64,000 bases of DNA from Mycolicibacterium lutetiense (GTDB taxonomy: Bacteria > Actinomycetota > Actinomycetes > Mycobacteriales > Mycobacteriaceae), in contig NZ_JAGIOP010000001.1 of the NCBI RefSeq assembly GCF_017876775.1, positions 1,550,001 to 1,614,000 of the forward strand, in the 5' to 3' direction. Made by a program: the position numbers and the translations under genes. Positions 1-64,000 of this stretch are shown piece by piece. Every line of letters begins with the position of its first letter. Position 1 is the stretch's first letter. The notes beneath the pieces were generated by a model. The model was given only the letters and a program-made list of their open reading frames with translations. It had not been told where the DNA came from and made no database searches.

Positions 1-170
1 ACGCCGCCGATGACGACTCCGCCACCGGCGGGCCGGATTTGGTGCGCGGCATCTTCCCGACCGCGGTGCTCCTCGGAGCCGATGGGGCCGAGGAAGTCAC
101 CGAGGAACGTATCGCCGATCTGGCTCGCGAGGTCATCGCGCGCCGGACCCGGACGGGTGGTGAGGGGTAA
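1..170 (+). CDS. prcB: Proteasome subunit beta, C-terminal part (starts outside the window)
   Basis: Only the last 55 codons are present, read from position 3 and ending in TAA at 168-170. The residues ([12 protein letters not shown], then [18 protein letters not shown] helix and a Gly-rich tail) match the end of mycobacterial PrcB, the threonine-protease ring subunit of the 20S proteasome that degrades pupylated proteins. The catalytic Thr and propeptide lie upstream of the window. prcA begins on the very next base, so the two are co-transcribed and probably translationally coupled, as expected for subunits made in equal amount. Identification rests on the fragment plus its neighbour. Confidence 0.9.
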
Positions 171-932
171 ATGAGCTTCCCGTATTTCATCTCGCCTGAG
201 CAGGCGATGCGTGAGCGCTCCGAACTGGCGCGCAAGGGCATCTCCCGCGGGCGCAGCGTGATCGCACTCGCCTACGACAGCGGCGTGCTGTTCGTCGCGG
301 AGAACCCGTCGCGCTCCCTGCAGAAGGTCAGCGAGCTCTACGACCGGGTCGGCTTCGCCGCCGTAGGCCGGTTCAACGAGTTCGACAACCTGAGGCGCGG
401 CGGCATCCAGTTCGCCGATACCCGCGGCTACGCCTACGACCGTCGGGACGTGACCGGTCGCCAGCTGGCCAACGTCTACGCACAGACGCTCGGCACGATC
501 TTCACCGAGCAGGCCAAGCCCTACGAGGTCGAGCTGTGCGTGGCCGAAGTCGCGCACTACGGCGAGACGAAAGCCCCGGAGCTGTACCGGATCACCTATG
601 ACGGGTCGATCGCCGACGAGCCGCACTTCGTCGTGATGGGCGGCACCACGGAGCCGATCGCCACCGCGCTGGGGGAGTCCTACGCCGAGAACGCCGATCT
701 GGCCGCTGCGGTCAAGATCGCGGTGGAGGCCCTGGGTGCGAGCAGCAACGGCTCCGAGCCACGCGCGCTGGGCCCGTCCACCCTCGAAGTGGCGGTCCTC
801 GATGCCAACCGGCCTCGCCGTGCGTTCCGTCGGATCACCGGCGCTGCGCTGGAAGCGCTTCTGCCCGAAGCAGTTTCGGACAAGCCGGCCGATGAGAAGC
901 CGTCGGAGAAGCCGAAGAAGTCAGAAAAGTAG
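171..932 (+). CDS. prcA: Proteasome subunit alpha
   Basis: 253 residues, close to the roughly 248 of M. tuberculosis PrcA. The start [18 protein letters not shown] is the typical alpha-subunit N-terminus; these residues gate the entrance of the 20S chamber. The body has the Ntn-hydrolase fold features of an inactive alpha subunit ([32 protein letters not shown]). The C-terminal 20 residues are Lys/Glu/Pro rich and probably disordered. The gene starts directly after the prcB stop with no gap, and the GGTGAGGGG at the prcB end serves as ribosome-binding site. It forms the outer ring that docks the Mpa/ARC ATPase. Confidence 0.97.
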
Positions 933-1121
933 GTTGACCACCGCTTCGGCCTCGGTGCCGTCGCGGTAGAGCCGCCACGTGAGGTTCGCCAACTCGTCGG
1001 GGTCGATCGTCGGCAGATCACCGGTGCCCGCCATCGCCCGATGGATGTCGCCCCGCTCGATCAGGCCGCTGATGGGCACCACGCTGCTGAGTCCGCCGGC
1101 GAACAACAATCCGCCGCCGCC
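921..1121 (-). pseudogene. Remnant of a short-chain dehydrogenase (3' end, internally deleted)
   Basis: Read on the minus strand, this stretch contains GGGGLLFAGGLSS, which resembles the central beta-strand of SDR proteins, joined directly to LIERGDIHRAMAGTG and DPDELANLTWRLYRDGTEAE, which resembles the end of an SDR. The usual 40-50 residues between them, including the YxxxK active site, are missing, and no N-terminal Rossmann part is present. It overlaps the prcA stop by 12 bases. I read it as a decayed gene. The assignment is by motif recognition only. Confidence 0.45.
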
Positions 1122-1122
1122 G

Positions 1123-1302
1123 CGCCACCTGGCCGATGCGTTCATCGACGCGATCGAGGCCGACGGCGCCACGGGTTCCGACATCAGCGGACCGCATGCC
1201 CAAAAGGCGGTGGGTGCCTACCTGCAGGCGTTCGAACGCATCCTCGGCGCACCCGCCGGGTCACTGCACGACCCGGCGTCGTCAGCTCAGCGGGAACCGT
1301 AG
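1123..1302 (+). pseudogene. Possible C-terminal remnant of an unidentified enzyme
   Basis: This plus-strand frame reads RHLADAFIDAIEADGATGSD and continues QKAVGAYLQAFERILG before a stop at 1300-1302. It is a coherent amphipathic helix-rich tail, unlike the low-complexity shadow frames around it, and it begins exactly where the minus-strand SDR remnant stops (1121). No start codon or 5' part belongs to it. It may be the end of an oxidoreductase, but I cannot name the family. It runs 21 bases into the 3' end of the convergent gene. Confidence 0.3.
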
Positions 1303-2406
1303 CTTCGCGACGGCGGTCTGGTTCCAGATCTTGGCGCTGATCTCGTCGGGCCGCACGGCGTAGGCCGCTCCGCCGTTGTCGAGGACCGTCACCGCGACGC
1401 GGGACAGGACGTCATAGCCGGAATCGTCGTAGTGCAGCGCTCCGGTCGCGGCCTCGATCCGGCCCAGCACATCGACGGTGAAGTTGTACACCAGCGTGTC
1501 CACCGCCCCGGCCGTCGCGGCCCGGGTGATGTCGCCGAGATCGCTGGCCACCAGCCCCTTGCTGATGTCATTGCCCAACTCGTCGACCCAGGCGCTGGCC
1601 CGCTCGGCATTCAGGGCGGGCAACGACTCACGGATGGCGCCGTCGATCTGATCGGGCCGCAGCTGGTCTGCCGCGCCGGGCACCGCCACGATCTGGCGTT
1701 TGTGGTCGAGGCCGCGGTACATGTCGAGCAGCGGGCCGGTCGCAAACAGATACAGCGGCCGCGTCGACGACGGATCGAGCTGTCCCAGTTCGGCATCCAC
1801 CGCATCGGCGACCCGCTTCGCGTACTGCTCGAGCAACACCTTCTTGCCCTCGTCACCGACCAGGCGCCGCACATGACCCCGGTCGCGCACCGTGGCACGG
1901 TTGGTCGCATCAGCCACGGCGACCGCGTACTCGCCGGTGAGATCCAACTCCTGGGCCCGCGTCCTCGCGGTCGCCTGCCACAGGTTCCAGCCGTCGGCGG
2001 ACAGCGTCAGCGCGTAGGCCTCCTGCGGCGTGGTGACCGCCCGCACCAACTGGCCGATGTCGAAGCAGCTGCCCACCTGCAGCTGGCTGTCCAGGCCGTT
2101 GGGCAATACGTAGACCTCGTGGAAGTCATCGGCGATGAAGATGGCCACCGAACGGGACAGGCGCAGCCACAACTCCGATTCGGCGATCTCATTCCAGCGT
2201 GCCCGCAGCCGTTCCTCGACGGCATGCCGCGCGCCGGATTCGCGGATCGTGCGCAGTGCCCGGTCTACCGCGCTCTTCGCCGTCAGCACGCTCTTCTCCC
2301 GCTCATCCGGTCCCGGTGCGGTTTCCGCGTAGACCGTGATGGCGTGCTCGTGAGGCTCGCCAAGGCGGATCAGGTCGGCAACATCAGGCAGTTCGTAGCG
2401 GGTCAT
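1282..2406 (-). CDS. baeRF-like protein (bacterial homologue of eukaryotic/archaeal release factor eRF1)
   Basis: 374 residues from ATG at 2406, preceded by AAAGGAG at 2413-2419 with six bases of spacing; a GTG two codons upstream is less well placed. The protein has an N-terminal alpha/beta region (VADLIRLGEPHEHAITVYAE), a middle part with RDRGHVRRLVGDEGKKVLLE and LYLFATGPLLDMYRGL, and a C-terminal L7Ae/eRF1-like domain (GAVDTLVYNF, VLDNGGAAYAVRPDEI). This order is typical of the baeRF families, thought to act on stalled ribosomes or peptidyl-tRNA. The function is inferred and not tested in mycobacteria as far as I know. It is convergent with prcA and divergent from pafA. Confidence 0.65.
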   Translation of the reverse strand: MTRYELPDVADLIRLGEPHEHAITVYAETAPGPDEREKSVLTAKSAVDRALRTIRESGARHAVEERLRARWNEIAESELWLRLSRSVAIFIADDFHEVYVLPNGLDSQLQVGSCFDIGQLVRAVTTPQEAYALTLSADGWNLWQATARTRAQELDLTGEYAVAVADATNRATVRDRGHVRRLVGDEGKKVLLEQYAKRVADAVDAELGQLDPSSTRPLYLFATGPLLDMYRGLDHKRQIVAVPGAADQLRPDQIDGAIRESLPALNAERASAWVDELGNDISKGLVASDLGDITRAATAGAVDTLVYNFTVDVLGRIEAATGALHYDDSGYDVLSRVAVTVLDNGGAAYAVRPDEISAKIWNQTAVAKLRFPLS

Positions 2407-2536
2407 CACCACTCCTTTGTGCGACTGGCTCCAACCCTATGCCTGCGAGGGCCGCTGACCAGGGTCAAAAGTGCTAGATCGTCGGCGCCACGAACACGAT
2501 GGACGAGCTTGCCCACCTTTACCGTCAGGCACCCCG

Positions 2537-2542
2537 TAAGCT
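2537..2542 (+). promoter_or_regulatory. Predicted -10 box for leaderless pafA transcript
   Basis: TAAGCT fits TANNNT and ends seven bases before the GTG at 2550, the spacing that puts the transcription start on the start codon. It supports GTG 2550 over the longer upstream frame. Confidence 0.6.
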
Positions 2543-2549
2543 CGATGGC

Positions 2550-3908
2550 GTGCAGCGACGAATCATGGGCATCGAGACGGAATTCGGTGTGACCTGCACG
2601 TTCCACGGCCATCGCCGGCTCAGTCCCGACGAGGTCGCCCGCTATTTGTTCCGGCGGGTGGTGTCGTGGGGCCGCAGTTCCAACGTGTTCCTTCGTAACG
2701 GCGCCCGGTTGTACCTGGATGTGGGCAGCCACCCGGAGTACGCGACCGCCGAGTGCGACAACCTGACCCAGCTGGTCACCCACGACCGCGCCGGCGAGCG
2801 CGTCCTGGAGGATCTGCTGATCGACGCCGAGCAGCGGCTCGCCGACGAGGGCATCGGCGGCGACATCTACCTGTTCAAGAACAACACCGATTCGGCGGGC
2901 AACTCCTACGGCTGCCACGAGAACTTCCTGATCGTGCGGGCCGGCGAATTCTCCCGGATCTCCGATGTGCTGCTGCCGTTCCTGGTCACCCGCCAGCTCA
3001 TCTGCGGTGCGGGCAAGGTGTTGCAGACGCCGAAGGCCGCCACGTTCTGCTTGAGTCAGCGCGCCGAGCACATCTGGGAGGGCGTCTCCAGCGCCACGAC
3101 CCGATCGCGCCCGATCATCAACACCCGCGACGAGCCGCACGCCGACGCCGAGAAGTACCGCCGGCTGCACGTCATCGTCGGCGACTCCAACATGTGCGAG
3201 ACCACCACCATGCTCAAGGTGGGTAGTGCCTCGCTGGTGCTGGAGATGATCGAGGCCGGTGTCCCGTTCCGGGATTTCTCCCTGGACAACCCGATTCGGG
3301 CCATCCGCGAGGTCAGCCACGACCTGACCGGGCGGCGTCCGGTGCGGCTCGCCGGCGGCCGCCAGGCCAGCGCCCTGGACATCCAGCGCGAGTACTACAG
3401 CCGGGCCGTGGAGTACCTGCAGACTCGTGAACCGAGCACTCAGATCGAGCAGGTGGTCGATCTGTGGGGCCGCCAGCTCGACGCGGTCGAGAGCCAGGAC
3501 TTCGCGAAGGTCGACACCGAGATCGACTGGGTGATCAAGCGCAAGTTGTTCCAGCGTTACCAGGATCGCTACAGCATGGAGCTGGCCGATCCGAAGATCA
3601 GCCAGCTCGACCTCGCCTACCACGACATCAAGCGCGGTCGTGGGGTATTCGACCTGCTGCAGCGCAAAGGCCTGGCCACCCGGATCACCACCGACGAGGA
3701 GATCGACGCCGCGGTCAACACCCCGCCGCAGACGACGCGGGCCAAGCTGCGCGGCGAGTTCATCAGCGCGGCACAGGAAGCCGGGCGGGACTTCACCGTG
3801 GACTGGGTGCATCTCAAGCTCAACGATCAGGCTCAGCGCACCGTGCTGTGCAAGGATCCGTTCCGGTCGGTCGACGAGCGGGTCAAGCGCCTGATCGCGA
3901 GCATGTAG
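2550..3908 (+). CDS. pafA: Proteasome accessory factor A, Pup-protein ligase
   Basis: PafA joins the C-terminal glutamate of the ubiquitin-like protein Pup to substrate lysines, using ATP, and so marks proteins for the mycobacterial proteasome. The GTG start gives [16 protein letters not shown], the conserved opening, and 452 residues, the usual length. The glutamine-synthetase-like fold is visible: IETEFG with the metal-binding Glu9, [14 protein letters not shown] carrying the proposed catalytic Asp57, and GHENFLIVR. The small C-terminal domain that binds Pup follows ([17 protein letters not shown]). A longer reading frame reaches 2499 but the -10 box and homologues favour 2550. It lies 3' of the prcBA block, as in other mycobacteria. 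Confidence 0.97.
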
Positions 3909-3916
3909 CGCCGGCG

Positions 3917-4429
3917 TCAGAACAAGCGGGTCCCCGACCGGGTGAACACGAAGCCGTGCTTACCCGCGCGACACGCGAACATCCCGACCGACGGGTCGGG
4001 GCCGACCCCACACACCATGCCCGCCTGAAGATTGATCTTGTGCCCCGGCGGCAGTGCCAGGAAGTCGTTCGGATCGGGTGCACTGCCCGGCACCGGAGGA
4101 TCCGCGGGCACAATCGTCGCCTCGGTATCCGGCCCGAACGACGTCTTCCAGTACCCGCCTCTGTCCGGCCGCGGCCCGTAACACCAGAGCCGGTGCAGAT
4201 AGTCACGTGAATTGATCGAGCAGCGTTGGCCATCGGGTGTGGTGAAGGTGCTGCCGTTGAAGTACTGGCGGGTGTTCTCGGTGCCGTAGACGTCCTGGAC
4301 GACGGGATAGCCCGACAGGTCGGGGAAGGCTGCTCGATCTGCCACAGCGACACCGCCCGACACTCGGCTGCAGGCCACGGCGCTGAGGGCCACGGCCGTC
4401 ACCAGGGCGGCGCGCATCGCGATGTGCAT
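3917..4429 (-). CDS. Secreted/lipoprotein-like protein of unknown function
   Basis: 170 residues from ATG at 4429, with a strong ribosome-binding site (AGGAGG at 4433-4438). The N-terminus MHIAMRAALVTAVALSAVAC is a signal peptide ending in a cysteine that could be lipidated, although the lipobox is not canonical at -3. The mature part holds further Cys residues (DGQRCS, LWCYG, MVCGVG, MFACRAG) that could form two disulfides. No catalytic motif is visible. It sits between pafA and pafB on the opposite strand, converging with pafA with eight bases between stops. No function is proposed. Confidence 0.75.
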   Translation of the reverse strand: MHIAMRAALVTAVALSAVACSRVSGGVAVADRAAFPDLSGYPVVQDVYGTENTRQYFNGSTFTTPDGQRCSINSRDYLHRLWCYGPRPDRGGYWKTSFGPDTEATIVPADPPVPGSAPDPNDFLALPPGHKINLQAGMVCGVGPDPSVGMFACRAGKHGFVFTRSGTRLF

Positions 4430-4525
4430 GCCACCTCCTGGCCGCCGACGGTGTTCAACGACGTTGTCCCAGCATGCCACTCGGACCGGCCGCCGTCGCT
4501 GACCGGATCCACGGCAATCAGGCCC

Positions 4526-4531
4526 TAAGCT
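4526..4531 (+). promoter_or_regulatory. Predicted -10 box for leaderless pafB transcript
   Basis: TAAGCT ends seven bases before GTG 4539. The same hexamer and spacing occur before pafA. The TTG six bases further upstream is therefore unlikely to be the start. Confidence 0.6.
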
Positions 4532-4538
4532 CTTGAGC

Positions 4539-5528
4539 GTGACGGTGTCCAAAGTCGAGCGGCTGATGAACCTTGTCATCGCCCTGCTGTCGACCCGCTC
4601 GTTTCTGCCTGCCGACAAGATCCGCACCAACGTGCAGGGTTACGCCGACAGCCCCAGTGACGAAGCGTTCTCCCGGATGTTCGAGCGCGACAAGAACGAA
4701 TTGCGCGATCTGGGCATCCCGTTGGAGACGGGCCGGGTGTCGAAGTTCGATCCGACCGAGGGCTACCGCATCAACCGGGACGAGTATGCGTTGCCCCCGG
4801 TCCAGCTGACGAGCGATGAGGTGGCGGCGGTGGCGGTGGCCACTCAGCTGTGGCAGTCGCCCGAGTTGATCACTGCGACGCAGGGGGCCTTGCTGAAGTT
4901 GCGCGCCGCAGGCGTGGACGTCGATGCGGACGGGGCCGGTGTGGCCATCGCATCGACTGCGACGCTGCCCGGACTGCGCGGCGCCGAAGGGGTTCTGCAG
5001 ATCCTGTTGTCGGCGATCGATTCCGGGCATGCGGTGCAGTTCCGGCACCGCGCCTCCCGCAACGTCGACCACACCAGCCGCAACGTCGAGCCGTGGGGTG
5101 TCGTCACCCATCGCGGCCGGTGGTATCTGGTCGGCCACGATCGTGACCGCGACGACACCCGTACCTTTCGCCTGTCACGCATCGATCCCGACGTCAGCAC
5201 GGTCGGGCCGGCCGGCGCGGTGGTCAAACCGGAAGAGATCAATCTGCGTGACATCGTCGCCCGCGCGGTGGCCGAACAACCGACCGGTGAACAGGCCAGA
5301 GTGTGGATCGCCGGCGGCCGCGCCACCGCGCTGCGCCGTCAGGCGATCGAGACCGTGCCCCGCACGTTGGGCGGGCGCGCCGGGGAGGAGATCACCGTCG
5401 ACATCGGAATGTTGGACCGGCTGGCCCGTGAGATCGCCGGCTACGGCGTCGACGCCGTCGCGCTGGAACCGCAGTCATTGCGCGACGACGTGGTGAGTCG
5501 GTTGCGGGCGCAGGCGGGTCGCGCATGA
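4539..5528 (+). CDS. pafB: WYL-domain transcriptional activator PafB
   Basis: 329 residues from GTG (VTVSKVERLMNLVIALLS). An N-terminal winged helix covers residues 1-80, a WYL sensor domain roughly 135-210 (RHRASRNVDH; EPWGVVTHRGRWYLVGHDRDRD with the RWYLVG core), and a C-terminal WCX region follows. PafB and PafC act together on RNA polymerase at DNA-damage promoters that do not depend on LexA; the WYL domain is thought to sense single-stranded DNA. pafC follows after 31 bases on the same transcript. A matching target promoter is present at uvrB in this window. The pair is not needed for pupylation despite the name. Confidence 0.95.
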   Translation: MTVSKVERLMNLVIALLSTRSFLPADKIRTNVQGYADSPSDEAFSRMFERDKNELRDLGIPLETGRVSKFDPTEGYRINRDEYALPPVQLTSDEVAAVAVATQLWQSPELITATQGALLKLRAAGVDVDADGAGVAIASTATLPGLRGAEGVLQILLSAIDSGHAVQFRHRASRNVDHTSRNVEPWGVVTHRGRWYLVGHDRDRDDTRTFRLSRIDPDVSTVGPAGAVVKPEEINLRDIVARAVAEQPTGEQARVWIAGGRATALRRQAIETVPRTLGGRAGEEITVDIGMLDRLAREIAGYGVDAVALEPQSLRDDVVSRLRAQAGRA

Positions 5529-5564
5529 GGGCCAGCGAGGAGCCGGAGGCGGATCGCGCATGAG
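5519..5564 (+). repeat. Short direct repeat at the pafB/pafC junction
   Basis: TCGCGCATGAG occurs at 5519-5529 across the pafB stop and again at 5554-5564 across the pafC start, 35 bases apart. The spacer is AGCGAGGAGCCGGAGGCGGA-like and supplies the GGAG ribosome-binding sites. The first copy contains an ATG that is followed in frame by no long reading frame, so only the second copy is used. Confidence 0.7.
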
Positions 5565-6525
5565 TCAGGTTTCCACCCGGTTGGTCCGGATGCTCAACAT
5601 GGTGCCGTATTTCCAGGCCAACCCGAAGGTCACCCGCTCGGCGGCGGCGGCCGCCCTGGGGGTGACAGCGAAGCAGCTCGACGACGATCTGCGACAGCTG
5701 TGGATGTGCGGGCTGCCCGGCTACAGTCCCGGCGATCTGATCGATTTCGACTTCGAAGGCGATACCGTCGAAGTCACCTTCAGCGCCGGTGTCGATCGCC
5801 CGTTGCGCCTGACCTCGACGGAGGCCACCACCGTCCTGGTGGCTCTGCGTTCGCTCGTCGACGTGCCCGGGATGGTCGACCCCGAAGCCGCCCGCAGCGC
5901 CATCGCCAAGATCGAATCGGCGGCAGGCAGCCAACGCGCCGGTGTCGAGGAGGGGGTGCCCCAGGAAACCGGGACGGCAGCGGCGGTACGGGCCGCCGTG
6001 CGTGATGCTCGAGCGCTGACCTTGGAGTACTACTCGGCGTCACGTGACTCGCTGACTACCCGCACCGTGGACCCGATCCGCGTCGTGCTGATCGGTGACA
6101 ACAGCTACCTGGAGGCGTGGTGCCGCACCGCCGAGGCGGTCCGGATGTTCCGGTTCGACCGGATCGTCGCCGCCGAGCGCCTCGCCGATGCCGCGGAGCC
6201 ACCGTCGCCTGCGGTGCAGGCCGGCATCGACACCTCGCTGTTCGATCCCGACGCCGCGGACCCGTCGTTGCCGTCGGCAACGCTGCTCATTGACCCGTCC
6301 GCGTCGTGGATGTTCGACTACTACCCGTTACGGGTGGTCAATGAACTGCCAGACGGGGCGTGCGAAGCGGTGATGACGTACGCCTCGCCCGAGTGGATGG
6401 CGCGTTTCCTGCTCGGATTCGGTTCGGCGGTGCGGGTGTTGGACCCACCGGACCTCGCGCAGCGGGTGCAGGAATCTGCCGGCGAGGCGCTGCGTGTCTA
6501 CGACGCCGACAACACACACGGGTAG
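5560..6525 (+). CDS. pafC: WYL-domain transcriptional activator PafC
   Basis: 321 residues with the same layout as PafB: a winged helix at 1-75 (STRLVRMLNMVPYFQANP; TRSAAAAALGVTAKQLDDDL), a WYL domain around 145-215 (LTLEYYSASRDSLTTRTVDP; SYLEAWCRTAEAVRMFRFDR) and a C-terminal extension. It forms the heteromeric regulator with PafB. The ATG at 5560 follows GGAGGCGG with good spacing. tatA starts 30 bases downstream, so pafB-pafC-tatA-tatC-helY could be one transcription unit. The WYL core is degenerate here (YLEAWC), as is usual in PafC. Confidence 0.95.
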   Translation: MSQVSTRLVRMLNMVPYFQANPKVTRSAAAAALGVTAKQLDDDLRQLWMCGLPGYSPGDLIDFDFEGDTVEVTFSAGVDRPLRLTSTEATTVLVALRSLVDVPGMVDPEAARSAIAKIESAAGSQRAGVEEGVPQETGTAAAVRAAVRDARALTLEYYSASRDSLTTRTVDPIRVVLIGDNSYLEAWCRTAEAVRMFRFDRIVAAERLADAAEPPSPAVQAGIDTSLFDPDAADPSLPSATLLIDPSASWMFDYYPLRVVNELPDGACEAVMTYASPEWMARFLLGFGSAVRVLDPPDLAQRVQESAGEALRVYDADNTHG

Positions 6526-6555
6526 ACTCGGCGCAGACGTCTGGAGGTAACCAAA

Positions 6556-6813
6556 TTGGGTGGTCTACAACCCTGGCACTGGATCATTGTCATCGCGGTG
6601 TTCGTGCTGCTTTTCGGCGCCAAGAAGCTGCCGGACGCAGCCCGGTCGCTCGGTAAGTCGATGCGGATCTTCAAGTCGGAGATCAAGGAGATGCAGTCGG
6701 ATTCTGGGTCTTTTGGGGCCTCCTCCACGGAGACCCCGCCGGCCAAGCCGATCGTCTCCGAGCGGGTCGACACTCCTGCCCCTGAGCAGTCCCCGGACCG
6801 CCACACGGCCTGA
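6556..6813 (+). CDS. tatA: Sec-independent protein translocase subunit TatA
   Basis: 85 residues. A single N-terminal membrane helix ([20 protein letters not shown]) is followed by the conserved [20 protein letters not shown] amphipathic helix and an acidic, Pro-rich tail. TatA oligomers thin or open the membrane for folded proteins with twin-arginine signals. The start is TTG at 6556, chosen because GGAGG at 6542-6546 lies ten bases upstream and the helix needs the preceding residues. The tail is variable in all TatA proteins and carries no further motif. Confidence 0.95.
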
Positions 6814-6889
6814 CCGGTCCGGCGCCCGATCGCGGTCAACGTCCCGCGATGACGCAGCGCGTCTACGACCAGGCCGTTAGAACACGCCC

Positions 6890-7834
6890 GTGACCTCCGG
6901 AATCATCAAGAAGCTCGATCCTCGGCGCCGCCGTTCGCGGGTCAACCCCGACGGCACCATGTCGTTGGTCGACCACCTGCACGAGCTGCGCAACCGTCTG
7001 TTGATTGCCGTGGCCGCCGTTGTGCTGACGACGATCTTCGGCTTCCTGTGGTACACCCACGGCTTCTTCGGCTTCGAGAGCCTGGGGGAATGGCTGCGCG
7101 GTCCGTACTGCGCGCTCCCGGCCTCGGCGCGCGCGACCATCGCACCCGACGGCGAGTGCCGCCTGCTGGCCACCGGCCCGTTCGACCAGTTCATGCTGCG
7201 TCTCAAGGTGGCGCTGGCGGCCGGGCTGGTGCTGGCCTGCCCGGTGTGGCTCTACCAGCTGTGGGCGTTCATCACCCCAGGCCTGTACAAGAAGGAACGC
7301 CGCTTCGCGATGGCGTTCGTCGGCCTCGGCGCCACATTGTTCATCGCCGGCGCGATCCTGGCCTACGTGGTGCTGGCCACCGCGCTGGGCTTCCTGCTGA
7401 CCGTCGGCAGCGACGTGCAGGTCACCGCTCTGTCCGGCGACCAGTACTTCGGTTTCCTGATCAACCTGCTGCTGGTGTTCGGCATCAGCTTCGAGTTCCC
7501 ACTGTTGATCATCATGCTCAATCTGGTCGGCATGCTCAGCTACGAGCGGCTCAAGGCCTGGCGACGCGGACTGATCTTTGGATTGTTCGTGTTCGCGGCG
7601 TTCGCCACCCCCGGGTCGGACCCGTTCACGATGCTGGCGCTGGCCTGCGCGCTCAGCCTGCTGCTGGAGTTCGCCATCCAGGTGGCGCGGATCAACGACA
7701 GGCGCAAGGCCCGGCGCGAGGCACAGGAGGTGCCCGAGGACGAGGCCGCGCCGATCCCGTCGGCCGAGCCGGTAGAGCAGCCGGCCCCGGTCGCGGGCGC
7801 GTCGCGAATCGACATCGACGACGATGCGACCTGA
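6890..7834 (+). CDS. tatC: Sec-independent protein translocase subunit TatC
   Basis: 314 residues with six predicted membrane helices between about 35 and 270. The conserved cytosolic opening [15 protein letters not shown], which binds the twin-arginine signal, is present, as are the loop [14 protein letters not shown] and [13 protein letters not shown]. The charged C-terminal tail of about 45 residues is typical of actinobacteria. GTG 6890 is used; MSLVDHL is an internal methionine preceded by a basic stretch found in relatives. It overlaps helY by 11 bases, which suggests coupling. TatA and TatC together export folded proteins such as phospholipases and some lipoproteins. Confidence 0.95.
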
Positions 7835-10625
7835 CGCCGGTGACCAACCCGGCGGTGAGCTGACCAAGTTCACCGCCGAATATCCCTTTGCTCTCGACGA
7901 CTTCCAGCTGCGTTCCTGCCGCGCACTGGAAGGTGGGCACGGCGTGCTGGTCTGTGCGCCCACCGGGGCGGGTAAGACCGTCGTCGGCGAGTTCGCCGTG
8001 CACCTGGCGCTGGCGGCCGGCGGCAAATGCTTCTACACCACCCCGATCAAGGCGCTGAGCAACCAGAAACACAACGACCTGGTGTCCCGCTACGGCGCCG
8101 ACAAGATCGGGTTGCTGACCGGTGACCAGTCCATCAACGGTGACGCCGACATCGTGGTGATGACGACCGAAGTGCTGCGCAACATGCTGTACGCGAATTC
8201 GCCTGCACTGCACGGACTTTCCTACGTCGTGATGGACGAGGTGCATTTCCTGGCCGACCGGATGCGCGGAGCGGTGTGGGAGGAGGTGATCCTGCACCTG
8301 CCCGAAGAGGTGCTGCTGGTCAGCCTGTCCGCAACCGTCAGCAATGCCGAGGAGTTCGGTGGCTGGATCCAGACCGTCCGCGGTGATACCGCCGTCGTCG
8401 TCGACGAACACCGGCCCGTCCCGCTGTCGCAGCACATGCTCGTCGGCCGACGCATGTTCGATCTGTTCGAGGGGACGAACACTGCGGGCGGAGCCGCCCC
8501 GGCGGCGACATCAACCTTGGTCGACCCGGATCTGTTGCGCCACATCCGTCATCGACGTGAGGCCGACCGACTGACGGACTGGGAACCCCGTGGTCGTGGA
8601 CGTGGCAGGGGCGGCGGCCGTCCCCAGCTGTACCGGCCGCCGAGTCGGCCCGACGTCATCGCCACCCTGGATTCCGCGGGGCTCCTGCCTGCCATCACCT
8701 TCGTGTTCTCGCGGGCCGGATGCGACGCGGCGGTCCAACAGTGCCTGCGGGCGCCGCTGCGGCTGACCACCGACGAGGAACGCAGCCGGATCGCCCAGAT
8801 CATCGACCGGCGCTGTGCCGATCTCGCCGAATCCGACCTGATCGTGCTGGATTACCACCAGTGGCGCGAAGGCCTGCTGCGCGGGCTGGCCGCCCACCAC
8901 GCCGGAATGCTGCCGGTCTTCCGGCACACCGTCGAGGAACTCTTCACCGCGGGCCTGGTCAAGGCCGTGTTCGCCACCGAAACCCTGGCCCTGGGCATCA
9001 ACATGCCCGCGCGCACCGTGGTGCTCGAGCGGCTGGTGAAGTTCAACGGTGAGCAGCACGTTCCGCTGACGCCGGGGGAGTACACGCAGCTGACCGGGCG
9101 GGCCGGGCGCCGCGGCATCGACGTCGAGGGCCACGCCGTGGTGCTGTGGCGGCCCGACGACAGCAATGCCGAACCGGCCGAGGTTGCCGGTCTGGCTTCG
9201 ACCCGCACCTTCCCCCTGCGCAGCTCGTTCGCACCGAGCTACAACATGACGATCAACCTGGTGCAGCAGATGGGGCCCGAACAGGCCCACAAACTGCTGG
9301 AACGATCCTTCGCGCAGTACCAGGCGGACCGATCGGTGGTCGGTTTGGTGCGCGGCATCGCGCGCGGCGAGCGGATGATGGGCGAGCTGGCGGCCGAATT
9401 CGGCGGCAAAGACGCACCGATCCTCGACTACGTCCGGCTGCGGGCCAAGATCGGGGAACGGGAGCGCGCCCAGTCCCGGGCGTCGCGGCTGCAGCGGCGC
9501 AAGGCCGCCACCCATGCGCTGGCCGAATTGCGCCGCGGCGACATCATCACCATCACCCAGGGGCGCCGCGGCGGGCTGGCGGTGGTGCTGGAGGCTGCCC
9601 AACGCGACAGCGATGACCCCCGGCCGCTGGTGCTGACCGAACACGGTTGGGCCGGCCGGATCTCGTCGGCCGACTACTCGGGTGCCTCAGCCCCGTTGGG
9701 CGCGATGTCCTTACCCAAGCGCGTCGAACACCGGCAGCCGCGGGTCCGTCGCGATCTGGCGTCGGCACTGCGGTCGGCGGCCGCAGATCTGTCGGTGCCC
9801 TCGAAGCGTGCGAGCCGTGGCGCCGCAGCACCCGAACGGGATGTCGATCCCGAACTGGCCGGGCTGCGTGAGGAACTGCGTCACCACCCGGCGCATCAGC
9901 TGCCGGACCGCGATGCCCAGGCCCGGATCGCCGAACGCTATCTGCGTATCGAACGTGACAACGCCCAGATCCAGCAGAAGGTGAACGCGGCGACGAACTC
10001 GCTGGCCCGCACCTTCGACCGGATCGTGACGCTGCTCAGCGAACGCGGATTCATAAAAGCGAACAACGACGGTGAACTCAAGCCGGATCTCAGCGTCACC
10101 GATGCCGGCCGACTCCTGGCCCGCATCTACAGCGAGAGCGACCTCCTGGTTGCCGAGTGTCTACGTGCCGGTCTGTGGCAAGGCCTGCAGCCGGCGGAAC
10201 TGGCCGCGGTGCTCTCGGCGGTGCTGTTCGAGTCGCGAGGAGACAACGCGGGCGGTGCGCTGGGAGCCGACGTGCCCACCGCGGGCCTGCGCCGCGCGCT
10301 GGCCCAGACCCGGCGGATGTCGGTGGACCTGCGCGGCGACGAGCAGCGGCACCGGCTGGCCCCGGGCCGAGAACCCGACGAAGGATTCGTCACCGCCATC
10401 TACCGGTGGGCCACCACCGGTGATCTGGCCGCCGCACTCGCGGCCTCCGATGTGAATGGGTCGGGCTCGACGCTCTCGGCGGGCGATTTCGTGCGGTGGT
10501 GCCGCCAGGTGCTCGACTTGCTCGACCAGGTCCGTAATGCCGCGCCGCAATCGGCCCTGCGCAATACCGCGAAACGCGCTGTCAACGATGTTCGGCGCGG
10601 TGTTGTTGCTGTTGATGCGGGGTAG
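7824..10625 (+). CDS. helY: Ski2/Mtr4-like DEVH-box ATP-dependent helicase HelY
   Basis: 933 residues. Helicase motifs in order: Walker A APTGAGKT near residue 47, [11 protein letters not shown] (Ia), MDEVHF near 137 (DEVH box), SLSATVSN (III), [10 protein letters not shown], then [16 protein letters not shown] and [16 protein letters not shown] (V-VI). The C-terminal third, with a coiled-coil-like basic segment ([17 protein letters not shown]) and a winged-helix/ratchet region, matches Mtr4/Ski2-type RNA helicases. It is the HelY of mycobacteria, probably working on structured RNA. The start overlaps the tatC stop. An Arg/Gly-rich patch ([10 protein letters not shown] near 255-264) interrupts the core and may bind RNA. 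Confidence 0.93.
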
Positions 10626-10663
10626 GGTGTGGCAGGCGTTACCGAACAGGATCAAGGAGAACC

Positions 10664-11458
10664 ATGAGCGGACCGCAGGGATCTGACCAGGGACAGCAGT
10701 GGCCCGGTCAGCAGCCTGAGCCCGGGGCGGACCAGGCGTCGGGCGCCGAGGCATGGCAGCCGCCGACCCCCGCTTCCGAGGACGCCCAGACCAACGCTCC
10801 GGCCTGGCAGCCTCCGGCGTACACGCCGCAGCAGTACCCCTCGTACCCGCCGCAGCCGCAGGGCGTTCAGCAGCCGGATTATTCGCAGCCGCAACAGCCC
10901 CAGTACCCCGGGCCTGAGCAGTACGCCCAGCAGGCCTACCCGCAACCCGGCCAGCAGCCCCAGTACGGCCAGGTGCCCGGCTACGGGCAGCCTCCCCAGT
11001 ACGGCCAGCCGGGTCAGCCGGGTCAGTTCGGTCAGCCAGGGCAATTCGGTCAACCGGGCCAGTACGGCGCCCCCGGCCAGTTCGGTCAGTACGGCATCCC
11101 GGGGGCCGAGCAGGGCTCCAAGACGTCACTCGGCGTAATCGGCGGTGTTGTCGGCGGCCTGGTGGCACTGTTGCTGATCATCTTGGCGGTGACCGCATTC
11201 TGGCTACCCGGCTGGGCGGTCACGACCAAGCTAGACATCGACAAGGCCCAGAGCGGCGTCGAGCAGATCCTGACCGACAAGACCAACGGCTACGGCGCCA
11301 CCAAGGTCTCCGGCGTCAAGTGCAACGACGGTGAGAATCCGACCGTCAAGAAGGATTCGACCTTCGACTGCGAGGTCACCATCGACGGCACGAAGCGCAA
11401 GGTGACGGTGACCTTCAAGGATGACAAGGGCACCTACGAGGTCGGTCGGCCCAAGTAG
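10664..11458 (+). CDS. Pro/Gln-rich single-pass membrane protein with DUF4333 domain
   Basis: 264 residues, homologous in layout to Rv2091c. Residues 1-145 are low complexity, with imperfect repeats of [15 protein letters not shown] type and many Tyr and Gln. One membrane helix follows at about 153-183 ([20 protein letters not shown]). The extracytoplasmic part (184-264) is a DUF4333 domain with two conserved cysteines (VKCNDG and TFDCEV) that probably form a disulfide; related domains occur in mycobacterial lipoproteins. AAGGAG lies seven bases before the ATG. The same-strand gap from helY is 38 bases. Its role is unknown; the disordered cytoplasmic half suggests a scaffold or condensate-forming protein. 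Confidence 0.85.
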
Positions 11459-11513
11459 CCTTCCCGGGCCACCCGTCGCGGCTCGCGCGGTCGCGTGACC
11501 CCACCAGGCGAGA

Positions 11514-12473
11514 TCAGCCGGGCAGCCGGTCCAGGGCCGACTGCAACCGGCTGATCGACGAGGTCACCCCGTACGCCGCGGCCAGTTCGGCGACCCGGGC
11601 CGGGTCGTTGGCGGCCAGCGGCAGCTCATCGGTCTCAGCGGGCAGGGCCACAGGCGCATTCGTGGCCACCCGCACCACCGGTTCGGCCGCGGCCAGGTAG
11701 TCGGCAGCCGCCAGCAGCTTGGCCCGATGTGCTTTCGACAGTGAGGATTTCGGGTCCTGCGTGGCCTCCTGGATACCCTCCAGCGAGCGGTAGCGGGCCA
11801 GCAGCATCGCGGCGGTCTTCTCGCCGATTCCGGGAACCCCGGGCAACCCGTCGGAAGGGTCACCCCGCAGCAGGGCCAGCTCCGCATACGCCGGTCCGGC
11901 CCGGTCGATGGGAACCCCGTACTGTTCGGCGACTTCTTCCGGACCGAACTTCGTCGCCTTGGCCAGCCCGCGGCCGATGTAGAGCACACGCACTGCGGGC
12001 GCCGGCTCGTCGCGCACGAGTTGCAGCAGGTCGCGATCGCCACTGACCACCACCACCGGATCGTGCTGCTCACGGGTCGCCAGGGTGCCGAGCACGTCGT
12101 CGGCTTCGAACCCGGGCGCGCCGGCGGTCGCGATGCCGAATGCGTCGAGCAACTCCATGATCATGTCGACCTGGGGGATGAGTTCGTCGGGAACCTCTTC
12201 GACGTCGGGAGTGCCCTCAGGTTGGAGTTGCTCGACCCGGTGCGCCTTGTACGACGGCACCAGGTCGACGCGCCACTGCGGACGCCAGTCCTCGTCGAGG
12301 CACACCACCAGCCGGTGCGGACGTTCCCGGGTGATCAGCGTGGCGACCGAGTCGAGGAATCCCCGCACCGCGTTCACCTGTCGGCCGTCGGGCGCCTTGA
12401 TCGAGGACGGGAGCCCGAAGTACGACCGGAACCACATGCTGGCGCCGTCGAGCAGCAGAACAGGGTCGCTCAT
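11514..12473 (-). CDS. 5'-3' exonuclease / flap-endonuclease-like protein
   Basis: 319 residues (Rv2090 type). It matches the N-terminal nuclease domain of DNA polymerase I without the polymerase: [45 protein letters not shown] and [21 protein letters not shown], with the acidic metal ligands (Asp9, EADD, GDRD) in place and the helix-hairpin-helix [10 protein letters not shown]. Such proteins cut RNA or DNA flaps and can replace PolA's exonuclease in primer removal. ATG 12473 overlaps the upstream gene's stop (ATGA), so the two form an operon. Compare the intact exonuclease domain of polA at 45.5 kb in this window. Confidence 0.9.
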
Positions 12474-13321
12474 TTGATCCTCCCGAAAACGTAGGACGCG
12501 GCGGTGACAGCCTTGCCGTCGGCACCCTCGTCGTGCAGGGTGGCCCGCACCGCAACGGTGCCGCCCGCACCGGACAATACCTGGGTGTCGACCCGGAACG
12601 GACCGGTCTTGCCGCGGGCGAGGAACATCACGTGTGACGAAAGCCCTTGCAGCGCATCGGTTTTTGCGGCTTTCGCCGCAGCTTCTGAGGCGGCGGTCTC
12701 CAGGACCACGAATTGTGGCCCGATGTGCAGTGCCGCGTCGGGTGAGGCCACCTCGACCGCCAGTTCCGGCAGTGTCCAGCGCCCGTCTGGGTGCTTGGCT
12801 CCGCCGAACACCTGCCACAGCGGCGGTAGGTCAGGACCGTCGACGATGTCGATGGGGTCGACGGGCATCTTCTCCAGGCCCTCCGGGGGCACGCCGATCG
12901 AGATGCCCTGCCCCTCGGTGAGCGCGATGACCCGGTCCGGATGGTCGGCGTCGACGATCACCGACCGGCTGTAGGCCAATTGCCTACCTTGCTTGAGCAC
13001 TTCGGTGTCCACCCGGATGCGCTTCACGTCGCGCGCCGGGTCCAGGACCTGGCAGGAATGGATCACCGGGTTCGGCACGGCCTCCAGATCGCTCACCCCG
13101 CCACTGTCGGGCGAGGAGATGCCCAGCACCGCGAGCAGCAGACCACCGGACGAATTGCGCATGTCGCGGCGCAAGGTCACCGTGTCGTCGACCGGACCCA
13201 GATCCATCGAGGAGTAGGAACGCCCGAGGTAGCGGTAGCTCAGCAGGCCGCCCCAGCGCTTGCGCAGTTCGGCGGCGTACGCCGCGGGATCGTCGGTGAG
13301 ATCGCGGATATCACGCAACAT
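12470..13321 (-). CDS. Double-hotdog (thioesterase-like) protein
   Basis: 283 residues. Two repeats of a hotdog-type pattern are seen: the first around 60-150 ([39 protein letters not shown]) and the second around 175-283 ([35 protein letters not shown]). The wording resembles PaaI/acyl-CoA thioesterase families, but the catalytic Asp/Glu cannot be placed with certainty. The start ATG at 13319-13321 is leaderless: TACTGT lies seven bases upstream on the minus strand. It is divergent from pepE, with 74 bases between, and shares its transcript with the exonuclease-like gene. Confidence 0.7.
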
Positions 13322-13328
13322 TCCAGCG

Positions 13329-13334
13329 ACAGTA
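13329..13334 (-). promoter_or_regulatory. Predicted -10 box for leaderless double-hotdog gene
   Basis: On the minus strand TACTGT ends seven bases before ATG 13321. Confidence 0.5.
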
Positions 13335-13382
13335 GCCGGTGCGGGGCGCCCGCCTGGACGGACACCACGTAGGCGCAGCGAT

Positions 13383-13388
13383 TAGCCT
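13383..13388 (+). promoter_or_regulatory. Predicted -10 box for leaderless pepE
   Basis: TAGCCT ends seven bases before ATG 13396, which supports that start over an in-frame upstream codon. Confidence 0.55.
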
Positions 13389-13395
13389 CGACCCC

Positions 13396-14523
13396 ATGAC
13401 CGTCAGCCGATTCAGCACCGATGTCTACGCCCACCGTCTTGCGGCGGCCGCGTCAGCCGCCGCGGATGCCGGCCTGGCCGGTCTGGTGATCACCCCGGGC
13501 TATGACCTGCGGTACCTGATCGGCTCACGCGCGCAGACCTTCGAGCGGCTGACGGCGCTGGTTCTGCCGGTCGGCGGTGACCCGACCATCGTGGTGCCGC
13601 GTCTCGAGCTCGCCGCGCTGCGCGAATCATCTGTCACCGAACTCGGTGTGACGGTACGTGATTGGGTGGATGGACAGAACCCGTACCAGATGGTCGCCGA
13701 TGTGCTCGGCGGGCCGGGCACCGCAGTGGCGGTGACCGATTCCATGCCCGCCCTGCACCTGCTGCCGCTGGCTGATCTGCTCGGCGTGGTTCCGGTACTG
13801 GCCACCGACGTGCTGCGACGGTTGCGGATGATCAAGGATCCCGCCGAGATCGACGCGCTGCGCAAGGCCGGCGCGGCCATCGACCGGGTGCATGCCCGGG
13901 TGCCCGCGTTCCTGGCGCCCGGCCGCACCGAGGCCGACGTGGCCGCTGACATCGCCGAAGCGATTGTCGCCGAAGGACATTCCGAGGTGGCGTTCATCAT
14001 CGTCGGATCCGGACCCAACGGCGCCGACCCGCACCACGAATGCTCGGAGCGTGAGCTGAGCGCCGGTGACATCGTGGTGGTCGACATCGGCGGCCCGTAC
14101 GAGCCCGGCTACAACTCCGACTCCACCCGCACCTACTCCATCGGTGAGCCGGATCCCGAGGTGGCGCGCCGCTACGCGGTACTGCAGCGGGCCCAAGCCG
14201 CGGCGGTCGCGGCCGTGCGCCCCGGGGTGACCGCCGAACAGATCGACGCGGCTGCCCGCGATGTACTGGCCGCCGAGGGGCTGGCCGAGGCTTTCGTCCA
14301 CCGCACCGGACACGGCATCGGGCTGTCGGTGCACGAGGAGCCCTACATCGTGGAGGGCAACGACCTACCGCTGGAAGCCGGGATGGCCTTCAGCGTGGAG
14401 CCCGGCGTGTACTTCCCGGGGCACTGGGGTGCGCGGATCGAGGACATCGTCGTGGTCACCGAGGACGGTGCGGAGTCGGTCAACAACCAGCCCCACGATC
14501 TTGTCGTGGTGCCGGTGAACTAG
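13396..14523 (+). CDS. pepE: Xaa-Pro dipeptidase/aminopeptidase PepE
   Basis: 375 residues, the same length as M. tuberculosis PepE. The N-terminal creatinase-like domain spans about 10-135. The M24 pita-bread catalytic domain carries the five metal ligands: VVVDIGGPYEPGYNSDSTRT supplies both Asp, HRTGHGIGLSVHEEP the His, and FSVEPGVYFPG and GARIEDIVVV the two Glu. Such enzymes release N-terminal residues from Xaa-Pro peptides with Mn or Co. The start is ATG at 13396 with a leaderless promoter. Confidence 0.92.
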   Translation: MTVSRFSTDVYAHRLAAAASAAADAGLAGLVITPGYDLRYLIGSRAQTFERLTALVLPVGGDPTIVVPRLELAALRESSVTELGVTVRDWVDGQNPYQMVADVLGGPGTAVAVTDSMPALHLLPLADLLGVVPVLATDVLRRLRMIKDPAEIDALRKAGAAIDRVHARVPAFLAPGRTEADVAADIAEAIVAEGHSEVAFIIVGSGPNGADPHHECSERELSAGDIVVVDIGGPYEPGYNSDSTRTYSIGEPDPEVARRYAVLQRAQAAAVAAVRPGVTAEQIDAAARDVLAAEGLAEAFVHRTGHGIGLSVHEEPYIVEGNDLPLEAGMAFSVEPGVYFPGHWGARIEDIVVVTEDGAESVNNQPHDLVVVPVN

Positions 14524-14530
14524 GCCGGGC

Positions 14531-14956
14531 TCAGCCTTCGCTGCGGTCCAGCAGCTCCGAGGAACCCAGCACACGCTCGATCCGTACCTCGATCACCACG
14601 CGACGGGGGTTCACCCGGGGAGTGCGGTAGCGCTGGGCATACCGAAGCTCGGCGTCACGGACCGGGTCGGGCTCGCTGCTGACCGTGGACTTGCCCTCCA
14701 ACGACAGCCAGCGCGCGCCGTCGACCTGGCTGAGCACCGCGATGCCACGCTCATGCGCGTTGACCGCCTTCTGCGAGCCGCCGTTGGTGATCACCCGCGC
14801 GATGTGCGTCTTCGGGTCGAAGGTGAAACCGACCGCCACGACGTGCGGCGAATTGTCCGAGCGCAGGGTGGTCAGCATCGCCAGGTGGCGTTCGGTGAGA
14901 AACGCCAGTGCCTCGCTGGTGAGCTTGGTGGTTGCCTTGCCACGAGATGTAGCCAT
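14531..14956 (-). CDS. F420-binding PPOX-fold protein (Rv2074-like, biliverdin reductase type)
   Basis: 141 residues of the split beta-barrel flavin/F420 family. The sequence [49 protein letters not shown] and [17 protein letters not shown] closely follows M. tuberculosis Rv2074, which reduces biliverdin with F420H2. I infer the same activity from this similarity. The start at 14956 gives [17 protein letters not shown], with a TAGCGT -10 box eight bases upstream, so it is probably near-leaderless. It converges with pepE (seven bases between stops) and is divergent from the SDR gene. Confidence 0.88.
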
Positions 14957-14978
14957 CGGGGTCCACGCTAGCGCAGGA

Positions 14979-14984
14979 CATAAT
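14979..14984 (+). promoter_or_regulatory. Predicted -10 box for leaderless SDR gene
   Basis: CATAAT ends seven bases before ATG 14992; one mismatch to TATAAT. Confidence 0.5.
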
Positions 14985-14991
14985 CGCTGCC

Positions 14992-15768
14992 ATGGAGGAC
15001 ACAGCAGACACGGCCGGGATTGCCGGCACGGATCCCCGTGTCGTGGTGATTTTCGGGGGGCGCAGCGAGATCGGCGTCGAAATCGCGGCGCGCCTCGCGG
15101 ACGGGGCGGTCGTGGTGCTCGCCGCCCGCCGCGCCGGCGAGCTTGTCGAGCAGGTTGCGGCGGTACAGGCGGCTGGTGCCGTGGCGGTACACACGTCAGA
15201 GTTCGACGCCGACGACGTCGCCGGCCACACCCGCGTGGTGGAGGAGATCGAAACCGCGCTCGGACCGATCGACACCGCGGTCCTCGCATTCGGGGTCCTG
15301 GGCGATCAGGACCGCGCCGAGGCCGATCCGGCCCACGCCGTGGCCGTCGTGCACACCGACTACGTGGCCCAGGTCGGCCTGCTCACCGTGCTCGCGCAGC
15401 GCATGCGCGCCAGGGAGCGGGGCCGGCTGGTGGTGTTCTCCTCGATCGCCGGAGCCCGGGCCCGTCGTGCCAACTACGTCTACGGCTCGGCCAAGGCCGG
15501 TCTGGATGCGTTCGCGAGCGGGCTGACCGACGCCCTGCACGGCACCGCCGTGCAGCTGCTGATCGTGCGGCCCGGGTTCGTGATCGGCCGGATGACCGAG
15601 GGCATGGACCCGGCGCCGTTCTCCAGCACCCCGGCTCAGGTGGCCGAGGCCACTGCCAAGGCACTGGCCCGGGGCAAGAATGCAGTGTGGGTGCCGTGGG
15701 TGATCCGGCCGATGATCTTCGTGACGCGGTTCGTACCGCGGCCGATCTGGCGCAGGATGCCGCGGTGA
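14992..15768 (+). CDS. Short-chain dehydrogenase/reductase (Rv2073c-like)
   Basis: 258 residues. The cofactor motif is [15 protein letters not shown] near 21-35, a variant of TGxxx[12 protein letters not shown] stands for the NNAG region. The catalytic Ser and YxxxK are in [20 protein letters not shown] (Tyr near 161, Lys near 165). The C-terminal [19 protein letters not shown] is a hydrophobic/basic tail suggesting membrane contact, as in the DprE2 group of mycobacterial SDRs. The substrate is unknown. The gene is followed by a repeated 27-base element and then cobL. It is listed next to cobL in M. tuberculosis too, so the link is old but not necessarily functional. Confidence 0.85.
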
Positions 15769-15824
15769 TGAGCGCTTGCGCGAAGAACAGAGTGAACTGA
15801 TGAGCGCTTGCGCGAAGAACAGAG
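15766..15824 (+). repeat. 27-bp direct repeat (two copies, period 32) between SDR gene and cobL
   Basis: Copies at 15766-15792 and 15798-15824 are identical and begin TGATGAGCGCTTGCGCGAAG. Each contains an ATG opening a tiny frame MSACAKNR that stops after 10-11 codons. The first copy covers the SDR stop, the second ends eight bases before the cobL ATG. Confidence 0.85.
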
Positions 15825-15831
15825 GGCACCG

Positions 15832-17016
15832 ATGAGCCCGACGATCACCGTGGTCGGCATCGGGGCCGACGGGATGGCCGGATTGTCGCGCACCTCGCGC
15901 GATGAGTTGGCCGGCGCGACCGTGGTGTACGGGTCGCCGCGGCAATTGGAACTGCTCGATGACAGCGTGACGTCGAACCGTCGGGAGTGGCCGTCGCCGA
16001 TGCTGCCGGCCCTGCCGACGCTGTTCGACGGAGCAGGCGATGTGCACGTGGTGGCCAGCGGTGATCCGCTGCTGCACGGCATCGGCGCGACGCTGATCCG
16101 GTTGTTCGGCGCGCAACGGGTCCGGGTGCTGCCGCAGGTGTCCAGCGTGACGCTGGCCTGCGCCCGGATGGGGTGGACGGTGCCCGACACCGAGGTGATC
16201 AGCCTGGTGACGGCTGCCCCGCACACCGCGGTGCGCCGCGGAGGGCGGGCGATCGTACTGTCCCGCGACGCGCAGACCCCGGCCACGCTGGCGCGGCTGC
16301 TGAACGAATCCGGCCGGGGCGACTCGGAATTGACCGTGCTGGAGCAATTGGGCGGGCCGGGGGAGCGTCGCCATGACGGCACCGCCCGGGAGTGGGCGAC
16401 GGTCGGTCCGGTGGGCGTGGACGATCTCAACGTGGTGGCGGTGTCCTACCGCCCCGACGACCGTCGGGCCCAGGCGTTGCCCGACGAGGTGTTCGCCCAC
16501 GATGGGCAGCTCACCAAGCAGTCCGTCCGGGCGGTCACCCTGGCGACGCTGGGGCCGCGGCCCGGGGAACTGCTGTGGGATGTCGGCTCGGGTTCGGGCA
16601 GCATCGCGATCGAATGGTCGCGCAGCGCACCGGGCTGTGCGGCCGTGGCATTCGAACGTGACGCGCAGCGCCGCGAACGGATCGTCAGCAACGTCGCGGC
16701 CTTCGGGGTCCGGGTGGATGTGCGGGGTGGTGCGCCCGATTCGCTCGACGGTGCGCCCGAGCCTGACGCGATCTTCATCGGCGGCGGTGTCACCCAACCC
16801 GGGCTGTTGCAGGCATGTTTCGACCGGCTGCCCGCGGGTGGGCGACTGGTGGTCAACGCGGTCACGCTGGAATCAGAAGCGGTTGTCGCGCAGTGGTATT
16901 CGAAGGAAGGCGGCGAGGTGCGGCGTTATCAGCACTACCAGGGCGGCGCGATCGGCGGGTTCACCGGCTGGCGCCCGGCGCTGCCCGTCACCCAGTGGGC
17001 GGTGGCCAAGCCATGA
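15832..17016 (+). CDS. cobL: Precorrin-6Y C5,15-methyltransferase (decarboxylating) CobL
   Basis: 394 residues with two fused domains. The N-terminal tetrapyrrole methylase (CobE/CbiE type) has TVVGIGADGMAGLS at 4-17 and VVASGDPLLHGIG near 74. The C-terminal class I methyltransferase (CbiT type) has LLWDVGSGSGSIAIEWSRSA near 245 and FIGGGVTQPG. CobL methylates precorrin-6B at C5 and C15 and removes the C12 acetate carboxyl with S-adenosylmethionine. The ATG at 15832 is chosen because it follows the repeat and matches family starts; an upstream TTG frame lies inside the repeat. It overlaps cobM by four bases (ATGA). Confidence 0.95.
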   Translation: MSPTITVVGIGADGMAGLSRTSRDELAGATVVYGSPRQLELLDDSVTSNRREWPSPMLPALPTLFDGAGDVHVVASGDPLLHGIGATLIRLFGAQRVRVLPQVSSVTLACARMGWTVPDTEVISLVTAAPHTAVRRGGRAIVLSRDAQTPATLARLLNESGRGDSELTVLEQLGGPGERRHDGTAREWATVGPVGVDDLNVVAVSYRPDDRRAQALPDEVFAHDGQLTKQSVRAVTLATLGPRPGELLWDVGSGSGSIAIEWSRSAPGCAAVAFERDAQRRERIVSNVAAFGVRVDVRGGAPDSLDGAPEPDAIFIGGGVTQPGLLQACFDRLPAGGRLVVNAVTLESEAVVAQWYSKEGGEVRRYQHYQGGAIGGFTGWRPALPVTQWAVAKP

Positions 17017-17768
17017 CGGTGTACTTCATCGGTGCCGGCCCCGGCGCTGCCGACCTCATCACCGTGCGCGGTGCGCGGCTGCTCGGCAGCTGCCCGGTGT
17101 GTCTGTACGCCGGATCGATCATGCCCGACGATCTGTTGGCGTTATGCCCGGCCGATGCGAAGGTCATCGACACCGGGCCGCTGAACCTGGAGCAGATCAT
17201 CGACGAGTTGGCTGCCGCGGACAAGGCGGGTGTCGACGTGGCACGGCTACATTCCGGCGACCCGTCGATCTACAGTGCGCTGGCCGAGCAGTGCCGCAGG
17301 CTCGACGAACTGGGAATCGGGTACGAGATCGTGCCGGGCGTACCGGCATTCGCCGCGGTGGCCGCCGCGCTGGGCCGTGAGCTCACGGTCCCCGGCGTCG
17401 CGCAGACCGTGACCTTGAGCCGGGTGGCCACCCTGTCCACGGCGATGCCCGAAGGTGAGGACCTGCACACCTTGTCGGCACCGGGAGCAACGCTGGTGCT
17501 GCATCTGGCCGCGGCCCAGATCGACAACATCGTCCCGCAGCTCCTCGATGGTGGGTACCGTCCCGAAACCCCCTGCGCCGTGGTGGCATTCGCCAGCTGG
17601 CCGCAGGAGATCGTGTTGCGCGGAACGCTGGCTGACATCGCCGAGAAGATGCACGCGGCCGCGGTGACCAAGACCGCGGTCATCGTGGTCGGCGATGTGC
17701 TTGCCGCCGAAGGATTCTCCGACAGCTACCTGTACTCGTCGGATCGGCGTCGGGGAGCCACCCACTGA
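17013..17768 (+). CDS. cobM: Precorrin-4 C11-methyltransferase CobM
   Basis: 251 residues of the tetrapyrrole methylase family: VYFIGAGPGAADLITVRGAR at the N-terminus, LYAGSIMPDDLL, VARLHSGDPSIYSAL and YEIVPGVPAFAAVAAAL. CobM adds the C11 methyl group to precorrin-4 in the aerobic cobalamin pathway, just before the CobK/CobL steps encoded on both sides. The length equals that of the M. tuberculosis enzyme. It overlaps cobL by ATGA and cobK by one base (TGATG), so the three are translationally coupled. Confidence 0.96.
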   Translation: MTVYFIGAGPGAADLITVRGARLLGSCPVCLYAGSIMPDDLLALCPADAKVIDTGPLNLEQIIDELAAADKAGVDVARLHSGDPSIYSALAEQCRRLDELGIGYEIVPGVPAFAAVAAALGRELTVPGVAQTVTLSRVATLSTAMPEGEDLHTLSAPGATLVLHLAAAQIDNIVPQLLDGGYRPETPCAVVAFASWPQEIVLRGTLADIAEKMHAAAVTKTAVIVVGDVLAAEGFSDSYLYSSDRRRGATH

Positions 17769-18523
17769 TGAAGGTTCTGTTGCTCGGCGGAACCGGGGAG
17801 GCCCGCGCCCTGGCCGCCGCGTTGCACCCTGAGGTCGAGGTGATCAGCTCGCTGGCCGGGCGGGTGCCGGATCCGGCGCTGCCGGTCGGCCCGGTGCGTA
17901 TCGGCGGATTCGGCGGCGTCGAGGGGCTGCGGCGCTGGCTGCTGGATGCCGCGGTGGACGCCGTTGTTGATGCCACCCATCCGTTTGCGGCCACCATCAC
18001 CGCGCACGCCGCGCAGGTGTGTGCCGAACTCGGGGTGCCCCACCTGGTGCTGGCCCGGCCGGCCTGGCCCGCGGGCTCGGCGATCGTGGTCGGATCGGAC
18101 CGGGAGGCGGCCGAAGCCGTGACGGCAAACGGTTACTCGCGCGTGTTCCTCACCACCGGCAGATCCGGCACCCGCGCATTCAGAGATGTCGACGCCTGGT
18201 TCCTGATCCGGGCGGTCACCCCGCCGGATCCCGACACACTGCCCGTCGATCACCAACTGCTCCTGTCCCGCGGCCCCTACGACTACGACGGGGAGCTGGC
18301 CCTGCTGCGGGAGCATCGCATCGAAGCCCTGGTGACCAAGAACAGCGGTGGGGCGATGACCGAGCCCAAGCTGCGCGCCGCCGCGACGGCAGGGGTGGCG
18401 GTGGTCATGGTGGACCGTCCACCGCTGCCGGCCGGGGTGCACACGGTGGCCACGGTCGAGGAGGCGGCGGGCTGGGTTAGGGCCAATACCGTTCAGTTAA
18501 GACTACGAGGGTGTAGTTTGTGA
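17768..18523 (+). CDS. cobK: Precorrin-6A reductase CobK with IS-altered C-terminus
   Basis: 251 residues as now read. VLLLGGTGEARALAAAL binds NADPH; DATHPFAATITAHAAQVC, LLLSRGPYDYDGELALL and LVTKNSGGAMTEPKLRAA are family hallmarks. CobK reduces precorrin-6A to dihydro-precorrin-6. The IS element entered four codons before the original stop: the native end would be GWVRAESAG, whereas the present frame runs GWVRAN and eleven IS-encoded residues to TGA at 18521. The old end survives at 19951-19967 beyond the IS. The protein probably still works because the catalytic part is complete and only the extreme tail changed, but this is inference. Confidence 0.93.
   Translation: MKVLLLGGTGEARALAAALHPEVEVISSLAGRVPDPALPVGPVRIGGFGGVEGLRRWLLDAAVDAVVDATHPFAATITAHAAQVCAELGVPHLVLARPAWPAGSAIVVGSDREAAEAVTANGYSRVFLTTGRSGTRAFRDVDAWFLIRAVTPPDPDTLPVDHQLLLSRGPYDYDGELALLREHRIEALVTKNSGGAMTEPKLRAAATAGVAVVMVDRPPLPAGVHTVATVEEAAGWVRANTVQLRLRGCSL
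18474..18483 (+). repeat. Target-site duplication, left copy
   Basis: GGGTTAGGGC directly before the IS left end; the identical ten bases follow the right end at 19942-19951. Base identity at the border allows 8-10 bp; the IS4 family normally makes 10 or more. Confidence 0.85.
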
Positions 18524-19941
18524 GGCATGCCTCGTGCGGGTTGGCGTAAGCCGGAGTCGGATCGTCGGTTGTCGGACTTGGTGTCGGTGGGCGTGCTGAC
18601 ACGGGTGTTCCCGCCGGCGTTGGTTGATGAGGTGATCGCTGCCTCGGGTCGGACTCAGGTGCGTCATCGTGCGTTACCTGCGCGGGTGATGGCCTACTTC
18701 GCGATCGGGATGGGCCTGTACTCCGATGGTTCCTATGAAGATGTGTTGTCGCAGTTGACTGATGGTTTGGCGTGGGCTTCTGGGTGGCGTGAGCAGTATC
18801 AGTTGCCCAGCAAGTCGGCGATTTTCCAGGCTCGGGAGCGGCTGGGATCTGCACCGTTGGCGCAGTTGTTCGCGCGGGTGGCTGCTCCGGTGGGCAGGCC
18901 GAACACGCCGGGGGTATGGCTGGCGGGGCGGCGGTTGGTCGCGATCGACGGGACGTGCCTGGATGTGGCGGACACGCCGGTCAACGAGGAGTTCTTCGGC
19001 CGGCCGGGAGTGAACAAGGGTGAGAAGTCGGCGTTCCCGCAGGCGCGGTTGTTGGCGGCCGCCGAGTGCGGCACACATGCGATCTTCGCCGCCACGATTG
19101 GCGCCTACCGAGACTCAGAAACCACCTTGATCGAGAACCTGCTCACGGCCTTGACTCCAGGCATGTTGGTGTTGGCCGATCGTGGATTCTTCTCATATGC
19201 GTTGTGGCGTAACGTTTCTAGAACCGGGTCAGATCTGTTGTGGCGGGTGAGCACCGGCAGGAACGGCCCCTCTCCGGTGCATGTCGAAAACCTGCCTGAC
19301 GGTTCCTGGCTGGCGCATCTGCGCGCTGACAAGGACCGGCACAGCGAGCCGATGCTGGCCCGGATCATCGACTACACCCTCGAGGACGGCCGTGAGAATC
19401 CCACCGTCTACCGGCTGGTGACCACGATGCTCGACCCGGTCGAAGCGCCTGCGCTGGATCTCGCCGCCGCCTATGCCCAGAGGTGGGAAATTGAGAGCGT
19501 CTTCGACGAACTCAAGACCCACCAGCGCGGATCGAAAGTGGTGTTGCGCTCGAAATCCCCGGACCTAGTGCTCCAGGAAATCTGGGGATACCTGTGCTGC
19601 CACTACGCGATTCGCTCCCTCATGACCCAAGCCGCCGACCATGCCGGGCGCGATCCTGACCGCCTCAGCTTCACCGCTGCGCTACGCATCGTGCGCCAGT
19701 CCGTCGCCCAGCAGGGTGCTTTTTCCCCCTAACCACTCTCGATCTGCAGATCGACACTGGCAGGCGTTCCTCCGTCGCCTCCTTGATCGCCTCATCCCAG
19801 CACGACGGCGGCGATCAGCACCACGAGTCATCAAACGCAAAATGCCCAAATGGCACGTGAAAAGAGCACATCACGCGGACTGGCCTGAGCCCCGCCACCC
19901 GCCAAACATCTCTATCCACCGCTGTTAACTGAACGGTATTG
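18484..19941 (+). mobile_element. IS4-family insertion sequence, complete (1458 bp)
   Basis: The ends are a perfect 17-bp inverted repeat, CAATACCGTTCAGTTAA at 18484-18500 and its complement at 19925-19941, which resembles the ends of the original IS4 (which read AATGCCGATCAGTTAAG). It is flanked by a 10-bp duplication and carries one uninterrupted transposase gene. The last 209 bases after the transposase stop hold no gene; they are less GC-rich. The exact duplication and intact gene point to a fairly recent insertion. Confidence 0.93.
18527..19732 (+). CDS. IS4-family DDE transposase
   Basis: 401 residues. An N-terminal IS4-type domain (DLVSVGVLTRVFPPALVDEV; LPARVMAYFAIGMGLYSDGS) precedes the DDE nuclease: Asp141 in VAIDGTCLDV, Asp218 in VLADRGFFSY and Glu323 in the signature Y-(2)-R-(3)-E-(6)-K, seen as YAQRWEIESVFDELK at 316-330. 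All catalytic residues are present and the frame is unbroken, so the enzyme is probably active. The start ATG at 18527 lies three bases after the hijacked cobK stop, so transcription and even translation could enter from the cob operon. Base composition is slightly lower in GC than the neighbours. Confidence 0.95.
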   Translation: MPRAGWRKPESDRRLSDLVSVGVLTRVFPPALVDEVIAASGRTQVRHRALPARVMAYFAIGMGLYSDGSYEDVLSQLTDGLAWASGWREQYQLPSKSAIFQARERLGSAPLAQLFARVAAPVGRPNTPGVWLAGRRLVAIDGTCLDVADTPVNEEFFGRPGVNKGEKSAFPQARLLAAAECGTHAIFAATIGAYRDSETTLIENLLTALTPGMLVLADRGFFSYALWRNVSRTGSDLLWRVSTGRNGPSPVHVENLPDGSWLAHLRADKDRHSEPMLARIIDYTLEDGRENPTVYRLVTTMLDPVEAPALDLAAAYAQRWEIESVFDELKTHQRGSKVVLRSKSPDLVLQEIWGYLCCHYAIRSLMTQAADHAGRDPDRLSFTAALRIVRQSVAQQGAFSP

Positions 19942-19951
19942 GGGTTAGGGC
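19942..19951 (+). repeat. Target-site duplication, right copy
   Basis: GGGTTAGGGC, identical to 18474-18483; after it the original cobK tail (GCC GAA AGC GCA GGC TGA) can be read to 19967. Confidence 0.85.
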
Positions 19952-19982
19952 CGAAAGCGCAGGCTGACGCACCCGGCCGCAG

Positions 19983-19988
19983 TAGGCT
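19983..19988 (+). promoter_or_regulatory. Predicted -10 box for leaderless cyclase gene
   Basis: TAGGCT ends six bases before GTG 19995. Confidence 0.55.
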
Positions 19989-19994
19989 CCGAAC

Positions 19995-21536
19995 GTGGCG
20001 GAGACGTCATACGCACCGTGCGGCGGTCTGAGTCTCGCCTATCAGGTATTCGGCGACGGACCCGTCGAGCTGGTCTATGCCGGGTCGTTCGTCAGTCACC
20101 TCGAGGTGTTCTGGACCATGCCCGAGTTCGAGGCCTTCATGGAACGGTTCTCGACCTTCTGTCGTGTCCTGTTGTTCGACAAGGCCGGTGTGGGCCTGTC
20201 CGACCCTGTTCCGCAGGTGCGCACCCTGGACGATCGGGCCGCCGAGATCGAGGCCGTGATGGATGCCGCGGGCTTCGAGCGGGCGGTGCTGTTCGGATTG
20301 AGCGAAGGTGGGCCGGCCGCCATGGTGTTCGCAGCAACCCGGCCTGAGCGGACTCGGGCCCTGATCCTTGCCGGCACATTCGCCTACTTCGGGATCTCAG
20401 GGTGGGACGACTTCGACCGCGATCCCGCCGAGCTGCGGGCGCGGGTCCTTGCCGAGGTGGGTGAGCTCTATGCGCCCACGACCGAGCAGTTCGCCCAGTT
20501 CCAGGAGTTCGGTCGCGCCAGCGCCTCGGCGTGGGGTACCGGTAAAGCGCTCAGATGCCTGCTCCCGACGTTCGGGTCGGTCCGCCAACTCGGGATGTTC
20601 GAGCGGATGAGCGCCAGCCCGGGTATGGCCCGGGCCACCCTGCAAGCGGCGTTCCGGATCGACGTCCGGCCGATCCTGCCGACAATCGCGGTGCCCGCCC
20701 TGGTCATCCATGCCACCGGCGACCTCGTTCCGGTCCAGGGCGGGCGGTATCTCGCCGACCACATCCCGGGCGCGCGGATGCTTGAGCTCGACGGCACCGA
20801 CCATGCGCCGTGGATCACCAACCCTGACGAAATCAGCAGCGCAATCGAGGAATTCCTCACCGGCAGTCATGCCGCACCGTCGCAGTCCCACCGGGCTCTG
20901 CGCACCGTTCTGTTCACCGACATGGTCGCCTCCACACAGCACGCCGCGGCGACCGGCGACGAGCGGTGGCGGACGGTGCTCCATCGAATGGGGGAGATCA
21001 CCGCAGACCTGACCGGTCGATTCGGCGGCGTCGTGGTGAAGAGCACCGGCGACGGCCACCTCGCCACGTTCGACGGTCCGACGCAGGCGATTCGCTGCGC
21101 GGAGGCCCTGCGCGATCAGACCGAGTCCATGGGTATCGAGATCCGAGCCGGCATCCACACCGGCGAATGCGAACTGCTGGACGGTGATATCGGCGGAATC
21201 GCGGTCCATATCGCGGCACGCATCCTCGGCCTGGCCGGCGCCGGGGAAATCCTGGTGTCCAGCACTGTCCGCGATCTGGTGGTGGGCTCGGGAACCGGCT
21301 TCGAGGACCGCGGCGATGTCCAGCTGCGTGGGGTGCCCGGCACCTGGCGACTCCTCGCGGTGGATCGTCACGGCGCCCGCGCGGGAACACCCGAGGCGGA
21401 ACTGGCTTCGGTACCGACCCCGGGACCCCGGCCGACGATGCGCCGATCGGATCACGCCATGGCGGTGATGGCGAGGCGAATGCCCCGGATCGTGCGCGGG
21501 ATTGCCCGCGTCACCCCGGGCGCCCGCCTCACGTGA
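19995..21536 (+). CDS. Alpha/beta-hydrolase fused to class III adenylate cyclase
   Basis: 513 residues. Residues 1-285 are an alpha/beta-hydrolase with nucleophile elbow GLSEGG (Ser103), a late Asp in ATGDLVPV and catalytic His in DGTDHAPW. Residues 300-455 are a class III cyclase: the metal-binding Asp309 in FTDMVAST, Asp353 in KSTGDGHLATF, and GIHTGEC plus GGIAVHIAARI where the purine and transition-state residues lie. The C-terminal 50 residues are basic. The same architecture occurs in M. tuberculosis Rv1900c (LipJ). The hydrolase could sense or cut a lipid ligand and tune cAMP production. GTG 19995 is leaderless. It is separated from cobK only by the IS and may read from the IS side. Confidence 0.9.
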   Translation: MAETSYAPCGGLSLAYQVFGDGPVELVYAGSFVSHLEVFWTMPEFEAFMERFSTFCRVLLFDKAGVGLSDPVPQVRTLDDRAAEIEAVMDAAGFERAVLFGLSEGGPAAMVFAATRPERTRALILAGTFAYFGISGWDDFDRDPAELRARVLAEVGELYAPTTEQFAQFQEFGRASASAWGTGKALRCLLPTFGSVRQLGMFERMSASPGMARATLQAAFRIDVRPILPTIAVPALVIHATGDLVPVQGGRYLADHIPGARMLELDGTDHAPWITNPDEISSAIEEFLTGSHAAPSQSHRALRTVLFTDMVASTQHAAATGDERWRTVLHRMGEITADLTGRFGGVVVKSTGDGHLATFDGPTQAIRCAEALRDQTESMGIEIRAGIHTGECELLDGDIGGIAVHIAARILGLAGAGEILVSSTVRDLVVGSGTGFEDRGDVQLRGVPGTWRLLAVDRHGARAGTPEAELASVPTPGPRPTMRRSDHAMAVMARRMPRIVRGIARVTPGARLT

Positions 21537-21543
21537 TTGCCGG

Positions 21544-22605
21544 TCAGGCGTCGATGAGATCGAGCGTGCCGAGCTCGCGGATGGCTTGGCAGCCGCGCTG
21601 GGCCATCACCACCATCATGTCGTCGCCGCGTTCGGTGGAGTTGGCGAAAGCGGTGCCGAGCACGGTGATCAGTGGCGCCTGCAACATGCCCAAACGGTAA
21701 TCCTGCCAACAGGTTTCGCGGTCATAGCCGGTGACGCCGTGGGACAGCAACCGGTCGTGGTAGGCACTGACCAGGTCGGCTTCGGAGGCGGCCCGGACGG
21801 CGGGATCCAGGCTGGTTGCGGTGAAGTACGACAGGTCGCGGGCCGGAAGGCCGGAACCGAGGGTCTGCCAATCCACCACGGTGATCCGGGTGCGGTCGGG
21901 GTCGAACAGCATGTTGTCCAGACGGTAATCGCCGTGGAGGATGGCGAACCGGTCCGGCTCGGCCAGCAGCCACGGGGTGACCACCGACATCGCCTCGCGC
22001 ATGGTGTCCTGATCCTCGGCATCCAGGCGCGCGCCGATCTTGTCCAGGGTGATGTCGGCCGCCATCTTTGCGACGTCGCCGAATCCCTTGGCGGAGTCGG
22101 GTTCCGGTTTGGGCATGGCGATACCGGGGAAGTTCGCCCATTGCGGGTCGGCCCAGGTCGGCCCGTGCAGATCGGCGAGTGCCAGGACGGCCAGCGTGGC
22201 CTCGGCCGGTGTGCACCCGGCGATCTGATCACCTTGTTCAGCCGGTGCCATATCCGCCAGGAGCAAGACGAAATCGGCCCCCTCGCCGGCGATTTCACAG
22301 TGATGACAGTGCGGGACCGGGATCTGCACGTGGTCGGCCACGTTGGTGTAGAAGGCGTGCTCGGAGCGATAGCCGATGGCGACGCGGTCACGCACGGTGT
22401 CGTCTTGCGACGGCAGCTTCACCGCGAAGGTGCCGGGCAGGCCGGCGTCGTGGCGGTAGGTGACCGAGATTCGGTAGGTGGCACCGGTCTGGCCGGTGCC
22501 GATCGGTGCGGTATGTACCGAATCCACTTCGGCACCAAGGATCTTCGACATCCACCCGGCGGTGACTTCGGTGGGCCTGCCCGGAATGGACACAGCGGCC
22601 GTCAT
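21544..22605 (-). CDS. Aminoglycoside-phosphotransferase-fold kinase (small-molecule kinase)
   Basis: 353 residues of the APH/EcKL-like family. The N-lobe has IGTGQTGATYRISVTY as a glycine loop, FAVKLPS with the ATP-binding Lys, and FVLLLADMAPAEQGDQ as the hinge. The catalytic loop LHGDYRLDNMLFD and metal site VVDWQTLGSG are complete. Such kinases phosphorylate hydroxyl groups of drugs, sterols or lipids; the substrate is unknown. The ATG at 22605 overlaps the stop of the TetR gene upstream (ATGA), so the regulator probably controls it. A second, longer kinase of the same group lies at 41.2 kb. It converges with the cyclase gene, seven bases apart. Confidence 0.85.
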   Translation of the reverse strand: MTAAVSIPGRPTEVTAGWMSKILGAEVDSVHTAPIGTGQTGATYRISVTYRHDAGLPGTFAVKLPSQDDTVRDRVAIGYRSEHAFYTNVADHVQIPVPHCHHCEIAGEGADFVLLLADMAPAEQGDQIAGCTPAEATLAVLALADLHGPTWADPQWANFPGIAMPKPEPDSAKGFGDVAKMAADITLDKIGARLDAEDQDTMREAMSVVTPWLLAEPDRFAILHGDYRLDNMLFDPDRTRITVVDWQTLGSGLPARDLSYFTATSLDPAVRAASEADLVSAYHDRLLSHGVTGYDRETCWQDYRLGMLQAPLITVLGTAFANSTERGDDMMVVMAQRGCQAIRELGTLDLIDA

Positions 22606-23255
22606 CGAGATTCTCCGGCTTCGATCGTGCCGTAAATCGTGCCCATCCACATCGCTTCTGCACCTTCCAGTAGTTGCCGGCGGGTCAGTGGCCCGCCGAC
22701 GATGATCCGTTCCACCAGTCGATCGTTGAGTTCCATCAGCAGGCTCGCCAGCACCGCGGCGTCGGCGCCGTCGGGGGCGCGGCCGGCGGCCCGATCTGCG
22801 ACGATCACCGCGGCGACAGTGGGGACGAAGGACTCCCGCGCTGCATCCCACATGTCGCGGACGGCACTGTTGGCTCCGCGGGCCTCCCACATCGCCTCAA
22901 ACAGATAGCGGTGTTCCTCGGCGGTCCTCGCCACCGCCTCGAGCGTGTCGCGCACCCGGGAGCGGGGCGGTTCTGCGGTGTTGGCCAGAACCGTGTTGGC
23001 CGCCATCAGGGCCTCGTGCATCGGCTCGAGTAGCGCGGCAACCGCGGCCGCCTTGTTCTCGAAATAAAAGTAGAAGGCCGAGCGTCCGACCCCGGCCGCC
23101 CGGGCGACCTCGGCGATGTTGAGTGCGTCGAACCCGGTCTGTTTCAGATGCTCGTCGAGCGCCGCCAGGATCGCGGTGCGGCGCTGATCACTGCGCTGCG
23201 GTTGTCGACGGTCGAACGGAGACCGGGTGGCTGCGCCCTCTGGTGCCGTCGGCAT
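22602..23255 (-). CDS. TetR-family transcriptional regulator
   Basis: 217 residues from ATG 23255 (MPTAPEGAATRSPFDRR), chosen for the GGGAGGG ribosome-binding site nine bases upstream; a GTG at 23297 would add 14 residues. The N-terminal helix-turn-helix is clear: RRTAILAALDEHLKQTGFDA, then NIAEVARAAGVGRSAFYFYF and ENKAAAVAAL. The C-terminal ligand domain (about 75-210) is helical with AMWEARGANSAVRDMW. It is translationally coupled to the kinase gene, so it is the likely regulator of the pair. No palindrome convincing enough to call an operator was seen in the 95 bases upstream. Confidence 0.9.
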   Translation of the reverse strand: MPTAPEGAATRSPFDRRQPQRSDQRRTAILAALDEHLKQTGFDALNIAEVARAAGVGRSAFYFYFENKAAAVAALLEPMHEALMAANTVLANTAEPPRSRVRDTLEAVARTAEEHRYLFEAMWEARGANSAVRDMWDAARESFVPTVAAVIVADRAAGRAPDGADAAVLASLLMELNDRLVERIIVGGPLTRRQLLEGAEAMWMGTIYGTIEAGESR

Positions 23256-23350
23256 GGTGTCCGGCCCTCCCAATTCAACGGGTGTGACGCCGGACACTAC
23301 CGGTCATTCTGACAGCAGTCAATAAAACTCGACGCGAGTCAGTCGATGGG

Positions 23351-24883
23351 TCAGCCCGGGTAGTGGCGCGGGGTGAACACCCGGTCCTCGGTGGTGTCAC
23401 CGGCAGCCGAACCGGCATACCACTGCGTCTGTGACGAGCCGATGATCAGCATGGTGCGCATGTCCACCTGGGCCGGGTCGAGATCGACCAGGCGCACCAC
23501 GGACACCCGCTCGCCCGGGCCGGGCTCGGCGCCGGAAACGGCGCGCGCGATGACCACCGGGGTACTCGGATCGCGGTACTCCAGCAGCACATCGCGCATG
23601 GCACCCACCTGCCAGGTCCGGGTTTTCGACGCCGGGTTGTAGATCGCCAGCGCCAGATCGGCCTTCGCCGCGGCGGTGAGACGGTCAACGATCACGTCCC
23701 ACGGCTTGAGCCGGTCGGACAGCGAGATCACCGCGTAGTCGTGGCCCAGCGGGGCGCCCACCCGACTGGCGACCGCTTGGGCCGCCGTCATCGCGGGGAT
23801 CACCCGGACCTCGACGCCGGGCCACTGCTTGGCTTCTTCGAGCACCGCGGTGGCCATCGCGAACACGCCTGGATCGCCGGAGGACACCACCGCCACCGTC
23901 CGGCCCTCCTGGGCCAGCTTGCAGGCCAGTTGTGCGCGGGCCGGTTCGTCGGTGTTGTCGCTGGGGTGGTGATGCTGTCCGGCGCGGGCGCCGACGCGAT
24001 CGAGATACGGGCCGTAGCCGATCAGATCGGTGGCGGCGGACAGTTCGCGGCGGCTCTGCGGGGTCATCCAGTCCGAGTCGCCCGGCCCGAGGCCCACGAC
24101 CACCACACTGCCGTGCGGGGTGGTGGCCCGCGACCGGCCGGGCACCATCGCCAACGAGAAGTACGGCACCTTGATCTCGCCGCCGTCGCTGCCGACCTCG
24201 CCGGCCGGCGATACCCGTTGCCGGTCGGTGCTGGCCCGCTCGACGTAGTACGCCTCGTCCAGCCGTCCGGTCGATTCCAGGGCTTCTCGCACCCGGGTGT
24301 AGGACCGGCCCAGCTTGAGCACTACCGCCGCGTCGGTGTCAGCCAGGCGACGTTCCAACTCGGCGGTGGGCAGCGTGCCGGGCAGGATCGTCAGGACGTC
24401 ATCGCCCTGTACCAGCGGGGTGCCGGTGGCGGCGGAGGCCGCGCTCACCGACGTGACTCCGGGAACGATGACGGCGTCGAACCGCTCGGTGAGCCTGGTG
24501 TGCATGTGCATGTAGGAGCTGTAGAACAGCGGGTCACCCTCGGCCAGCAGAGCCACATCGCGGCCGGCCTCGAGGTGCGCGGCGATGCGCTCGGCGGCCG
24601 CGGCGTAGAAATCTTCCATCGCGCCGACGTACCCGCCTGGATGCTCGGTGGTCTCGGTGGTGACGGGATAGACCAGGTGCTCCTCGAGTTGGCCTTCCCT
24701 CAGATACGGCTCGGCGATGCCTCGGGCGATGCTCTTGCCGTGCCTGGCGCTGTGGTAGGCCACCACGTCGGCCGCCCCGATCAGCCGGGCCGCCTTGACC
24801 GTCACGAGCTCCGGATCGCCCGGGCCCAACCCGACGCCATACAGAGTTCCGTGGGTTCCACGTTCTGTCGTCTCGGTAGTCAC
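23351..24883 (-). CDS. cobIJ: Bifunctional precorrin-2 C20- / precorrin-3B C17-methyltransferase
   Basis: 510 residues, a fusion of two tetrapyrrole methylases, as in M. tuberculosis Rv2066. The CobI half (1-245) has [20 protein letters not shown] and [17 protein letters not shown]; the CobJ half (255-500) has [35 protein letters not shown] and [16 protein letters not shown]. Both SAM-binding glycine loops are intact. It methylates precorrin-2 at C20 and, after CobG, precorrin-3B at C17 with ring contraction. GTG 24883 overlaps the cobH stop by four bases. It is the last gene of the minus-strand cobG-cobH-cobIJ operon. Confidence 0.95.
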
Positions 24884-25506
24884 TCGCGTTCACTCGCAAT
24901 CGCATTGACGGCGGCCGCGGCCATGGCGCTGCCACCGCGCCGGCCGGTCACCACCAGATAGGACATGCCCCTCGGGCGTTCGATCAGTTCTTCCTTCGAC
25001 TGCGCCGATCCGACGAAACCGACCGGACCGCCCAGCACGGCCGCCGGGACTGGCGCGCCCTCGTCAAGCAGTTCCAACAGCCGGAACAATGCGGTGGGCG
25101 CGTTGCCGATCGCGACCACTGCGCCGCCGAGGCGGTCGGCCCACAGGTCGACCGCGGCCGCCGAGCGGGTGAACCCCAACGTCGCTGCCAATTCGGGGGC
25201 GCGCGGATCGGCCACCAGCGAGACGACCTCGTTGTCGGCCGGCAGTCGCGAACGGGTGATCCCGGCCGCGACCATCGACGAGTCGCACAACACCGGGGCG
25301 CCGGCCGCCAGTGCGGCATGCGCCCGGGCCACGACATCGTCGGTGTAGGACACATGGTCGGCGACATCCACCTGACCGCACGTATGGATCAGCCGGACCA
25401 CCACTCGCGATACATCGTCGGGGAACCGCGACAGGTTCGACTCGGCGCGGATCGTCGCGAATGACTGCCGGTAGATCTCGGCGGCGTCACGGATGTAGTC
25501 GAGCAC
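24880..25506 (-). CDS. cobH: Precorrin-8X methylmutase CobH
   Basis: 208 residues, the family length. The active-site His lies in [10 protein letters not shown] near 39-43; the rest of the fold is evident in [36 protein letters not shown] and [17 protein letters not shown]. CobH moves the methyl group from C11 to C12 to give hydrogenobyrinate. It starts nine bases after the cobG stop and overlaps cobIJ by four bases. Confidence 0.96.
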
Positions 25507-25515
25507 CCGAACACC

Positions 25516-26646
25516 CTACGGGGGCGTGCTACGCAGCCGGTATCCGTCCTCGCCTGCGACCAGCACCTCCCCGACGGGCGGGCTGCCGCAGGCCCGCTCG
25601 CAGCCCACGAAATGTCGGTGGGTGTCCCTGGGCGCGTTGACCGCTTCGGTGGCGTCGGCCCGCACATCGGCGGCGGACTTGGCACATCCGGGGCTACCGG
25701 TGCAGGCGCTGATCCGCAGCCAGGGTGAATTCTCGTCGAACACGAGCCCGAGCGGGGCCAGCACGCGCAGGGCGGTGTCCGCGACCCCCTCGGGGACGTC
25801 GCACACCAGCACCGAACGCCACGGGGTGATTACCAGCGGCGCCTCGATCGCGGCCAGGAAGTGGGCGGTCCGGGCCTGCAACACGCCCAGCGGCACGGCG
25901 GCCCCCAGCGCGACGTCGCCATCGCGTTGCTCGATCCAGCCCACCGGGGGTGTCATCGTCGGTGGCCAGGTGGCCCCCGCCGCGGCGCTGGGAGTCAGGC
26001 CGTTCAACAGTGCCGAATGATCGTCGAGTTCGGTTATCCGCCAGGCCTTTCCGCGGATGCCGACGAATCGCCTGCCCACCTCGATGAGGGTGGACACCGC
26101 GTCACCGGGGTCCAGTCGTACCCCGGTGTCGCGTCCGGCCAGCAACAGTGCGAACGTGCCGTCATCGCGGGCGTGCACCCCGGCGTCGGCGTCGATCCCG
26201 GACACGTCGCCGCGGCCGTCATCGAGGCTGAACCAGAACCTGCCCGGCAAGCCGGCCAGCGCCGGGTCGTCCTGGATGGCGCGGTCGAGGTCGATGACGA
26301 GGGGGCGGACATCGGTGACGCCGCCCGAACGTCCGGACAGGGGCGAGGCCACGATGTTGCGGGCCCGCTCGTGGGTCGGCGACGGCAGCAGGCCCGCTGC
26401 CGTGAGAGCCCTGGCAGCTCCGTCGGTATCGGTCACCGCCCGGATCTGGATGTTGCCGCGAGAGGTCAGTTCCATTGCGGGGGAGCCGAACTGCTCGGCT
26501 ACCTGGGCCAGCGTCGCCAATTGGGCAGAGGCGATCATCCCGCCGGGGAGTCGGACCCGTACCAGGGCACCGTCGGCGGCCTGATGCACAGTCAGTGCAC
26601 CCGGGCAGGCGTCCTGATCGCGGGTCCTGGTCATGTTGCCCGCCAT
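25516..26646 (-). CDS. cobG: Precorrin-3B synthase CobG
   Basis: 376 residues from ATG 26646 (MAGNMTRTRDQDACPG). It is a sirohaem/4Fe-4S protein of the nitrite/sulfite reductase type with two ferredoxin-like half-domains (LVRVRLPGGMIASAQLATLA near 26 and its repeat LGAAVPLGVLQ near 240). The cluster ligands are in CTGSPGC and CERAC near the C-terminus. CobG uses O2 to hydroxylate precorrin-3A, so its presence marks the aerobic pathway. A start five codons later (MTRTRDQD) is possible. It opens the minus-strand cob operon, and a CRP-type palindrome lies 19 bases upstream. Confidence 0.93.
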   Translation of the reverse strand: MAGNMTRTRDQDACPGALTVHQAADGALVRVRLPGGMIASAQLATLAQVAEQFGSPAMELTSRGNIQIRAVTDTDGAARALTAAGLLPSPTHERARNIVASPLSGRSGGVTDVRPLVIDLDRAIQDDPALAGLPGRFWFSLDDGRGDVSGIDADAGVHARDDGTFALLLAGRDTGVRLDPGDAVSTLIEVGRRFVGIRGKAWRITELDDHSALLNGLTPSAAAGATWPPTMTPPVGWIEQRDGDVALGAAVPLGVLQARTAHFLAAIEAPLVITPWRSVLVCDVPEGVADTALRVLAPLGLVFDENSPWLRISACTGSPGCAKSAADVRADATEAVNAPRDTHRHFVGCERACGSPPVGEVLVAGEDGYRLRSTPP

Positions 26647-26664
26647 CTTACTTTCGATGATTGC

Positions 26665-26680
26665 TGTGACATCGGTCACA
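26665..26680. promoter_or_regulatory. CRP/FNR-type palindrome between cobG and cobN
   Basis: TGTGACATCGGTCACA is an exact TGTGA-N6-TCACA palindrome, the cAMP-receptor-protein consensus that mycobacterial Crp (Rv3676 type) also binds. It lies 18 bases before the cobG start codon, where it could repress cobG or activate the rightward cobN unit. The call is by consensus only. Confidence 0.6.
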
Positions 26681-26694
26681 GGTTCGGAAACCTG
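26679..26694. promoter_or_regulatory. Second palindrome abutting the CRP-type site
   Basis: CAGGTTCGGAAACCTG has perfect six-base arms and a four-base centre, and shares two bases with the CRP-type site. It could be an operator for a dimeric regulator or an RNA hairpin. The binding protein is unknown. Confidence 0.4.
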
Positions 26695-26751
26695 TTCGGT
26701 CGCTTACAGATCGGTGGTTTTCGGCGCCGTTGGCCGTACCGTCTAACGAGA

Positions 26752-26776
26752 TTCCCGGGACCACCGGTACCGGGAA
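26752..26776 (+). other. Hairpin in the leader before the miniprotein and cobN
   Basis: TTCCCGG at 26752-26758 pairs with CCGGGAA at 26770-26776 around an 11-base loop that itself contains ACC/GGT complementarity. It lies 42 bases upstream of the small ATG. I tested it by eye against the cobalamin riboswitch and found no B12 box, so it is only a structured leader. Confidence 0.45.
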
Positions 26777-26817
26777 GTTGAAAGCCAGACCCAAGACTCT
26801 GACGAAAGGAGCGATTC

Positions 26818-26925
26818 ATGCTCGCATTCGGCGTATTCGCCACATTTGTCCTGGTGCTCGTCGCGACGGCAGGCAAGCCGTACCGGCAGTCGTGGCACGA
26901 CCGCTTCGGCGAAACCCAGCCCTGA
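26818..26925 (+). CDS. Small membrane miniprotein (35 aa) upstream of cobN
   Basis: ATG at 26818 is preceded by AAAGGAG at 26805-26811, the best ribosome-binding site of the neighbourhood. The product begins MLAFGVFATFVLVLVATAG, a single membrane helix, and ends in a short polar tail KPYRQSWHDRFGETQP-like in character with one His. The TGA at 26923 lies 62 bases before the cobN start. It is too short for ordinary gene finders. Its position suggests a helper for the cobaltochelatase or cobalt supply, or a leader whose translation controls cobN; neither is shown. Confidence 0.6.
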   Translation: MLAFGVFATFVLVLVATAGKPYRQSWHDRFGETQP

Positions 26926-26987
26926 CCGTTGTCGATCCGTACGCACCGGCTGCCCCGATCGGGTAGCCGGTGCGGTACGAATGGGGG

Positions 26988-29900
26988 GTGTTTGCTCCCA
27001 CTGTCCTGCTGCTGTCGACCTCGGACACCGATCTGATCACTGCCCGCGCCAGCGGGGCCCGCTACCGCTGGGCCAATCCGTCGCGGCTGGTCGCCGGTGA
27101 GCTCGAGGAGCTTCTCGACGGTGCGGACATCGCGGTGATCCGGATTCTCGGCGGCTACCGGGCCTGGCAGGACGGCATCGACACCGTGGTGGCCAGTGGA
27201 CTGCCGACCGTCGTGGTCAGCGGCGAGCAGGCGCCCGACGCCGAGCTGATGGGGCATTCGACCGCCCCGCAGGGCGCCGCCCTCCAAACTCACATCTATC
27301 TGGCGCAGGGCGGCCTGGAGAATCTGGCGAATCTCCATGCCTTCCTGTCCGACACCCTGCTGATGACCGGTTTCGGTTTCTCGGCCCCGGTGATCACTCC
27401 GAGTTGGGGTGTCCTGGACCGCGCCACCACCGGCGCCGCCACCGGACCGACCGTGGCCGTTCTCTACTACCGCGCTCAGCACCTCGCCGGGAACACCGGC
27501 TACATCGACGCGTTGTCCGACGCGATCGAGCAGGCCGGCGGGCGCGCGTTACCGGTGTTCTGCGCCTCCCTGCGCACCGCTGAGCCCGAACTCCTTGAGC
27601 TGCTCAGCACCACGGATGCGCTGATCACCACGGTGCTTGCGGCCGGCGGCGCCACCCCCGCAGCAGTCGGTGCGGGCGGCACCGACGACTCCTGGAACGT
27701 CGCTCACCTTGCTGCGCTGGATATTCCGATCCTGCAGGGCCTGTGCCTGACCAGTTCGCGGGACCAGTGGTCCGATAACGACGACGGGATGTCGCCACTG
27801 GACGTGGCCACTCAGGTCGCCGTTCCCGAGTTCGACGGACGCATCATCACGGTGCCGTTCTCCTTCAAGGAGATCGACTCCGAAGGGCTGATCTCCTACG
27901 CCGCCGATCCTGAGCGTTGCGCGCGAGTGGCCGGCCTGGCCGTCCGCCACGCCCGTCTGCGGGCGATCCCGGCAGCGGAAAAGCGTGTGGCCGTCGTGTT
28001 TTCGGCCTATCCAACCAAGCATGCCCGCATCGGCAACGCCGTCGGTCTGGACACCCCGGCCAGCGCGATCGCCCTGCTGCGTACCATGCGCGATGCCGGT
28101 TACGACATCGGTGAGGCCACCGCCCCCGGCGACCTCGCCAAGATCGGCGGATCCGGCGACCTCGCCACAATTGTCGCCTCCGGCGACGGCGACGCGCTGA
28201 TCCACTCCCTGATCGAGCGCGGCGGGCAGGACCCGGAGTGGCTGACCGACGAGGCGTTGGCCGCCAATCCGATTCGGGTCCCCGCCAAGGACTACCGGTC
28301 CTGGTTCGCGACGCTGCCCGCCGAACTCGCCGACGCCGTCGTGAAGCACTGGGGCCCGCCGCCGGGTGAACTCTTCGTCGACCGCAGCCACGATCCCGAC
28401 GGCGAGATCGTCATCGCGGCCATCCAGGCCGGCAACGTGGTGCTGATCGTGCAGCCGCCCCGCGGTTTCGGGGAGAACCCCGTGGCCATTTACCACGACC
28501 CCGATCTGCCGCCCAGCCACCATTATCTGGCCGCCTACCGCTGGCTGGACTCGTCGTTCCCCGGTTCATTCCGGGCCGACGCCGTGGTGCACCTGGGCAA
28601 GCACGGCAACCTGGAGTGGCTGCCCGGCAAGACGCTCGGCATGAGCGCGGCCTGCGGCACCGACGCCGCCCTCGGCGACCTGCCACTGATCTACCCGTTT
28701 CTGGTCAACGATCCGGGAGAGGGCACCCAGGCCAAGCGCCGGGCGCACGCCACCCTGATCGATCACCTCATACCGCCGATGGCCCGCGCCGAAACCTACG
28801 GCGACATCGCCAAATTGGAGCAGCTGCTCGACGAGCACGCCAATGTCTCGGCGCTCGATCCGGGCAAGCTCCCGGCCATCCGCCAGCAGATCTGGACGTT
28901 GATGCGCGCCGCCAAGATGGACCACGACCTGGGTCTGGAGGATCGCCCCGACGAGGAGTCCTTCGACGACATGCTGCTGCACGTCGACGGCTGGCTGTGC
29001 GAGATCAAGGATGTTCAGATCCGCGACGGCCTCCATGTGCTGGGGCAGAAGCCTACCGGCGCAGGAGAACTCGACCTGGTGCTGGCGATCCTGCGGGCCC
29101 GCCAACTGTTCGGCGGTGAGCAGACCGTGCCCGGCCTGCGTCAGGCGCTGGGCCTGACCGAGGACGGAAGTGACGACCGTGCCGCCGTCGACGCCGCCGA
29201 GGCCGGGGCCCGCGCGCTGGTGGCTGCGCTGCAGGAGTCCGGTTGGGACGCTTCTGCGGTGGCGGAGATCACCGACAATCCCGAAGTCGCCCAGATCCTG
29301 CGCTTCGCCGCCACCGAGGTGGTGCCGCGGCTGGCGGGCACTGCCTGCGAGATCGACCAGGTGCTGCGCGCCCTGGCCGGCGGCTTCATCGTCTCGGGGC
29401 CGTCCGGATCGCCGCTGCGCGGCCTGGTCAACGTGCTGCCCACCGGCCGCAACTTCTATTCGGTGGACCCCAAGGCGGTTCCGTCCCGGCTGGCCTGGGA
29501 AACCGGTGTGGCGATGGCGGATTCACTTCTGGATCGGTACCGCACCGACTACGGCCGCTGGCCCCAGTCGGTCGGCCTGTCGGTGTGGGGGACCTCGGCC
29601 ATGCGTACCGCCGGTGACGACATCGCCGAAGTACTCGCCCTGCTCGGGGTACGGCCGGTGTGGGATGACGCGTCACGCCGGGTGGTCAACCTGGAGGCGA
29701 TCGACCTGGCCGAACTCGGCCGGCCGCGGATCGACGTCACGGTGCGTATCTCCGGGTTCTTCCGCGACGCCTTCCCGCACGTGGTCACGATGCTCGACGA
29801 TGCGGTGGCGCTGGTGGCAGGCCTCGACGAGTCGGCCGAGGACAACTACGTGCGCGCCCACTCCCAGGCTGACCTGGCCGAACATGGCGACCAAAGGCGT

Positions 29901-30623
29901 TCCACCACAAGAATTTTCGGCTCCAAGCCGGGAACCTACGGGGCCGGCCTGTTGCAATTGATCGACAGCCGCAACTGGCGCGATGACGCCGACCTGGCCG
30001 AGGTGTACACCGCCTGGGGCGGATTCGCCTACGGTCGCGGGCTCGACGGTGCGCCTGCCGCCGATGACATGAACCGGGCGTACCGGCGCATCGCGGTGGC
30101 GGCCAAGAACACCGACACCCGCGAACACGACATCGCCGATTCGGACGACTACTTCCAGTACCACGGCGGCATGGTGGCCACGGTGCGTGCGCTGACCGGG
30201 CAGGCCCCGGCGGCCTACATCGGTGACAACACCAGGCCGGACGCGGTCCGCACCCGCACCTTGTCGGAGGAGACCAATCGCGTCTTCCGGGCCCGGGTGG
30301 TCAACCCGCGCTGGATCACCGCGATGCGCAGGCACGGCTACAAGGGGGCCTTCGAGATGGCGGCCACGGTCGACTATCTGTTCGGCTACGACGCCACCGC
30401 ACACGTGATGGCCGACTGGATGTACGAACGGCTCTCGGCCGAGTACGTGCTCGACGACGAGAACCGCAAGTTCATGTCGGAGTCCAATCCGTGGGCGCTG
30501 CACGGCATGGCCGAACGCCTGCTGGAGGCCGCGGGTCGTGGCATGTGGGCTAAGCCCGAGCAGGCCACTCTCGACGGGCTGCGTCAGGTGCTGCTGGAAA
30601 CCGAAGGAGAGCTCGAGGGCTGA
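26988..30623 (+). CDS. cobN: Cobaltochelatase subunit CobN
   Basis: 1211 residues from GTG 26988 (FAPTVLLLSTSDTDLI follows); a GTG six codons upstream is less likely from the family start. CobN is the large subunit that inserts Co2+ into hydrogenobyrinate a,c-diamide with the AAA+ partners CobS and CobT, which are not in this window. Hallmarks include HLGKHGNLEWLPGK (metal/tetrapyrrole-binding His), YPFLVNDPGEGTQAKRRAHA, VNVLPTGRNFYSVDPKAVPS and the C-terminal ESNPWALHGMAERLLEA. Near residue 380-395 a GDLA-rich low-complexity stretch (two SGDLA repeats) is inserted relative to what I recall of the M. tuberculosis protein. Confidence 0.96.
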   Translation: MFAPTVLLLSTSDTDLITARASGARYRWANPSRLVAGELEELLDGADIAVIRILGGYRAWQDGIDTVVASGLPTVVVSGEQAPDAELMGHSTAPQGAALQTHIYLAQGGLENLANLHAFLSDTLLMTGFGFSAPVITPSWGVLDRATTGAATGPTVAVLYYRAQHLAGNTGYIDALSDAIEQAGGRALPVFCASLRTAEPELLELLSTTDALITTVLAAGGATPAAVGAGGTDDSWNVAHLAALDIPILQGLCLTSSRDQWSDNDDGMSPLDVATQVAVPEFDGRIITVPFSFKEIDSEGLISYAADPERCARVAGLAVRHARLRAIPAAEKRVAVVFSAYPTKHARIGNAVGLDTPASAIALLRTMRDAGYDIGEATAPGDLAKIGGSGDLATIVASGDGDALIHSLIERGGQDPEWLTDEALAANPIRVPAKDYRSWFATLPAELADAVVKHWGPPPGELFVDRSHDPDGEIVIAAIQAGNVVLIVQPPRGFGENPVAIYHDPDLPPSHHYLAAYRWLDSSFPGSFRADAVVHLGKHGNLEWLPGKTLGMSAACGTDAALGDLPLIYPFLVNDPGEGTQAKRRAHATLIDHLIPPMARAETYGDIAKLEQLLDEHANVSALDPGKLPAIRQQIWTLMRAAKMDHDLGLEDRPDEESFDDMLLHVDGWLCEIKDVQIRDGLHVLGQKPTGAGELDLVLAILRARQLFGGEQTVPGLRQALGLTEDGSDDRAAVDAAEAGARALVAALQESGWDASAVAEITDNPEVAQILRFAATEVVPRLAGTACEIDQVLRALAGGFIVSGPSGSPLRGLVNVLPTGRNFYSVDPKAVPSRLAWETGVAMADSLLDRYRTDYGRWPQSVGLSVWGTSAMRTAGDDIAEVLALLGVRPVWDDASRRVVNLEAIDLAELGRPRIDVTVRISGFFRDAFPHVVTMLDDAVALVAGLDESAEDNYVRAHSQADLAEHGDQRRSTTRIFGSKPGTYGAGLLQLIDSRNWRDDADLAEVYTAWGGFAYGRGLDGAPAADDMNRAYRRIAVAAKNTDTREHDIADSDDYFQYHGGMVATVRALTGQAPAAYIGDNTRPDAVRTRTLSEETNRVFRARVVNPRWITAMRRHGYKGAFEMAATVDYLFGYDATAHVMADWMYERLSAEYVLDDENRKFMSESNPWALHGMAERLLEAAGRGMWAKPEQATLDGLRQVLLETEGELEG

Positions 30624-30632
30624 GCGCGTCGA

Positions 30633-30683
30633 CTCTGCGGCCAGGGCGCGCCGTTCTCGCACATTTGCGCCCTGTTCGCAGAG
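30633..30683. repeat. Long imperfect inverted repeat 3' of cobN
   Basis: Arms CTCTGCGGCCAGGGCGC (30633-30649) and GCGCCCTGTTCGCAGAG (30667-30683) pair at 15 of 17 positions around a 17-base loop. It follows the cobN stop by nine bases. There is no T tract. It may end cobN transcription or be a dispersed palindromic unit. Confidence 0.7.
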
Positions 30684-30707
30684 CCAACGGCCGCTGGCCT
30701 GTTGGCT
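30682..30707. repeat. Second inverted repeat before the PPOX gene
   Basis: AGCCAAC...GTTGGCT flank a GGCC/GGCC inner stem. It overlaps the previous palindrome by two bases and ends just before the TAGATT -10 box at 30708-30713, so it may affect initiation there. Confidence 0.5.
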
Positions 30708-30713
30708 TAGATT
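30708..30713 (+). promoter_or_regulatory. Predicted -10 box for leaderless PPOX gene
   Basis: TAGATT ends seven bases before ATG 30721. Confidence 0.6.
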
Positions 30714-30720
30714 GGGCAGC

Positions 30721-31104
30721 ATGGCTCTCACCTTCGCCGACGTCGCCAAGGCCAACTACGTCCTGCTGACCACGTTCACCAAGGACGGAAGGCCCAAGCC
30801 GACCGCGATCTGGGCCGCGCCGTCGCCCGACGGGCTGGTGGTGATCACGCAGGAGGAGTCCTGGAAGGTCAAACGGATCCGCAACACGCCGCGGGTCACG
30901 GTGGCGGCATGTGACGTGCGCGGTAACCCCAAGAGTGAGGCCGTCGAGGCCGTCGCGGAGATCCTGCCCAAATCGGCCAATGGCGCCACCTACGACGCGA
31001 TCGGCAAGCGTTACGGACTGCTGGGCAAGACGTTCAACCTCTTCTCCAAGCTCCGGGGCGGCATGCAGAACAATGTGTCGCTCCTGCTGAAACCGGTGAA
31101 CTGA
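30721..31104 (+). CDS. PPOX-class flavin/F420-dependent protein (Rv2061c-like)
   Basis: 127 residues of the split beta-barrel family: FADVAKANYVLLTTFTKDGR, TAIWAAPSPDGLVVITQ, SWKVKRIRNTPRVTVAACD and a C-terminal KRYGLLGKTFNLFSKLRGG. The KxxRIxxxPxVxxxxxD pattern is typical of F420-dependent PPOX proteins that reduce unknown small molecules. A membrane-free cytosolic enzyme is expected. The start is supported by a leaderless promoter. It lies between cobN and the FxsA gene, the same neighbours as in M. tuberculosis. Confidence 0.85.
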   Translation: MALTFADVAKANYVLLTTFTKDGRPKPTAIWAAPSPDGLVVITQEESWKVKRIRNTPRVTVAACDVRGNPKSEAVEAVAEILPKSANGATYDAIGKRYGLLGKTFNLFSKLRGGMQNNVSLLLKPVN

Positions 31105-31171
31105 GTCCCACCACACGCCCAAGCCGGCCGTTGCTCAGGAACCGAACCGCCCGCCCGACCGTTGACCGAAC

Positions 31172-31666
31172 ATGGCTAAGCGGCTGTTTCTGATCTACCT
31201 CCTCGTAGAGGTCGCCGTGATGGTGACGCTCGTGGCCACCATCGGGTTCGGCTACACCGTGCTGTTGCTGTCGGCCGCGTTCGTGCTCGGGCTGGTGCTG
31301 GCGGGTTCACAGCTCAACCGGCACATCCGCCGGTTGCGCACCGGACTGTCCGGTGGCCTGTCCGATCCGCAGGGTGCAGTGTCCGACAGTGTGCTGGTGG
31401 CGCTGGGCACCGTGTTGGTGGTGATTCCCGGATTGGCCAGCTCGGCCGTCGGCGCACTGTTGCTGCTGCCGCCCACGCGGGCGGCCGCACGGCCGGTGCT
31501 CACGGGCCTGGTGGCCCGGCGCGTGCCGCTCATCGTCGCCGCACCCGTGGGTTTCGGCGCAGCGACCGGTGCCGCCGGTTTTCGACAGGGGAAAGGCGAC
31601 TACATTGACGGCGAAGTAATCGACGTCAACGACGTCGATCCGTACCGCCTGCCTCCCAGGGCCTAA
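31172..31666 (+). CDS. FxsA-family membrane protein
   Basis: 164 residues with two to four membrane segments: LFLIYLLVEVAVMVTLVATI at 5-24, TVLLLSAAFVLGLVLAG at 29-45, and VLVALGTVLVVIPGLASSAV at 74-93 with the conserved IPG turn followed by LLLPPTR. These mark FxsA, named for suppression of F exclusion of phage T7 in E. coli. The acidic C-terminus (YIDGEVIDVNDVDPYRLP) contains the EVIDV element common in the family. Its function in mycobacteria is unknown. Confidence 0.88.
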   Translation: MAKRLFLIYLLVEVAVMVTLVATIGFGYTVLLLSAAFVLGLVLAGSQLNRHIRRLRTGLSGGLSDPQGAVSDSVLVALGTVLVVIPGLASSAVGALLLLPPTRAAARPVLTGLVARRVPLIVAAPVGFGAATGAAGFRQGKGDYIDGEVIDVNDVDPYRLPPRA

Positions 31667-31682
31667 CCGCCAACCGAAGAGC

Positions 31683-33278
31683 TTGACCACACTTCTGATC
31701 AACGGGCGCATCCACAGCCCCAGCTATCCCGACGCGACGGCGATCGCCGTGCGCGCCGGGGTAGTGGCGTGGCTGGGTACCGACGACGTCGGCCGATCAC
31801 AGTTTCCCGACGCCGAGATCGTCGACCTCGACGGCGGCTTCGTCGCGCCGGCATTCGTCGACAGCCATGTGCATCTGACCGCCACCGGGCTGAATCTGGA
31901 CGGCCTGGACCTTCGTGGAGCCACCTCGCTGTCGCATTGTCTGCGGCTGGTGGACGAATACGCCCGTCGGCATCCGGACGGGCTGGTGTGGGGGCACGGC
32001 TGGGACGAGTCGGGTTGGCCGGAGCGCACCGGCCCGAGCACCGCCGATTTGGACGGCGTACTGGGGGACCGGGCGGCTTATCTGGCTCGGGTGGATGTGC
32101 ATTCGGCCGCAGCCACCACCGCGCTGCGCCGGTTGGCGCCCGCGCTTTCCCAGGCCGCCGGATTCGATCCGCAGCGCCCGCTGAGCGCCGACGCGCATCA
32201 TCTGGTGCGTGCGGCCGCGCGTGAGCAGCTGACCCCGCAACAACGGCATACCGCCCGCGTCGCCGCCCTCGATCACGCGGCCGCGATGGGGATCGCCGCG
32301 GTCCACGAGTGCGCGGGGCCACAGATCGGCGGCCTGCTGGACTGGCAGGAGCTGCGGGCTTTGGAGCACGGTGTCGAGGTCGTCGGTTACTGGGGTGAAC
32401 CGGCCCACGACGCCGAGCACGCCCGCCACCTGATCGCCGAGACCGGAGCGCGTGGCCTGGCCGGAGACCTGTTCGTCGACGGTGCCCTCGGCTCACGCAC
32501 CGCCTGGCTGCACGAGCCCTACCACGACGCTCCCGACACCTGCGGCAACCGCTACCTCGACGTCGGCGCTGTCACCACGCATGTGCAGGCCTGCACCGAG
32601 GCCGGAATCCCGGCCGGATTCCACGTGATCGGCGATGCCGCCGTCGCTGCGGTCGTCCAGGGATTCGAGGCCGTGGTGCAGCGGTTGGGCGGCCCGGCCG
32701 TGGCCCGCTGTGGTCACCGCCTGGAGCACCTGGAGATGGTCAACGCCGAGCAGGCCGCCCGACTGGGGGCCTGGGGTGTGATGGCCAGCATGCAACCCAA
32801 CTTCGATGCCCTGTGGGGTGGCGAAAGTGGCATGTATGCCCAGCGGCTCGGGCTTGACCGAGTTCACCAGCTCAACCCGTTCGCGCTGTTAGCATCCGAA
32901 GGCGTGCCCCTCGCCTTCGGCTCAGACACCCCGGTTACCAGCATAAATCCGTGGCAAACCGTGCGTGCCGCGGTGTCACACCGCAGCGCAGGCAGCGCCA
33001 TTTCGGCTCGGGCCGCGTTCGCTGCGGCGACCCGCGGGGGCTGGCGGGCCGGCGGGCTGCGCGACGGCGTCACCGGGACCCTGACTCCTGGCGCTCCGGC
33101 CAGTTACGCGGTGTGGGAGGCCGACGACCTGGAGGTCAGCGCGCCGGCCAACGCCGTCCAGCGGTGGTCCACCGATCCGCGGTCGCGGGTGCCCGCACTA
33201 CCTCGGCTGGCTGCCGACGCCGACCTGCCGCGCTGCCGTCAGACCGTCCACCGGGGTGTTCTGATCCATGGGCAGTGA
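31683..33278 (+). CDS. Amidohydrolase-family protein (YtcJ/AepA type)
   Basis: 531 residues from TTG at 31683. The metal-binding DSHVHLT lies near residue 60; [28 protein letters not shown] and [18 protein letters not shown] are the further amidohydrolase-3 motifs that supply His and the last Asp. Residues around 180-260 form the insert typical of YtcJ proteins. The family hydrolyses amide or ester bonds in cyclic compounds; the substrate is unknown. The TTG start is 16 bases after the fxsA stop, and the 3' end overlaps lnt by 11 bases. Confidence 0.85.
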
Positions 33279-35139
33279 CCGTCCCCGGAACCGATCCGAA
33301 CGACCGGGACCCAACGAAACCACCGACGTCATCCCCGCCGTCGAGGAAGACGAACTCGCCGAACTGGATGAGCTCGACGACGTGGCCTTCGACGAACTGG
33401 ACGAGGACGTCACCGGCGATCCGGTGGCCGACACCGATCCCGATGACGATCCCGAGGACCGTGGGTATCGACTGACGGCGGCGGGCACGCCGGACCGCTG
33501 GTCCGTGGTGACCGTCCGGGCGTCGCGATTGGGCCGGGCCGCGGCCGTGCGCTGGGCGCAGTTGAGTGCGGCGGTCGGCGGCGGGCTCGCGATGTGCCTG
33601 AGCTACCCACCGACCGGCTGGTGGTGGGCGGCCTTCGTCGGGCTGGCATTGATCAGCTGGGTTCTGACCCTGCGCTCCACCACTCGGGCCGGCGGCTTCG
33701 GCTACGGGTTCCTGTTCGGCCTCGCGTTCTACATTCCGCTACTGCCGTGGATCAGCGGTCTGGTCGGCGCGATGCCGTGGCTGGTCCTGGCCGCCATGGA
33801 GGCGCTGTTCTGCGGGCTGTTCGGCCTGTCTGCGGTCGTGGTCAGGCGATTGCCCGGGTGGCCGTTGTGGTTCGCCGCACTGTGGGTCACCCAGGAGTGG
33901 CTCAAATCGACGGTGCCGTTCGGCGGATTTCCTTGGGGCGTGGTCGGATTCGGTCAGACCAACGGACCATTGCTGGCCATTGCGCGGTGGGGCGGCGCGC
34001 CGCTGCTGTCGTTTGCGGTGGCGCTCGTCGGCTTCAGTGCGACGCTACTGGCGTGCGAAATCGCGCGCTGGTGGCGGCACGGCCACAAGCCGGGCTTCCC
34101 CGCACCCGCGGTGATGCTGCCCGGGCTGAGCATCACGGTGGTGCTGCTGGCGACCACGCTGCTGTGGCCGCAGGTCCGTCATTCGGCAACCGGCGCGGGC
34201 GACGAACAGACCGTCACCGTGGCCGCCGTGCAGGGCAATGTGCCCCGGCTCGGCCTGGAGTTCAATGCCCAGCGCCGTGCGGTGCTCGACAACCACGTGA
34301 AAGAAACTCTGCGACTCGCCGACGACGTCCGCGCGGGCAGCGCACCGCAGCCGATGTTCGTGGTCTGGCCCGAGAACGCCTCCGACATCGATCCGATGGC
34401 CAACGCCGACGCCGCCGCACAGATCACCGCGGCGGCCGACGCCATCGGGGCCCCGATCCTGGTGGGCACCATCACCAAGGCCGGCGGTTACACCCGGGAC
34501 AATCCGGTGGCCACCAACACCGTGGTCGTCTGGGATCCCGAACACGGGCCCGGTGAGCGCCACGACAAGAAGATCGTGCAGCCGTTCGGCGAGTACCTGC
34601 CGTGGCGCAGCTTCTTCAAGCACCTGTCGTCGTATGCCGACCGGGCCGGCTATTTCGTGCCGGGTGAGGGCAACGGCGTCGTGCATGCCGCCGGCGTGCC
34701 GATCGGGGTGGCCACCTGCTGGGAGATCATCTTCGACCGGGCCGCGCGGGAATCGGTGCTCAGCGGCGCCCAGGTGCTGACGGTGCCCACCAACAACGCG
34801 ACGTTCGACGAGAACATGAGTGCGCAGCAGTTGGCGTTCGGCAAACTGCGGGCCGTCGAGCATGATCGCTACGTCGTGGTCGCAGGCACCACCGGAATCA
34901 GTGCGGTGATTGCTCCGGACGGACGCGTACTGGCTCGCACCGAGTTCTTCCAGCCCGCCTATCTGGACAGCCAGATCAGGCTGAAATCAGAGCTGACGCC
35001 CGCGACCGAGTGGGGCCCGGCGTTGCAGGTGGCGCTGGTCACGCTTGGAATTGGGGCGTTGCTCGCCGCAATGCTGCACAATGGAGGGTTCGTGCAAAGA
35101 ATGTTGAGGCGTCGCACAGGCGAAGGCCCGCGACGATGA
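33268..35139 (+). CDS. lnt: Apolipoprotein N-acyltransferase
   Basis: 623 residues. A 70-residue acidic cytosolic leader ([20 protein letters not shown]) precedes about six membrane helices (95-310), then a nitrilase domain (320-560). The catalytic triad is visible: Glu in VVWPENASD, Lys in [15 protein letters not shown] and Cys in [12 protein letters not shown]. Lnt N-acylates the lipid-modified cysteine of lipoproteins. A last membrane helix ends the protein near 600. In M. tuberculosis this gene is fused to ppm1; here ppm1 is a separate gene nine bases downstream, as in M. smegmatis where the two proteins interact. Confidence 0.93.
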
Positions 35140-35148
35140 AGGAGTCAC

Positions 35149-35958
35149 ATGACAGTCCCTGGTGAGGGAGCGCAGCGGCCGGGGGAAGCCAGCCCTCGCC
35201 GGGACGGTGAACGCCCGAGTCAGCGCACTCTGGTGATCATTCCCACCTACAACGAGCGGGAGAATCTGCCGCTGATCGTCGGGCGTGTGCACCAGGCCAC
35301 CCCCGAGGTGCACATCCTGGTGGTCGACGACGGCAGCCCCGACGGCACCGGCCAGCTGGCCGACGAGCTGGCGCTGGCCGACCCGGATCGCGTCCACGTG
35401 ATGCACCGGACCAGCAAAGCGGGCCTGGGTGCTGCGTACCTGGCCGGTTTCGCCTGGGGGCTGGGCCGCGGATATTCGGTCCTGGTCGAGATGGACGCCG
35501 ACGGCAGCCACGCGCCGGAGGAATTGAGCCGGCTGCTGGACGCCGTCGACGCCGGGGCTGATCTGGCCATCGGTTCGCGATATGTCACCGGCGGTACGGT
35601 GCGCAACTGGCCGGTCCGCCGGTTGGTGCTGTCGAAGACCGCCAATACCTATTCCCGGTTGCTGCTGGGCGTCGGTATCCATGACATCACCGCCGGGTAC
35701 CGCGCGTACCGGCGCGAGGTGCTGGAGAAGATCGACCTGTCGGCGGTGGACTCCAAGGGCTACTGCTTCCAGATCGACCTGACCTGGCGTGCGATCAACA
35801 ACGGGTTCACGGTCGTCGAGGTACCCATCACGTTCACCGAACGTGAACTCGGGGTCTCCAAGATGAGCGGTTCCAACATCCGCGAGGCGATGTTCAAGGT
35901 CGCGGAGTGGGGTATCCGCGGGCGCCTGGACCGCGCCAGGGGTGTCGTGCGTAGTTAG
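35149..35958 (+). CDS. ppm1: Polyprenol-monophosphomannose synthase
   Basis: 269 residues, GT2 family. [37 protein letters not shown] (DxD-like donor site), [19 protein letters not shown] and [12 protein letters not shown] motifs follow the DPM1 pattern, ending in [20 protein letters not shown]. It transfers mannose from GDP-mannose to decaprenyl phosphate for lipomannan, lipoarabinomannan and protein O-mannosylation. Unlike the M. tuberculosis fusion it has no membrane helices of its own and would be held at the membrane by Lnt. AAGGAG lies before the ATG. A strong terminator follows. Confidence 0.95.
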
Positions 35959-35968
35959 CTGGGAACGC

Positions 35969-36011
35969 AAAAACCGCGATATGCCCGTGGCGGGCATATC
36001 GCGGTTTTTTT
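35969..36011. terminator. Bidirectional Rho-independent terminator between ppm1 and rbpA
   Basis: A perfect 19-bp stem (35969-35987 with 35991-36009; core AACCGCGATATGCCCG) with a three-base loop and seven T residues on the plus strand and five on the minus strand. It ends both convergent units. Confidence 0.95.
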
Positions 36012-36018
36012 GTACGAA

Positions 36019-36357
36019 TCAGCTGCCGCGACGCTTGGTCTTGATCAGGTCGAGGCGCTCTTTGAGCAGCTCTTCGAGTTCTTCGACGGAGCGACGTTCC
36101 AGCAGCATGTCCCAGTGGGTACGCGGCGGCTTGACCTTCTTGGGCTCCGGCGCTTCGCCGTCGATCAGGGTGCCCTCGAGGCCGTTCTTGCAGGGCCAGG
36201 TGCCGGGAATCTCAGCGTCGTCGGCGAACGGAACGTCGAACTCTTCGCCGTTGTCGGTGCGGTAGCGCGCGACCTGACGCGGCGCCAGGTCATGGTTGCG
36301 GTCGGTCTCGTAGCTCACGGCTCCGAGGCGACTGCCTCTCAGGACGCGATCAGCCAT
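36019..36357 (-). CDS. rbpA: RNA polymerase-binding protein RbpA
   Basis: 112 residues (MADRVLRGSRLGAVSYETDR). Visible parts are the N-terminal tail, the core domain with ARYRTDNGEEFDVPFADDAE and TWPCKNGLEG, the basic linker KKVKPPRTHWDMLLERRS and the sigma-interacting C-terminal helix SVEELEELLKERLDLIKTKR. RbpA stabilises the open complex with SigA and SigB holoenzymes and is essential in mycobacteria. AAGGAG is eight bases before the ATG. The promoter is of SigH type (see 36398-36424), which would raise RbpA during redox stress. Confidence 0.97.
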   Translation of the reverse strand: MADRVLRGSRLGAVSYETDRNHDLAPRQVARYRTDNGEEFDVPFADDAEIPGTWPCKNGLEGTLIDGEAPEPKKVKPPRTHWDMLLERRSVEELEELLKERLDLIKTKRRGS

Positions 36358-36397
36358 CGTCAACACTCCTTGTTCGGCGTATTTGTCCGGAAGTACC

Positions 36398-36424
36398 AAC
36401 GCAGCACGGCGTTGCCAAGTTCCC
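36398..36424 (-). promoter_or_regulatory. SigH-type promoter of rbpA
   Basis: On the minus strand GGGAAC (36424-36419), a 17-base spacer and CGTT (36401-36398) match the SigH consensus GGGAAY-N16/17-CGTT exactly. The predicted start lies about 34 bases before the rbpA ATG. Confidence 0.65.
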
Positions 36425-36481
36425 GACTCGACTGTCAATGATACGCGGGTCACGGAGCACGGCCGTCTACAGTCGTGACCC

Positions 36482-36820
36482 ATGGCGCCGCACCACAGAA
36501 AGAACCGCCCGCAACCGTGCCGGTGGTGTGGGCGTGAGGTCGCCGATGCCCAGATGGGCCGCCGTCGCCAGTACTGCAGGCAATCCTGTCGGCAGCGGGC
36601 CTACGAACAACGCGCCATGGTGAAGGGCACCTCGCTGGCGCCGGATTCGGTGGTGCTCACCGCCGACGAGGCCGCTCAACTGTCCGACCGGGTGTATCAG
36701 GTCAGGTGCGCGGCCGAGGATGTCGCGATCGCGGTCGACGAGGGCGCCGGGGTCGACGAATTGCGGCAGCTGTGTGACGCGCTGTTACAGGCAGCGAAGG
36801 CCGCCGACGGCTGGCGTTAG
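36482..36820 (+). CDS. Small zinc-ribbon protein
   Basis: 112 residues. PCRWCGREV and RRQYCRQSCRQRAYEQR provide four Cys that should hold one zinc, as in FCS- or MYM-like fingers. The rest is helical (LTADEAAQLSDRVYQVRCAA; VDELRQLCDALLQAAKAAD). It is divergent from rbpA, with TACAGT eight bases before the ATG. Its stop overlaps the stop of the convergent lipoprotein gene by three bases. Probably nucleic-acid or protein binding; no specific role is known. Confidence 0.75.
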   Translation: MAPHHRKNRPQPCRWCGREVADAQMGRRRQYCRQSCRQRAYEQRAMVKGTSLAPDSVVLTADEAAQLSDRVYQVRCAAEDVAIAVDEGAGVDELRQLCDALLQAAKAADGWR

Positions 36821-37533
36821 TCGGGTGGGCAGCTGAGTTGACGTCCCACGCCCACCGGCGGGGGGACCGGCTTGAGGCAGCCCAGTGGTTCGACGCCCGA
36901 CGAGTTCAGCAGCACCGCGGACTGGTGCGCGTAGTTGACGCATACCAACGTGGTGTCATCGGCCCGGCATCGGTAGTCACCGAAGGCCAGTGACGTGCCG
37001 GTGGCCAGTTCGGCGCCGTCGCCGTAGTTGAACCGGCCCGGATCTCCGTGCAGCGATCCGATATCCACGGTCTCCCCGGCGAAATCGACCCAGCCAGGAA
37101 TCCACTGACCCTCGACGTCCGACGGTTTCGACGGGAGGCCGTCGGCCTGGATCAGGCATGCCAGTTGGCCGTCGACGTTCTTGTCGGTGGCGCAGCGGGC
37201 CTTGCCTGACGGTGCGACGAACGCGACGTCGTCGCCGAGATCGGTGGACTGGCCCGCGCGGGTCGCGGTATGGAAGCCCGACGGATCGGCCGGCTTGCCT
37301 GCCTCGACCCACTTGATCACCCGGCTCATCGGGGCACCGGGGGCCGGTGCGGTGGTGGGCAGCGGCGAGGTCGTCGTCGGGGTGGATGTGGTGCTCTTGG
37401 TGTGTGGGGCACCGGCCGGCATCGACATTCGGGGCTGTGAGGTCGGCTGCGTCTCGTGCCCCCCGCCCGGTGAGCAGGCGGCCACGAGCGCCGCCAAAAG
37501 CGCAGCAGCCCCAACAGTCACAGCGATTCGCAT
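36817..37533 (-). CDS. Lipoprotein (LppI-like)
   Basis: 238 residues from ATG 37533 (MRIAVTVGAAALLAALVAAC), a lipoprotein signal with LVAAC lipobox and Cys20. A Thr/Ser/Pro-rich linker (about 40-72) leads to a C-terminal domain with paired Cys (ARCATD, LACLIQ, YRCRAD, LVCVNY) that may form two disulfides. TAGCCT seven bases before the ATG points to a leaderless transcript. It corresponds by position to Rv2046c lppI next to lipT. Function unknown; it should be a substrate of the Lnt encoded upstream. Confidence 0.82.
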   Translation of the reverse strand: MRIAVTVGAAALLAALVAACSPGGGHETQPTSQPRMSMPAGAPHTKSTTSTPTTTSPLPTTAPAPGAPMSRVIKWVEAGKPADPSGFHTATRAGQSTDLGDDVAFVAPSGKARCATDKNVDGQLACLIQADGLPSKPSDVEGQWIPGWVDFAGETVDIGSLHGDPGRFNYGDGAELATGTSLAFGDYRCRADDTTLVCVNYAHQSAVLLNSSGVEPLGCLKPVPPPVGVGRQLSCPPD

Positions 37534-37597
37534 AACCGCAAGGCTAGCGGTCGCGTGCCACGCCCACCGCGTGTCCGCCCCCAGTGGGGTTGTTCGA

Positions 37598-37603
37598 TAC
37601 GGT
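37598..37603 (+). promoter_or_regulatory. Predicted -10 box for leaderless carboxylesterase gene
   Basis: TACGGT ends six bases before ATG 37610, divergent from the lipoprotein promoter. Confidence 0.5.
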
Positions 37604-37609
37604 CGTCCC

Positions 37610-39121
37610 ATGCACGAGCGGACTGTCCGGGCAAAGATCAGTACTGGCATCGTCGAGGGGTTCACGCGCGACGGCGTACACCGTTGGCGTTCCATCCCTT
37701 ACGCGAAACCGCCGGTCGGACCACTGCGTCTGCGGGCACCCGAGCCGGCCGAGCCGTGGCCGGGCGTTCGCTACTGCCACGGGTTCGGTTACTGCGCACC
37801 CCAGCAACGTCGTTACACGCTCGTCGGTGTGGGCAAGCACCAGCCGATGAGCGAGGACTGCCTGACCCTCAACGTGGTGGCGCCGGAAGAACCGAACTCC
37901 GAAGGTCCACTGCCGGTGATGTTCTTCGTGCACGGCGGTGGCTACATCATGGGCAGCTCGGCCACGCCGGTCTATGACGGTGCCGCGCTGGCCCGCCGCG
38001 GGTGTGTGTTCGTCTCGGTCAACTACCGGCTCGGCATGCTCGGGTGCGTCGAGCTCTCGTCGCTGTCGACGCCGGAACATCCGATCGACGACAACCTGTT
38101 CCTGCGGGATCTGGTGTTGGCTTTGCGCTGGGTACGCGACAACGCCGCGGTGTTCGGTGGGGATCCCGACAATGTGACGATTTTCGGGGAGAGCGCCGGT
38201 GCGCACGCGGTCGCGACCCTGCTCGCGGTGCCCGAGGCCGAAGGGCTGTTCGCCCGGGTGATCTCCGAGAGCCCGGCCAGTGGGATGGTCAGTTCCGCGG
38301 ATGCGGCCGCCGGGATCGCGGATCAGCTCGCCGAATTGGTCAGTCCCGGTGGGGGATCGGCAGCCGCTGCGCTGATGGCCGCCCGCCCCGCCGACCTCGG
38401 TCGGGCGCTGGAAGGGCTGATCATGCGCGGTCAGACGGACATGCCGGGCGCCTTTCCGGTCGGTCCGACGTTCGGTACCGAGTACCTGCCCACCGATCCG
38501 GTGACGGCGATGGCCGAAGGCAGCGCACACCGGCTTCCGTTGATCGTCGGCAACAACGCCGATGAGGGGCGCCTGTTCACCCGCTTCCTGCCGCTGCTGC
38601 CGACCAATGAGCCGATGATCGAAAAACTGTTCGCCCGTAGCGATCCCGAGGAACGCCGGCGGATCGTTGCGGCCTACCCGGACTATCCGAGCAGTGCGGC
38701 CTGTGTGCGCCTCGGTGGCGACTTCGCGTTCGCCTCGGCCACCTGGCAGATCGCCGAGGCGCACAGCCGGCACGCGCCCACCTACGTGTACCGCTACGAC
38801 TACGCGCCGCGCACCTTGCACTGGGCGGGGCTGGGGGCGACCCACGCGATGGAGTTGCTGGCGGTGTTCGACTCGTACCACACGACGTACGGCGCACTGC
38901 TGACCGCCGTGGGCGACCGGACCTCGGCCCGGAAGGTCAGTCGTGAGGTGCAGCGGCGGTGGCGTGAGTTCAGCCGGACCGGTGACCCGGGGCCCGGCTG
39001 GCCCGCCTACGACACCGATGTGCGGGCGGTATTCGTATTCGACCGCAGGCCACGCGTCGAATACGACCCCCGGGCGGTGCGGCGGCGGGCCTGGGAAGGG
39101 TTCACCCTCGCCGAGCGCTGA
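37610..39121 (+). CDS. lipT: Type-B carboxylesterase (LipT-like)
   Basis: 503 residues. The carboxylesterase/cholinesterase signature is complete: oxyanion motif FFVHGGGYIMGSSATP, nucleophile GESAGAHAV (Ser near 202), acid Glu/Asp in GNNADEGRLF, and the His in GATHAMELLAVF. The opening SEDCLTLNV is the second family signature. It hydrolyses short- to medium-chain esters; the natural substrate is not known. Position next to the LppI-like gene matches Rv2045c. The copper amine oxidase follows 65 bases downstream on the same strand. Confidence 0.9.
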   Translation: MHERTVRAKISTGIVEGFTRDGVHRWRSIPYAKPPVGPLRLRAPEPAEPWPGVRYCHGFGYCAPQQRRYTLVGVGKHQPMSEDCLTLNVVAPEEPNSEGPLPVMFFVHGGGYIMGSSATPVYDGAALARRGCVFVSVNYRLGMLGCVELSSLSTPEHPIDDNLFLRDLVLALRWVRDNAAVFGGDPDNVTIFGESAGAHAVATLLAVPEAEGLFARVISESPASGMVSSADAAAGIADQLAELVSPGGGSAAAALMAARPADLGRALEGLIMRGQTDMPGAFPVGPTFGTEYLPTDPVTAMAEGSAHRLPLIVGNNADEGRLFTRFLPLLPTNEPMIEKLFARSDPEERRRIVAAYPDYPSSAACVRLGGDFAFASATWQIAEAHSRHAPTYVYRYDYAPRTLHWAGLGATHAMELLAVFDSYHTTYGALLTAVGDRTSARKVSREVQRRWREFSRTGDPGPGWPAYDTDVRAVFVFDRRPRVEYDPRAVRRRAWEGFTLAER

Positions 39122-39186
39122 GTTCGTCCGTTCCACTCTGGGCGATTTGCTGCAGGGAATCCCCCGGATGTGGTTGCGTATTTGGT

Positions 39187-41136
39187 GTGGACTACCCCCT
39201 GGATCCGCTGTCCGCCGACGAGTTTCGCGCGGTGGCAGCGATATTGCGGCGTGAGCACGGGGTCGGGGAGGGCTGGCGGGTTGCCTCGGTGGAACTCCTG
39301 GAGCCGTCTAAGGCCGAACTGGCCGCCTTCGACGGTGGCGGCGCGATGCCGGCCCGCCGGGCGGTCGTCATCTGTCTGGATCGAGCGGCCAACGCCACCT
39401 ACAAGGGCGTGGTGTCACTGACCGATGACCGGGTCGAGACCTTCGACCACGTTCCCGGCGTCCAGGCCAACTTCACCGTCGACGAATTCGTCGAATGCGA
39501 CGAGGTGCTGCGCCGGCATCCTGACGTGATCGCCGCGCTGGCCAGACGTGGCATCACCGACCTGGACAACGTGTTCATGGACACCTGGACCTACGGGGAC
39601 GCCGTCGCGCCAGCCGAATACCGTGACCGTCGGATCGGCTGGTCGGACACCTGGTACAAGCAGGCCCCCGGTGCCAATCCGTACGCCCACCCGGTCAGCG
39701 GTCTGCACTGCGTGATCGACATCAACACCATGGAGGTGCTGTGCGTCGAAAACAACGACAGCGACGGCTCGTCTTCCGGGATGCCGGATGTGATGGGCGA
39801 ATACGTACCGCACCACATCCCCGAACGGATCCGGTCGGCCTCCCGCCGGGAGCCGCTCAAGCCGCTGAACGTCACCCAGCCCGACGGTCCGTCGTTCACC
39901 TTGGACGGCAACCTCCTGCAGTGGCAGAACTGGTCGTTGCGGGTCGGGTTCAACCACCGCGAGGGGATGACCCTGCACACCGTGCGGTACCGCGATGGCG
40001 AGGTGAATCGTTCGGTGGCCCACCGGATGTCGTTCGCCGAGATGGTGGTGCCCTATCGGGATTCCTCGGTCGATCACTACCGGCGGACCGCGTTCGACAT
40101 CGGCGAGTGGGGTCTGGGCTTCATGACCACCTCGCTGGAGCTGGGCTGCGACTGCCTCGGTGAGATCCGTTATCTGGACGCGGTGCTGCACAACAGCGCC
40201 GGTGAGCCATACACCATCACCAACGCGATCTGCATCCACGAGGAGGACAACGCCGTGCTGTGGAAGCACGTCGACCACGATGCGGGGGCCGAGGTGCGCC
40301 GGATGCGCAGGCTCACACTGTCATTCCACGTCACCGTCGCCAACTACGAGTATCTGGTGTACTGGCGGCTCTACCAGGACGGCAACATCGAGTGCGAGGT
40401 CCGCGCCACCGGGATCATGGTCACCACCCCGTTCCCGGCCGGGCCGACGCCGAAGAACGGCACGCTCGTCGACGAGCGCACGTATGCGCCGTTCCATCAG
40501 CACTTCCTGATCGCCCGGTTGGACCTGGACGTCGACGGCACCGACAACACGGTCTACATGACCGAGTCGTACGCCGAACCGATCAATCCGGACAATCCTT
40601 ACGGGCTGTCGCTGGTGGTGCGCAATCAGGCGTTGCGCACCGAGCAGGAGGGTAAACAGGACGTCAACTTCGCCACCCAGCGGGCCTGGAAGGTGGTCAA
40701 CACCAACGTCGTCAACGGCCTGGGGACACACCCGTCCTACAAGCTGGTGCCCACTGGGGCGATCCCGGCCATGTTCGACCCGTCCTCGCCGGTGGTGCAA
40801 CGCGCCAACGTCATCACCCACACGCTGTGGGTGACCCCGAACCAGCCGGACGAACGCTGGCCGGCGGGGGAGTTCGTCAACCAGTCGGTGGCCGATACCG
40901 GGTTGGGCGAGTGGACGAAGGCCGACCGGTCGATCGACAACACCGACGTGGTGCTCTGGTACGTGTTCGGCATCCACCACATCACCCGTCCGGAGGACTG
41001 GCCGGTGATGCCGGTGGACGTGGTGTCGTTCTGGCTCAAGCCTTTCGGGTACTTCGACCGCAACCCGGCGCTGGACGTGGCGGCCACCCCGCCGGATTCC
41101 TGCGCGCACGGTCATGCCAAAGCGGCGCACCACTAG
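39187..41136 (+). CDS. Copper-containing primary amine oxidase
   Basis: 649 residues. Tyr387 in ANYEYLVYW is the precursor of the topaquinone cofactor (N-Y-E/D motif). Asp304 in TAFDIGEWGLGF is the catalytic base. Copper ligands are His437 and His439 in FHQHFLIARLD and His597 or 598 in GIHHITRPEDW. The N2/N3 domains precede the catalytic domain. It oxidises primary amines to aldehydes with H2O2 and ammonia. There is no signal peptide, so it is cytosolic. GTG 39187 is used; a GTG two bases earlier is out of frame. The gene ends in a tandem repeat and the kinase fusion follows. Confidence 0.92.
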   Translation: MDYPLDPLSADEFRAVAAILRREHGVGEGWRVASVELLEPSKAELAAFDGGGAMPARRAVVICLDRAANATYKGVVSLTDDRVETFDHVPGVQANFTVDEFVECDEVLRRHPDVIAALARRGITDLDNVFMDTWTYGDAVAPAEYRDRRIGWSDTWYKQAPGANPYAHPVSGLHCVIDINTMEVLCVENNDSDGSSSGMPDVMGEYVPHHIPERIRSASRREPLKPLNVTQPDGPSFTLDGNLLQWQNWSLRVGFNHREGMTLHTVRYRDGEVNRSVAHRMSFAEMVVPYRDSSVDHYRRTAFDIGEWGLGFMTTSLELGCDCLGEIRYLDAVLHNSAGEPYTITNAICIHEEDNAVLWKHVDHDAGAEVRRMRRLTLSFHVTVANYEYLVYWRLYQDGNIECEVRATGIMVTTPFPAGPTPKNGTLVDERTYAPFHQHFLIARLDLDVDGTDNTVYMTESYAEPINPDNPYGLSLVVRNQALRTEQEGKQDVNFATQRAWKVVNTNVVNGLGTHPSYKLVPTGAIPAMFDPSSPVVQRANVITHTLWVTPNQPDERWPAGEFVNQSVADTGLGEWTKADRSIDNTDVVLWYVFGIHHITRPEDWPVMPVDVVSFWLKPFGYFDRNPALDVAATPPDSCAHGHAKAAHH

Positions 41137-41163
41137 TGATTAGTTGAACTAGTGATTAGTTGA
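41132..41163 (+). repeat. Two tandem copies of a 16-bp unit
   Basis: ACTAGTGATTAGTTGA at 41132-41147 and 41148-41163, perfect copies. The first contains the amine-oxidase stop codon. The AT-rich unit stands out in GC-rich DNA and lies 30-70 bases upstream of the kinase-fusion start, a fitting place for an activator or repressor site. Confidence 0.85.
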
Positions 41164-41192
41164 CACCTGTCATATGTGATTCGGAACACTGC

Positions 41193-41198
41193 TAGGTT
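41193..41198 (+). promoter_or_regulatory. Predicted -10 box for leaderless kinase-fusion gene
   Basis: TAGGTT ends six bases before GTG 41205. Confidence 0.55.
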
Positions 41199-41204
41199 GC
41201 CTGT

Positions 41205-43202
41205 GTGCAACCGACTCAGACCACTGTCCTGGACCGCCCCGAAGACCTGACCTGCGACTGGCTGACTGCCGCCCTCGGCACCGGTCCGGTCAGCGGATTT
41301 AGTTTCGAGCGGATCGGTACCGGGCAGATGAGCGAGTGCTACCGGGTCGTCTTGGAGTACGCGGCCGGCACGACGGGGCCGGCGTCGGTGGTGCTGAAGG
41401 TGGCCGCCACCGACCCCAGCAGCCGCCAGACCGGTCTGGCTCTCGGGCTCTACGAGCGTGAGGTGCGGTTCTACACCGATATCGCGCCTGCCCTGGCCCC
41501 CGGGCCGGTGGCGCCGTGCTACCACGCCGCGATCGACGTGCAGACCGGCGCCTTCGACCTGTTGCTCGGCGATGCCGTGCCCGCCGTGGTGGGGGACGAG
41601 ATCCGCGGCGCGACAGCCGAACAGGCCGCCGTGGCGCTCACCGAACTGGGCCGCATGCACGGGTCGAAACCCGGAGCCGAGGCGCTGAACCAGGCGGAAT
41701 GGCTCAACCGTGAGGCGCCGGTCAACCAGGCCCTGATCGTCGGCCTGTACGCGGCGTTCGTCGACCGCTACGCGGCCCTGATCACGCCGGAGCAGCGCCA
41801 TGTGTGTGACCGGCTCGTCGAGAGTTTCGACGCCTACCTGGCCGACGAGGGCGCGCCTGAGCGACTCCAGGGTCTGGTCCACGGTGACTACCGGCTCGAC
41901 AACATGCTGTTCGGCGATGCAGGGGCCGAGCGGGCCCTGACCGTGGTCGACTGGCAGACCGTCACGAAGGGTCCGGCGTTCTCCGACGTCGCCTACTTCA
42001 TCGGCTGCGCCCTACCTGTCGAGCAGCGCCGCACGCACTACGACGAGCTGTTGACGGCGTATCACCGGGCGCTCGGCACGGACTCGGTGCTGACGCTCGA
42101 TCAGGTTCGCGACGGTGTGCGCAGGCAGAGCTTCTTCGGGGTGATGATGGCGATCATCTCCTCGATGCTGGTGGAACGTACCGAACGCGGTGACCAGATG
42201 TTCATGACGATGCTCGACCGGCACTGCAGTCACGTGCTCGATACCGGGGCGCTGGAAATCCTTGCGCCGCCGACAGTTCCGGAGCCTTTGGTGCCCGCGC
42301 CCGAGGATGACGGCAGGCATGAGCCCACCGACGAGTTGCTGTGGAACGAGAGCTGGTACTTCGATTTCGTCGACGCCGAGGGTGGTTTCGGCGGCTGGGT
42401 GCGGTTGGGCCTGATTCCCAACCAGGACACCGCCTGGATCAACGTGTTGTTCTGCGGCCCGGATATGCCGACCATCGCGCTGACCGACTTCCATGCCGAA
42501 ATGCCCGTTGACCTTTCCGAAATACGGGGCGACGGCGTCGAACTCGGGCTGTGGCCGGGTGAACCGATGCAGTCCTACCGGGTCACCGCGTCGGGTAGCG
42601 GTCACGCCCATGACGATCCGGCGGCCCTGCTACGTGACGAATCCGGCAGGCCGGTGGCGGTGACCATGGATCTGACCTGGACCACGGTCGGTACGCCGTA
42701 CCAGTACCGGATCACCCCACGGTATGAGATTCCGTGCACCGTGACGGGAACCGTCACGGTGGGTGAGCAGCAGTACCGCGTCGAGTCGGTGGCAGGCCAG
42801 CGCGATCACTCGTGGGGTGTGCGGGACTGGTGGTCGATGAACTGGGTCTGGAGCGCAATGCATCTCGACGACGGCACTCATCTGCACGAGGTGGATCTCG
42901 CGATCCCCGGCATGCCGCCGATCGGCATCGGCTACGCGCAACGGGCGGGTGAGCCGCTCGTCGAATTGCAGTCCATCACCACCCGGCACAGTCTGGGCGA
43001 GGACGATCTGCCGGTCGAGACCACGATGTCGCTGCAGCCCGGCGATATCGAGTTGACCGTCGACATCAAGGGCCACGCACCGGTGCTGCTGAAGGCGGCC
43101 GACGGCCGGGTCAGTCAGTTCCCCCGAGCCTGGGCCACGGTTCGCACCGCCGACGGGCGCACCGGTGTCGGCTGGCTGGAATGGAACCGCAACCTGGGGT
43201 AG
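41205..43202 (+). CDS. APH-fold kinase fused to a CrtC/DUF7064-like lipocalin domain
   Basis: 665 residues. Residues 1-345 are a phosphotransferase with IGTGQMSECYRVVLEY, VVLKVAATD, LVHGDYRLDNMLFGD and VVDWQTVTKGPAFSD, closely similar to the kinase at 21.5 kb. Residues 375-665 are a beta-rich domain with SWYFDFVDAEGGFGGWVRLG, VAGQRDHSWGVRDWWSMNWV and GVGWLEWNRN, recalling hydroxyneurosporene-synthase-like and DUF7064 lipocalin folds that handle terpenoids or steroids. A kinase plus lipid-pocket fusion suggests phosphorylation of a hydrophobic alcohol. It is probably leaderless from GTG 41205. No experimental function is known to me. Confidence 0.8.
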   Translation: MQPTQTTVLDRPEDLTCDWLTAALGTGPVSGFSFERIGTGQMSECYRVVLEYAAGTTGPASVVLKVAATDPSSRQTGLALGLYEREVRFYTDIAPALAPGPVAPCYHAAIDVQTGAFDLLLGDAVPAVVGDEIRGATAEQAAVALTELGRMHGSKPGAEALNQAEWLNREAPVNQALIVGLYAAFVDRYAALITPEQRHVCDRLVESFDAYLADEGAPERLQGLVHGDYRLDNMLFGDAGAERALTVVDWQTVTKGPAFSDVAYFIGCALPVEQRRTHYDELLTAYHRALGTDSVLTLDQVRDGVRRQSFFGVMMAIISSMLVERTERGDQMFMTMLDRHCSHVLDTGALEILAPPTVPEPLVPAPEDDGRHEPTDELLWNESWYFDFVDAEGGFGGWVRLGLIPNQDTAWINVLFCGPDMPTIALTDFHAEMPVDLSEIRGDGVELGLWPGEPMQSYRVTASGSGHAHDDPAALLRDESGRPVAVTMDLTWTTVGTPYQYRITPRYEIPCTVTGTVTVGEQQYRVESVAGQRDHSWGVRDWWSMNWVWSAMHLDDGTHLHEVDLAIPGMPPIGIGYAQRAGEPLVELQSITTRHSLGEDDLPVETTMSLQPGDIELTVDIKGHAPVLLKAADGRVSQFPRAWATVRTADGRTGVGWLEWNRNLG

Positions 43203-43213
43203 CGCGGTGCTGC

Positions 43214-43441
43214 TCACGTGATGCGGAAACGCTTGAGCCGCGCAGTCGCGCCGGAGACCAACTCCAGGCGGCTGCGCGGCACACGCAGATGGGCGGCAAG
43301 CAATTTGGTGACCGCGTCGTTGGCCTTGCCGTCGACGGCGCGTTCCTGCACATAGATGGTGAGCGCACCGTCGTCGCCGACCTCGACCAGCGGGCCTTTG
43401 CGGCTGCCGGGCTTGACGCGGACGACGACGGTTTCGCTCAC
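43214..43441 (-). CDS. DUF167 (YggU-family) small protein
   Basis: 75 residues from GTG 43441: SETVVVRVKPGSRKGPLVEV, then YVQERAVDGKANDAVTKLLA and RLELVSGATARLKRF. The KxxGxANxxxxxxLA core is diagnostic of the DUF167 fold. The function is unknown across bacteria. It lies 11 bases upstream of the thiolase stop and on the same strand as the thiolase-DUF35 pair, so it is probably the last gene of that operon. Confidence 0.88.
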   Translation of the reverse strand: MSETVVVRVKPGSRKGPLVEVGDDGALTIYVQERAVDGKANDAVTKLLAAHLRVPRSRLELVSGATARLKRFRIT

Positions 43442-43452
43442 ACCGTCATCTT

Positions 43453-44655
43453 CTACCGCGCGACGATCACCGAGGAGCCGTGGCCGAACAGGCCCTGGTT
43501 GGCGGTCACGCCGACCTTGGCGCCCTCGACCTGCCGGCCGATGGCCTGACCCTTGAGCTGCCAGGTGAGCTCGCACACCTGCGCGATGGCCTGCGCCGGG
43601 ATGGCCTCACCGAAGCTGGCGAGCCCGCCGGAAGCGTTGACCGGGACGCGGCCACCGATGGTCGTGGCGCCGGAACGCAGCAACTGCTCACCCTCACCCT
43701 TGGCGCACAGGCCCAGGTGCTCGTACCAGTCCAGCTCGAGTGCGGTGGAGAGGTCGTAGACCTCGGCCAGGCTGACGTCCTCGGGGCCGATGCCGGCCTC
43801 GGCGTACGCCGCGTCGAGGATCTGATCCTTGAACACGCGCTCCGGTGCGGGCACCACGGCGGTGGAATCCGTTGCGATGTCCGGCAATTCGGGCAGGTGC
43901 TGCGGGTAGCGCGGCGTTACGGTGGAGATCGCACGCACCGACGGCACACCCTCCAGCGAGCCCAGGTGCTTCTCCGCAAACGACTTCGAAGCCACGATCA
44001 GCGCGGCCGCACCGTCGGAGGTGGCGCAGATGTCGAGCTGGCGCAGCGGGTCGGACACCACCGGGCTGGCCAGCACATCCTCGACCGAGGCTTCCTTGTG
44101 GTAGCGGGCATTCGGGTTCTGCAGGCCGTGGCGCGAGTTCTTCACCTTCACCTGGGCGAAGTCCTCGGCGGTGGCACCGTAGAGGTCCATCCGGCGGCGG
44201 GCCAGCAGTGCGAAGTACACCGGGTTCATCGCGCCGAGCAGGTGGAATCGCTGCCAGTCCGGATCGTTCTTGCGCTCGCCGCCGACGGGCGCGAAGGCGC
44301 CCTTGGGTGTGGTGTCGGCACCGATCACCAGCGCGACATCGCAGAACCCGGCCAGGATCTGGGCGCGGGCGCTCTGCAGTGCCTGCGAGCCCGACGCGCA
44401 CGCCGCGTAGCTCGACGAGACCGGCACACCGTTCCAGCCCAGTTTCTGGGCGAAGGTCGACCCGGCGATGAAGCCCGGGTAGCCGTTGCGGATGGTGTCG
44501 GCGCCGGCGATGAACTGGATCTGCTGCGCGTTCAGGCCGGCTTCGGCCAGGGCCGCGCGCGCGGCGACAACGCCGTACTCGGTGAAGTCGCGTCCCCACT
44601 TGCCCCACGGGTGCATGCCCGCGCCGAGGATGTACAGCGGTTCGGGAGTGCTCAT
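43453..44655 (-). CDS. Thiolase-like lipid-transfer protein (Ltp/SCP-x thiolase type)
   Basis: 400 residues. The N-terminal thiolase Cys86 is in SSSYAACASGSQALQSA; the C-terminal motifs are PVNASGGLASFGEA and QGLFGHGSSVIVAR. The absence of the classic C-terminal CxG cysteine places it with SCP-x/Ltp thiolase-like proteins, several of which act as aldolases or thiolases in sterol side-chain breakdown with a DUF35 partner. The overlapping upstream gene (ATGA) encodes exactly such a partner. The pair corresponds to Rv1627c-Rv1628c. A KstR-like operator precedes the operon, pointing to cholesterol metabolism. Confidence 0.88.
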   Translation of the reverse strand: MSTPEPLYILGAGMHPWGKWGRDFTEYGVVAARAALAEAGLNAQQIQFIAGADTIRNGYPGFIAGSTFAQKLGWNGVPVSSSYAACASGSQALQSARAQILAGFCDVALVIGADTTPKGAFAPVGGERKNDPDWQRFHLLGAMNPVYFALLARRRMDLYGATAEDFAQVKVKNSRHGLQNPNARYHKEASVEDVLASPVVSDPLRQLDICATSDGAAALIVASKSFAEKHLGSLEGVPSVRAISTVTPRYPQHLPELPDIATDSTAVVPAPERVFKDQILDAAYAEAGIGPEDVSLAEVYDLSTALELDWYEHLGLCAKGEGEQLLRSGATTIGGRVPVNASGGLASFGEAIPAQAIAQVCELTWQLKGQAIGRQVEGAKVGVTANQGLFGHGSSVIVAR

Positions 44656-45089
44656 GCGATCCTCCAGGCGTGGGTGGTGCGCTCGACGCCCTCGTCGTCG
44701 GTGTAGAGCGTCATGGTGGTCAGCTCCATCTCCATACCGACCTTGAGATCGGCGGCGAGGGTGCCCGTGACGACCTTTCCGAGCACGATCAGGCCTTCGT
44801 CGGCCAGCTCGACCGCGGCGATCGCGAACGGCTCGAACGGGTCGGTCTTGGGATACGGCGACGGCGGGAGGTACCGGTTCTCCGTGTAACTCCACACCTT
44901 CCCGCGGCGGGACAGTGGCACCAGGTCAAGGGTGTCGCTGTCGCAGGCCGGGTTGGGGCAGTTGTTCTCGCGGGGCGGGAAGACGTACGTGGCGCACTGG
45001 GTGCACTTGCCGCCGATCAGGTGGGTGGCACCGGCGTCGTCGGTGGCGAACCACCCGTCGATCGCGGGTTGCGAAGATGCTGCTGGCAC
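44652..45089 (-). CDS. DUF35 OB-fold / zinc-ribbon partner of the thiolase
   Basis: 145 residues. The rubredoxin-like zinc ribbon is GGKCTQCATYVFPPRENNCP with ACDSDT (C-x2-C, C-x4-C), followed by an OB fold (LSRRGKVWSYTENRY; FAIAAVELADEGLIVLGKVV). Such proteins pair with Ltp thiolases or aldolases and with MaoC hydratases in steroid degradation. GTG 45089 is leaderless: TAGGCT on the minus strand (45102-45097) ends seven bases upstream. It overlaps the thiolase gene by four bases. Confidence 0.88.
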   Translation of the reverse strand: MPAASSQPAIDGWFATDDAGATHLIGGKCTQCATYVFPPRENNCPNPACDSDTLDLVPLSRRGKVWSYTENRYLPPSPYPKTDPFEPFAIAAVELADEGLIVLGKVVTGTLAADLKVGMEMELTTMTLYTDDEGVERTTHAWRIA

Positions 45090-45096
45090 GAGGCCC

Positions 45097-45102
45097 AGCC
45101 TA
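45097..45102 (-). promoter_or_regulatory. Predicted -10 box for leaderless DUF35-thiolase operon
   Basis: TAGGCT on the minus strand, seven bases before GTG 45089. Confidence 0.55.
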
Positions 45103-45122
45103 AACGATCAAGACCGCGAAAC

Positions 45123-45136
45123 TGAAACGTGTTGCA
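45123..45136 (-). promoter_or_regulatory. KstR-type operator
   Basis: TGAAACGTGTTGCA fits the KstR consensus TNNAACNNGTTNNA at every fixed position. It sits in an extended hairpin-like inverted repeat (CGAAACTG/CAGTTTCG, 45117-45142) and covers the -35 region of the DUF35-thiolase promoter, so KstR binding would repress it until sterol-CoA appears. Confidence 0.7.
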
Positions 45137-45142
45137 GTTTCG

Positions 45143-45453
45143 TCCCGCGGGTCGGGATCACCGTCCCTGGATGTATCTAGCGCGAGCGAGGACTGCGTCG
45201 GTTCCGAGTTCCGCACGCAGCCGTACAGGACGTAAGGGTCAACATCGAACTGTCGGCAGTCGAATTCGATCATCGGTGCCGGCGGCAGGTGGTCGATGCG
45301 CCAGAGCGGGGTGATGTACCGCCGATTCCAATCAGACTCCGACGGCCACCCAGAACGCCTTATGCGGCGGATTGCAGTCACCACGTGGCAGCGATCCGCC
45401 GCGTAAGCGGTCACCGGCAGCGGCCTTGATCGAGATGGCTCGTCGCCGTCTGC
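45143..45453. other. Intergenic stretch upstream of polA
   Basis: About 310 bases without a supported gene. A minus-strand frame crossing it ends near 45100 and contains SDWNRRYITPLWRIDHLPPA, coherent enough to be a remnant, but it has no start of its own. It also holds the imperfect palindrome at 45361-45405. Confidence 0.5.
45361..45405. repeat. Imperfect palindrome upstream of polA
   Basis: Outer arms GCGGCGGAT (45364-45372) and ATCCGCCGC (45394-45402) are perfect and the symmetry continues inward to CCACGTGG at the centre. It could be a large operator or a dispersed palindromic unit. Confidence 0.6.
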
Positions 45454-45476
45454 GCGTCGGACGCCCCGCATAGAGT
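45454..45476 (+). promoter_or_regulatory. Predicted polA promoter, partly PafBC-like
   Basis: -10 box TAGAGT at 45471-45476 ends seven bases before GTG 45484. Eight bases upstream of the box, GCGTCGGAC shares the GTCGG core of the PafBC motif TTGTCRGTG with the right spacing but only five of nine positions. Confidence 0.45.
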
Positions 45477-45483
45477 GAGGGCC

Positions 45484-48222
45484 GTGAGCCCCGCGAAGAC
45501 CGAGACGAAGAACGCGCCGAACCCCTCCGCCGACACCAAGCCCACTCTGATGCTGCTCGACGGCAATTCGCTGGCCTTCCGGGCGTTCTACGCGTTGCCT
45601 GCCGAGAACTTCAAGACCCAGGGCGGGCTGACCACCAACGCGGTCTACGGCTTCACCTCGATGTTGATCAACTTGCTGCGCGACGAGCAGCCCAGCCATG
45701 TGGGGGCGGCGTTCGACGTGTCGCGCCAGACTTTCCGTAAGGAGAAGTACCCCGAGTACAAGGAGGGCCGCTCCGCCACGCCCGACGAGTTCCGCGGGCA
45801 GATCGACATCACCAAGGAGGTGCTCGGCGCGCTGGGCATCACCTCGCTCGCCGAACCGGGTTTTGAGGCCGACGACATCATCGCGACGCTCGCCACCCAG
45901 GCGGAGCAGGAGGGCTACCGGGTACTGGTGGTCACCGGCGACCGCGACGCGCTGCAGTTGGTCACCGAAAACATCACCGTGCTCTACCCGCGTAAGGGCG
46001 TCAGCGAGCTGACCCGGTTCACTCCGGACGCGGTGGTGGAGAAGTACGGGCTGACCCCGACGCAGTATCCGGATTTCGCGGCCCTGCGCGGGGACCCGAG
46101 CGACAACCTGCCCGGCATTCCCGGGGTGGGGGAGAAGACCGCGACGAAGTGGATCGTCGAATACGGCTCTCTGCAGGCACTCGTCGACAACGTCGAGAAG
46201 GTCAAGGGCAAGGTGGGTGACTCGCTGCGGGCCAACCTGTCCAGCGTGGTGCTCAACCGTGAGCTCACCGATCTGGTCCGCGACGTTCCGCTCCCGCAGA
46301 CCCCGGACACGCTGCGGATGCAGGCGTGGGATCGCGACCAGATCCACCGACTGTTCGACGACCTGGAGTTCCGGGTGTTGCGCGACCGCCTGTTCGACAC
46401 GCTGGTCGCCGCCGAGCCCGAGGTCGAGCACGGATTCGACGTGCGCGGCCGGGCACTCGAGCCCGGTGAGCTGGCCGCTTGGCTGGCCGAGCACAGCCTC
46501 GGCAACCGGTTCGGGCTTGCCGTGGTCGGTACGCACCTCGCCTACGACGCTGACGCCACCGCGCTGGCCATCGTGGCGGCCGACGGCGACGGACGCTATA
46601 TCGACACAGCGACTTTGACGCCCGAGGACGAGGAGGCGTTGGCTCGCTGGCTGGGCGATCCGGGTCCGCCGAAGGCGCTGCACGAGGCCAAGCTGGCGAT
46701 GCACGACCTGGCCGGGCGGGGCTGGACACTGCGCGGGGTCACCTCCGATACCGCGCTGGCCGCCTACCTGGTGCGGCCAGGTCAGCGCAGCTTCGCGCTC
46801 GACGATCTGTCGGTGCGTTACCTGCGTCGTGAGCTGCGTGCTGAAACCCCTGAGCAGCAACAGCTTTCGCTGCTGGACGACTCCGAAGGGGTTGACGAGC
46901 AGGCGGTGCAGACACTGATCCTGCGGGCCTGCGCGGTGTTGGACCTCGCCGACGCGCTGGATGAGGAGCTGGCCCGCATCGACTCGTCGTCGTTGCTGGG
47001 CCGGATGGAGCTGCCGGTGCAGCGGGCGCTGGCCGAGATGGAGTCGATCGGTATCGCCGTCGACCTGGACCAACTGCAGGAGCTGCAGAGCGAGTTCGCC
47101 GACCAGATCCGGGACGCCGCCGAGGCGGCCTATGCGGTGATCGGCAAGCAGATCAATCTCGGGTCACCCAAGCAGTTGCAGGCGGTGTTGTTCGACGAGC
47201 TCGAGATGCCGAAGACCAAGCGCACCAAGACCGGTTACACGACCGACGCCGACGCGCTGCAGACACTGTTCGACAAGACCGGGCATCCGTTCTTGCAGCA
47301 TCTGCTCGCGCATCGTGACGCCACCCGGCTCAAGGTCACCGTCGACGGCCTGCTCAACGCGGTGGCCTCCGACGGGCGGATTCACACCACCTTCAATCAG
47401 ACCATCGCGGCGACGGGCCGGCTGTCGTCGACCGAGCCGAACCTGCAGAACATCCCGATCCGCACCGAGGCCGGCCGGCGGATCCGTGACGCGTTTGTCG
47501 TCGGACAGGGTCCCGACGGGCCGTACGCCGAGCTGATGACCGCCGATTACAGCCAGATCGAGATGCGGATCATGGCGCACCTGTCCCGGGACGAGGGCCT
47601 GATCGAGGCCTTTAACACCGGTGAGGACCTGCACTCCTTCGTGGCGTCGCGGGCGTTCTCGGTGCCGATCGACGAGGTCACTCCGGAGTTGCGCCGGCGG
47701 GTCAAGGCGATGTCGTACGGCCTGGCCTACGGACTGAGCGCCTACGGATTGGCCAGCCAGCTCAAGATCTCCACCGAAGAGGCGAAGGTGCAGATGGAGC
47801 AGTACTTCGACCGGTTCGGCGGGGTTCGCGACTACCTGCGCGATGTGGTCGATCAGGCCCGCAAGGACGGGTTCACCTCGACCGTGCTGGGCCGCCGCCG
47901 CTACCTACCCGAGTTGGACAGCACGAACCGCAACGTGCGCGAGGCCGCCGAGCGGGCCGCGCTCAACGCGCCGATCCAGGGCAGCGCCGCCGACATCATC
48001 AAGGTGGCGATGATCAACGTCGAATCGGCGATCAAGGAAGCCGGGCTGAAGTCTCGGATGCTCCTGCAGGTCCACGACGAGCTGTTGTTCGAGGTGGCCG
48101 AGGGGGAGCGGGACACCCTGGAGGCACTGGTCCGCGAGCACATGGGCAACGCGTATCCGCTGGATGTGCCGCTGGAGGTGTCGGTGGGCTACGGCCGTAG
48201 CTGGGATGCCGCCGCGCACTAG
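45484..48222 (+). CDS. polA: DNA polymerase I
   Basis: 912 residues from GTG 45484 (SPAKTETK follows); a GTG three codons upstream is disfavoured by the leaderless promoter. The 5'-3' exonuclease (1-300) has LMLLDGNSLAFRAFYALP, FEADDIIATLA, GDRDALQLV and GDPSDNLPGIPGVGEKTA. The 3'-5' region (310-490) lacks the DEDD proofreading residues, as usual for mycobacterial PolA. The polymerase domain has TTFNQTIAATGRLSSTEPNL, TADYSQIEMRIMAHLS (motif A), RRRVKAMSYGLAYGLSAYG (O helix) and LLQVHDELLFEV (motif C). It fills repair gaps and removes primers. Confidence 0.97.
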   Translation: MSPAKTETKNAPNPSADTKPTLMLLDGNSLAFRAFYALPAENFKTQGGLTTNAVYGFTSMLINLLRDEQPSHVGAAFDVSRQTFRKEKYPEYKEGRSATPDEFRGQIDITKEVLGALGITSLAEPGFEADDIIATLATQAEQEGYRVLVVTGDRDALQLVTENITVLYPRKGVSELTRFTPDAVVEKYGLTPTQYPDFAALRGDPSDNLPGIPGVGEKTATKWIVEYGSLQALVDNVEKVKGKVGDSLRANLSSVVLNRELTDLVRDVPLPQTPDTLRMQAWDRDQIHRLFDDLEFRVLRDRLFDTLVAAEPEVEHGFDVRGRALEPGELAAWLAEHSLGNRFGLAVVGTHLAYDADATALAIVAADGDGRYIDTATLTPEDEEALARWLGDPGPPKALHEAKLAMHDLAGRGWTLRGVTSDTALAAYLVRPGQRSFALDDLSVRYLRRELRAETPEQQQLSLLDDSEGVDEQAVQTLILRACAVLDLADALDEELARIDSSSLLGRMELPVQRALAEMESIGIAVDLDQLQELQSEFADQIRDAAEAAYAVIGKQINLGSPKQLQAVLFDELEMPKTKRTKTGYTTDADALQTLFDKTGHPFLQHLLAHRDATRLKVTVDGLLNAVASDGRIHTTFNQTIAATGRLSSTEPNLQNIPIRTEAGRRIRDAFVVGQGPDGPYAELMTADYSQIEMRIMAHLSRDEGLIEAFNTGEDLHSFVASRAFSVPIDEVTPELRRRVKAMSYGLAYGLSAYGLASQLKISTEEAKVQMEQYFDRFGGVRDYLRDVVDQARKDGFTSTVLGRRRYLPELDSTNRNVREAAERAALNAPIQGSAADIIKVAMINVESAIKEAGLKSRMLLQVHDELLFEVAEGERDTLEALVREHMGNAYPLDVPLEVSVGYGRSWDAAAH

Positions 48223-48226
48223 TGCC

Positions 48227-49441
48227 ATGACCGAGACCTCAACCATCGAGAGAAACCGCTTCGTCGTCCGGTTGGGTGTCGCGATGGGCGCGGCGAACTA
48301 TCCGGTCACCCTGGTTCGGCAGATGTTGGAACGGACCTCGGCTGCCTACGGCACGCCCAACGATTACATCGTGCTGCCCAACTATGTACAGGTCACTGGG
48401 CCGACGAATGAATCCGGGACGTTGGTCAAGGCCGCGCGCCAGACCGATGAACTGCGGTTCGACCAGACATTTCCGCTGGCCCGGTTGGTATCCGCGGCGA
48501 TGAAGGGCCAGGTCTCGCCCGTCGAGGGCGAGGCTCGACTGGACAGCATCCTGGCCGCTGGGCGCCGATTTCCCGCATGGGTGACGGTGCTCGGCTACGG
48601 GGTGCAGAGCATGGGTCTGGCGCTGGTGATGGAGCCGACGCCGCTCAATCTCCTGGTCGCCACGGTGCTCGGGTTCATGGTCGGCCTTTTCTTCACGGCC
48701 GGCCAGCACTTCGGCCAGTTGTCACATCTGGTCCCGGCGGTCAGTGCATTCGCGGTGACCGCGATCTGCCTTGCCGGCGCCCACCGCCTGGGCTTGGACC
48801 ACGTCAATCTGCGGGCGCTGATTCCGCCGCTGGCGGTGTTCTTACCTGGTGCCGCGATCACGATGGCCGTCGTCGAGTTGACCGCGCGCGACATCATCTC
48901 GGGTTCGAGCCGATTGATCGCCGGCTTCATGCAACTGGCCCAATTGGCCTTCGGAATCCTCATCGCCAGCCAGATGCTCGGGGCGGACGGCAGCCAGCTC
49001 AGTTCGGAGGCATTGAACAAGATCGGCCCCTGGGCGCCGTGGGTGGGGGTCGCGGTCTATGCGATCGGCGTGATGCTGTTCCTGGCGCCGCCGGCGTCGT
49101 TTCTGCCGTGGTTGGCCCTGATCGTCTACACCTCATACAGCGGGCAGTTCCTCGGCGATCTGCTGTTCGGTAGCTATGCCAGCGGGTTCTGCGGGGGTCT
49201 GGTCCTGACGGTGGGCGCGCTGGCCATTTCTCGCCGGCCGGGCGCACCGTCGGCGATCACCATGATCTTGCCCGGATTCTGGCTTCTGGTGCCTGGATCC
49301 ATGGGTTTGATCGGGGTGACCGAGTTGTTCGGCGCCGATGGCGACTCGGCGTTCCCGGCCACCATGATCTCGATGATCTCCGTCGCGCTGGGCTTACAGG
49401 CGGGGCTGGTGATCTGGCAAATGGCTCGGCGAAGGTCCTGA
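48227..49441 (+). CDS. Threonine/serine exporter ThrE family membrane protein
   Basis: 404 residues, five bases after the polA stop. A cytosolic N-terminal domain of about 115 residues (VRLGVAMGAANYPVTLVRQM; AARQTDELRFDQTFPLARLV) precedes about ten membrane helices in two groups, as in ThrE of Corynebacterium. GQHFGQLSHLVPAVSAFAVT and LPGAAITMAVVELTARDIISGSSRL match the family core. It may export threonine, serine or related metabolites. The last 48 bases overlap the end of the convergent PrsW gene. Confidence 0.82.
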   Translation: MTETSTIERNRFVVRLGVAMGAANYPVTLVRQMLERTSAAYGTPNDYIVLPNYVQVTGPTNESGTLVKAARQTDELRFDQTFPLARLVSAAMKGQVSPVEGEARLDSILAAGRRFPAWVTVLGYGVQSMGLALVMEPTPLNLLVATVLGFMVGLFFTAGQHFGQLSHLVPAVSAFAVTAICLAGAHRLGLDHVNLRALIPPLAVFLPGAAITMAVVELTARDIISGSSRLIAGFMQLAQLAFGILIASQMLGADGSQLSSEALNKIGPWAPWVGVAVYAIGVMLFLAPPASFLPWLALIVYTSYSGQFLGDLLFGSYASGFCGGLVLTVGALAISRRPGAPSAITMILPGFWLLVPGSMGLIGVTELFGADGDSAFPATMISMISVALGLQAGLVIWQMARRRS

Positions 49442-50626
49442 ACCGGGCGCCCGGTAGTTGGCGAGCCACTGCAGGATCGGTGCGGCCGACCGGGCGGTCG
49501 TCACCGAGTACACCTCTTCCTGCTGCAGCGCGTACACCTGCGCATCGCCGAAGCCGCGGTCGATGCGGTCGCGTACGAAGGCCAGTTCGACAACGGCGGC
49601 GGCAAATGCCGCGACGGCCTTGCCCGCGGGGCGGCCGCCGGCCGCCGTCGCCTGTTGGACGGCGCCGTGACGGGTTTTCAACGATCCGAGCCAGGTGGCC
49701 TCGTTGGGGGTGATGAGTCCGGCGGCGACCATTCCGGGCAACTTGGTGGCCACCACCTGCTGTTCGCGGCGACGGCTGGTCACGGCGACCACGATCATCC
49801 CGATGAAGATCGGCACCATCCAGACGATGTAGACGATGAAGTAGGTTCCGGCCCCGACCAGAGACGAGCCGTTCCACAACCCGTGCATCAGCACAGCACC
49901 GAGGTAGCCGGCCAGGATGCACAGCGCCTTGCTGATGCCGCTGCGCCGCTGCAGCGCGAAGTACACGCCGAGGGCGGTCATCGTGGTGAACAGCGAGTGG
50001 GCGAACGGCGCCATGATCAGGCGCATCGCCGCGGTGAGCAGGGATCCTGCCAGCGAATCCGCGCTGGCGATGTACATGATGTCTTCCAGCCAGGCGAACC
50101 CGAGACCGACCAGGCCGGCGTAGACGAGGCAGTCGGTCAGCGAGTTGAGCTCGTTGCGCCGCCTGCCGGTCATCATGATCAGCAGGAACAGGCCCTTGGC
50201 GGCCTCTTCGATGAACGGTGCCCGGATCGCCACCGCCGCGAAACTGTGCGTCGATCCAGCGGGGTCGACGCCGGGTGTCGCGAGCAGTGCTTCGCTGAAC
50301 AGGCTCAATATGAGCGACAGCACGATGGCAACGGCGGCGCCCCAGCCGAAGGCCAGCAGCAACAATCGGGGTGGTTCCGGCTCCCAGCGGTCCAGCCACA
50401 GGTAGGCGAACACTGCCCCGGTCATCACGATGCTGGACAGCGTGAGCCCGATGATCGCGCCGACGGGGTTGAGCGCGGTGAACAGCAGTACAAGTGCACC
50501 GATGACGACGCCGCAGGCGATGATCGCGGCCAGAGGGGCCCCGACCTTGCGGACCGGCCTGGGCATCGGTGCGGTGATCGGAAACCACGGCCGATGGACG
50601 GGGCCGGGAGTCGGGTTGTACGCCAC
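49394..50626 (-). CDS. PrsW-family intramembrane metalloprotease
   Basis: 410 residues from GTG 50626 (AYNPTPGPVHRPWF follows). About eight membrane helices lie between 25 and 285. The PrsW catalytic motifs are RAPFIEEAAKGLFLL (Glu-Glu), GLGFAWLEDIMYIAS (Glu), APFAHSLFTTMTALG (His) and AVLMHGLWNGSS (His). PrsW cleaves membrane-anchored anti-sigma factors in Bacillus. A 120-residue cytosolic C-terminus with SLKTRHGAVQQATAAGG follows and is typical of actinobacteria. It is divergent from rpsA. Substrate unknown. Confidence 0.87.
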   Translation of the reverse strand: MAYNPTPGPVHRPWFPITAPMPRPVRKVGAPLAAIIACGVVIGALVLLFTALNPVGAIIGLTLSSIVMTGAVFAYLWLDRWEPEPPRLLLLAFGWGAAVAIVLSLILSLFSEALLATPGVDPAGSTHSFAAVAIRAPFIEEAAKGLFLLIMMTGRRRNELNSLTDCLVYAGLVGLGFAWLEDIMYIASADSLAGSLLTAAMRLIMAPFAHSLFTTMTALGVYFALQRRSGISKALCILAGYLGAVLMHGLWNGSSLVGAGTYFIVYIVWMVPIFIGMIVVAVTSRRREQQVVATKLPGMVAAGLITPNEATWLGSLKTRHGAVQQATAAGGRPAGKAVAAFAAAVVELAFVRDRIDRGFGDAQVYALQQEEVYSVTTARSAAPILQWLANYRAPGSGPSPSHLPDHQPRL

Positions 50627-50862
50627 GTGCAGAGCGTAGCGGTGGGTAGCTGCATTCTCGGCACTAGTTCGGCGTTGGTTTCGGCACCCCGGAACCACCC
50701 GCCGCGGGGGCGGTTTGTCCTGCGTGCGCCTGGTCGAGTACCCTCGTTACGTATCTGTGCGCACCGCTGGACATCGTTTAGTCGCCGGCACGGATCTGTT
50801 CTACCTCAATACATGCAAAATAATTGTCCCTACGAGTGAACCTGTCCGGAGCAACCCACCAC

Positions 50863-52308
50863 ATGCCAAGTCCCTCCATCACCTCGCCGCAAGTAGCCAT
50901 CAACGACATTGGCTCGGCTGAGGATTTTCTCGCCGCGATCGACAAGACCATCAAGTACTTCAACGATGGTGACATCGTCGAAGGCACCATCGTCAAGGTC
51001 GACCGTGACGAGGTTCTGCTCGATATCGGTTACAAGACCGAAGGCGTCATCCCTTCCCGTGAGCTCTCCATCAAGCACGATGTCGACCCCAATGAGGTCG
51101 TTTCCGTGGGCGATGAGGTCGAGGCACTTGTTCTCACCAAGGAGGACAAGGAAGGCCGCCTGATCCTGTCCAAGAAGCGCGCTCAGTACGAGCGCGCCTG
51201 GGGCACCATCGAGGAGCTCAAGGAAAAGGACGAGGCCGTCAAGGGCACCGTCATCGAGGTCGTCAAGGGCGGCCTGATCCTCGACATCGGCCTGCGCGGC
51301 TTCCTGCCCGCATCGCTGGTCGAGATGCGTCGTGTCCGCGATCTGCAGCCGTACATCGGCAAGGAGATCGAGGCCAAGATCATCGAGCTGGACAAGAACC
51401 GCAACAATGTGGTGCTGAGCCGCCGCGCTTGGCTGGAGCAGACCCAGTCCGAGGTGCGCAGCGAGTTCCTCAACCAGCTGCAGAAGGGTGCCATCCGCAA
51501 GGGTGTCGTCTCCTCGATCGTCAACTTCGGCGCCTTCGTCGATCTCGGCGGTGTCGACGGCCTGGTGCACGTCTCCGAGCTGTCCTGGAAGCACATCGAT
51601 CACCCGTCCGAGGTGGTTCAGGTGGGCGACGAGGTCACCGTCGAGGTGCTCGACGTCGACATGGATCGCGAGCGGGTTTCGCTGTCGCTCAAGGCGACTC
51701 AGGAAGATCCGTGGCGCCACTTCGCCCGCACCCACGCGATCGGTCAGATCGTGCCGGGCAAGGTCACCAAGCTGGTGCCGTTCGGTGCGTTCGTCCGCGT
51801 CGAAGAGGGCATCGAGGGTCTGGTGCACATCTCGGAGCTGTCCGAGCGCCACGTCGAGGTCCCGGACCAGGTTGTCACCGTCGGCGACGACGCGATGGTC
51901 AAGGTCATCGACATCGACCTGGAGCGTCGCCGGATCTCGCTGAGCCTCAAGCAGGCCAACGAGGACTACACCGAGGAGTTCGACCCCTCGAAGTACGGCA
52001 TGGCCGACAGCTACGACGAGCAGGGCAACTACATCTTCCCCGAGGGCTTCGACGCCGAGACCAACGAATGGCTCGAAGGCTTCGACAAGCAGCGGGAAGA
52101 GTGGGAAGCGCGCTACGCCGAGGCCGAGCGCCGGCACAAGATGCACACCACCCAGATGGAGAAGTTCGCCGCGGCCGAGGCCGAGGAAGCTGCTCGTCCG
52201 ACCTCGTCGTCGTCCAACGGCGCTGGTCGCGAAGAGTCCACTGGTGGCACGCTGGCCAGCGACGCACAGCTGGCTGCTCTGCGCGAGAAGCTCGCAGGCA
52301 ACGCCTAA
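50863..52308 (+). CDS. rpsA: 30S ribosomal protein S1
   Basis: 481 residues from ATG 50863 (MPSPSITSPQVAINDIGSAE). Four S1 RNA-binding repeats lie at about 35-105, 120-190, 205-275 and 290-360, each starting GxIVxG/GTVxxV and ending VxLSxKxA. The acidic C-terminal tail (DEQGNYIFPEGFDAETNEWL; then ASDAQLAALREKLAGNA) is the mycobacterial type, studied as a pyrazinoic-acid site in M. tuberculosis. The 236 bases upstream contain no gene and must hold a longer promoter/leader, unlike the leaderless neighbours. Codon use is strongly biased as for highly expressed genes. Confidence 0.98.
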   Translation: MPSPSITSPQVAINDIGSAEDFLAAIDKTIKYFNDGDIVEGTIVKVDRDEVLLDIGYKTEGVIPSRELSIKHDVDPNEVVSVGDEVEALVLTKEDKEGRLILSKKRAQYERAWGTIEELKEKDEAVKGTVIEVVKGGLILDIGLRGFLPASLVEMRRVRDLQPYIGKEIEAKIIELDKNRNNVVLSRRAWLEQTQSEVRSEFLNQLQKGAIRKGVVSSIVNFGAFVDLGGVDGLVHVSELSWKHIDHPSEVVQVGDEVTVEVLDVDMDRERVSLSLKATQEDPWRHFARTHAIGQIVPGKVTKLVPFGAFVRVEEGIEGLVHISELSERHVEVPDQVVTVGDDAMVKVIDIDLERRRISLSLKQANEDYTEEFDPSKYGMADSYDEQGNYIFPEGFDAETNEWLEGFDKQREEWEARYAEAERRHKMHTTQMEKFAAAEAEEAARPTSSSSNGAGREESTGGTLASDAQLAALREKLAGNA

Positions 52309-52319
52309 CAAGTACGGCA

Positions 52320-52354
52320 ACGAACGCCCCGGCCCTTTGGGTCGGGGCGTTCGT
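52320..52354 (+). terminator. Strong stem-loop after rpsA
   Basis: ACGAACGCCCCG (52320-52331) pairs with CGGGGCGTTCGT (52343-52354) with extra GCCC/GGGT pairing inside. There is no T tract, as common for mycobacterial terminators. It lies 12 bases after the stop. Confidence 0.85.
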
Positions 52355-52383
52355 CGTTCCAGGGGCCTGACAGACTGTGGGGC

Positions 52384-53547
52384 GTGCTTCGCATCGGGTT
52401 AACCGGCGGTATCGGCGCCGGGAAGTCAACAGTGTCGGCAACATTCAGCGATCTCGGCGGCATCATCGTCGACGGTGACGTCATCGCGCGTGAGGTCGTC
52501 GAGCCTGGGACCGAGGGCTTGACCAAGCTGGTCGACGCGTTCGGGGACGGGATCCTGCTGCCCGAGGGCGCACTGAACCGTCCTGCGTTGGCGGCGGTCG
52601 CTTTCAGCGACGATGAGAAGCGCGCCACCCTGAACGGGATCGTGCATCCGCTGGTGGCGCACCGCCGGTCGGAGCTCATCGCGGCGGCCCATGAAGATGC
52701 GGTCATCGTCGAGGACATCCCATTGCTGGTGGAATCGCAGATGGCGCCGATGTTCCCGTTGGTCATCATCGTCAACGCCGACGCAGAACTGCGCGTCAAG
52801 CGGCTCATCGAATATCGCGGGTTCACCGAGGAGGACGCCCGCGCCCGCATCGCCGCGCAGGCGACCGAGGAGCAGCGCCGCGCGGTCGCCGATGTGTGGC
52901 TGGACAACTCGGGCAGCCCCGGCGCCGTCGTGGAGCAGGCTCGCGCGCTCTGGCACGAGCGGATCCTGCCCTTCGCACACAACCTGCAGATCCGGCAGCC
53001 GGCCCGTCGCGATCCGGCAGTGGTGCCCTACGACCCGACCTGGCCGGATCAGGCCCGCCGGATCGTGGCCCGGCTGAACACTGCGTGCGGACACCGTGCG
53101 GTGCGCATCGACCACATCGGTTCGACCGCCGTTCCCGGGATGGACGCCAAGGACGTCATCGATGTACAGGTGACGGTCGGGTCGCTGGATGTCGCCGACG
53201 ACCTCGCCGATGCGCTGTTGGCGGCCGGCTATCCCGCGGTGCCGGGGATCACCGCCGACACGCCGCACGATGACAACCCGGCGATGTGGCAGAAGCGTTT
53301 TCACGCCTCGGCAGATCCTGGCCGACCGACCAATGTGCACATCCGGGTGGATGGCTGGTCCAATCAGCGTTTCGCGTTGATGTTCGTCGACTGGCTGCGG
53401 GCCGCCCCGGACGCACAGGTCGACTATGCGGTGGCCAAGCGCGCCGCGCTGGCCACCCCCGACTACACCTTGGCCAAGGAGCCGTGGTTCCTGGATGCCT
53501 ACCGGCGCGCCCGGGAGTGGGCGGACGCGACGGGCTGGCAACCCTAG
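52384..53547 (+). CDS. coaE: Dephospho-CoA kinase fused to a GrpB (UPF0157) domain
   Basis: 387 residues. Residues 1-195 are CoaE: P-loop GLTGGIGAGKST at 5-16, IVDGDVIAREVV, and HPLVAHRR plus PLLVES, which build the CoA site; it makes the last step of coenzyme A synthesis. Residues 205-387 are a GrpB nucleotidyltransferase-like domain with IDHIGSTAVPGMDAKDVIDVQV. This fusion is typical of mycobacteria (Rv1631), where the second domain is needed for folding or regulation. GTG 52384 is used, 30 bases after the rpsA stem-loop. Confidence 0.95.
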   Translation: MLRIGLTGGIGAGKSTVSATFSDLGGIIVDGDVIAREVVEPGTEGLTKLVDAFGDGILLPEGALNRPALAAVAFSDDEKRATLNGIVHPLVAHRRSELIAAAHEDAVIVEDIPLLVESQMAPMFPLVIIVNADAELRVKRLIEYRGFTEEDARARIAAQATEEQRRAVADVWLDNSGSPGAVVEQARALWHERILPFAHNLQIRQPARRDPAVVPYDPTWPDQARRIVARLNTACGHRAVRIDHIGSTAVPGMDAKDVIDVQVTVGSLDVADDLADALLAAGYPAVPGITADTPHDDNPAMWQKRFHASADPGRPTNVHIRVDGWSNQRFALMFVDWLRAAPDAQVDYAVAKRAALATPDYTLAKEPWFLDAYRRAREWADATGWQP

Positions 53548-53586
53548 ATCCCTGAGGCGCACCGGGTTTCGCGCTTGACCGGTCAG

Positions 53587-53594
53587 TGGTACCA
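53587..53594. promoter_or_regulatory. Possible FadR-type operator of the GntR gene
   Basis: TGGTACCA is a perfect palindrome in the 103-base gap upstream of the GntR-family gene; FadR-type regulators recognise TGGT/ACCA half-sites. Spacing differs from the textbook form (no central bases). Confidence 0.3.
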
Positions 53595-53650
53595 GACGGT
53601 GTGTGGGCCACTTTTCTGCGGTAGCGTCTGAGGCGTCCGAAGGGGGGCGC

Positions 53651-54385
53651 ATGTCGAGAGCCAAACCGGCGTTGGTTCCGGTTCGTCAGATTGCCGCGCA
53701 TGAGCTGGTCGTCGACCAGATGCGAAGGGCCTTGGAGCTCGGTCAGTTCCGGCCCGGTGACCGGTTGCCGAGCGAGCGCGAACTCGCCGACATGCTCGAC
53801 GTTTCCCGCACCACGGTGCGTGCCGCGGTGGCTGTTCTGGAGCAGGAGGGGCTGATCACCGTGCGGCGCGGCCGTGGTGGTGGGTTCACCGTCCAGGCTC
53901 CGAAGTATGACTCGGCCCAGATGCGCCGGGAACTGCGCAGCAACAAGCGCGAGATCCGCGATGCCTTCGACTACCGCGCGATCGTGGAAATCGGGGTCAC
54001 TCGGATGGCCGCCGAGCGGCGTCGCGCCACCGATGTGACCACACTGCGCAAGCTGCTCAAAGCCATGGAATCCGCCCTACAGATCGGGATGAGCGACCAG
54101 TCGGCCCAGCACACCACGGATTTTCAAACCCTGGACTCGGCGTTTCATCTCGGTATTGCACAGGCCGCGCAGAATGACCGGCTGCTCGAGGCGGTTCTGG
54201 ATGCCCGGCGGAGGATGTGGCTACCTGTCGGTGCGATCTTCGGACGCTTGGAGCCCAACGCCAACGACTATCACGCGGCGATCCTCGAAGCGATCGCGAA
54301 CCGCGATCCGGACCTGGCCGCCGCGCAGATGGCGGCGCACATCGACGACACCCGGCGCACGGTCGAGTCGTGGCTGAAGCGTTGA
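53651..54385 (+). CDS. GntR-family (FadR/FCD subfamily) transcriptional regulator
   Basis: 244 residues from ATG 53651, preceded by GAAGGGGGG. The winged helix (about 15-80) is ELVVDQMRRALELGQFRPGD, RLPSERELADMLDVSRTTVR and LEQEGLITVRRGRGGGFTV. The FCD ligand domain (100-240) carries the metal-binding residues DSAFHLGIAQAAQND and YHAAILEAIANRDPDLAAAQ with HIDDTRR. Its targets are unknown; FCD regulators sense organic or fatty acids. A TAGCGT -10 box lies at 53622-53627. The convergent secreted-protein gene follows. Confidence 0.92.
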   Translation: MSRAKPALVPVRQIAAHELVVDQMRRALELGQFRPGDRLPSERELADMLDVSRTTVRAAVAVLEQEGLITVRRGRGGGFTVQAPKYDSAQMRRELRSNKREIRDAFDYRAIVEIGVTRMAAERRRATDVTTLRKLLKAMESALQIGMSDQSAQHTTDFQTLDSAFHLGIAQAAQNDRLLEAVLDARRRMWLPVGAIFGRLEPNANDYHAAILEAIANRDPDLAAAQMAAHIDDTRRTVESWLKR

Positions 54386-54392
54386 CGGCCGG

Positions 54393-54935
54393 CTAAGCGG
54401 CCGGCGGCACAGGTTCGGCGGGCTCAGGTTCGGCGGGCGCGGGGACGGTGTCGGTGATGGTGCCGGGTACCGGGACGTTCAACGGGGCGCCGCACGGCAG
54501 GCTGCCATAGGTCGGGTCATCCTTGGGCCTGGTCAACCGTGGGCCGACGAAGGTATCGGCCTGGGCGACGATCTGGTCGTCCACCAGGATCTCGCAATGC
54601 AGGTTCGCCGAGTAGGGCCAGTCGATGCGGACGGCCATGCCGGCGGTCTCCGGATTGGACACCACACCGGTGGCTTCGAAGATCCGGCCGGGCAGCATGG
54701 ACGGGTCGGCGGTATTGATGTTGTCGTCGTCGATCTTGTACGCGATGGTCGCGTTGCGCGATACGCCGTCGATCCTGGCGCGGTAGGTGACGTTGTGGAG
54801 TTGCTGGTCGGGCAGTGGCTCCACCTGAGGAGGCGCCTCCGGGTCGGCCTGTGCCGCGGCGGGAATCAACAGTGCGCCGGTGAGCAGTCCGGCCAGCGCG
54901 GGGAGGATTCCCCAGGGGTACTTAGCTGCACTCAT
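54393..54935 (-). CDS. Secreted protein of unknown function
   Basis: 180 residues. The signal peptide MSAAKYPWGILPALAGLLTG continues with ALLIPAAAQADPEAPP, giving a likely signal-peptidase I site at AQA-DP. The mature part (about 150 residues) begins proline-rich and contains VTYRARIDGVSRNATIAYKI, RIDWPYSANLHCEILVDDQI and a late Cys (GSLPCG), so one disulfide is likely. It ends in a proline/glutamate repeat (PAEPEPAEPVPPAA). It resembles other small mycobacterial exported proteins with a beta-sandwich feel, but no family can be named. Confidence 0.78.
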   Translation of the reverse strand: MSAAKYPWGILPALAGLLTGALLIPAAAQADPEAPPQVEPLPDQQLHNVTYRARIDGVSRNATIAYKIDDDNINTADPSMLPGRIFEATGVVSNPETAGMAVRIDWPYSANLHCEILVDDQIVAQADTFVGPRLTRPKDDPTYGSLPCGAPLNVPVPGTITDTVPAPAEPEPAEPVPPAA

Positions 54936-54946
54936 GAATCCCGACC

Positions 54947-55520
54947 TTACGCTCCCCGCCACGTGAGGGCCATTCCGTTGCCGGACAGCCACCGATCCAG
55001 GTGGTATCCGCAGCTCGCCAGGCCCTCGATCGCGGTGACCGCGGTTTGCACCGCCTGCTCGCCGACCTCCGGACTCAGCAGCCCGTGGCGGACCGCGGTG
55101 AGCAACTCGTCGACGTCGCACAGCTCGACCTCGCGGCCGGTGCGGACCACGAGGTCCAGGTAGTGGTCCTCGGAATGCCACACGGTCGGACCGGCGGTAT
55201 AGCTGCCGATGTCGAGGTAGAAGTCCTGATCCCGTTCGTGGCCGGGGCTGAAATGGAACACACTCGCCCGCAACCCGAGCGCCGGCAGCAGCCACGATTC
55301 CAGATAGTGGAACTGAGCCCGACCCGGTGTCGGCCGCGCCATGTAGAGCCCCCAGGGCTCAACTGTGTAGACGTCGACGGCCCGCACGATGCCCTTCGGA
55401 TCGGTGTTTGTGCGGGCCACCAGGTCGAATATCTCGTGTTTGGGTGGGTGGATGGGCCCAACACTACGCGGGGAGTGAACACCGCGGAACTTGTCGGTGC
55501 ACAGCTCTACGCTGGTGAGC

Positions 55521-55522
<2 letters not shown>
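54947..55522 (-). CDS. DUF402-family protein
   Basis: 191 residues if ATG 55522 is used; a GTG at 55420 would give 157. DUF402 features are [60 protein letters not shown] and [20 protein letters not shown], with the acidic cluster thought to bind a divalent metal as in FAU-1/YgaC-like RNA-associated proteins. The longer version would overlap the uvrB start by two bases and contain the uvrB promoter on its other strand. The pre-GTG residues HPPKHEIFD look coding, so I keep the longer form with reserve. Confidence 0.72.
55491..55513 (+). promoter_or_regulatory. PafBC-dependent (RecA-NDp type) promoter of uvrB
   Basis: TTGTCGGTG at 55491-55499, eight bases, then TACGCT at 55508-55513: an exact match to TTGTCRGTG-N8-TANNNT. 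The box ends seven bases before ATG 55521, so the transcript is leaderless. The regulators PafB and PafC are encoded at 4.5-6.5 kb. Confidence 0.85.
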
Positions 55523-57692
<2,170 letters not shown>

Positions 57693-57693
57693 T

Positions 57694-57715
57694 CCGGTGT
57701 TGACCTCAACACCGG
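57694..57715. promoter_or_regulatory. Perfect 22-bp palindrome in the MFS-pump promoter
   Basis: Ten-base arms CCGGTGTTGA and TCAACACCGG with two central bases. It lies two bases after the uvrB stop, covers a possible -35 box TTGACC (57700-57705) and is 19 bases from the TAACGT -10 box (57725-57730), which itself ends seven bases before GTG 57738. This is the geometry of a repressor site. Confidence 0.65.
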
Positions 57716-57737
57716 TTGAGCTTCTAACGTCGTTGTC

Positions 57738-59129
57738 GTGACCGACACCGTGACGCCTGATACCGGGACCTGGCGGCAGTTGTTGGGTGCCCGGTATCTG
57801 GGCGCCTCTACCGTGTTGGCCGGCGGCGTGCTCCTCTATGCAACCAACGAGTTCCTGACCATCAGCCTGCTGCCCAGTGCGGTGGCCGAGATCGGCGGGC
57901 AGCGGTTCTACGCCTGGGTGACGACGGTCTATCTGGTCGCTTCGGTGATCGCCGCGACTACGGTCCACTCGCTGCTGATGCGGCTTGGAGCGCGGCAGGC
58001 ATATCTCTTGGGGCTCACGGTGTTCGGTGTCGGAAGCCTGGGATGCGCATTAGCCCCGAGCATGGAGGTGTTGCTCGCCGGGAGGATCGTGCAGGGCTTC
58101 GCCGGCGGACTGTTGGCCGGCCTGGGGTACGCGGTGATCAATACTGCACTGCCGAATACCTTGTGGACCAAGGCATCTGCGTTGGTGTCGGCGATGTGGG
58201 GCGTGGGCACACTGATCGGCCCGGCGGCGGGCGGGTTGTTCGCGCAATTCGGGCATTGGCGGTGGGCGTTCGGTGTGCTGGTCGTGTTGACCGTCGCGAT
58301 GGCCGTCTTGGTGCCCGTCGCCTTGCCGGCCGGGGGCGCGGCATCGGCTGTGACGCCCGGCATTCCGGTGTGGTCGCTGGCTTTGTTGGGTACCGCGGCG
58401 ATGACGGTCAGCGTGGCGGGTATTCCGCACGACTGGCGGGGGACCGCAGCACTACTGGGCCTCGGGCTGGTGCTGATGGCCGGGTTCCTGTTCGTCGATC
58501 GTCGCGCCGGGGCTTCGGTCCTGCCGCCCAGCACATTCGGCCCGGGTCCGCTCAGATGGATCTACCTGAGCCTCGGCGTGCTGATGGCCGCCACCATGGT
58601 CGTGATGTACGTGCCGCTGTTCGGTCAACGCCTGGCACACCTGACGCCGGTGATGGCCGGATTCTTCGGTGCGGTGTTGTCGGTCGGTTGGACGGCGGGG
58701 GAGATCGTCAGCGCGTCGCTGCGGAACCGGCGGGTTATCGTGCGCACGGTGGCGTTCGCCCCTGTGGTGATGGCCGCGGGCCTGGCCGCCGGTGCGGTAT
58801 TGATCCGGGACGGAATGACACCGTGGCTGGTGGTGGCGTGGGCTGTGGCACTCATGGTCACCGGTGCCGGAATCGGTATCGCGTGGCCCCATCTGTCCGC
58901 GTGGGCGATGGGTAGCGTCGACGATCCGGCCGAGGGACCGGCCGCGGCGGCGGCGATCAACACCGTGCAATTGATCTGCGGGGCGTTCGGGGCGGGATTG
59001 GCGGGCGTCGTCGTCAACCTCAGTGCCAACGGTGACGCGTCAGCGGCGCGCTGGCTGTTCGGCTCATTCGCAGTGTTCGCCGTGGCTGGTGCCCTCGCCT
59101 CGTTCCGGTCCACCAGCGGGGCTCACTAG
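57738..59129 (+). CDS. MFS transporter, probable drug efflux pump (Rv1634-like)
   Basis: 463 residues, about 14 membrane segments. MFS hallmarks include LLMRLGARQAYLLGLTVFGV (motif A loop), AGRIVQGFAGGLLAGLGYAV, and GVGTLIGPAAGGLFAQFGHW (motif C, antiporter). It belongs to the DHA2 type by length and helix number. GTG 57738 is leaderless behind the palindromic operator. The regulator is not next to it (the nearest regulators are the GntR protein at 53.7 kb and the TetR at 22.6 kb), so it is controlled from elsewhere. Confidence 0.88.
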   Translation: MTDTVTPDTGTWRQLLGARYLGASTVLAGGVLLYATNEFLTISLLPSAVAEIGGQRFYAWVTTVYLVASVIAATTVHSLLMRLGARQAYLLGLTVFGVGSLGCALAPSMEVLLAGRIVQGFAGGLLAGLGYAVINTALPNTLWTKASALVSAMWGVGTLIGPAAGGLFAQFGHWRWAFGVLVVLTVAMAVLVPVALPAGGAASAVTPGIPVWSLALLGTAAMTVSVAGIPHDWRGTAALLGLGLVLMAGFLFVDRRAGASVLPPSTFGPGPLRWIYLSLGVLMAATMVVMYVPLFGQRLAHLTPVMAGFFGAVLSVGWTAGEIVSASLRNRRVIVRTVAFAPVVMAAGLAAGAVLIRDGMTPWLVVAWAVALMVTGAGIGIAWPHLSAWAMGSVDDPAEGPAAAAAINTVQLICGAFGAGLAGVVVNLSANGDASAARWLFGSFAVFAVAGALASFRSTSGAH

Positions 59130-59206
59130 CCCGGGCTCTCGCGCGCGATGAGTTTCAGCGGCACCGCGAGTCTCATCCGTATTGGACCGATACGAGGAGT
59201 GACTCG

Positions 59207-59971
59207 ATGTCCCTGACACTCAATGCCTACCCAGACGTCGTCACCCGCGGCGAGTGGCGACAGGCGCGTACCAAACTACTGGCCGCCGAACGCGAGGCGA
59301 CCCACCTGCGCGACGCGGTCAATGCCCAACGGCGCCGGCTGCCAATGGTGAAGGTGGAGAAGGACTACACGTTCGAGGGGCCCGGCGGTGAAGTAAAGCT
59401 GCTCGACCTGTTCGAGGGCCGCAGTCAGCTCTACATCCACCACTTCATGTGGATCGATGCGATCGACGCGGGTTGCCCGAGCTGTACTGCCGCGGCTGAT
59501 CTGACCTTCACCGAAGAGGATCGAGAACTGTTGCACGGCAAGGATGTCACGTTCGCCTGCGTGTCTCGGGCACCCTACGCCAGCATCGCGGCGTACCGCG
59601 ACGTCCACGGTTGGACGTTCCCGTGGTACTCGTCGCGCGACGGTGACTTCACCTATGACTTCCACGTGACGCTCGATCCGGCTCGCGCGCCGATCGAATA
59701 CAACTACCAGTCCGTCGACGAGCTCCACGATGCCGGCTTCACCGACGACGACCTCCGGGGCGACTGGCCGGGAGCCAGCGTCTTCCTGCGCCGCGGCGAT
59801 GAGGCCTTCCACACCTACTCGACCTTCGCCCGCGGACTCGACCACTCCGCGGTGGGGTACCCCTTCCTCGACCTCACCCCGTACGGGCGGCAGGAACCGT
59901 GGGAAGACTCGCCGGCCGGGTGGCCGCAGGGTGGGCCGGTGGTCGGTAGGCCGGTGGGGGACTCCGACTAG
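59207..59971 (+). CDS. DUF899 thioredoxin-like family protein
   Basis: 254 residues. DUF899 markers are REWRQARTKLLAAEREATHL, RRRLPMVKVEKDYTFEGP, LFEGRSQLYIHHFMW, GCPSCTAAADLT (a CxxC pair in the thioredoxin position) and YDFHVTLDP with FHTYSTFARGLD. Members are predicted redox proteins without a known partner. GAGGAGT seven bases before the ATG is a good ribosome-binding site. It stands alone between the MFS gene and tRNA-Cys. Confidence 0.85.
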   Translation: MSLTLNAYPDVVTRGEWRQARTKLLAAEREATHLRDAVNAQRRRLPMVKVEKDYTFEGPGGEVKLLDLFEGRSQLYIHHFMWIDAIDAGCPSCTAAADLTFTEEDRELLHGKDVTFACVSRAPYASIAAYRDVHGWTFPWYSSRDGDFTYDFHVTLDPARAPIEYNYQSVDELHDAGFTDDDLRGDWPGASVFLRRGDEAFHTYSTFARGLDHSAVGYPFLDLTPYGRQEPWEDSPAGWPQGGPVVGRPVGDSD

Positions 59972-60036
59972 TTAGTGATCATTGAGATCGAAACTATGGG
60001 CCGAGGCCGGATCGGCTGGCACAGTAGCCAATCGAT

Positions 60037-60107
60037 GCGGGTGTGTCTGAGTGGCCAGGAACCGGCCTGCAAAGCCGTCTACACGGGTTCGAATCCCGTC
60101 ACTCGCT
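60037..60107 (+). tRNA. tRNA-Cys (anticodon GCA)
   Basis: Acceptor stem GCGGGTG/CACTCGC (one G-T pair), a three-pair D stem, anticodon loop CTGCAAA with GCA at 60069-60071, T arm ACGGGTTCGAATCCCGT and discriminator T at 60107. CCA is not encoded. The anticodon stem has one C-T mismatch at its outer end. Confidence 0.95.
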
Positions 60108-60118
60108 CAATGAGGAGA

Positions 60119-60153
60119 AAGCGGCACCTCGACCCGAGGTCGAGGTGCCGCTT
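60119..60153 (+). terminator. Terminator hairpin after tRNA-Cys
   Basis: A perfect 16-bp stem (60119-60134 with 60138-60153, core GCGGCACCTCGACC) and a CGA loop, 11 bases after the tRNA. It lacks a T run. Confidence 0.85.
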
Positions 60154-60186
60154 CCCGTCGCTATCGCTGCGCTAGGCAGGTGAAAG

Positions 60187-60264
60187 TCACTGCTCTAAAC
60201 GGTCTTTGACCTTGTTTGAAGCGTCTACGGCGACCTTCTTGTTGCTGACCCAGGTGGCGGATCG
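60187..60264 (-). other. In-frame extension beyond the HdeD-like stop codon
   Basis: Directly after the TAA at 60265-60267 the same frame reads 25 further codons, RSATWVSNKKVAVDASNKVK then DRLEQ, to TGA at 60187. It is Lys/Asp-rich and helix-like, unlike random GC-rich DNA, and may be a tail lost by a nonsense mutation or gained by readthrough. Confidence 0.4.
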
Positions 60265-60870
60265 TTAACCGGCCGAGGTCAACGAATCGATGCCCTTCTC
60301 AACCTTTTTCAGGCCGCTACGAAGCTTGACCGCCTTGATGATCTGCGCAACGCCGATGATGACGAGCGAGACGCCCGTGACAATGGTCAGCATCACGATC
60401 GAATCGAACGGCCAAACGAGCACGACCATTCCGGCGATCACGGTGATCACGCCGAGAACGATCTGCCAACCCCGGCCGGGAAGCCCGGGCGCGCCTGAGG
60501 CGACGGCGATCTCGGACGCCCCCTGGAAGACGAATCCGATGCCGATCCAGATCGCGAGGAACAACACGCCGTAGCCTTCGTCGAAATGGCGGAACGCCAG
60601 CACTGCCAGCACCACCGAGATCGCACCGCTGACGAACAGCAGGGCCCGACTGCCGAACCTCTCGTGGAGGCCGAAGGCGGACGCCACCTGCAGGATTCCC
60701 GATACGAAGAGGTAGGCGCCGAACAGTACGGCGGCCACCAGGATCGACACCCCCGGCCAGAAGAGGACCAGGCAGCCAAGGAGTACTGCCGAGAGGCCCC
60801 ACAGAAGTGCCGTTTGCCACAGGGCGGTCACCAGCTTCGGGGTGACCAACGAGTCGGTTGACGCATTCAC
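60265..60870 (-). CDS. DUF308 / HdeD-family membrane protein
   Basis: 201 residues from GTG 60870. Six membrane helices in three pairs, e.g. LWGLSAVLLGCLVLFWPGVS, VLFGAYLFVSGILQVASAF and IVLGVITVIAGMVVLVWPFD, with the repeated WPxxS turns of HdeD acid-resistance proteins. The C-terminus is basic (KLRSGLKKVEKGIDSLTSAG). The first residues MNASTDSLVTPKLV are cytosolic. No catalytic motif. The frame continues in coding-like fashion beyond its stop codon (see the neighbouring entry). Confidence 0.85.
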   Translation of the reverse strand: MNASTDSLVTPKLVTALWQTALLWGLSAVLLGCLVLFWPGVSILVAAVLFGAYLFVSGILQVASAFGLHERFGSRALLFVSGAISVVLAVLAFRHFDEGYGVLFLAIWIGIGFVFQGASEIAVASGAPGLPGRGWQIVLGVITVIAGMVVLVWPFDSIVMLTIVTGVSLVIIGVAQIIKAVKLRSGLKKVEKGIDSLTSAG

Positions 60871-61234
60871 GGTGAAGATTCCTTTCGTTTCGACTGCTCG
60901 GTAAGTGGAAGTCGGTTAGGGCCGAATGGTTGGCCCAAAGGGTTCGCGGAGAGAAATTCCAATTCTCACAACGGCATTCGCCACACCGATGATGGTAGCC
61001 CGCCGGGCGGGTTTCGTCTTTGGTCTGGCGAACATCGAATCGCGCCCGACGGTGTTTGCGCGAACAGGCTCCCCGGGTCGTCATGGATGCCAATCGAGTG
61101 GCAGGCCATCATTGCTGGGCAGCCATGGTGGAGTTGGTCGGCGAACACCCCGATATCGGTACCGTCGAAATGGCCGGAGCGTTGCCGGGGGTCGGGGTGG
61201 AGTAGCCGCCCGCCGGCTCGGCGATAATGCTGCG
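60871..61234. other. 364-base gap between HdeD-like and thioesterase genes
   Basis: It must hold the divergent promoters. A GATAAT box at 61223-61228 serves the thioesterase. A 40-codon plus-strand frame at 61083-61205 (MDANRVAGHHCWAAMVELVG and on) is codon-biased but lacks a ribosome-binding site, so I do not call it a gene. No repeat or RNA gene was seen. Confidence 0.5.
61223..61228 (+). promoter_or_regulatory. Predicted -10 box for leaderless thioesterase gene
   Basis: GATAAT ends six bases before GTG 61235, favouring it over ATG 61241. Confidence 0.5.
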
Positions 61235-62086
61235 GTGCCCATGCTGCTTCTTGCCGACATCCTGTCCACGCTCGATCTGGTCGAGTCGGGTGACGGCATC
61301 TTCGTTGCCGAACAACGGGACAACCCCAGCCATCACATTGTGGGTGGGCATATCTCCGCCCAGGCGCTGATGGCGGCCAGCCGAACGGTTCCCGGCCGAC
61401 TGCCGCACAGCCTGCACGTCTATCTGCTGCGCGCCGGTGACGCCCGGTATCCGGTGCAGATGGAGGTCAGCAGCCTGCGGGACGGCGGATCGCTGTCCAC
61501 CCGCCGGGTCATCGGCCGCCAAGGCGGTGAGGTGTTGCTGGAAGCGCTCGTCTCGTTCAGCGTTGACATGGACGCCGCCGATTACCATCAACCCCGGCCT
61601 GTGGTGCCTGATCCAGAGACTCTGCCCCCGGTGGAGGAGCAACTGCAGGCGTTTGCCGATGAGGCCGGTGGGTACTGGGTGAACCCGCAGTGGATCGAGC
61701 GGCGCTACATCGATCCGCCGCCGCGGCTGGCGATCGATCTGCCCGAACCGCCGGCGCGCACCCGGATGTGGTGGCGCGTGGGCGAACCGGTAACCGATGA
61801 TCCGATCGTCAACAGCTGTCTGCTGACGTACTTTTCGGGCACGGCGTTGCTCGACACGACGGTGACGATGCGGCGTGCGACGCAGGTGAGTGTTTTTTCG
61901 GCGCTGATCGACCTGGCCATCTGGTTCCACCGCCCCGCTGATCTGACCGATTGGGTGCTGTCTGACCAGGTTTCACCCAGCGGCATCAACGGGCGCGGCC
62001 TGGCCAGTGCGACGCTGTACAACCGCGCCGGGCAACTCGTGTGCTCGACAGCGCAGGAGATGTACTTCGGCCGCCGCCGCGACTGA
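61235..62086 (+). CDS. Acyl-CoA thioesterase II (TesB-like)
   Basis: 283 residues, a tandem double-hotdog protein. The first hotdog has IVGGHISAQALMAASRTVP and LHVYLLRAGDARYPVQMEV with SLSTRRVIGRQGGEVLLEAL; the second has NSCLLTYFSGTALLDTTV (the catalytic Asp region), AIWFHRPADLTDWVLSDQVS and GRGLASATLYNRAGQLVCST. It hydrolyses medium- to long-chain acyl-CoA. The C-terminal Q-x-x-x-FGRRR end is typical. It resembles mycobacterial TesB1. The IS605-type element begins about 15 bases after its stop. Confidence 0.9.
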   Translation: MPMLLLADILSTLDLVESGDGIFVAEQRDNPSHHIVGGHISAQALMAASRTVPGRLPHSLHVYLLRAGDARYPVQMEVSSLRDGGSLSTRRVIGRQGGEVLLEALVSFSVDMDAADYHQPRPVVPDPETLPPVEEQLQAFADEAGGYWVNPQWIERRYIDPPPRLAIDLPEPPARTRMWWRVGEPVTDDPIVNSCLLTYFSGTALLDTTVTMRRATQVSVFSALIDLAIWFHRPADLTDWVLSDQVSPSGINGRGLASATLYNRAGQLVCSTAQEMYFGRRRD

Positions 62087-62103
62087 CTCATACTTTCTTC
62101 GGC

Positions 62104-62133
62104 GCTATCCCTCGACTTCAGTCGGGGGATAGC
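62104..62133 (+). repeat. Left-end hairpin of the IS605-type element
   Basis: GCTATCCCTCGA pairs with TCGGGGGATAGC (12 pairs, one G-T) around loop CTTCAG. Such subterminal hairpins are the TnpA recognition sites. Confidence 0.8.
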
Positions 62134-62198
62134 CGATCCCATGGTTCGGTCCGCGTAGCAGACAGTTGATGTCGTAGGCGTGGTTTATCGTGAGGTTC

Positions 62199-62516
62199 AT
62201 GCAGTACCAGTCGACACGTAAATCGGTGTTTTCGGTGCACTACCACGTGATTTGGTGCCCGAAGTACCGCCGTGATGTGTTGCGTGGGCCGATCCAGACG
62301 CGGTTGAAGCAGATCATCGGTGAGGTGGTCGCCGAGATTCTGAAAGGGCGCTCGTCGCGGCGCCTTAGGCAGGAGTTCGCGCATCTGGCGAGGATGAAAT
62401 GCTTGTGGTCACCATCGTGGTTTGTCTCTACGGTGGGCGGTGCGCCCTTGGAGGTGGTTGGCCGCTACGTGGAGAATCAGAAACCTACGGCTGGGCGAAA
62501 GGTGACGGCTGCATAG
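62199..62516 (+). pseudogene. tnpA: TnpA (Y1 transposase) with in-frame deletion of the HUH motif
   Basis: 105 residues from ATG 62199, against about 130-140 for the family. The N-terminal FSVHYHVIWCPKYRRDVL and the C-terminal LKGRSSRRLRQEF, WSPSWFVSTVGGAPLEVVGR and YVENQK (catalytic Tyr) are well preserved. Between them, after IIGEVVAEI, the usual 30-40 residues with the HVHLL metal-binding motif are absent although the frame is kept. Without the HUH histidines it cannot cut DNA. The stop lies two bases before the tnpB ATG, so the transcript still reads into tnpB. Confidence 0.85.
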
Positions 62517-62518
62517 CG

Positions 62519-63748
62519 ATGGCGCACCGTTACCGCATGTATCCGACCGCTCAGCAGGCGGTGTTCATGTTGGAACGGCACTGTGCCGATGCCCGTTACG
62601 TGTGGAATCTTGCTGTCGAGCAGTTCAATTGGGGGCGCTCTGGTAGATCGGCGCCGGGTCCGGCGGCTCGGCAGAAACAACTCGCTGCAGCCCGGCAGGC
62701 GTTTGAGTGGCTGGCGGCGGGGTCGTCGGCGGTGCAGCAGCAGGCCCTGCGGGATTTCGACCGCGCCGTGGCGGGATTCTTCACAGGCACCCATCGCCGG
62801 CCGACGTGGCGACGTAAACATCTCGATGAGGGCTTCTGCATTCGCGACAGCCGTGTCGAGCCGGTGAATCGTAAATGGGCGCAGGTGTTCGTCCCGAAAC
62901 TCGGGCTGGTCAAGTTGCGGCTCTCTCGCCCGCTGCCGGCCGGCAAGCTCGGCATGGCCCGGGTCACCTGCAAGGCGGGCCGCTGGCACGTCAGCTTCCC
63001 GGCTCCCCAGCCAGGGGTGCCGGCTGCGGCGGGCCGTGAGGAGTGCATGGTCGGAATCGACCGGGGCGTGAAAACCACGCTCGCACTCTCGGATGGCACG
63101 ATGCTGCGGGCCCCGGTCATGCGCCGCGTCGAGCAGAACAAGCTGATCCGGCTGCAGCAGCAGCTGGCGCGTTGCCGAAAAGGCAGTATCCGCCGAGGCA
63201 AGGTGAAAGCCCGTATCGCCACACTGCACGCGAGAGTGGCCGATCGGCGCCGTGACTGGATCGAGAAAACCACCACCAGAATCACGGCCACCTATGGTGT
63301 GGTCGCGGTGGAGAAACTGCCGACTCGGAACATGGTGCGGGCACCGAAACCCAAGCCCGACCCCGAGGTGCCGGGTCACTACCTGCCGAACGGGAAAGCC
63401 GCGAAATCCGGTTTGAACCGGGGGATCTATGCGAACTGCTGGGGTGTGATCGCCCAGCGTTTGGAACACAAAACGTCCGCGTCCGGTACCACCCTCATCG
63501 AGGTGCCGGCCGCGTACAGCAGTCTGGAGTGCCGCAACTGTGGCCACAGCGTGAAGGAAAACCGTAAGAGCCAAGCGGAATTCCAGTGCGTGAAATGTGG
63601 CCACCAGGACCACGCGGACCTGCAGGCAGCCAACACCATCCTCGCCCGGGCCACCCGGCCCGCGCACACCTCCGGACTGGAGGCAACACCCGCCACCACG
63701 GGTGTGCTCGCGCAAGCGAGAAGACCCGATGACGCACACGCGGCATAG
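62519..63748 (+). CDS. tnpB: TnpB RNA-guided nuclease
   Basis: 409 residues, full length. The N-terminal helix-turn-helix/WED part has RYRMYPTAQQAVFMLERHCA and AVQQQALRDFDRAVAGFF with RPTWRRKHLDEGF. RuvC residues are Asp181 (VGIDRGVKTTLALSDG), Glu265 (VVAVEKLPTRNM) and Asp367 (HADLQAANTILARA). The zinc finger uses Cys338, Cys341, Cys357 and Cys360 (CRNCGHS; CVKCGHQ). All key residues are present, so it should be an active nuclease guided by an omega-RNA made from its own 3' end and the right-end hairpin. It is related to the ancestors of Cas12. Codon use is a little lower in GC3 than the neighbours. Confidence 0.92.
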   Translation: MAHRYRMYPTAQQAVFMLERHCADARYVWNLAVEQFNWGRSGRSAPGPAARQKQLAAARQAFEWLAAGSSAVQQQALRDFDRAVAGFFTGTHRRPTWRRKHLDEGFCIRDSRVEPVNRKWAQVFVPKLGLVKLRLSRPLPAGKLGMARVTCKAGRWHVSFPAPQPGVPAAAGREECMVGIDRGVKTTLALSDGTMLRAPVMRRVEQNKLIRLQQQLARCRKGSIRRGKVKARIATLHARVADRRRDWIEKTTTRITATYGVVAVEKLPTRNMVRAPKPKPDPEVPGHYLPNGKAAKSGLNRGIYANCWGVIAQRLEHKTSASGTTLIEVPAAYSSLECRNCGHSVKENRKSQAEFQCVKCGHQDHADLQAANTILARATRPAHTSGLEATPATTGVLAQARRPDDAHAA

Positions 63749-63752
63749 GGAA

Positions 63753-63775
63753 TCCCGCGATCTTCAGTCGCGGGA
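63753..63775 (+). ncRNA. Right-end hairpin; expected 3' scaffold of the TnpB omega-RNA
   Basis: TCCCGCGA (63753-63760) pairs with TCGCGGGA (63768-63775) around TCTTCAG, five bases after the tnpB stop. In studied systems the guide RNA overlaps the tnpB 3' end, includes this hairpin and takes about 16-20 bases of flanking DNA as guide, here beginning near 63784. The RNA itself is inferred. Confidence 0.55.
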
Positions 63776-63784
63776 GAGGGTCAC

Positions 63785-64000
63785 TCATCGGGTGGACTTG
63801 ACCACCTGGGCGAAGTTGAACTGCCAGCGTTCCACGATGTGGAAACCCATGCTCTCGGGTACCTGATAGGCCGGAGCGCGGTCCAATCGGGGTCCGGGCT
63901 GCAGTCTTTCGCCGCTCTGTCGGCTCGGTACTGCGAGGTCGCGTTCGGACACCGTCCACAAGACCGTGCAGCGACGCACCTGGTCGGCGACGCCCCAGAT
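63785..64000 (-). CDS. C-terminal part of an unidentified protein (continues outside the window)
   Basis: Seventy-one codons, ending in TGA at 63785-63787. Visible text includes IWGVADQVRRCTVLWTVSER, RLDRAPAYQVPESMGFHIVE and RWQFNFAQVVKSTR. No motif allows a family name; there is no membrane segment. The IS605-type element lies directly 3' of the stop, so the insertion has not damaged the protein. Frame and codon bias support a real gene. Confidence 0.6.
   Translation of the reverse strand: MWGVADQVRRCTVLWTVSERDLAVPSRQSGERLQPGPRLDRAPAYQVPESMGFHIVERWQFNFAQVVKSTR

Follow-up and report, generated by a model that had tools for sequence, protein, structure and literature searches.

The window analysed here is a 64,000-nucleotide stretch of the 6.35-Mb genome G000 (genus Mycobacterium in the wide sense). 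We consider it probable that it carries a recently immobilised IS605-group element, the same allele of which is common to two species through a recombined 14.9-kb tract. The element is 1,697 bp long (62088..63784; it and all its parts lie on the plus strand), and the named records nearest to it come from Mycobacterium and Mycolicibacterium.

The bounds of the element follow from a related genome, G021, in which the same neighbours flank an element-free site with a precise joint, CGACTGAC being joined directly to TCAGCGGGTGG (also given as CGACTGAC joined to TCAGCGGGTGGACTTG); the occupied site is therefore composed of TGAC, then 62088...63784, then TCATCGGG. The first-pass annotation had placed an IS605-type unit here, and its end at 63784 stands, while its start at 62100 is refined to 62088 by the G021 empty site and by the ends of family members. 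TGAC (62084..62087, plus strand), the target or cleavage tetramer and putative TAM, is present at the G021 empty site and stands before the left end (LE) in 11 of the 12 other copies, the remaining one having TAAC. The TGA within it terminates the left neighbour, an acyl-CoA thioesterase gene (61241..62086, plus strand) that is open up to its own stop, and whose start we chose within a longer frame (60926-62083) that gave the Pfam match. The right neighbour, encoding a convergent PMT_2-like protein (63785..64000, minus strand, running on to 65320 outside the window; Pfam match at the cut-off, 26.1 bits), has its stop as TCA at 63785, and both neighbour reading frames terminate as they do at the G021 empty site. 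No TnpB relative or Y1_Tnp match was found in G021. Left of the thioesterase gene, a segment (60109-61223) that includes a DUF308 (HdeD-like) gene beside tRNA-Cys is unmatched in G021 and may form a small island at the tRNA; Rfam at the gathering threshold returned nothing but the tRNA over the window.

The tnpA frame (62190..62516, GTG start) encodes 108 aa, compared with 140 aa in the five nearest homologues among the matches listed, and its alignment with homologues places a 32-codon in-frame deletion over the HUH motif: residues 50-81 of the homologue P0005, including His63 and His65, are missing, and the catalytic Tyr (Tyr125 of P0005) is retained. Against the solved ISHp608 TnpA, window residues 5-50 align with 6-51 and 50-99 with 83-133, leaving ISHp608 residues 52-82 (31 residues) without a counterpart, and Pfam finds Y1_Tnp as two separate stretches. 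The first-pass annotation had described an in-frame deletion that removes the metal site and spares the Tyr, which holds, its size of about 30-40 residues now being 32; it had also named an equally short TnpA in the nearest relatives as evidence to the contrary, and a short TnpA as the family norm is ruled out by the 140 aa of the five nearest. A gap at the two His columns occurs in none of the 120 homologues listed (of 594 found), 97 of which have both His and the Tyr, at least one of the three being missing in the other 23.

tnpB (62519..63748) encodes 409 aa with Pfam matches to OrfB_IS605, Cas12f1-like_TNB and HTH_OrfB_IS605, all over their cut-offs. The RuvC triad (D181, E265 and D367) and the CxxC/CxxC zinc ribbon (C338/C341 and C357/C360), by which a TnpB RNA-guided nuclease is recognised, are both present, with the numbering that the first-pass annotation had given for the triad and four cysteines, and all these residues are invariant in the 31 sequences aligned (the window and 30 chosen from 120 listed). 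The tnpB of genome G369, outside these 31, has lost the RuvC Glu and contains three stops. TldR proteins are a nuclease-dead TnpB family that has lost RuvC catalytic residues, and the window protein, which has all three, is not of this type. D181 and E265 align with D191 and E278 of ISDra2 TnpB. Extracts of PMC8612924 report that losing D191 or E278 compromises interference by ISDra2 TnpB. Both tnpB and the RNA-coding 3' end look intact. G000 has this TnpB-like locus and five others.

Several features place the element in the IS605 group: a Y1_Tnp-family tnpA beside tnpB (PF01797, 79.7 bits; PF01385, PF07282 and PF12323 over cut-off), insertion 3' of a fixed tetramer (TGAC) and subterminal hairpins at the LE and the right end (RE). 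The catalytic HUH of TnpA is absent, both His falling inside the 32-residue gap, and the element is, on its sequence, a member of the group by descent and not a functional one. It is not an IS1341 (TnpB-only) element, which would have no tnpA-derived sequence, as the 108-aa tnpA remnant is there.

The two ends of the element are also altered. The LE tip (62088..62091) reads TCAT, identical to 63785-63788, where 12 of 12 other LE copies have CG[AG]A; after the tetramer the window has TCATA and these copies CG[AG]AA, two of the 12 (both in G369, with a common left flank) probably representing one insertion. The LE hairpin (62105..62131) has CTAT as its 5' foot, compared with CAAG in 11 of the 12 other copies and CGAG in one; this foot, by analogy with IS608, is presumably the LE guide. 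The RE cleavage site (63781..63784) is TCAC, compared with TCAA in all seven relatives with an RE. A 6-bp direct repeat, ACTCAT, lies at both element edges, and we know of no target duplication on IS605-type insertion; since the distance from TGAC to the remainder of the LE is unchanged, base replacement is favoured over target duplication. In G369, LE copies on contigs C278 (L071) and C233 (L236) have a nearly identical left flank, with the three-stop, Glu-less tnpB beside one of them. Among the matches listed, plasmid records from M. ulcerans, M. liflandii and M. pseudoshottsii (H5-H9, H23-H30) match the family over the RE alone (about 150 bp) or the LE alone (49 bp).

A Pfam Y1_Tnp search found no HUH-intact Y1 transposase in G000 or in G020, the other genome with the allele, each of which has one copy of the element. 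The matches in G020 are solely the two halves of the tnpA remnant, and the other match in G000 (C2:1246575) is a frame without the N-terminus and the second HUH His. This frame belongs to a second IS605-type unit (C2:1246575-1247948; L182, L033), in which a broken tnpA adjoins an open TnpB of 416 aa, so that G000 has two separate elements with tnpA broken and tnpB open. With its HUH lost, both ends altered and no intact Y1 found, the window element looks unable to move by its own means, and we infer that transposition activity is absent, in agreement with its earlier description as immobilised.

The tnpB 3' end and the RE together form a putative omega-RNA scaffold (63620..63784) with a predicted fold of -80.1 kcal/mol (z -4.94), a value equalled by none of 200 shuffled sequences. 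The fold is conserved in 8 copies and overlaps coding sequence; covariation is weak, with both-side changes in 5 of 66 pairs. The putative guide sequence is the right flank (63785..63804), its position being assigned by analogy with ISDra2 as described in extracts of PMC8612924. A 22-base target pattern (TGAC and 18 guide bases, at most 3 mismatches) was matched in 23 of 396 genomes, and the reversed control pattern in one. G000 and G020 were matched only at the element's right junction, with TCAC replacing TGAC, and therefore contain no other target within 3 mismatches. The search listed 26 places, and the 20 with loci that were read comprise 14 empty sites between the same two genes, the two junctions of G000 and G020, and four sites elsewhere. 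The 14 orthologous empty sites have TGAC (12) or TGAT (2), and all of them differ from the guide at position 4, which is the single mismatch in five, a difference that counts against easy cutting in these other species and might prevent it beyond the G000/G020 lineage. The predicted cutting of element-free copies by TnpB is anatomically possible.

The tnpA remnant has a Ka/Ks of 0.08 against G336 and 0.06 against G259, and the intact pair G336/G259 one of 0.06. The remnant therefore evolves like an intact tnpA, indicating that the deletion is young and has left too little time for the open tnpB to be informative. Pairwise Ka/Ks values between the window tnpB and those of five relatives (0.13-0.19) were rejected as proof of selection on tnpB, their divergence being almost wholly older than the deletion. 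Four changes separate the tnpB genes of G000 and G020, of which two are nonsynonymous (K132M, A376V) and two are synonymous; the G020 gene is open with its catalytic residues unchanged, and thus the inactivated sister tnpB that would have weakened the first-pass reading was not found. Among 11 relatives, tnpA is HUH-intact in five, has a His substituted in two and was not found in four. Where tnpA is dead or undetected, tnpB is open in four of the six (G117b, G355a, G245, G340) and broken or cut short in two (G369, with three stops and the Glu lost; G281, which matches only residues 1-270), and G355b has the reverse pattern of an HUH-intact tnpA with a broken tnpB (two frames, early end), which counts against preferential tnpB retention. 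Given this reversed case, the tnpB genes broken in two of six and a remnant that evolves as intact tnpA does, the suggestion that selection kept TnpB and not transposition is unsupported.

A search of 396 genus genomes with the element DNA gave an ungapped full-length match in G000 and G020 only; in the other long matches the extra tnpA block is present, or tnpA is missing. G020 represents a second species (91-93% identical to G000 in the sampled DNA) and carries the same allele at the corresponding site, as the sister-genome search suggested in the first-pass annotation was meant to reveal; the many independent strains that were to support retention are not in evidence, G020 having the allele via one exchanged tract and the TnpB cluster consisting of 8 sequences on 3 contigs. 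Around the locus the two genomes are 92.8% identical over 460 kb aligned, and in a second sample (151 kb aligned out of 200 kb from a different contig) 91.2% identical, compared with 99.8% over the 14.9 kb from 54,483 to 69,405 (54483..64000 inside the window). The 30 differences in this tract are distributed as 6 in the 7,605 bp of the left arm, 4 in the 1,697 bp of the element and 20 in the 5,621 bp of the right arm; similarity within the element is close to that of its flanks, and it therefore travelled with them. Among 597 1-kb bins (611 kb aligned, the larger sample being centred on the element locus), identity reaches at least 99% in 16 of 454 around the locus and 1 of 143 in the second sample, and 14 of these 17 are the tract. 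From G021, G000 and G020 are each about 11% distant, both in the tract and over 47 kb to its left, whereas they are 0.08-0.64% apart from one another in the tract and 7.3% apart left of it, so that purifying selection does not explain the tract. As the allele lies inside it, the immobile element would have crossed species by homologous recombination, and as far as sequence can establish this, the allele is shared through recombination. Donor and recipient are indistinguishable, since the distance of each genome to G021 stays near 11% inside the tract and through most of the stretch compared. Contamination or misassembly was rejected as a likely cause of the sharing, since the contigs that enclose the tract are 5.7 Mb (G020) and 1.86 Mb (G000) long.

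Other genes in the tract are uvrB and those for an MFS transporter, DUF899, DUF308 and Usp-family proteins, and uvrA begins just past it. A mosaic patch just right of the element (63,886-64,109, extending past 64000 in L064) has 7 differences in 224 bp, indicating that no single simple event produced the tract. Farther right, a 2.7-kb segment (66238-68903 on the window scale, L064 10239-12904) is flanked by direct repeats of about 106 bp (87%) and is missing in G021. A second, smaller near-identical run with G020 is found on G000 C1 at +116 to +121 kb on the window scale. In the second sample the single bin of at least 99% is the outermost one, the next two having 98.5 and 98.4%, and a further tract may begin there beyond the sampled DNA. 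This edge (L185 1-4000, C2:3044001-3048000, with bins of 99.8, 98.5 and 98.4%) is 5-9 kb from the G000 TnpB locus C2:3052986, for which no relative was found in G020.

The proposed mechanism starts from an element that would no longer jump, would be inherited vertically, and would spread sideways only when a recipient chromosome recombines with element-bearing DNA. TnpB with its omega-RNA would still recognise TGAC and the right-flank sequence, which is the element-free form of its own site (conserved, and situated between two convergent stop codons), and would spare the occupied site, where the right junction reads TCAC. Extracts of PMC8612924 place the TnpB cut 15-21 bp from the TAM, so that cutting an empty site would yield a left end with TGAC and target bases that mismatch the LE. 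If the element were copied from such an end after only partial trimming, target bases would remain at the LE tip and the spacing would not change; TCAT corresponds to the first four guide-target bases. We put forward as a possibility that the TCAT tip is a scar of TnpB-cut homing; it may equally have another origin. That the transposase-less TnpB acts as a cross-species chromosomal homing endonuclease, with repair copying the element and its flanks and leaving TCAT as the scar, seems to us unlikely on present evidence.

As the cause of the shared tract, conjugal mosaicism is likelier than TnpB homing. We lean towards neutral hitch-hiking, in which distributive conjugal transfer (DCT) or another route exchanged the 15 kb independently of TnpB, with the element as a passenger. 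DCT donor segments range from 59 bp to 226 kb and average 33.8 kb in extracts of PMC3706393, which puts the tract within the ordinary mycobacterial conjugal size range, and DCT between mycobacterial species is reported in extracts of PMC7916490. Near-identical stretches of smaller size that lack the element were also seen, at +116 to +121 kb and on the margin of the second sample, and the tract holds other selectable genes (uvrB, the MFS transporter and the Usp-family protein). Hitch-hiking does not, however, predict the LE-tip patch, and it sits less easily with the sole run of at least five near-identical bins in 611 kb aligned containing the element. The rival is TnpB-driven homing, a conceivable but doubtful cause, by which the empty allele would have been cut and repair from element-bearing DNA would have brought 15 kb of flanking DNA across species, with TCAT as the scar. 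The element is near the middle of one long tract (the chance for a random bin is about 14/597), TGAC is kept at 12 of the 14 orthologous empty sites (its TGA being a stop codon), and TCAT at the LE tip repeats the start of the guide target over four bases, a match of three changed bases that has a chance of about 1/27; with cutting 15-21 bp from the TAM (extracts of PMC8612924), the left side of the break would retain target sequence 3' of the TAM. The LE-tip match nevertheless amounts to three informative bases, the RE change from TCAA to TCAC and the LE-foot change are left unexplained, and the guide mismatch at position 4 affects all 14 sites of other species. The locus is moreover one of six tries, no relative of the five other TnpB-like loci of G000 having been found in G020, and the larger sample was centred on it.

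The sharing of an immobile element with an open tnpB by two species would also suit host domestication, with the TnpB-omega-RNA pair kept for a host function at this locus. This we regard as improbable: the deletion is young with no sign of selection since, the RuvC triad is intact, unlike that of nuclease-dead TldR proteins, and only G000 and G020 of the 396 genus genomes have the ungapped full-length match. The idea in the first-pass annotation that TnpB may serve the host thus found no support. HUH-intact tnpA genes in family members elsewhere could in principle mobilise a non-autonomous element in trans, but continued mobilisation by a Y1 transposase is very improbable, there being no HUH-intact Y1_Tnp match in G000 or G020, one copy in each of these genomes, and an altered cleavage site and LE foot. 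The reading we retain is that of a recently immobilised element carried between two species in a recombined tract.

The evidence known to us on TnpB aiding the persistence of an insertion sequence after transposase death comes from laboratory systems and plasmids, and the main published study of TnpB retention is reportedly that of Meers et al. 2023. The locus described here offers a natural test of whether TnpB alone aids the persistence or spread of a transposase-dead insertion sequence, its value lying in the absence of any HUH-intact Y1 found in G000 and G020, the known empty site and a tract with defined edges; the predicted LE-tip scar can be checked in other TnpB insertions. If the tract is incidental, the locus is one more decayed IS605 copy. 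Among ranked extracts of the open-licence PubMed Central literature, our search found no case of cross-species TnpB homing and no precedent for a cross-species tract around an immobile TnpB element or for the LE-tip patch. Decayed IS605 copies and TnpB homing are both known; a natural cross-species case would be new.

In its architecture the element resembles IS608 and ISDra2 of the IS605 group, with tnpA 5' of tnpB, hairpins at the ends, a short fixed sequence 5' of the insertion, and a TnpB with a RuvC triad and zinc ribbon, but differs from the IS605-group relatives compared in the lack of the HUH in its tnpA and in its LE tip, LE foot and RE cleavage site. Extracts of PMC9956272 distinguish "decays" of IS605 from IS1341, and the open tnpB without a usable transposase is common to decayed IS605 copies, IS1341-type TnpB-only elements and the window element; in contrast to these, the window tnpA remnant is one open frame with its Tyr, and a recombined tract has made it common to two species. 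Extracts of PMC8612924 and PMC11870625 already describe retention guided by TnpB and gene drive, and with these systems the locus shares a guide given by the right flank, a TAM given by the target sequence and an empty site as the predicted target. In these extracts, TnpB homing is proposed for the joint that an active TnpA leaves or shown for plasmids, whereas a natural chromosomal cross-species case is here only inferred. As in the mycobacterial DCT mosaics of PMC3706393 and PMC7916490 (extracts of both), a donor tract has replaced homologous recipient DNA; unlike those mosaics, the sampled 611 kb contains one long tract, with a TnpB element near its centre.
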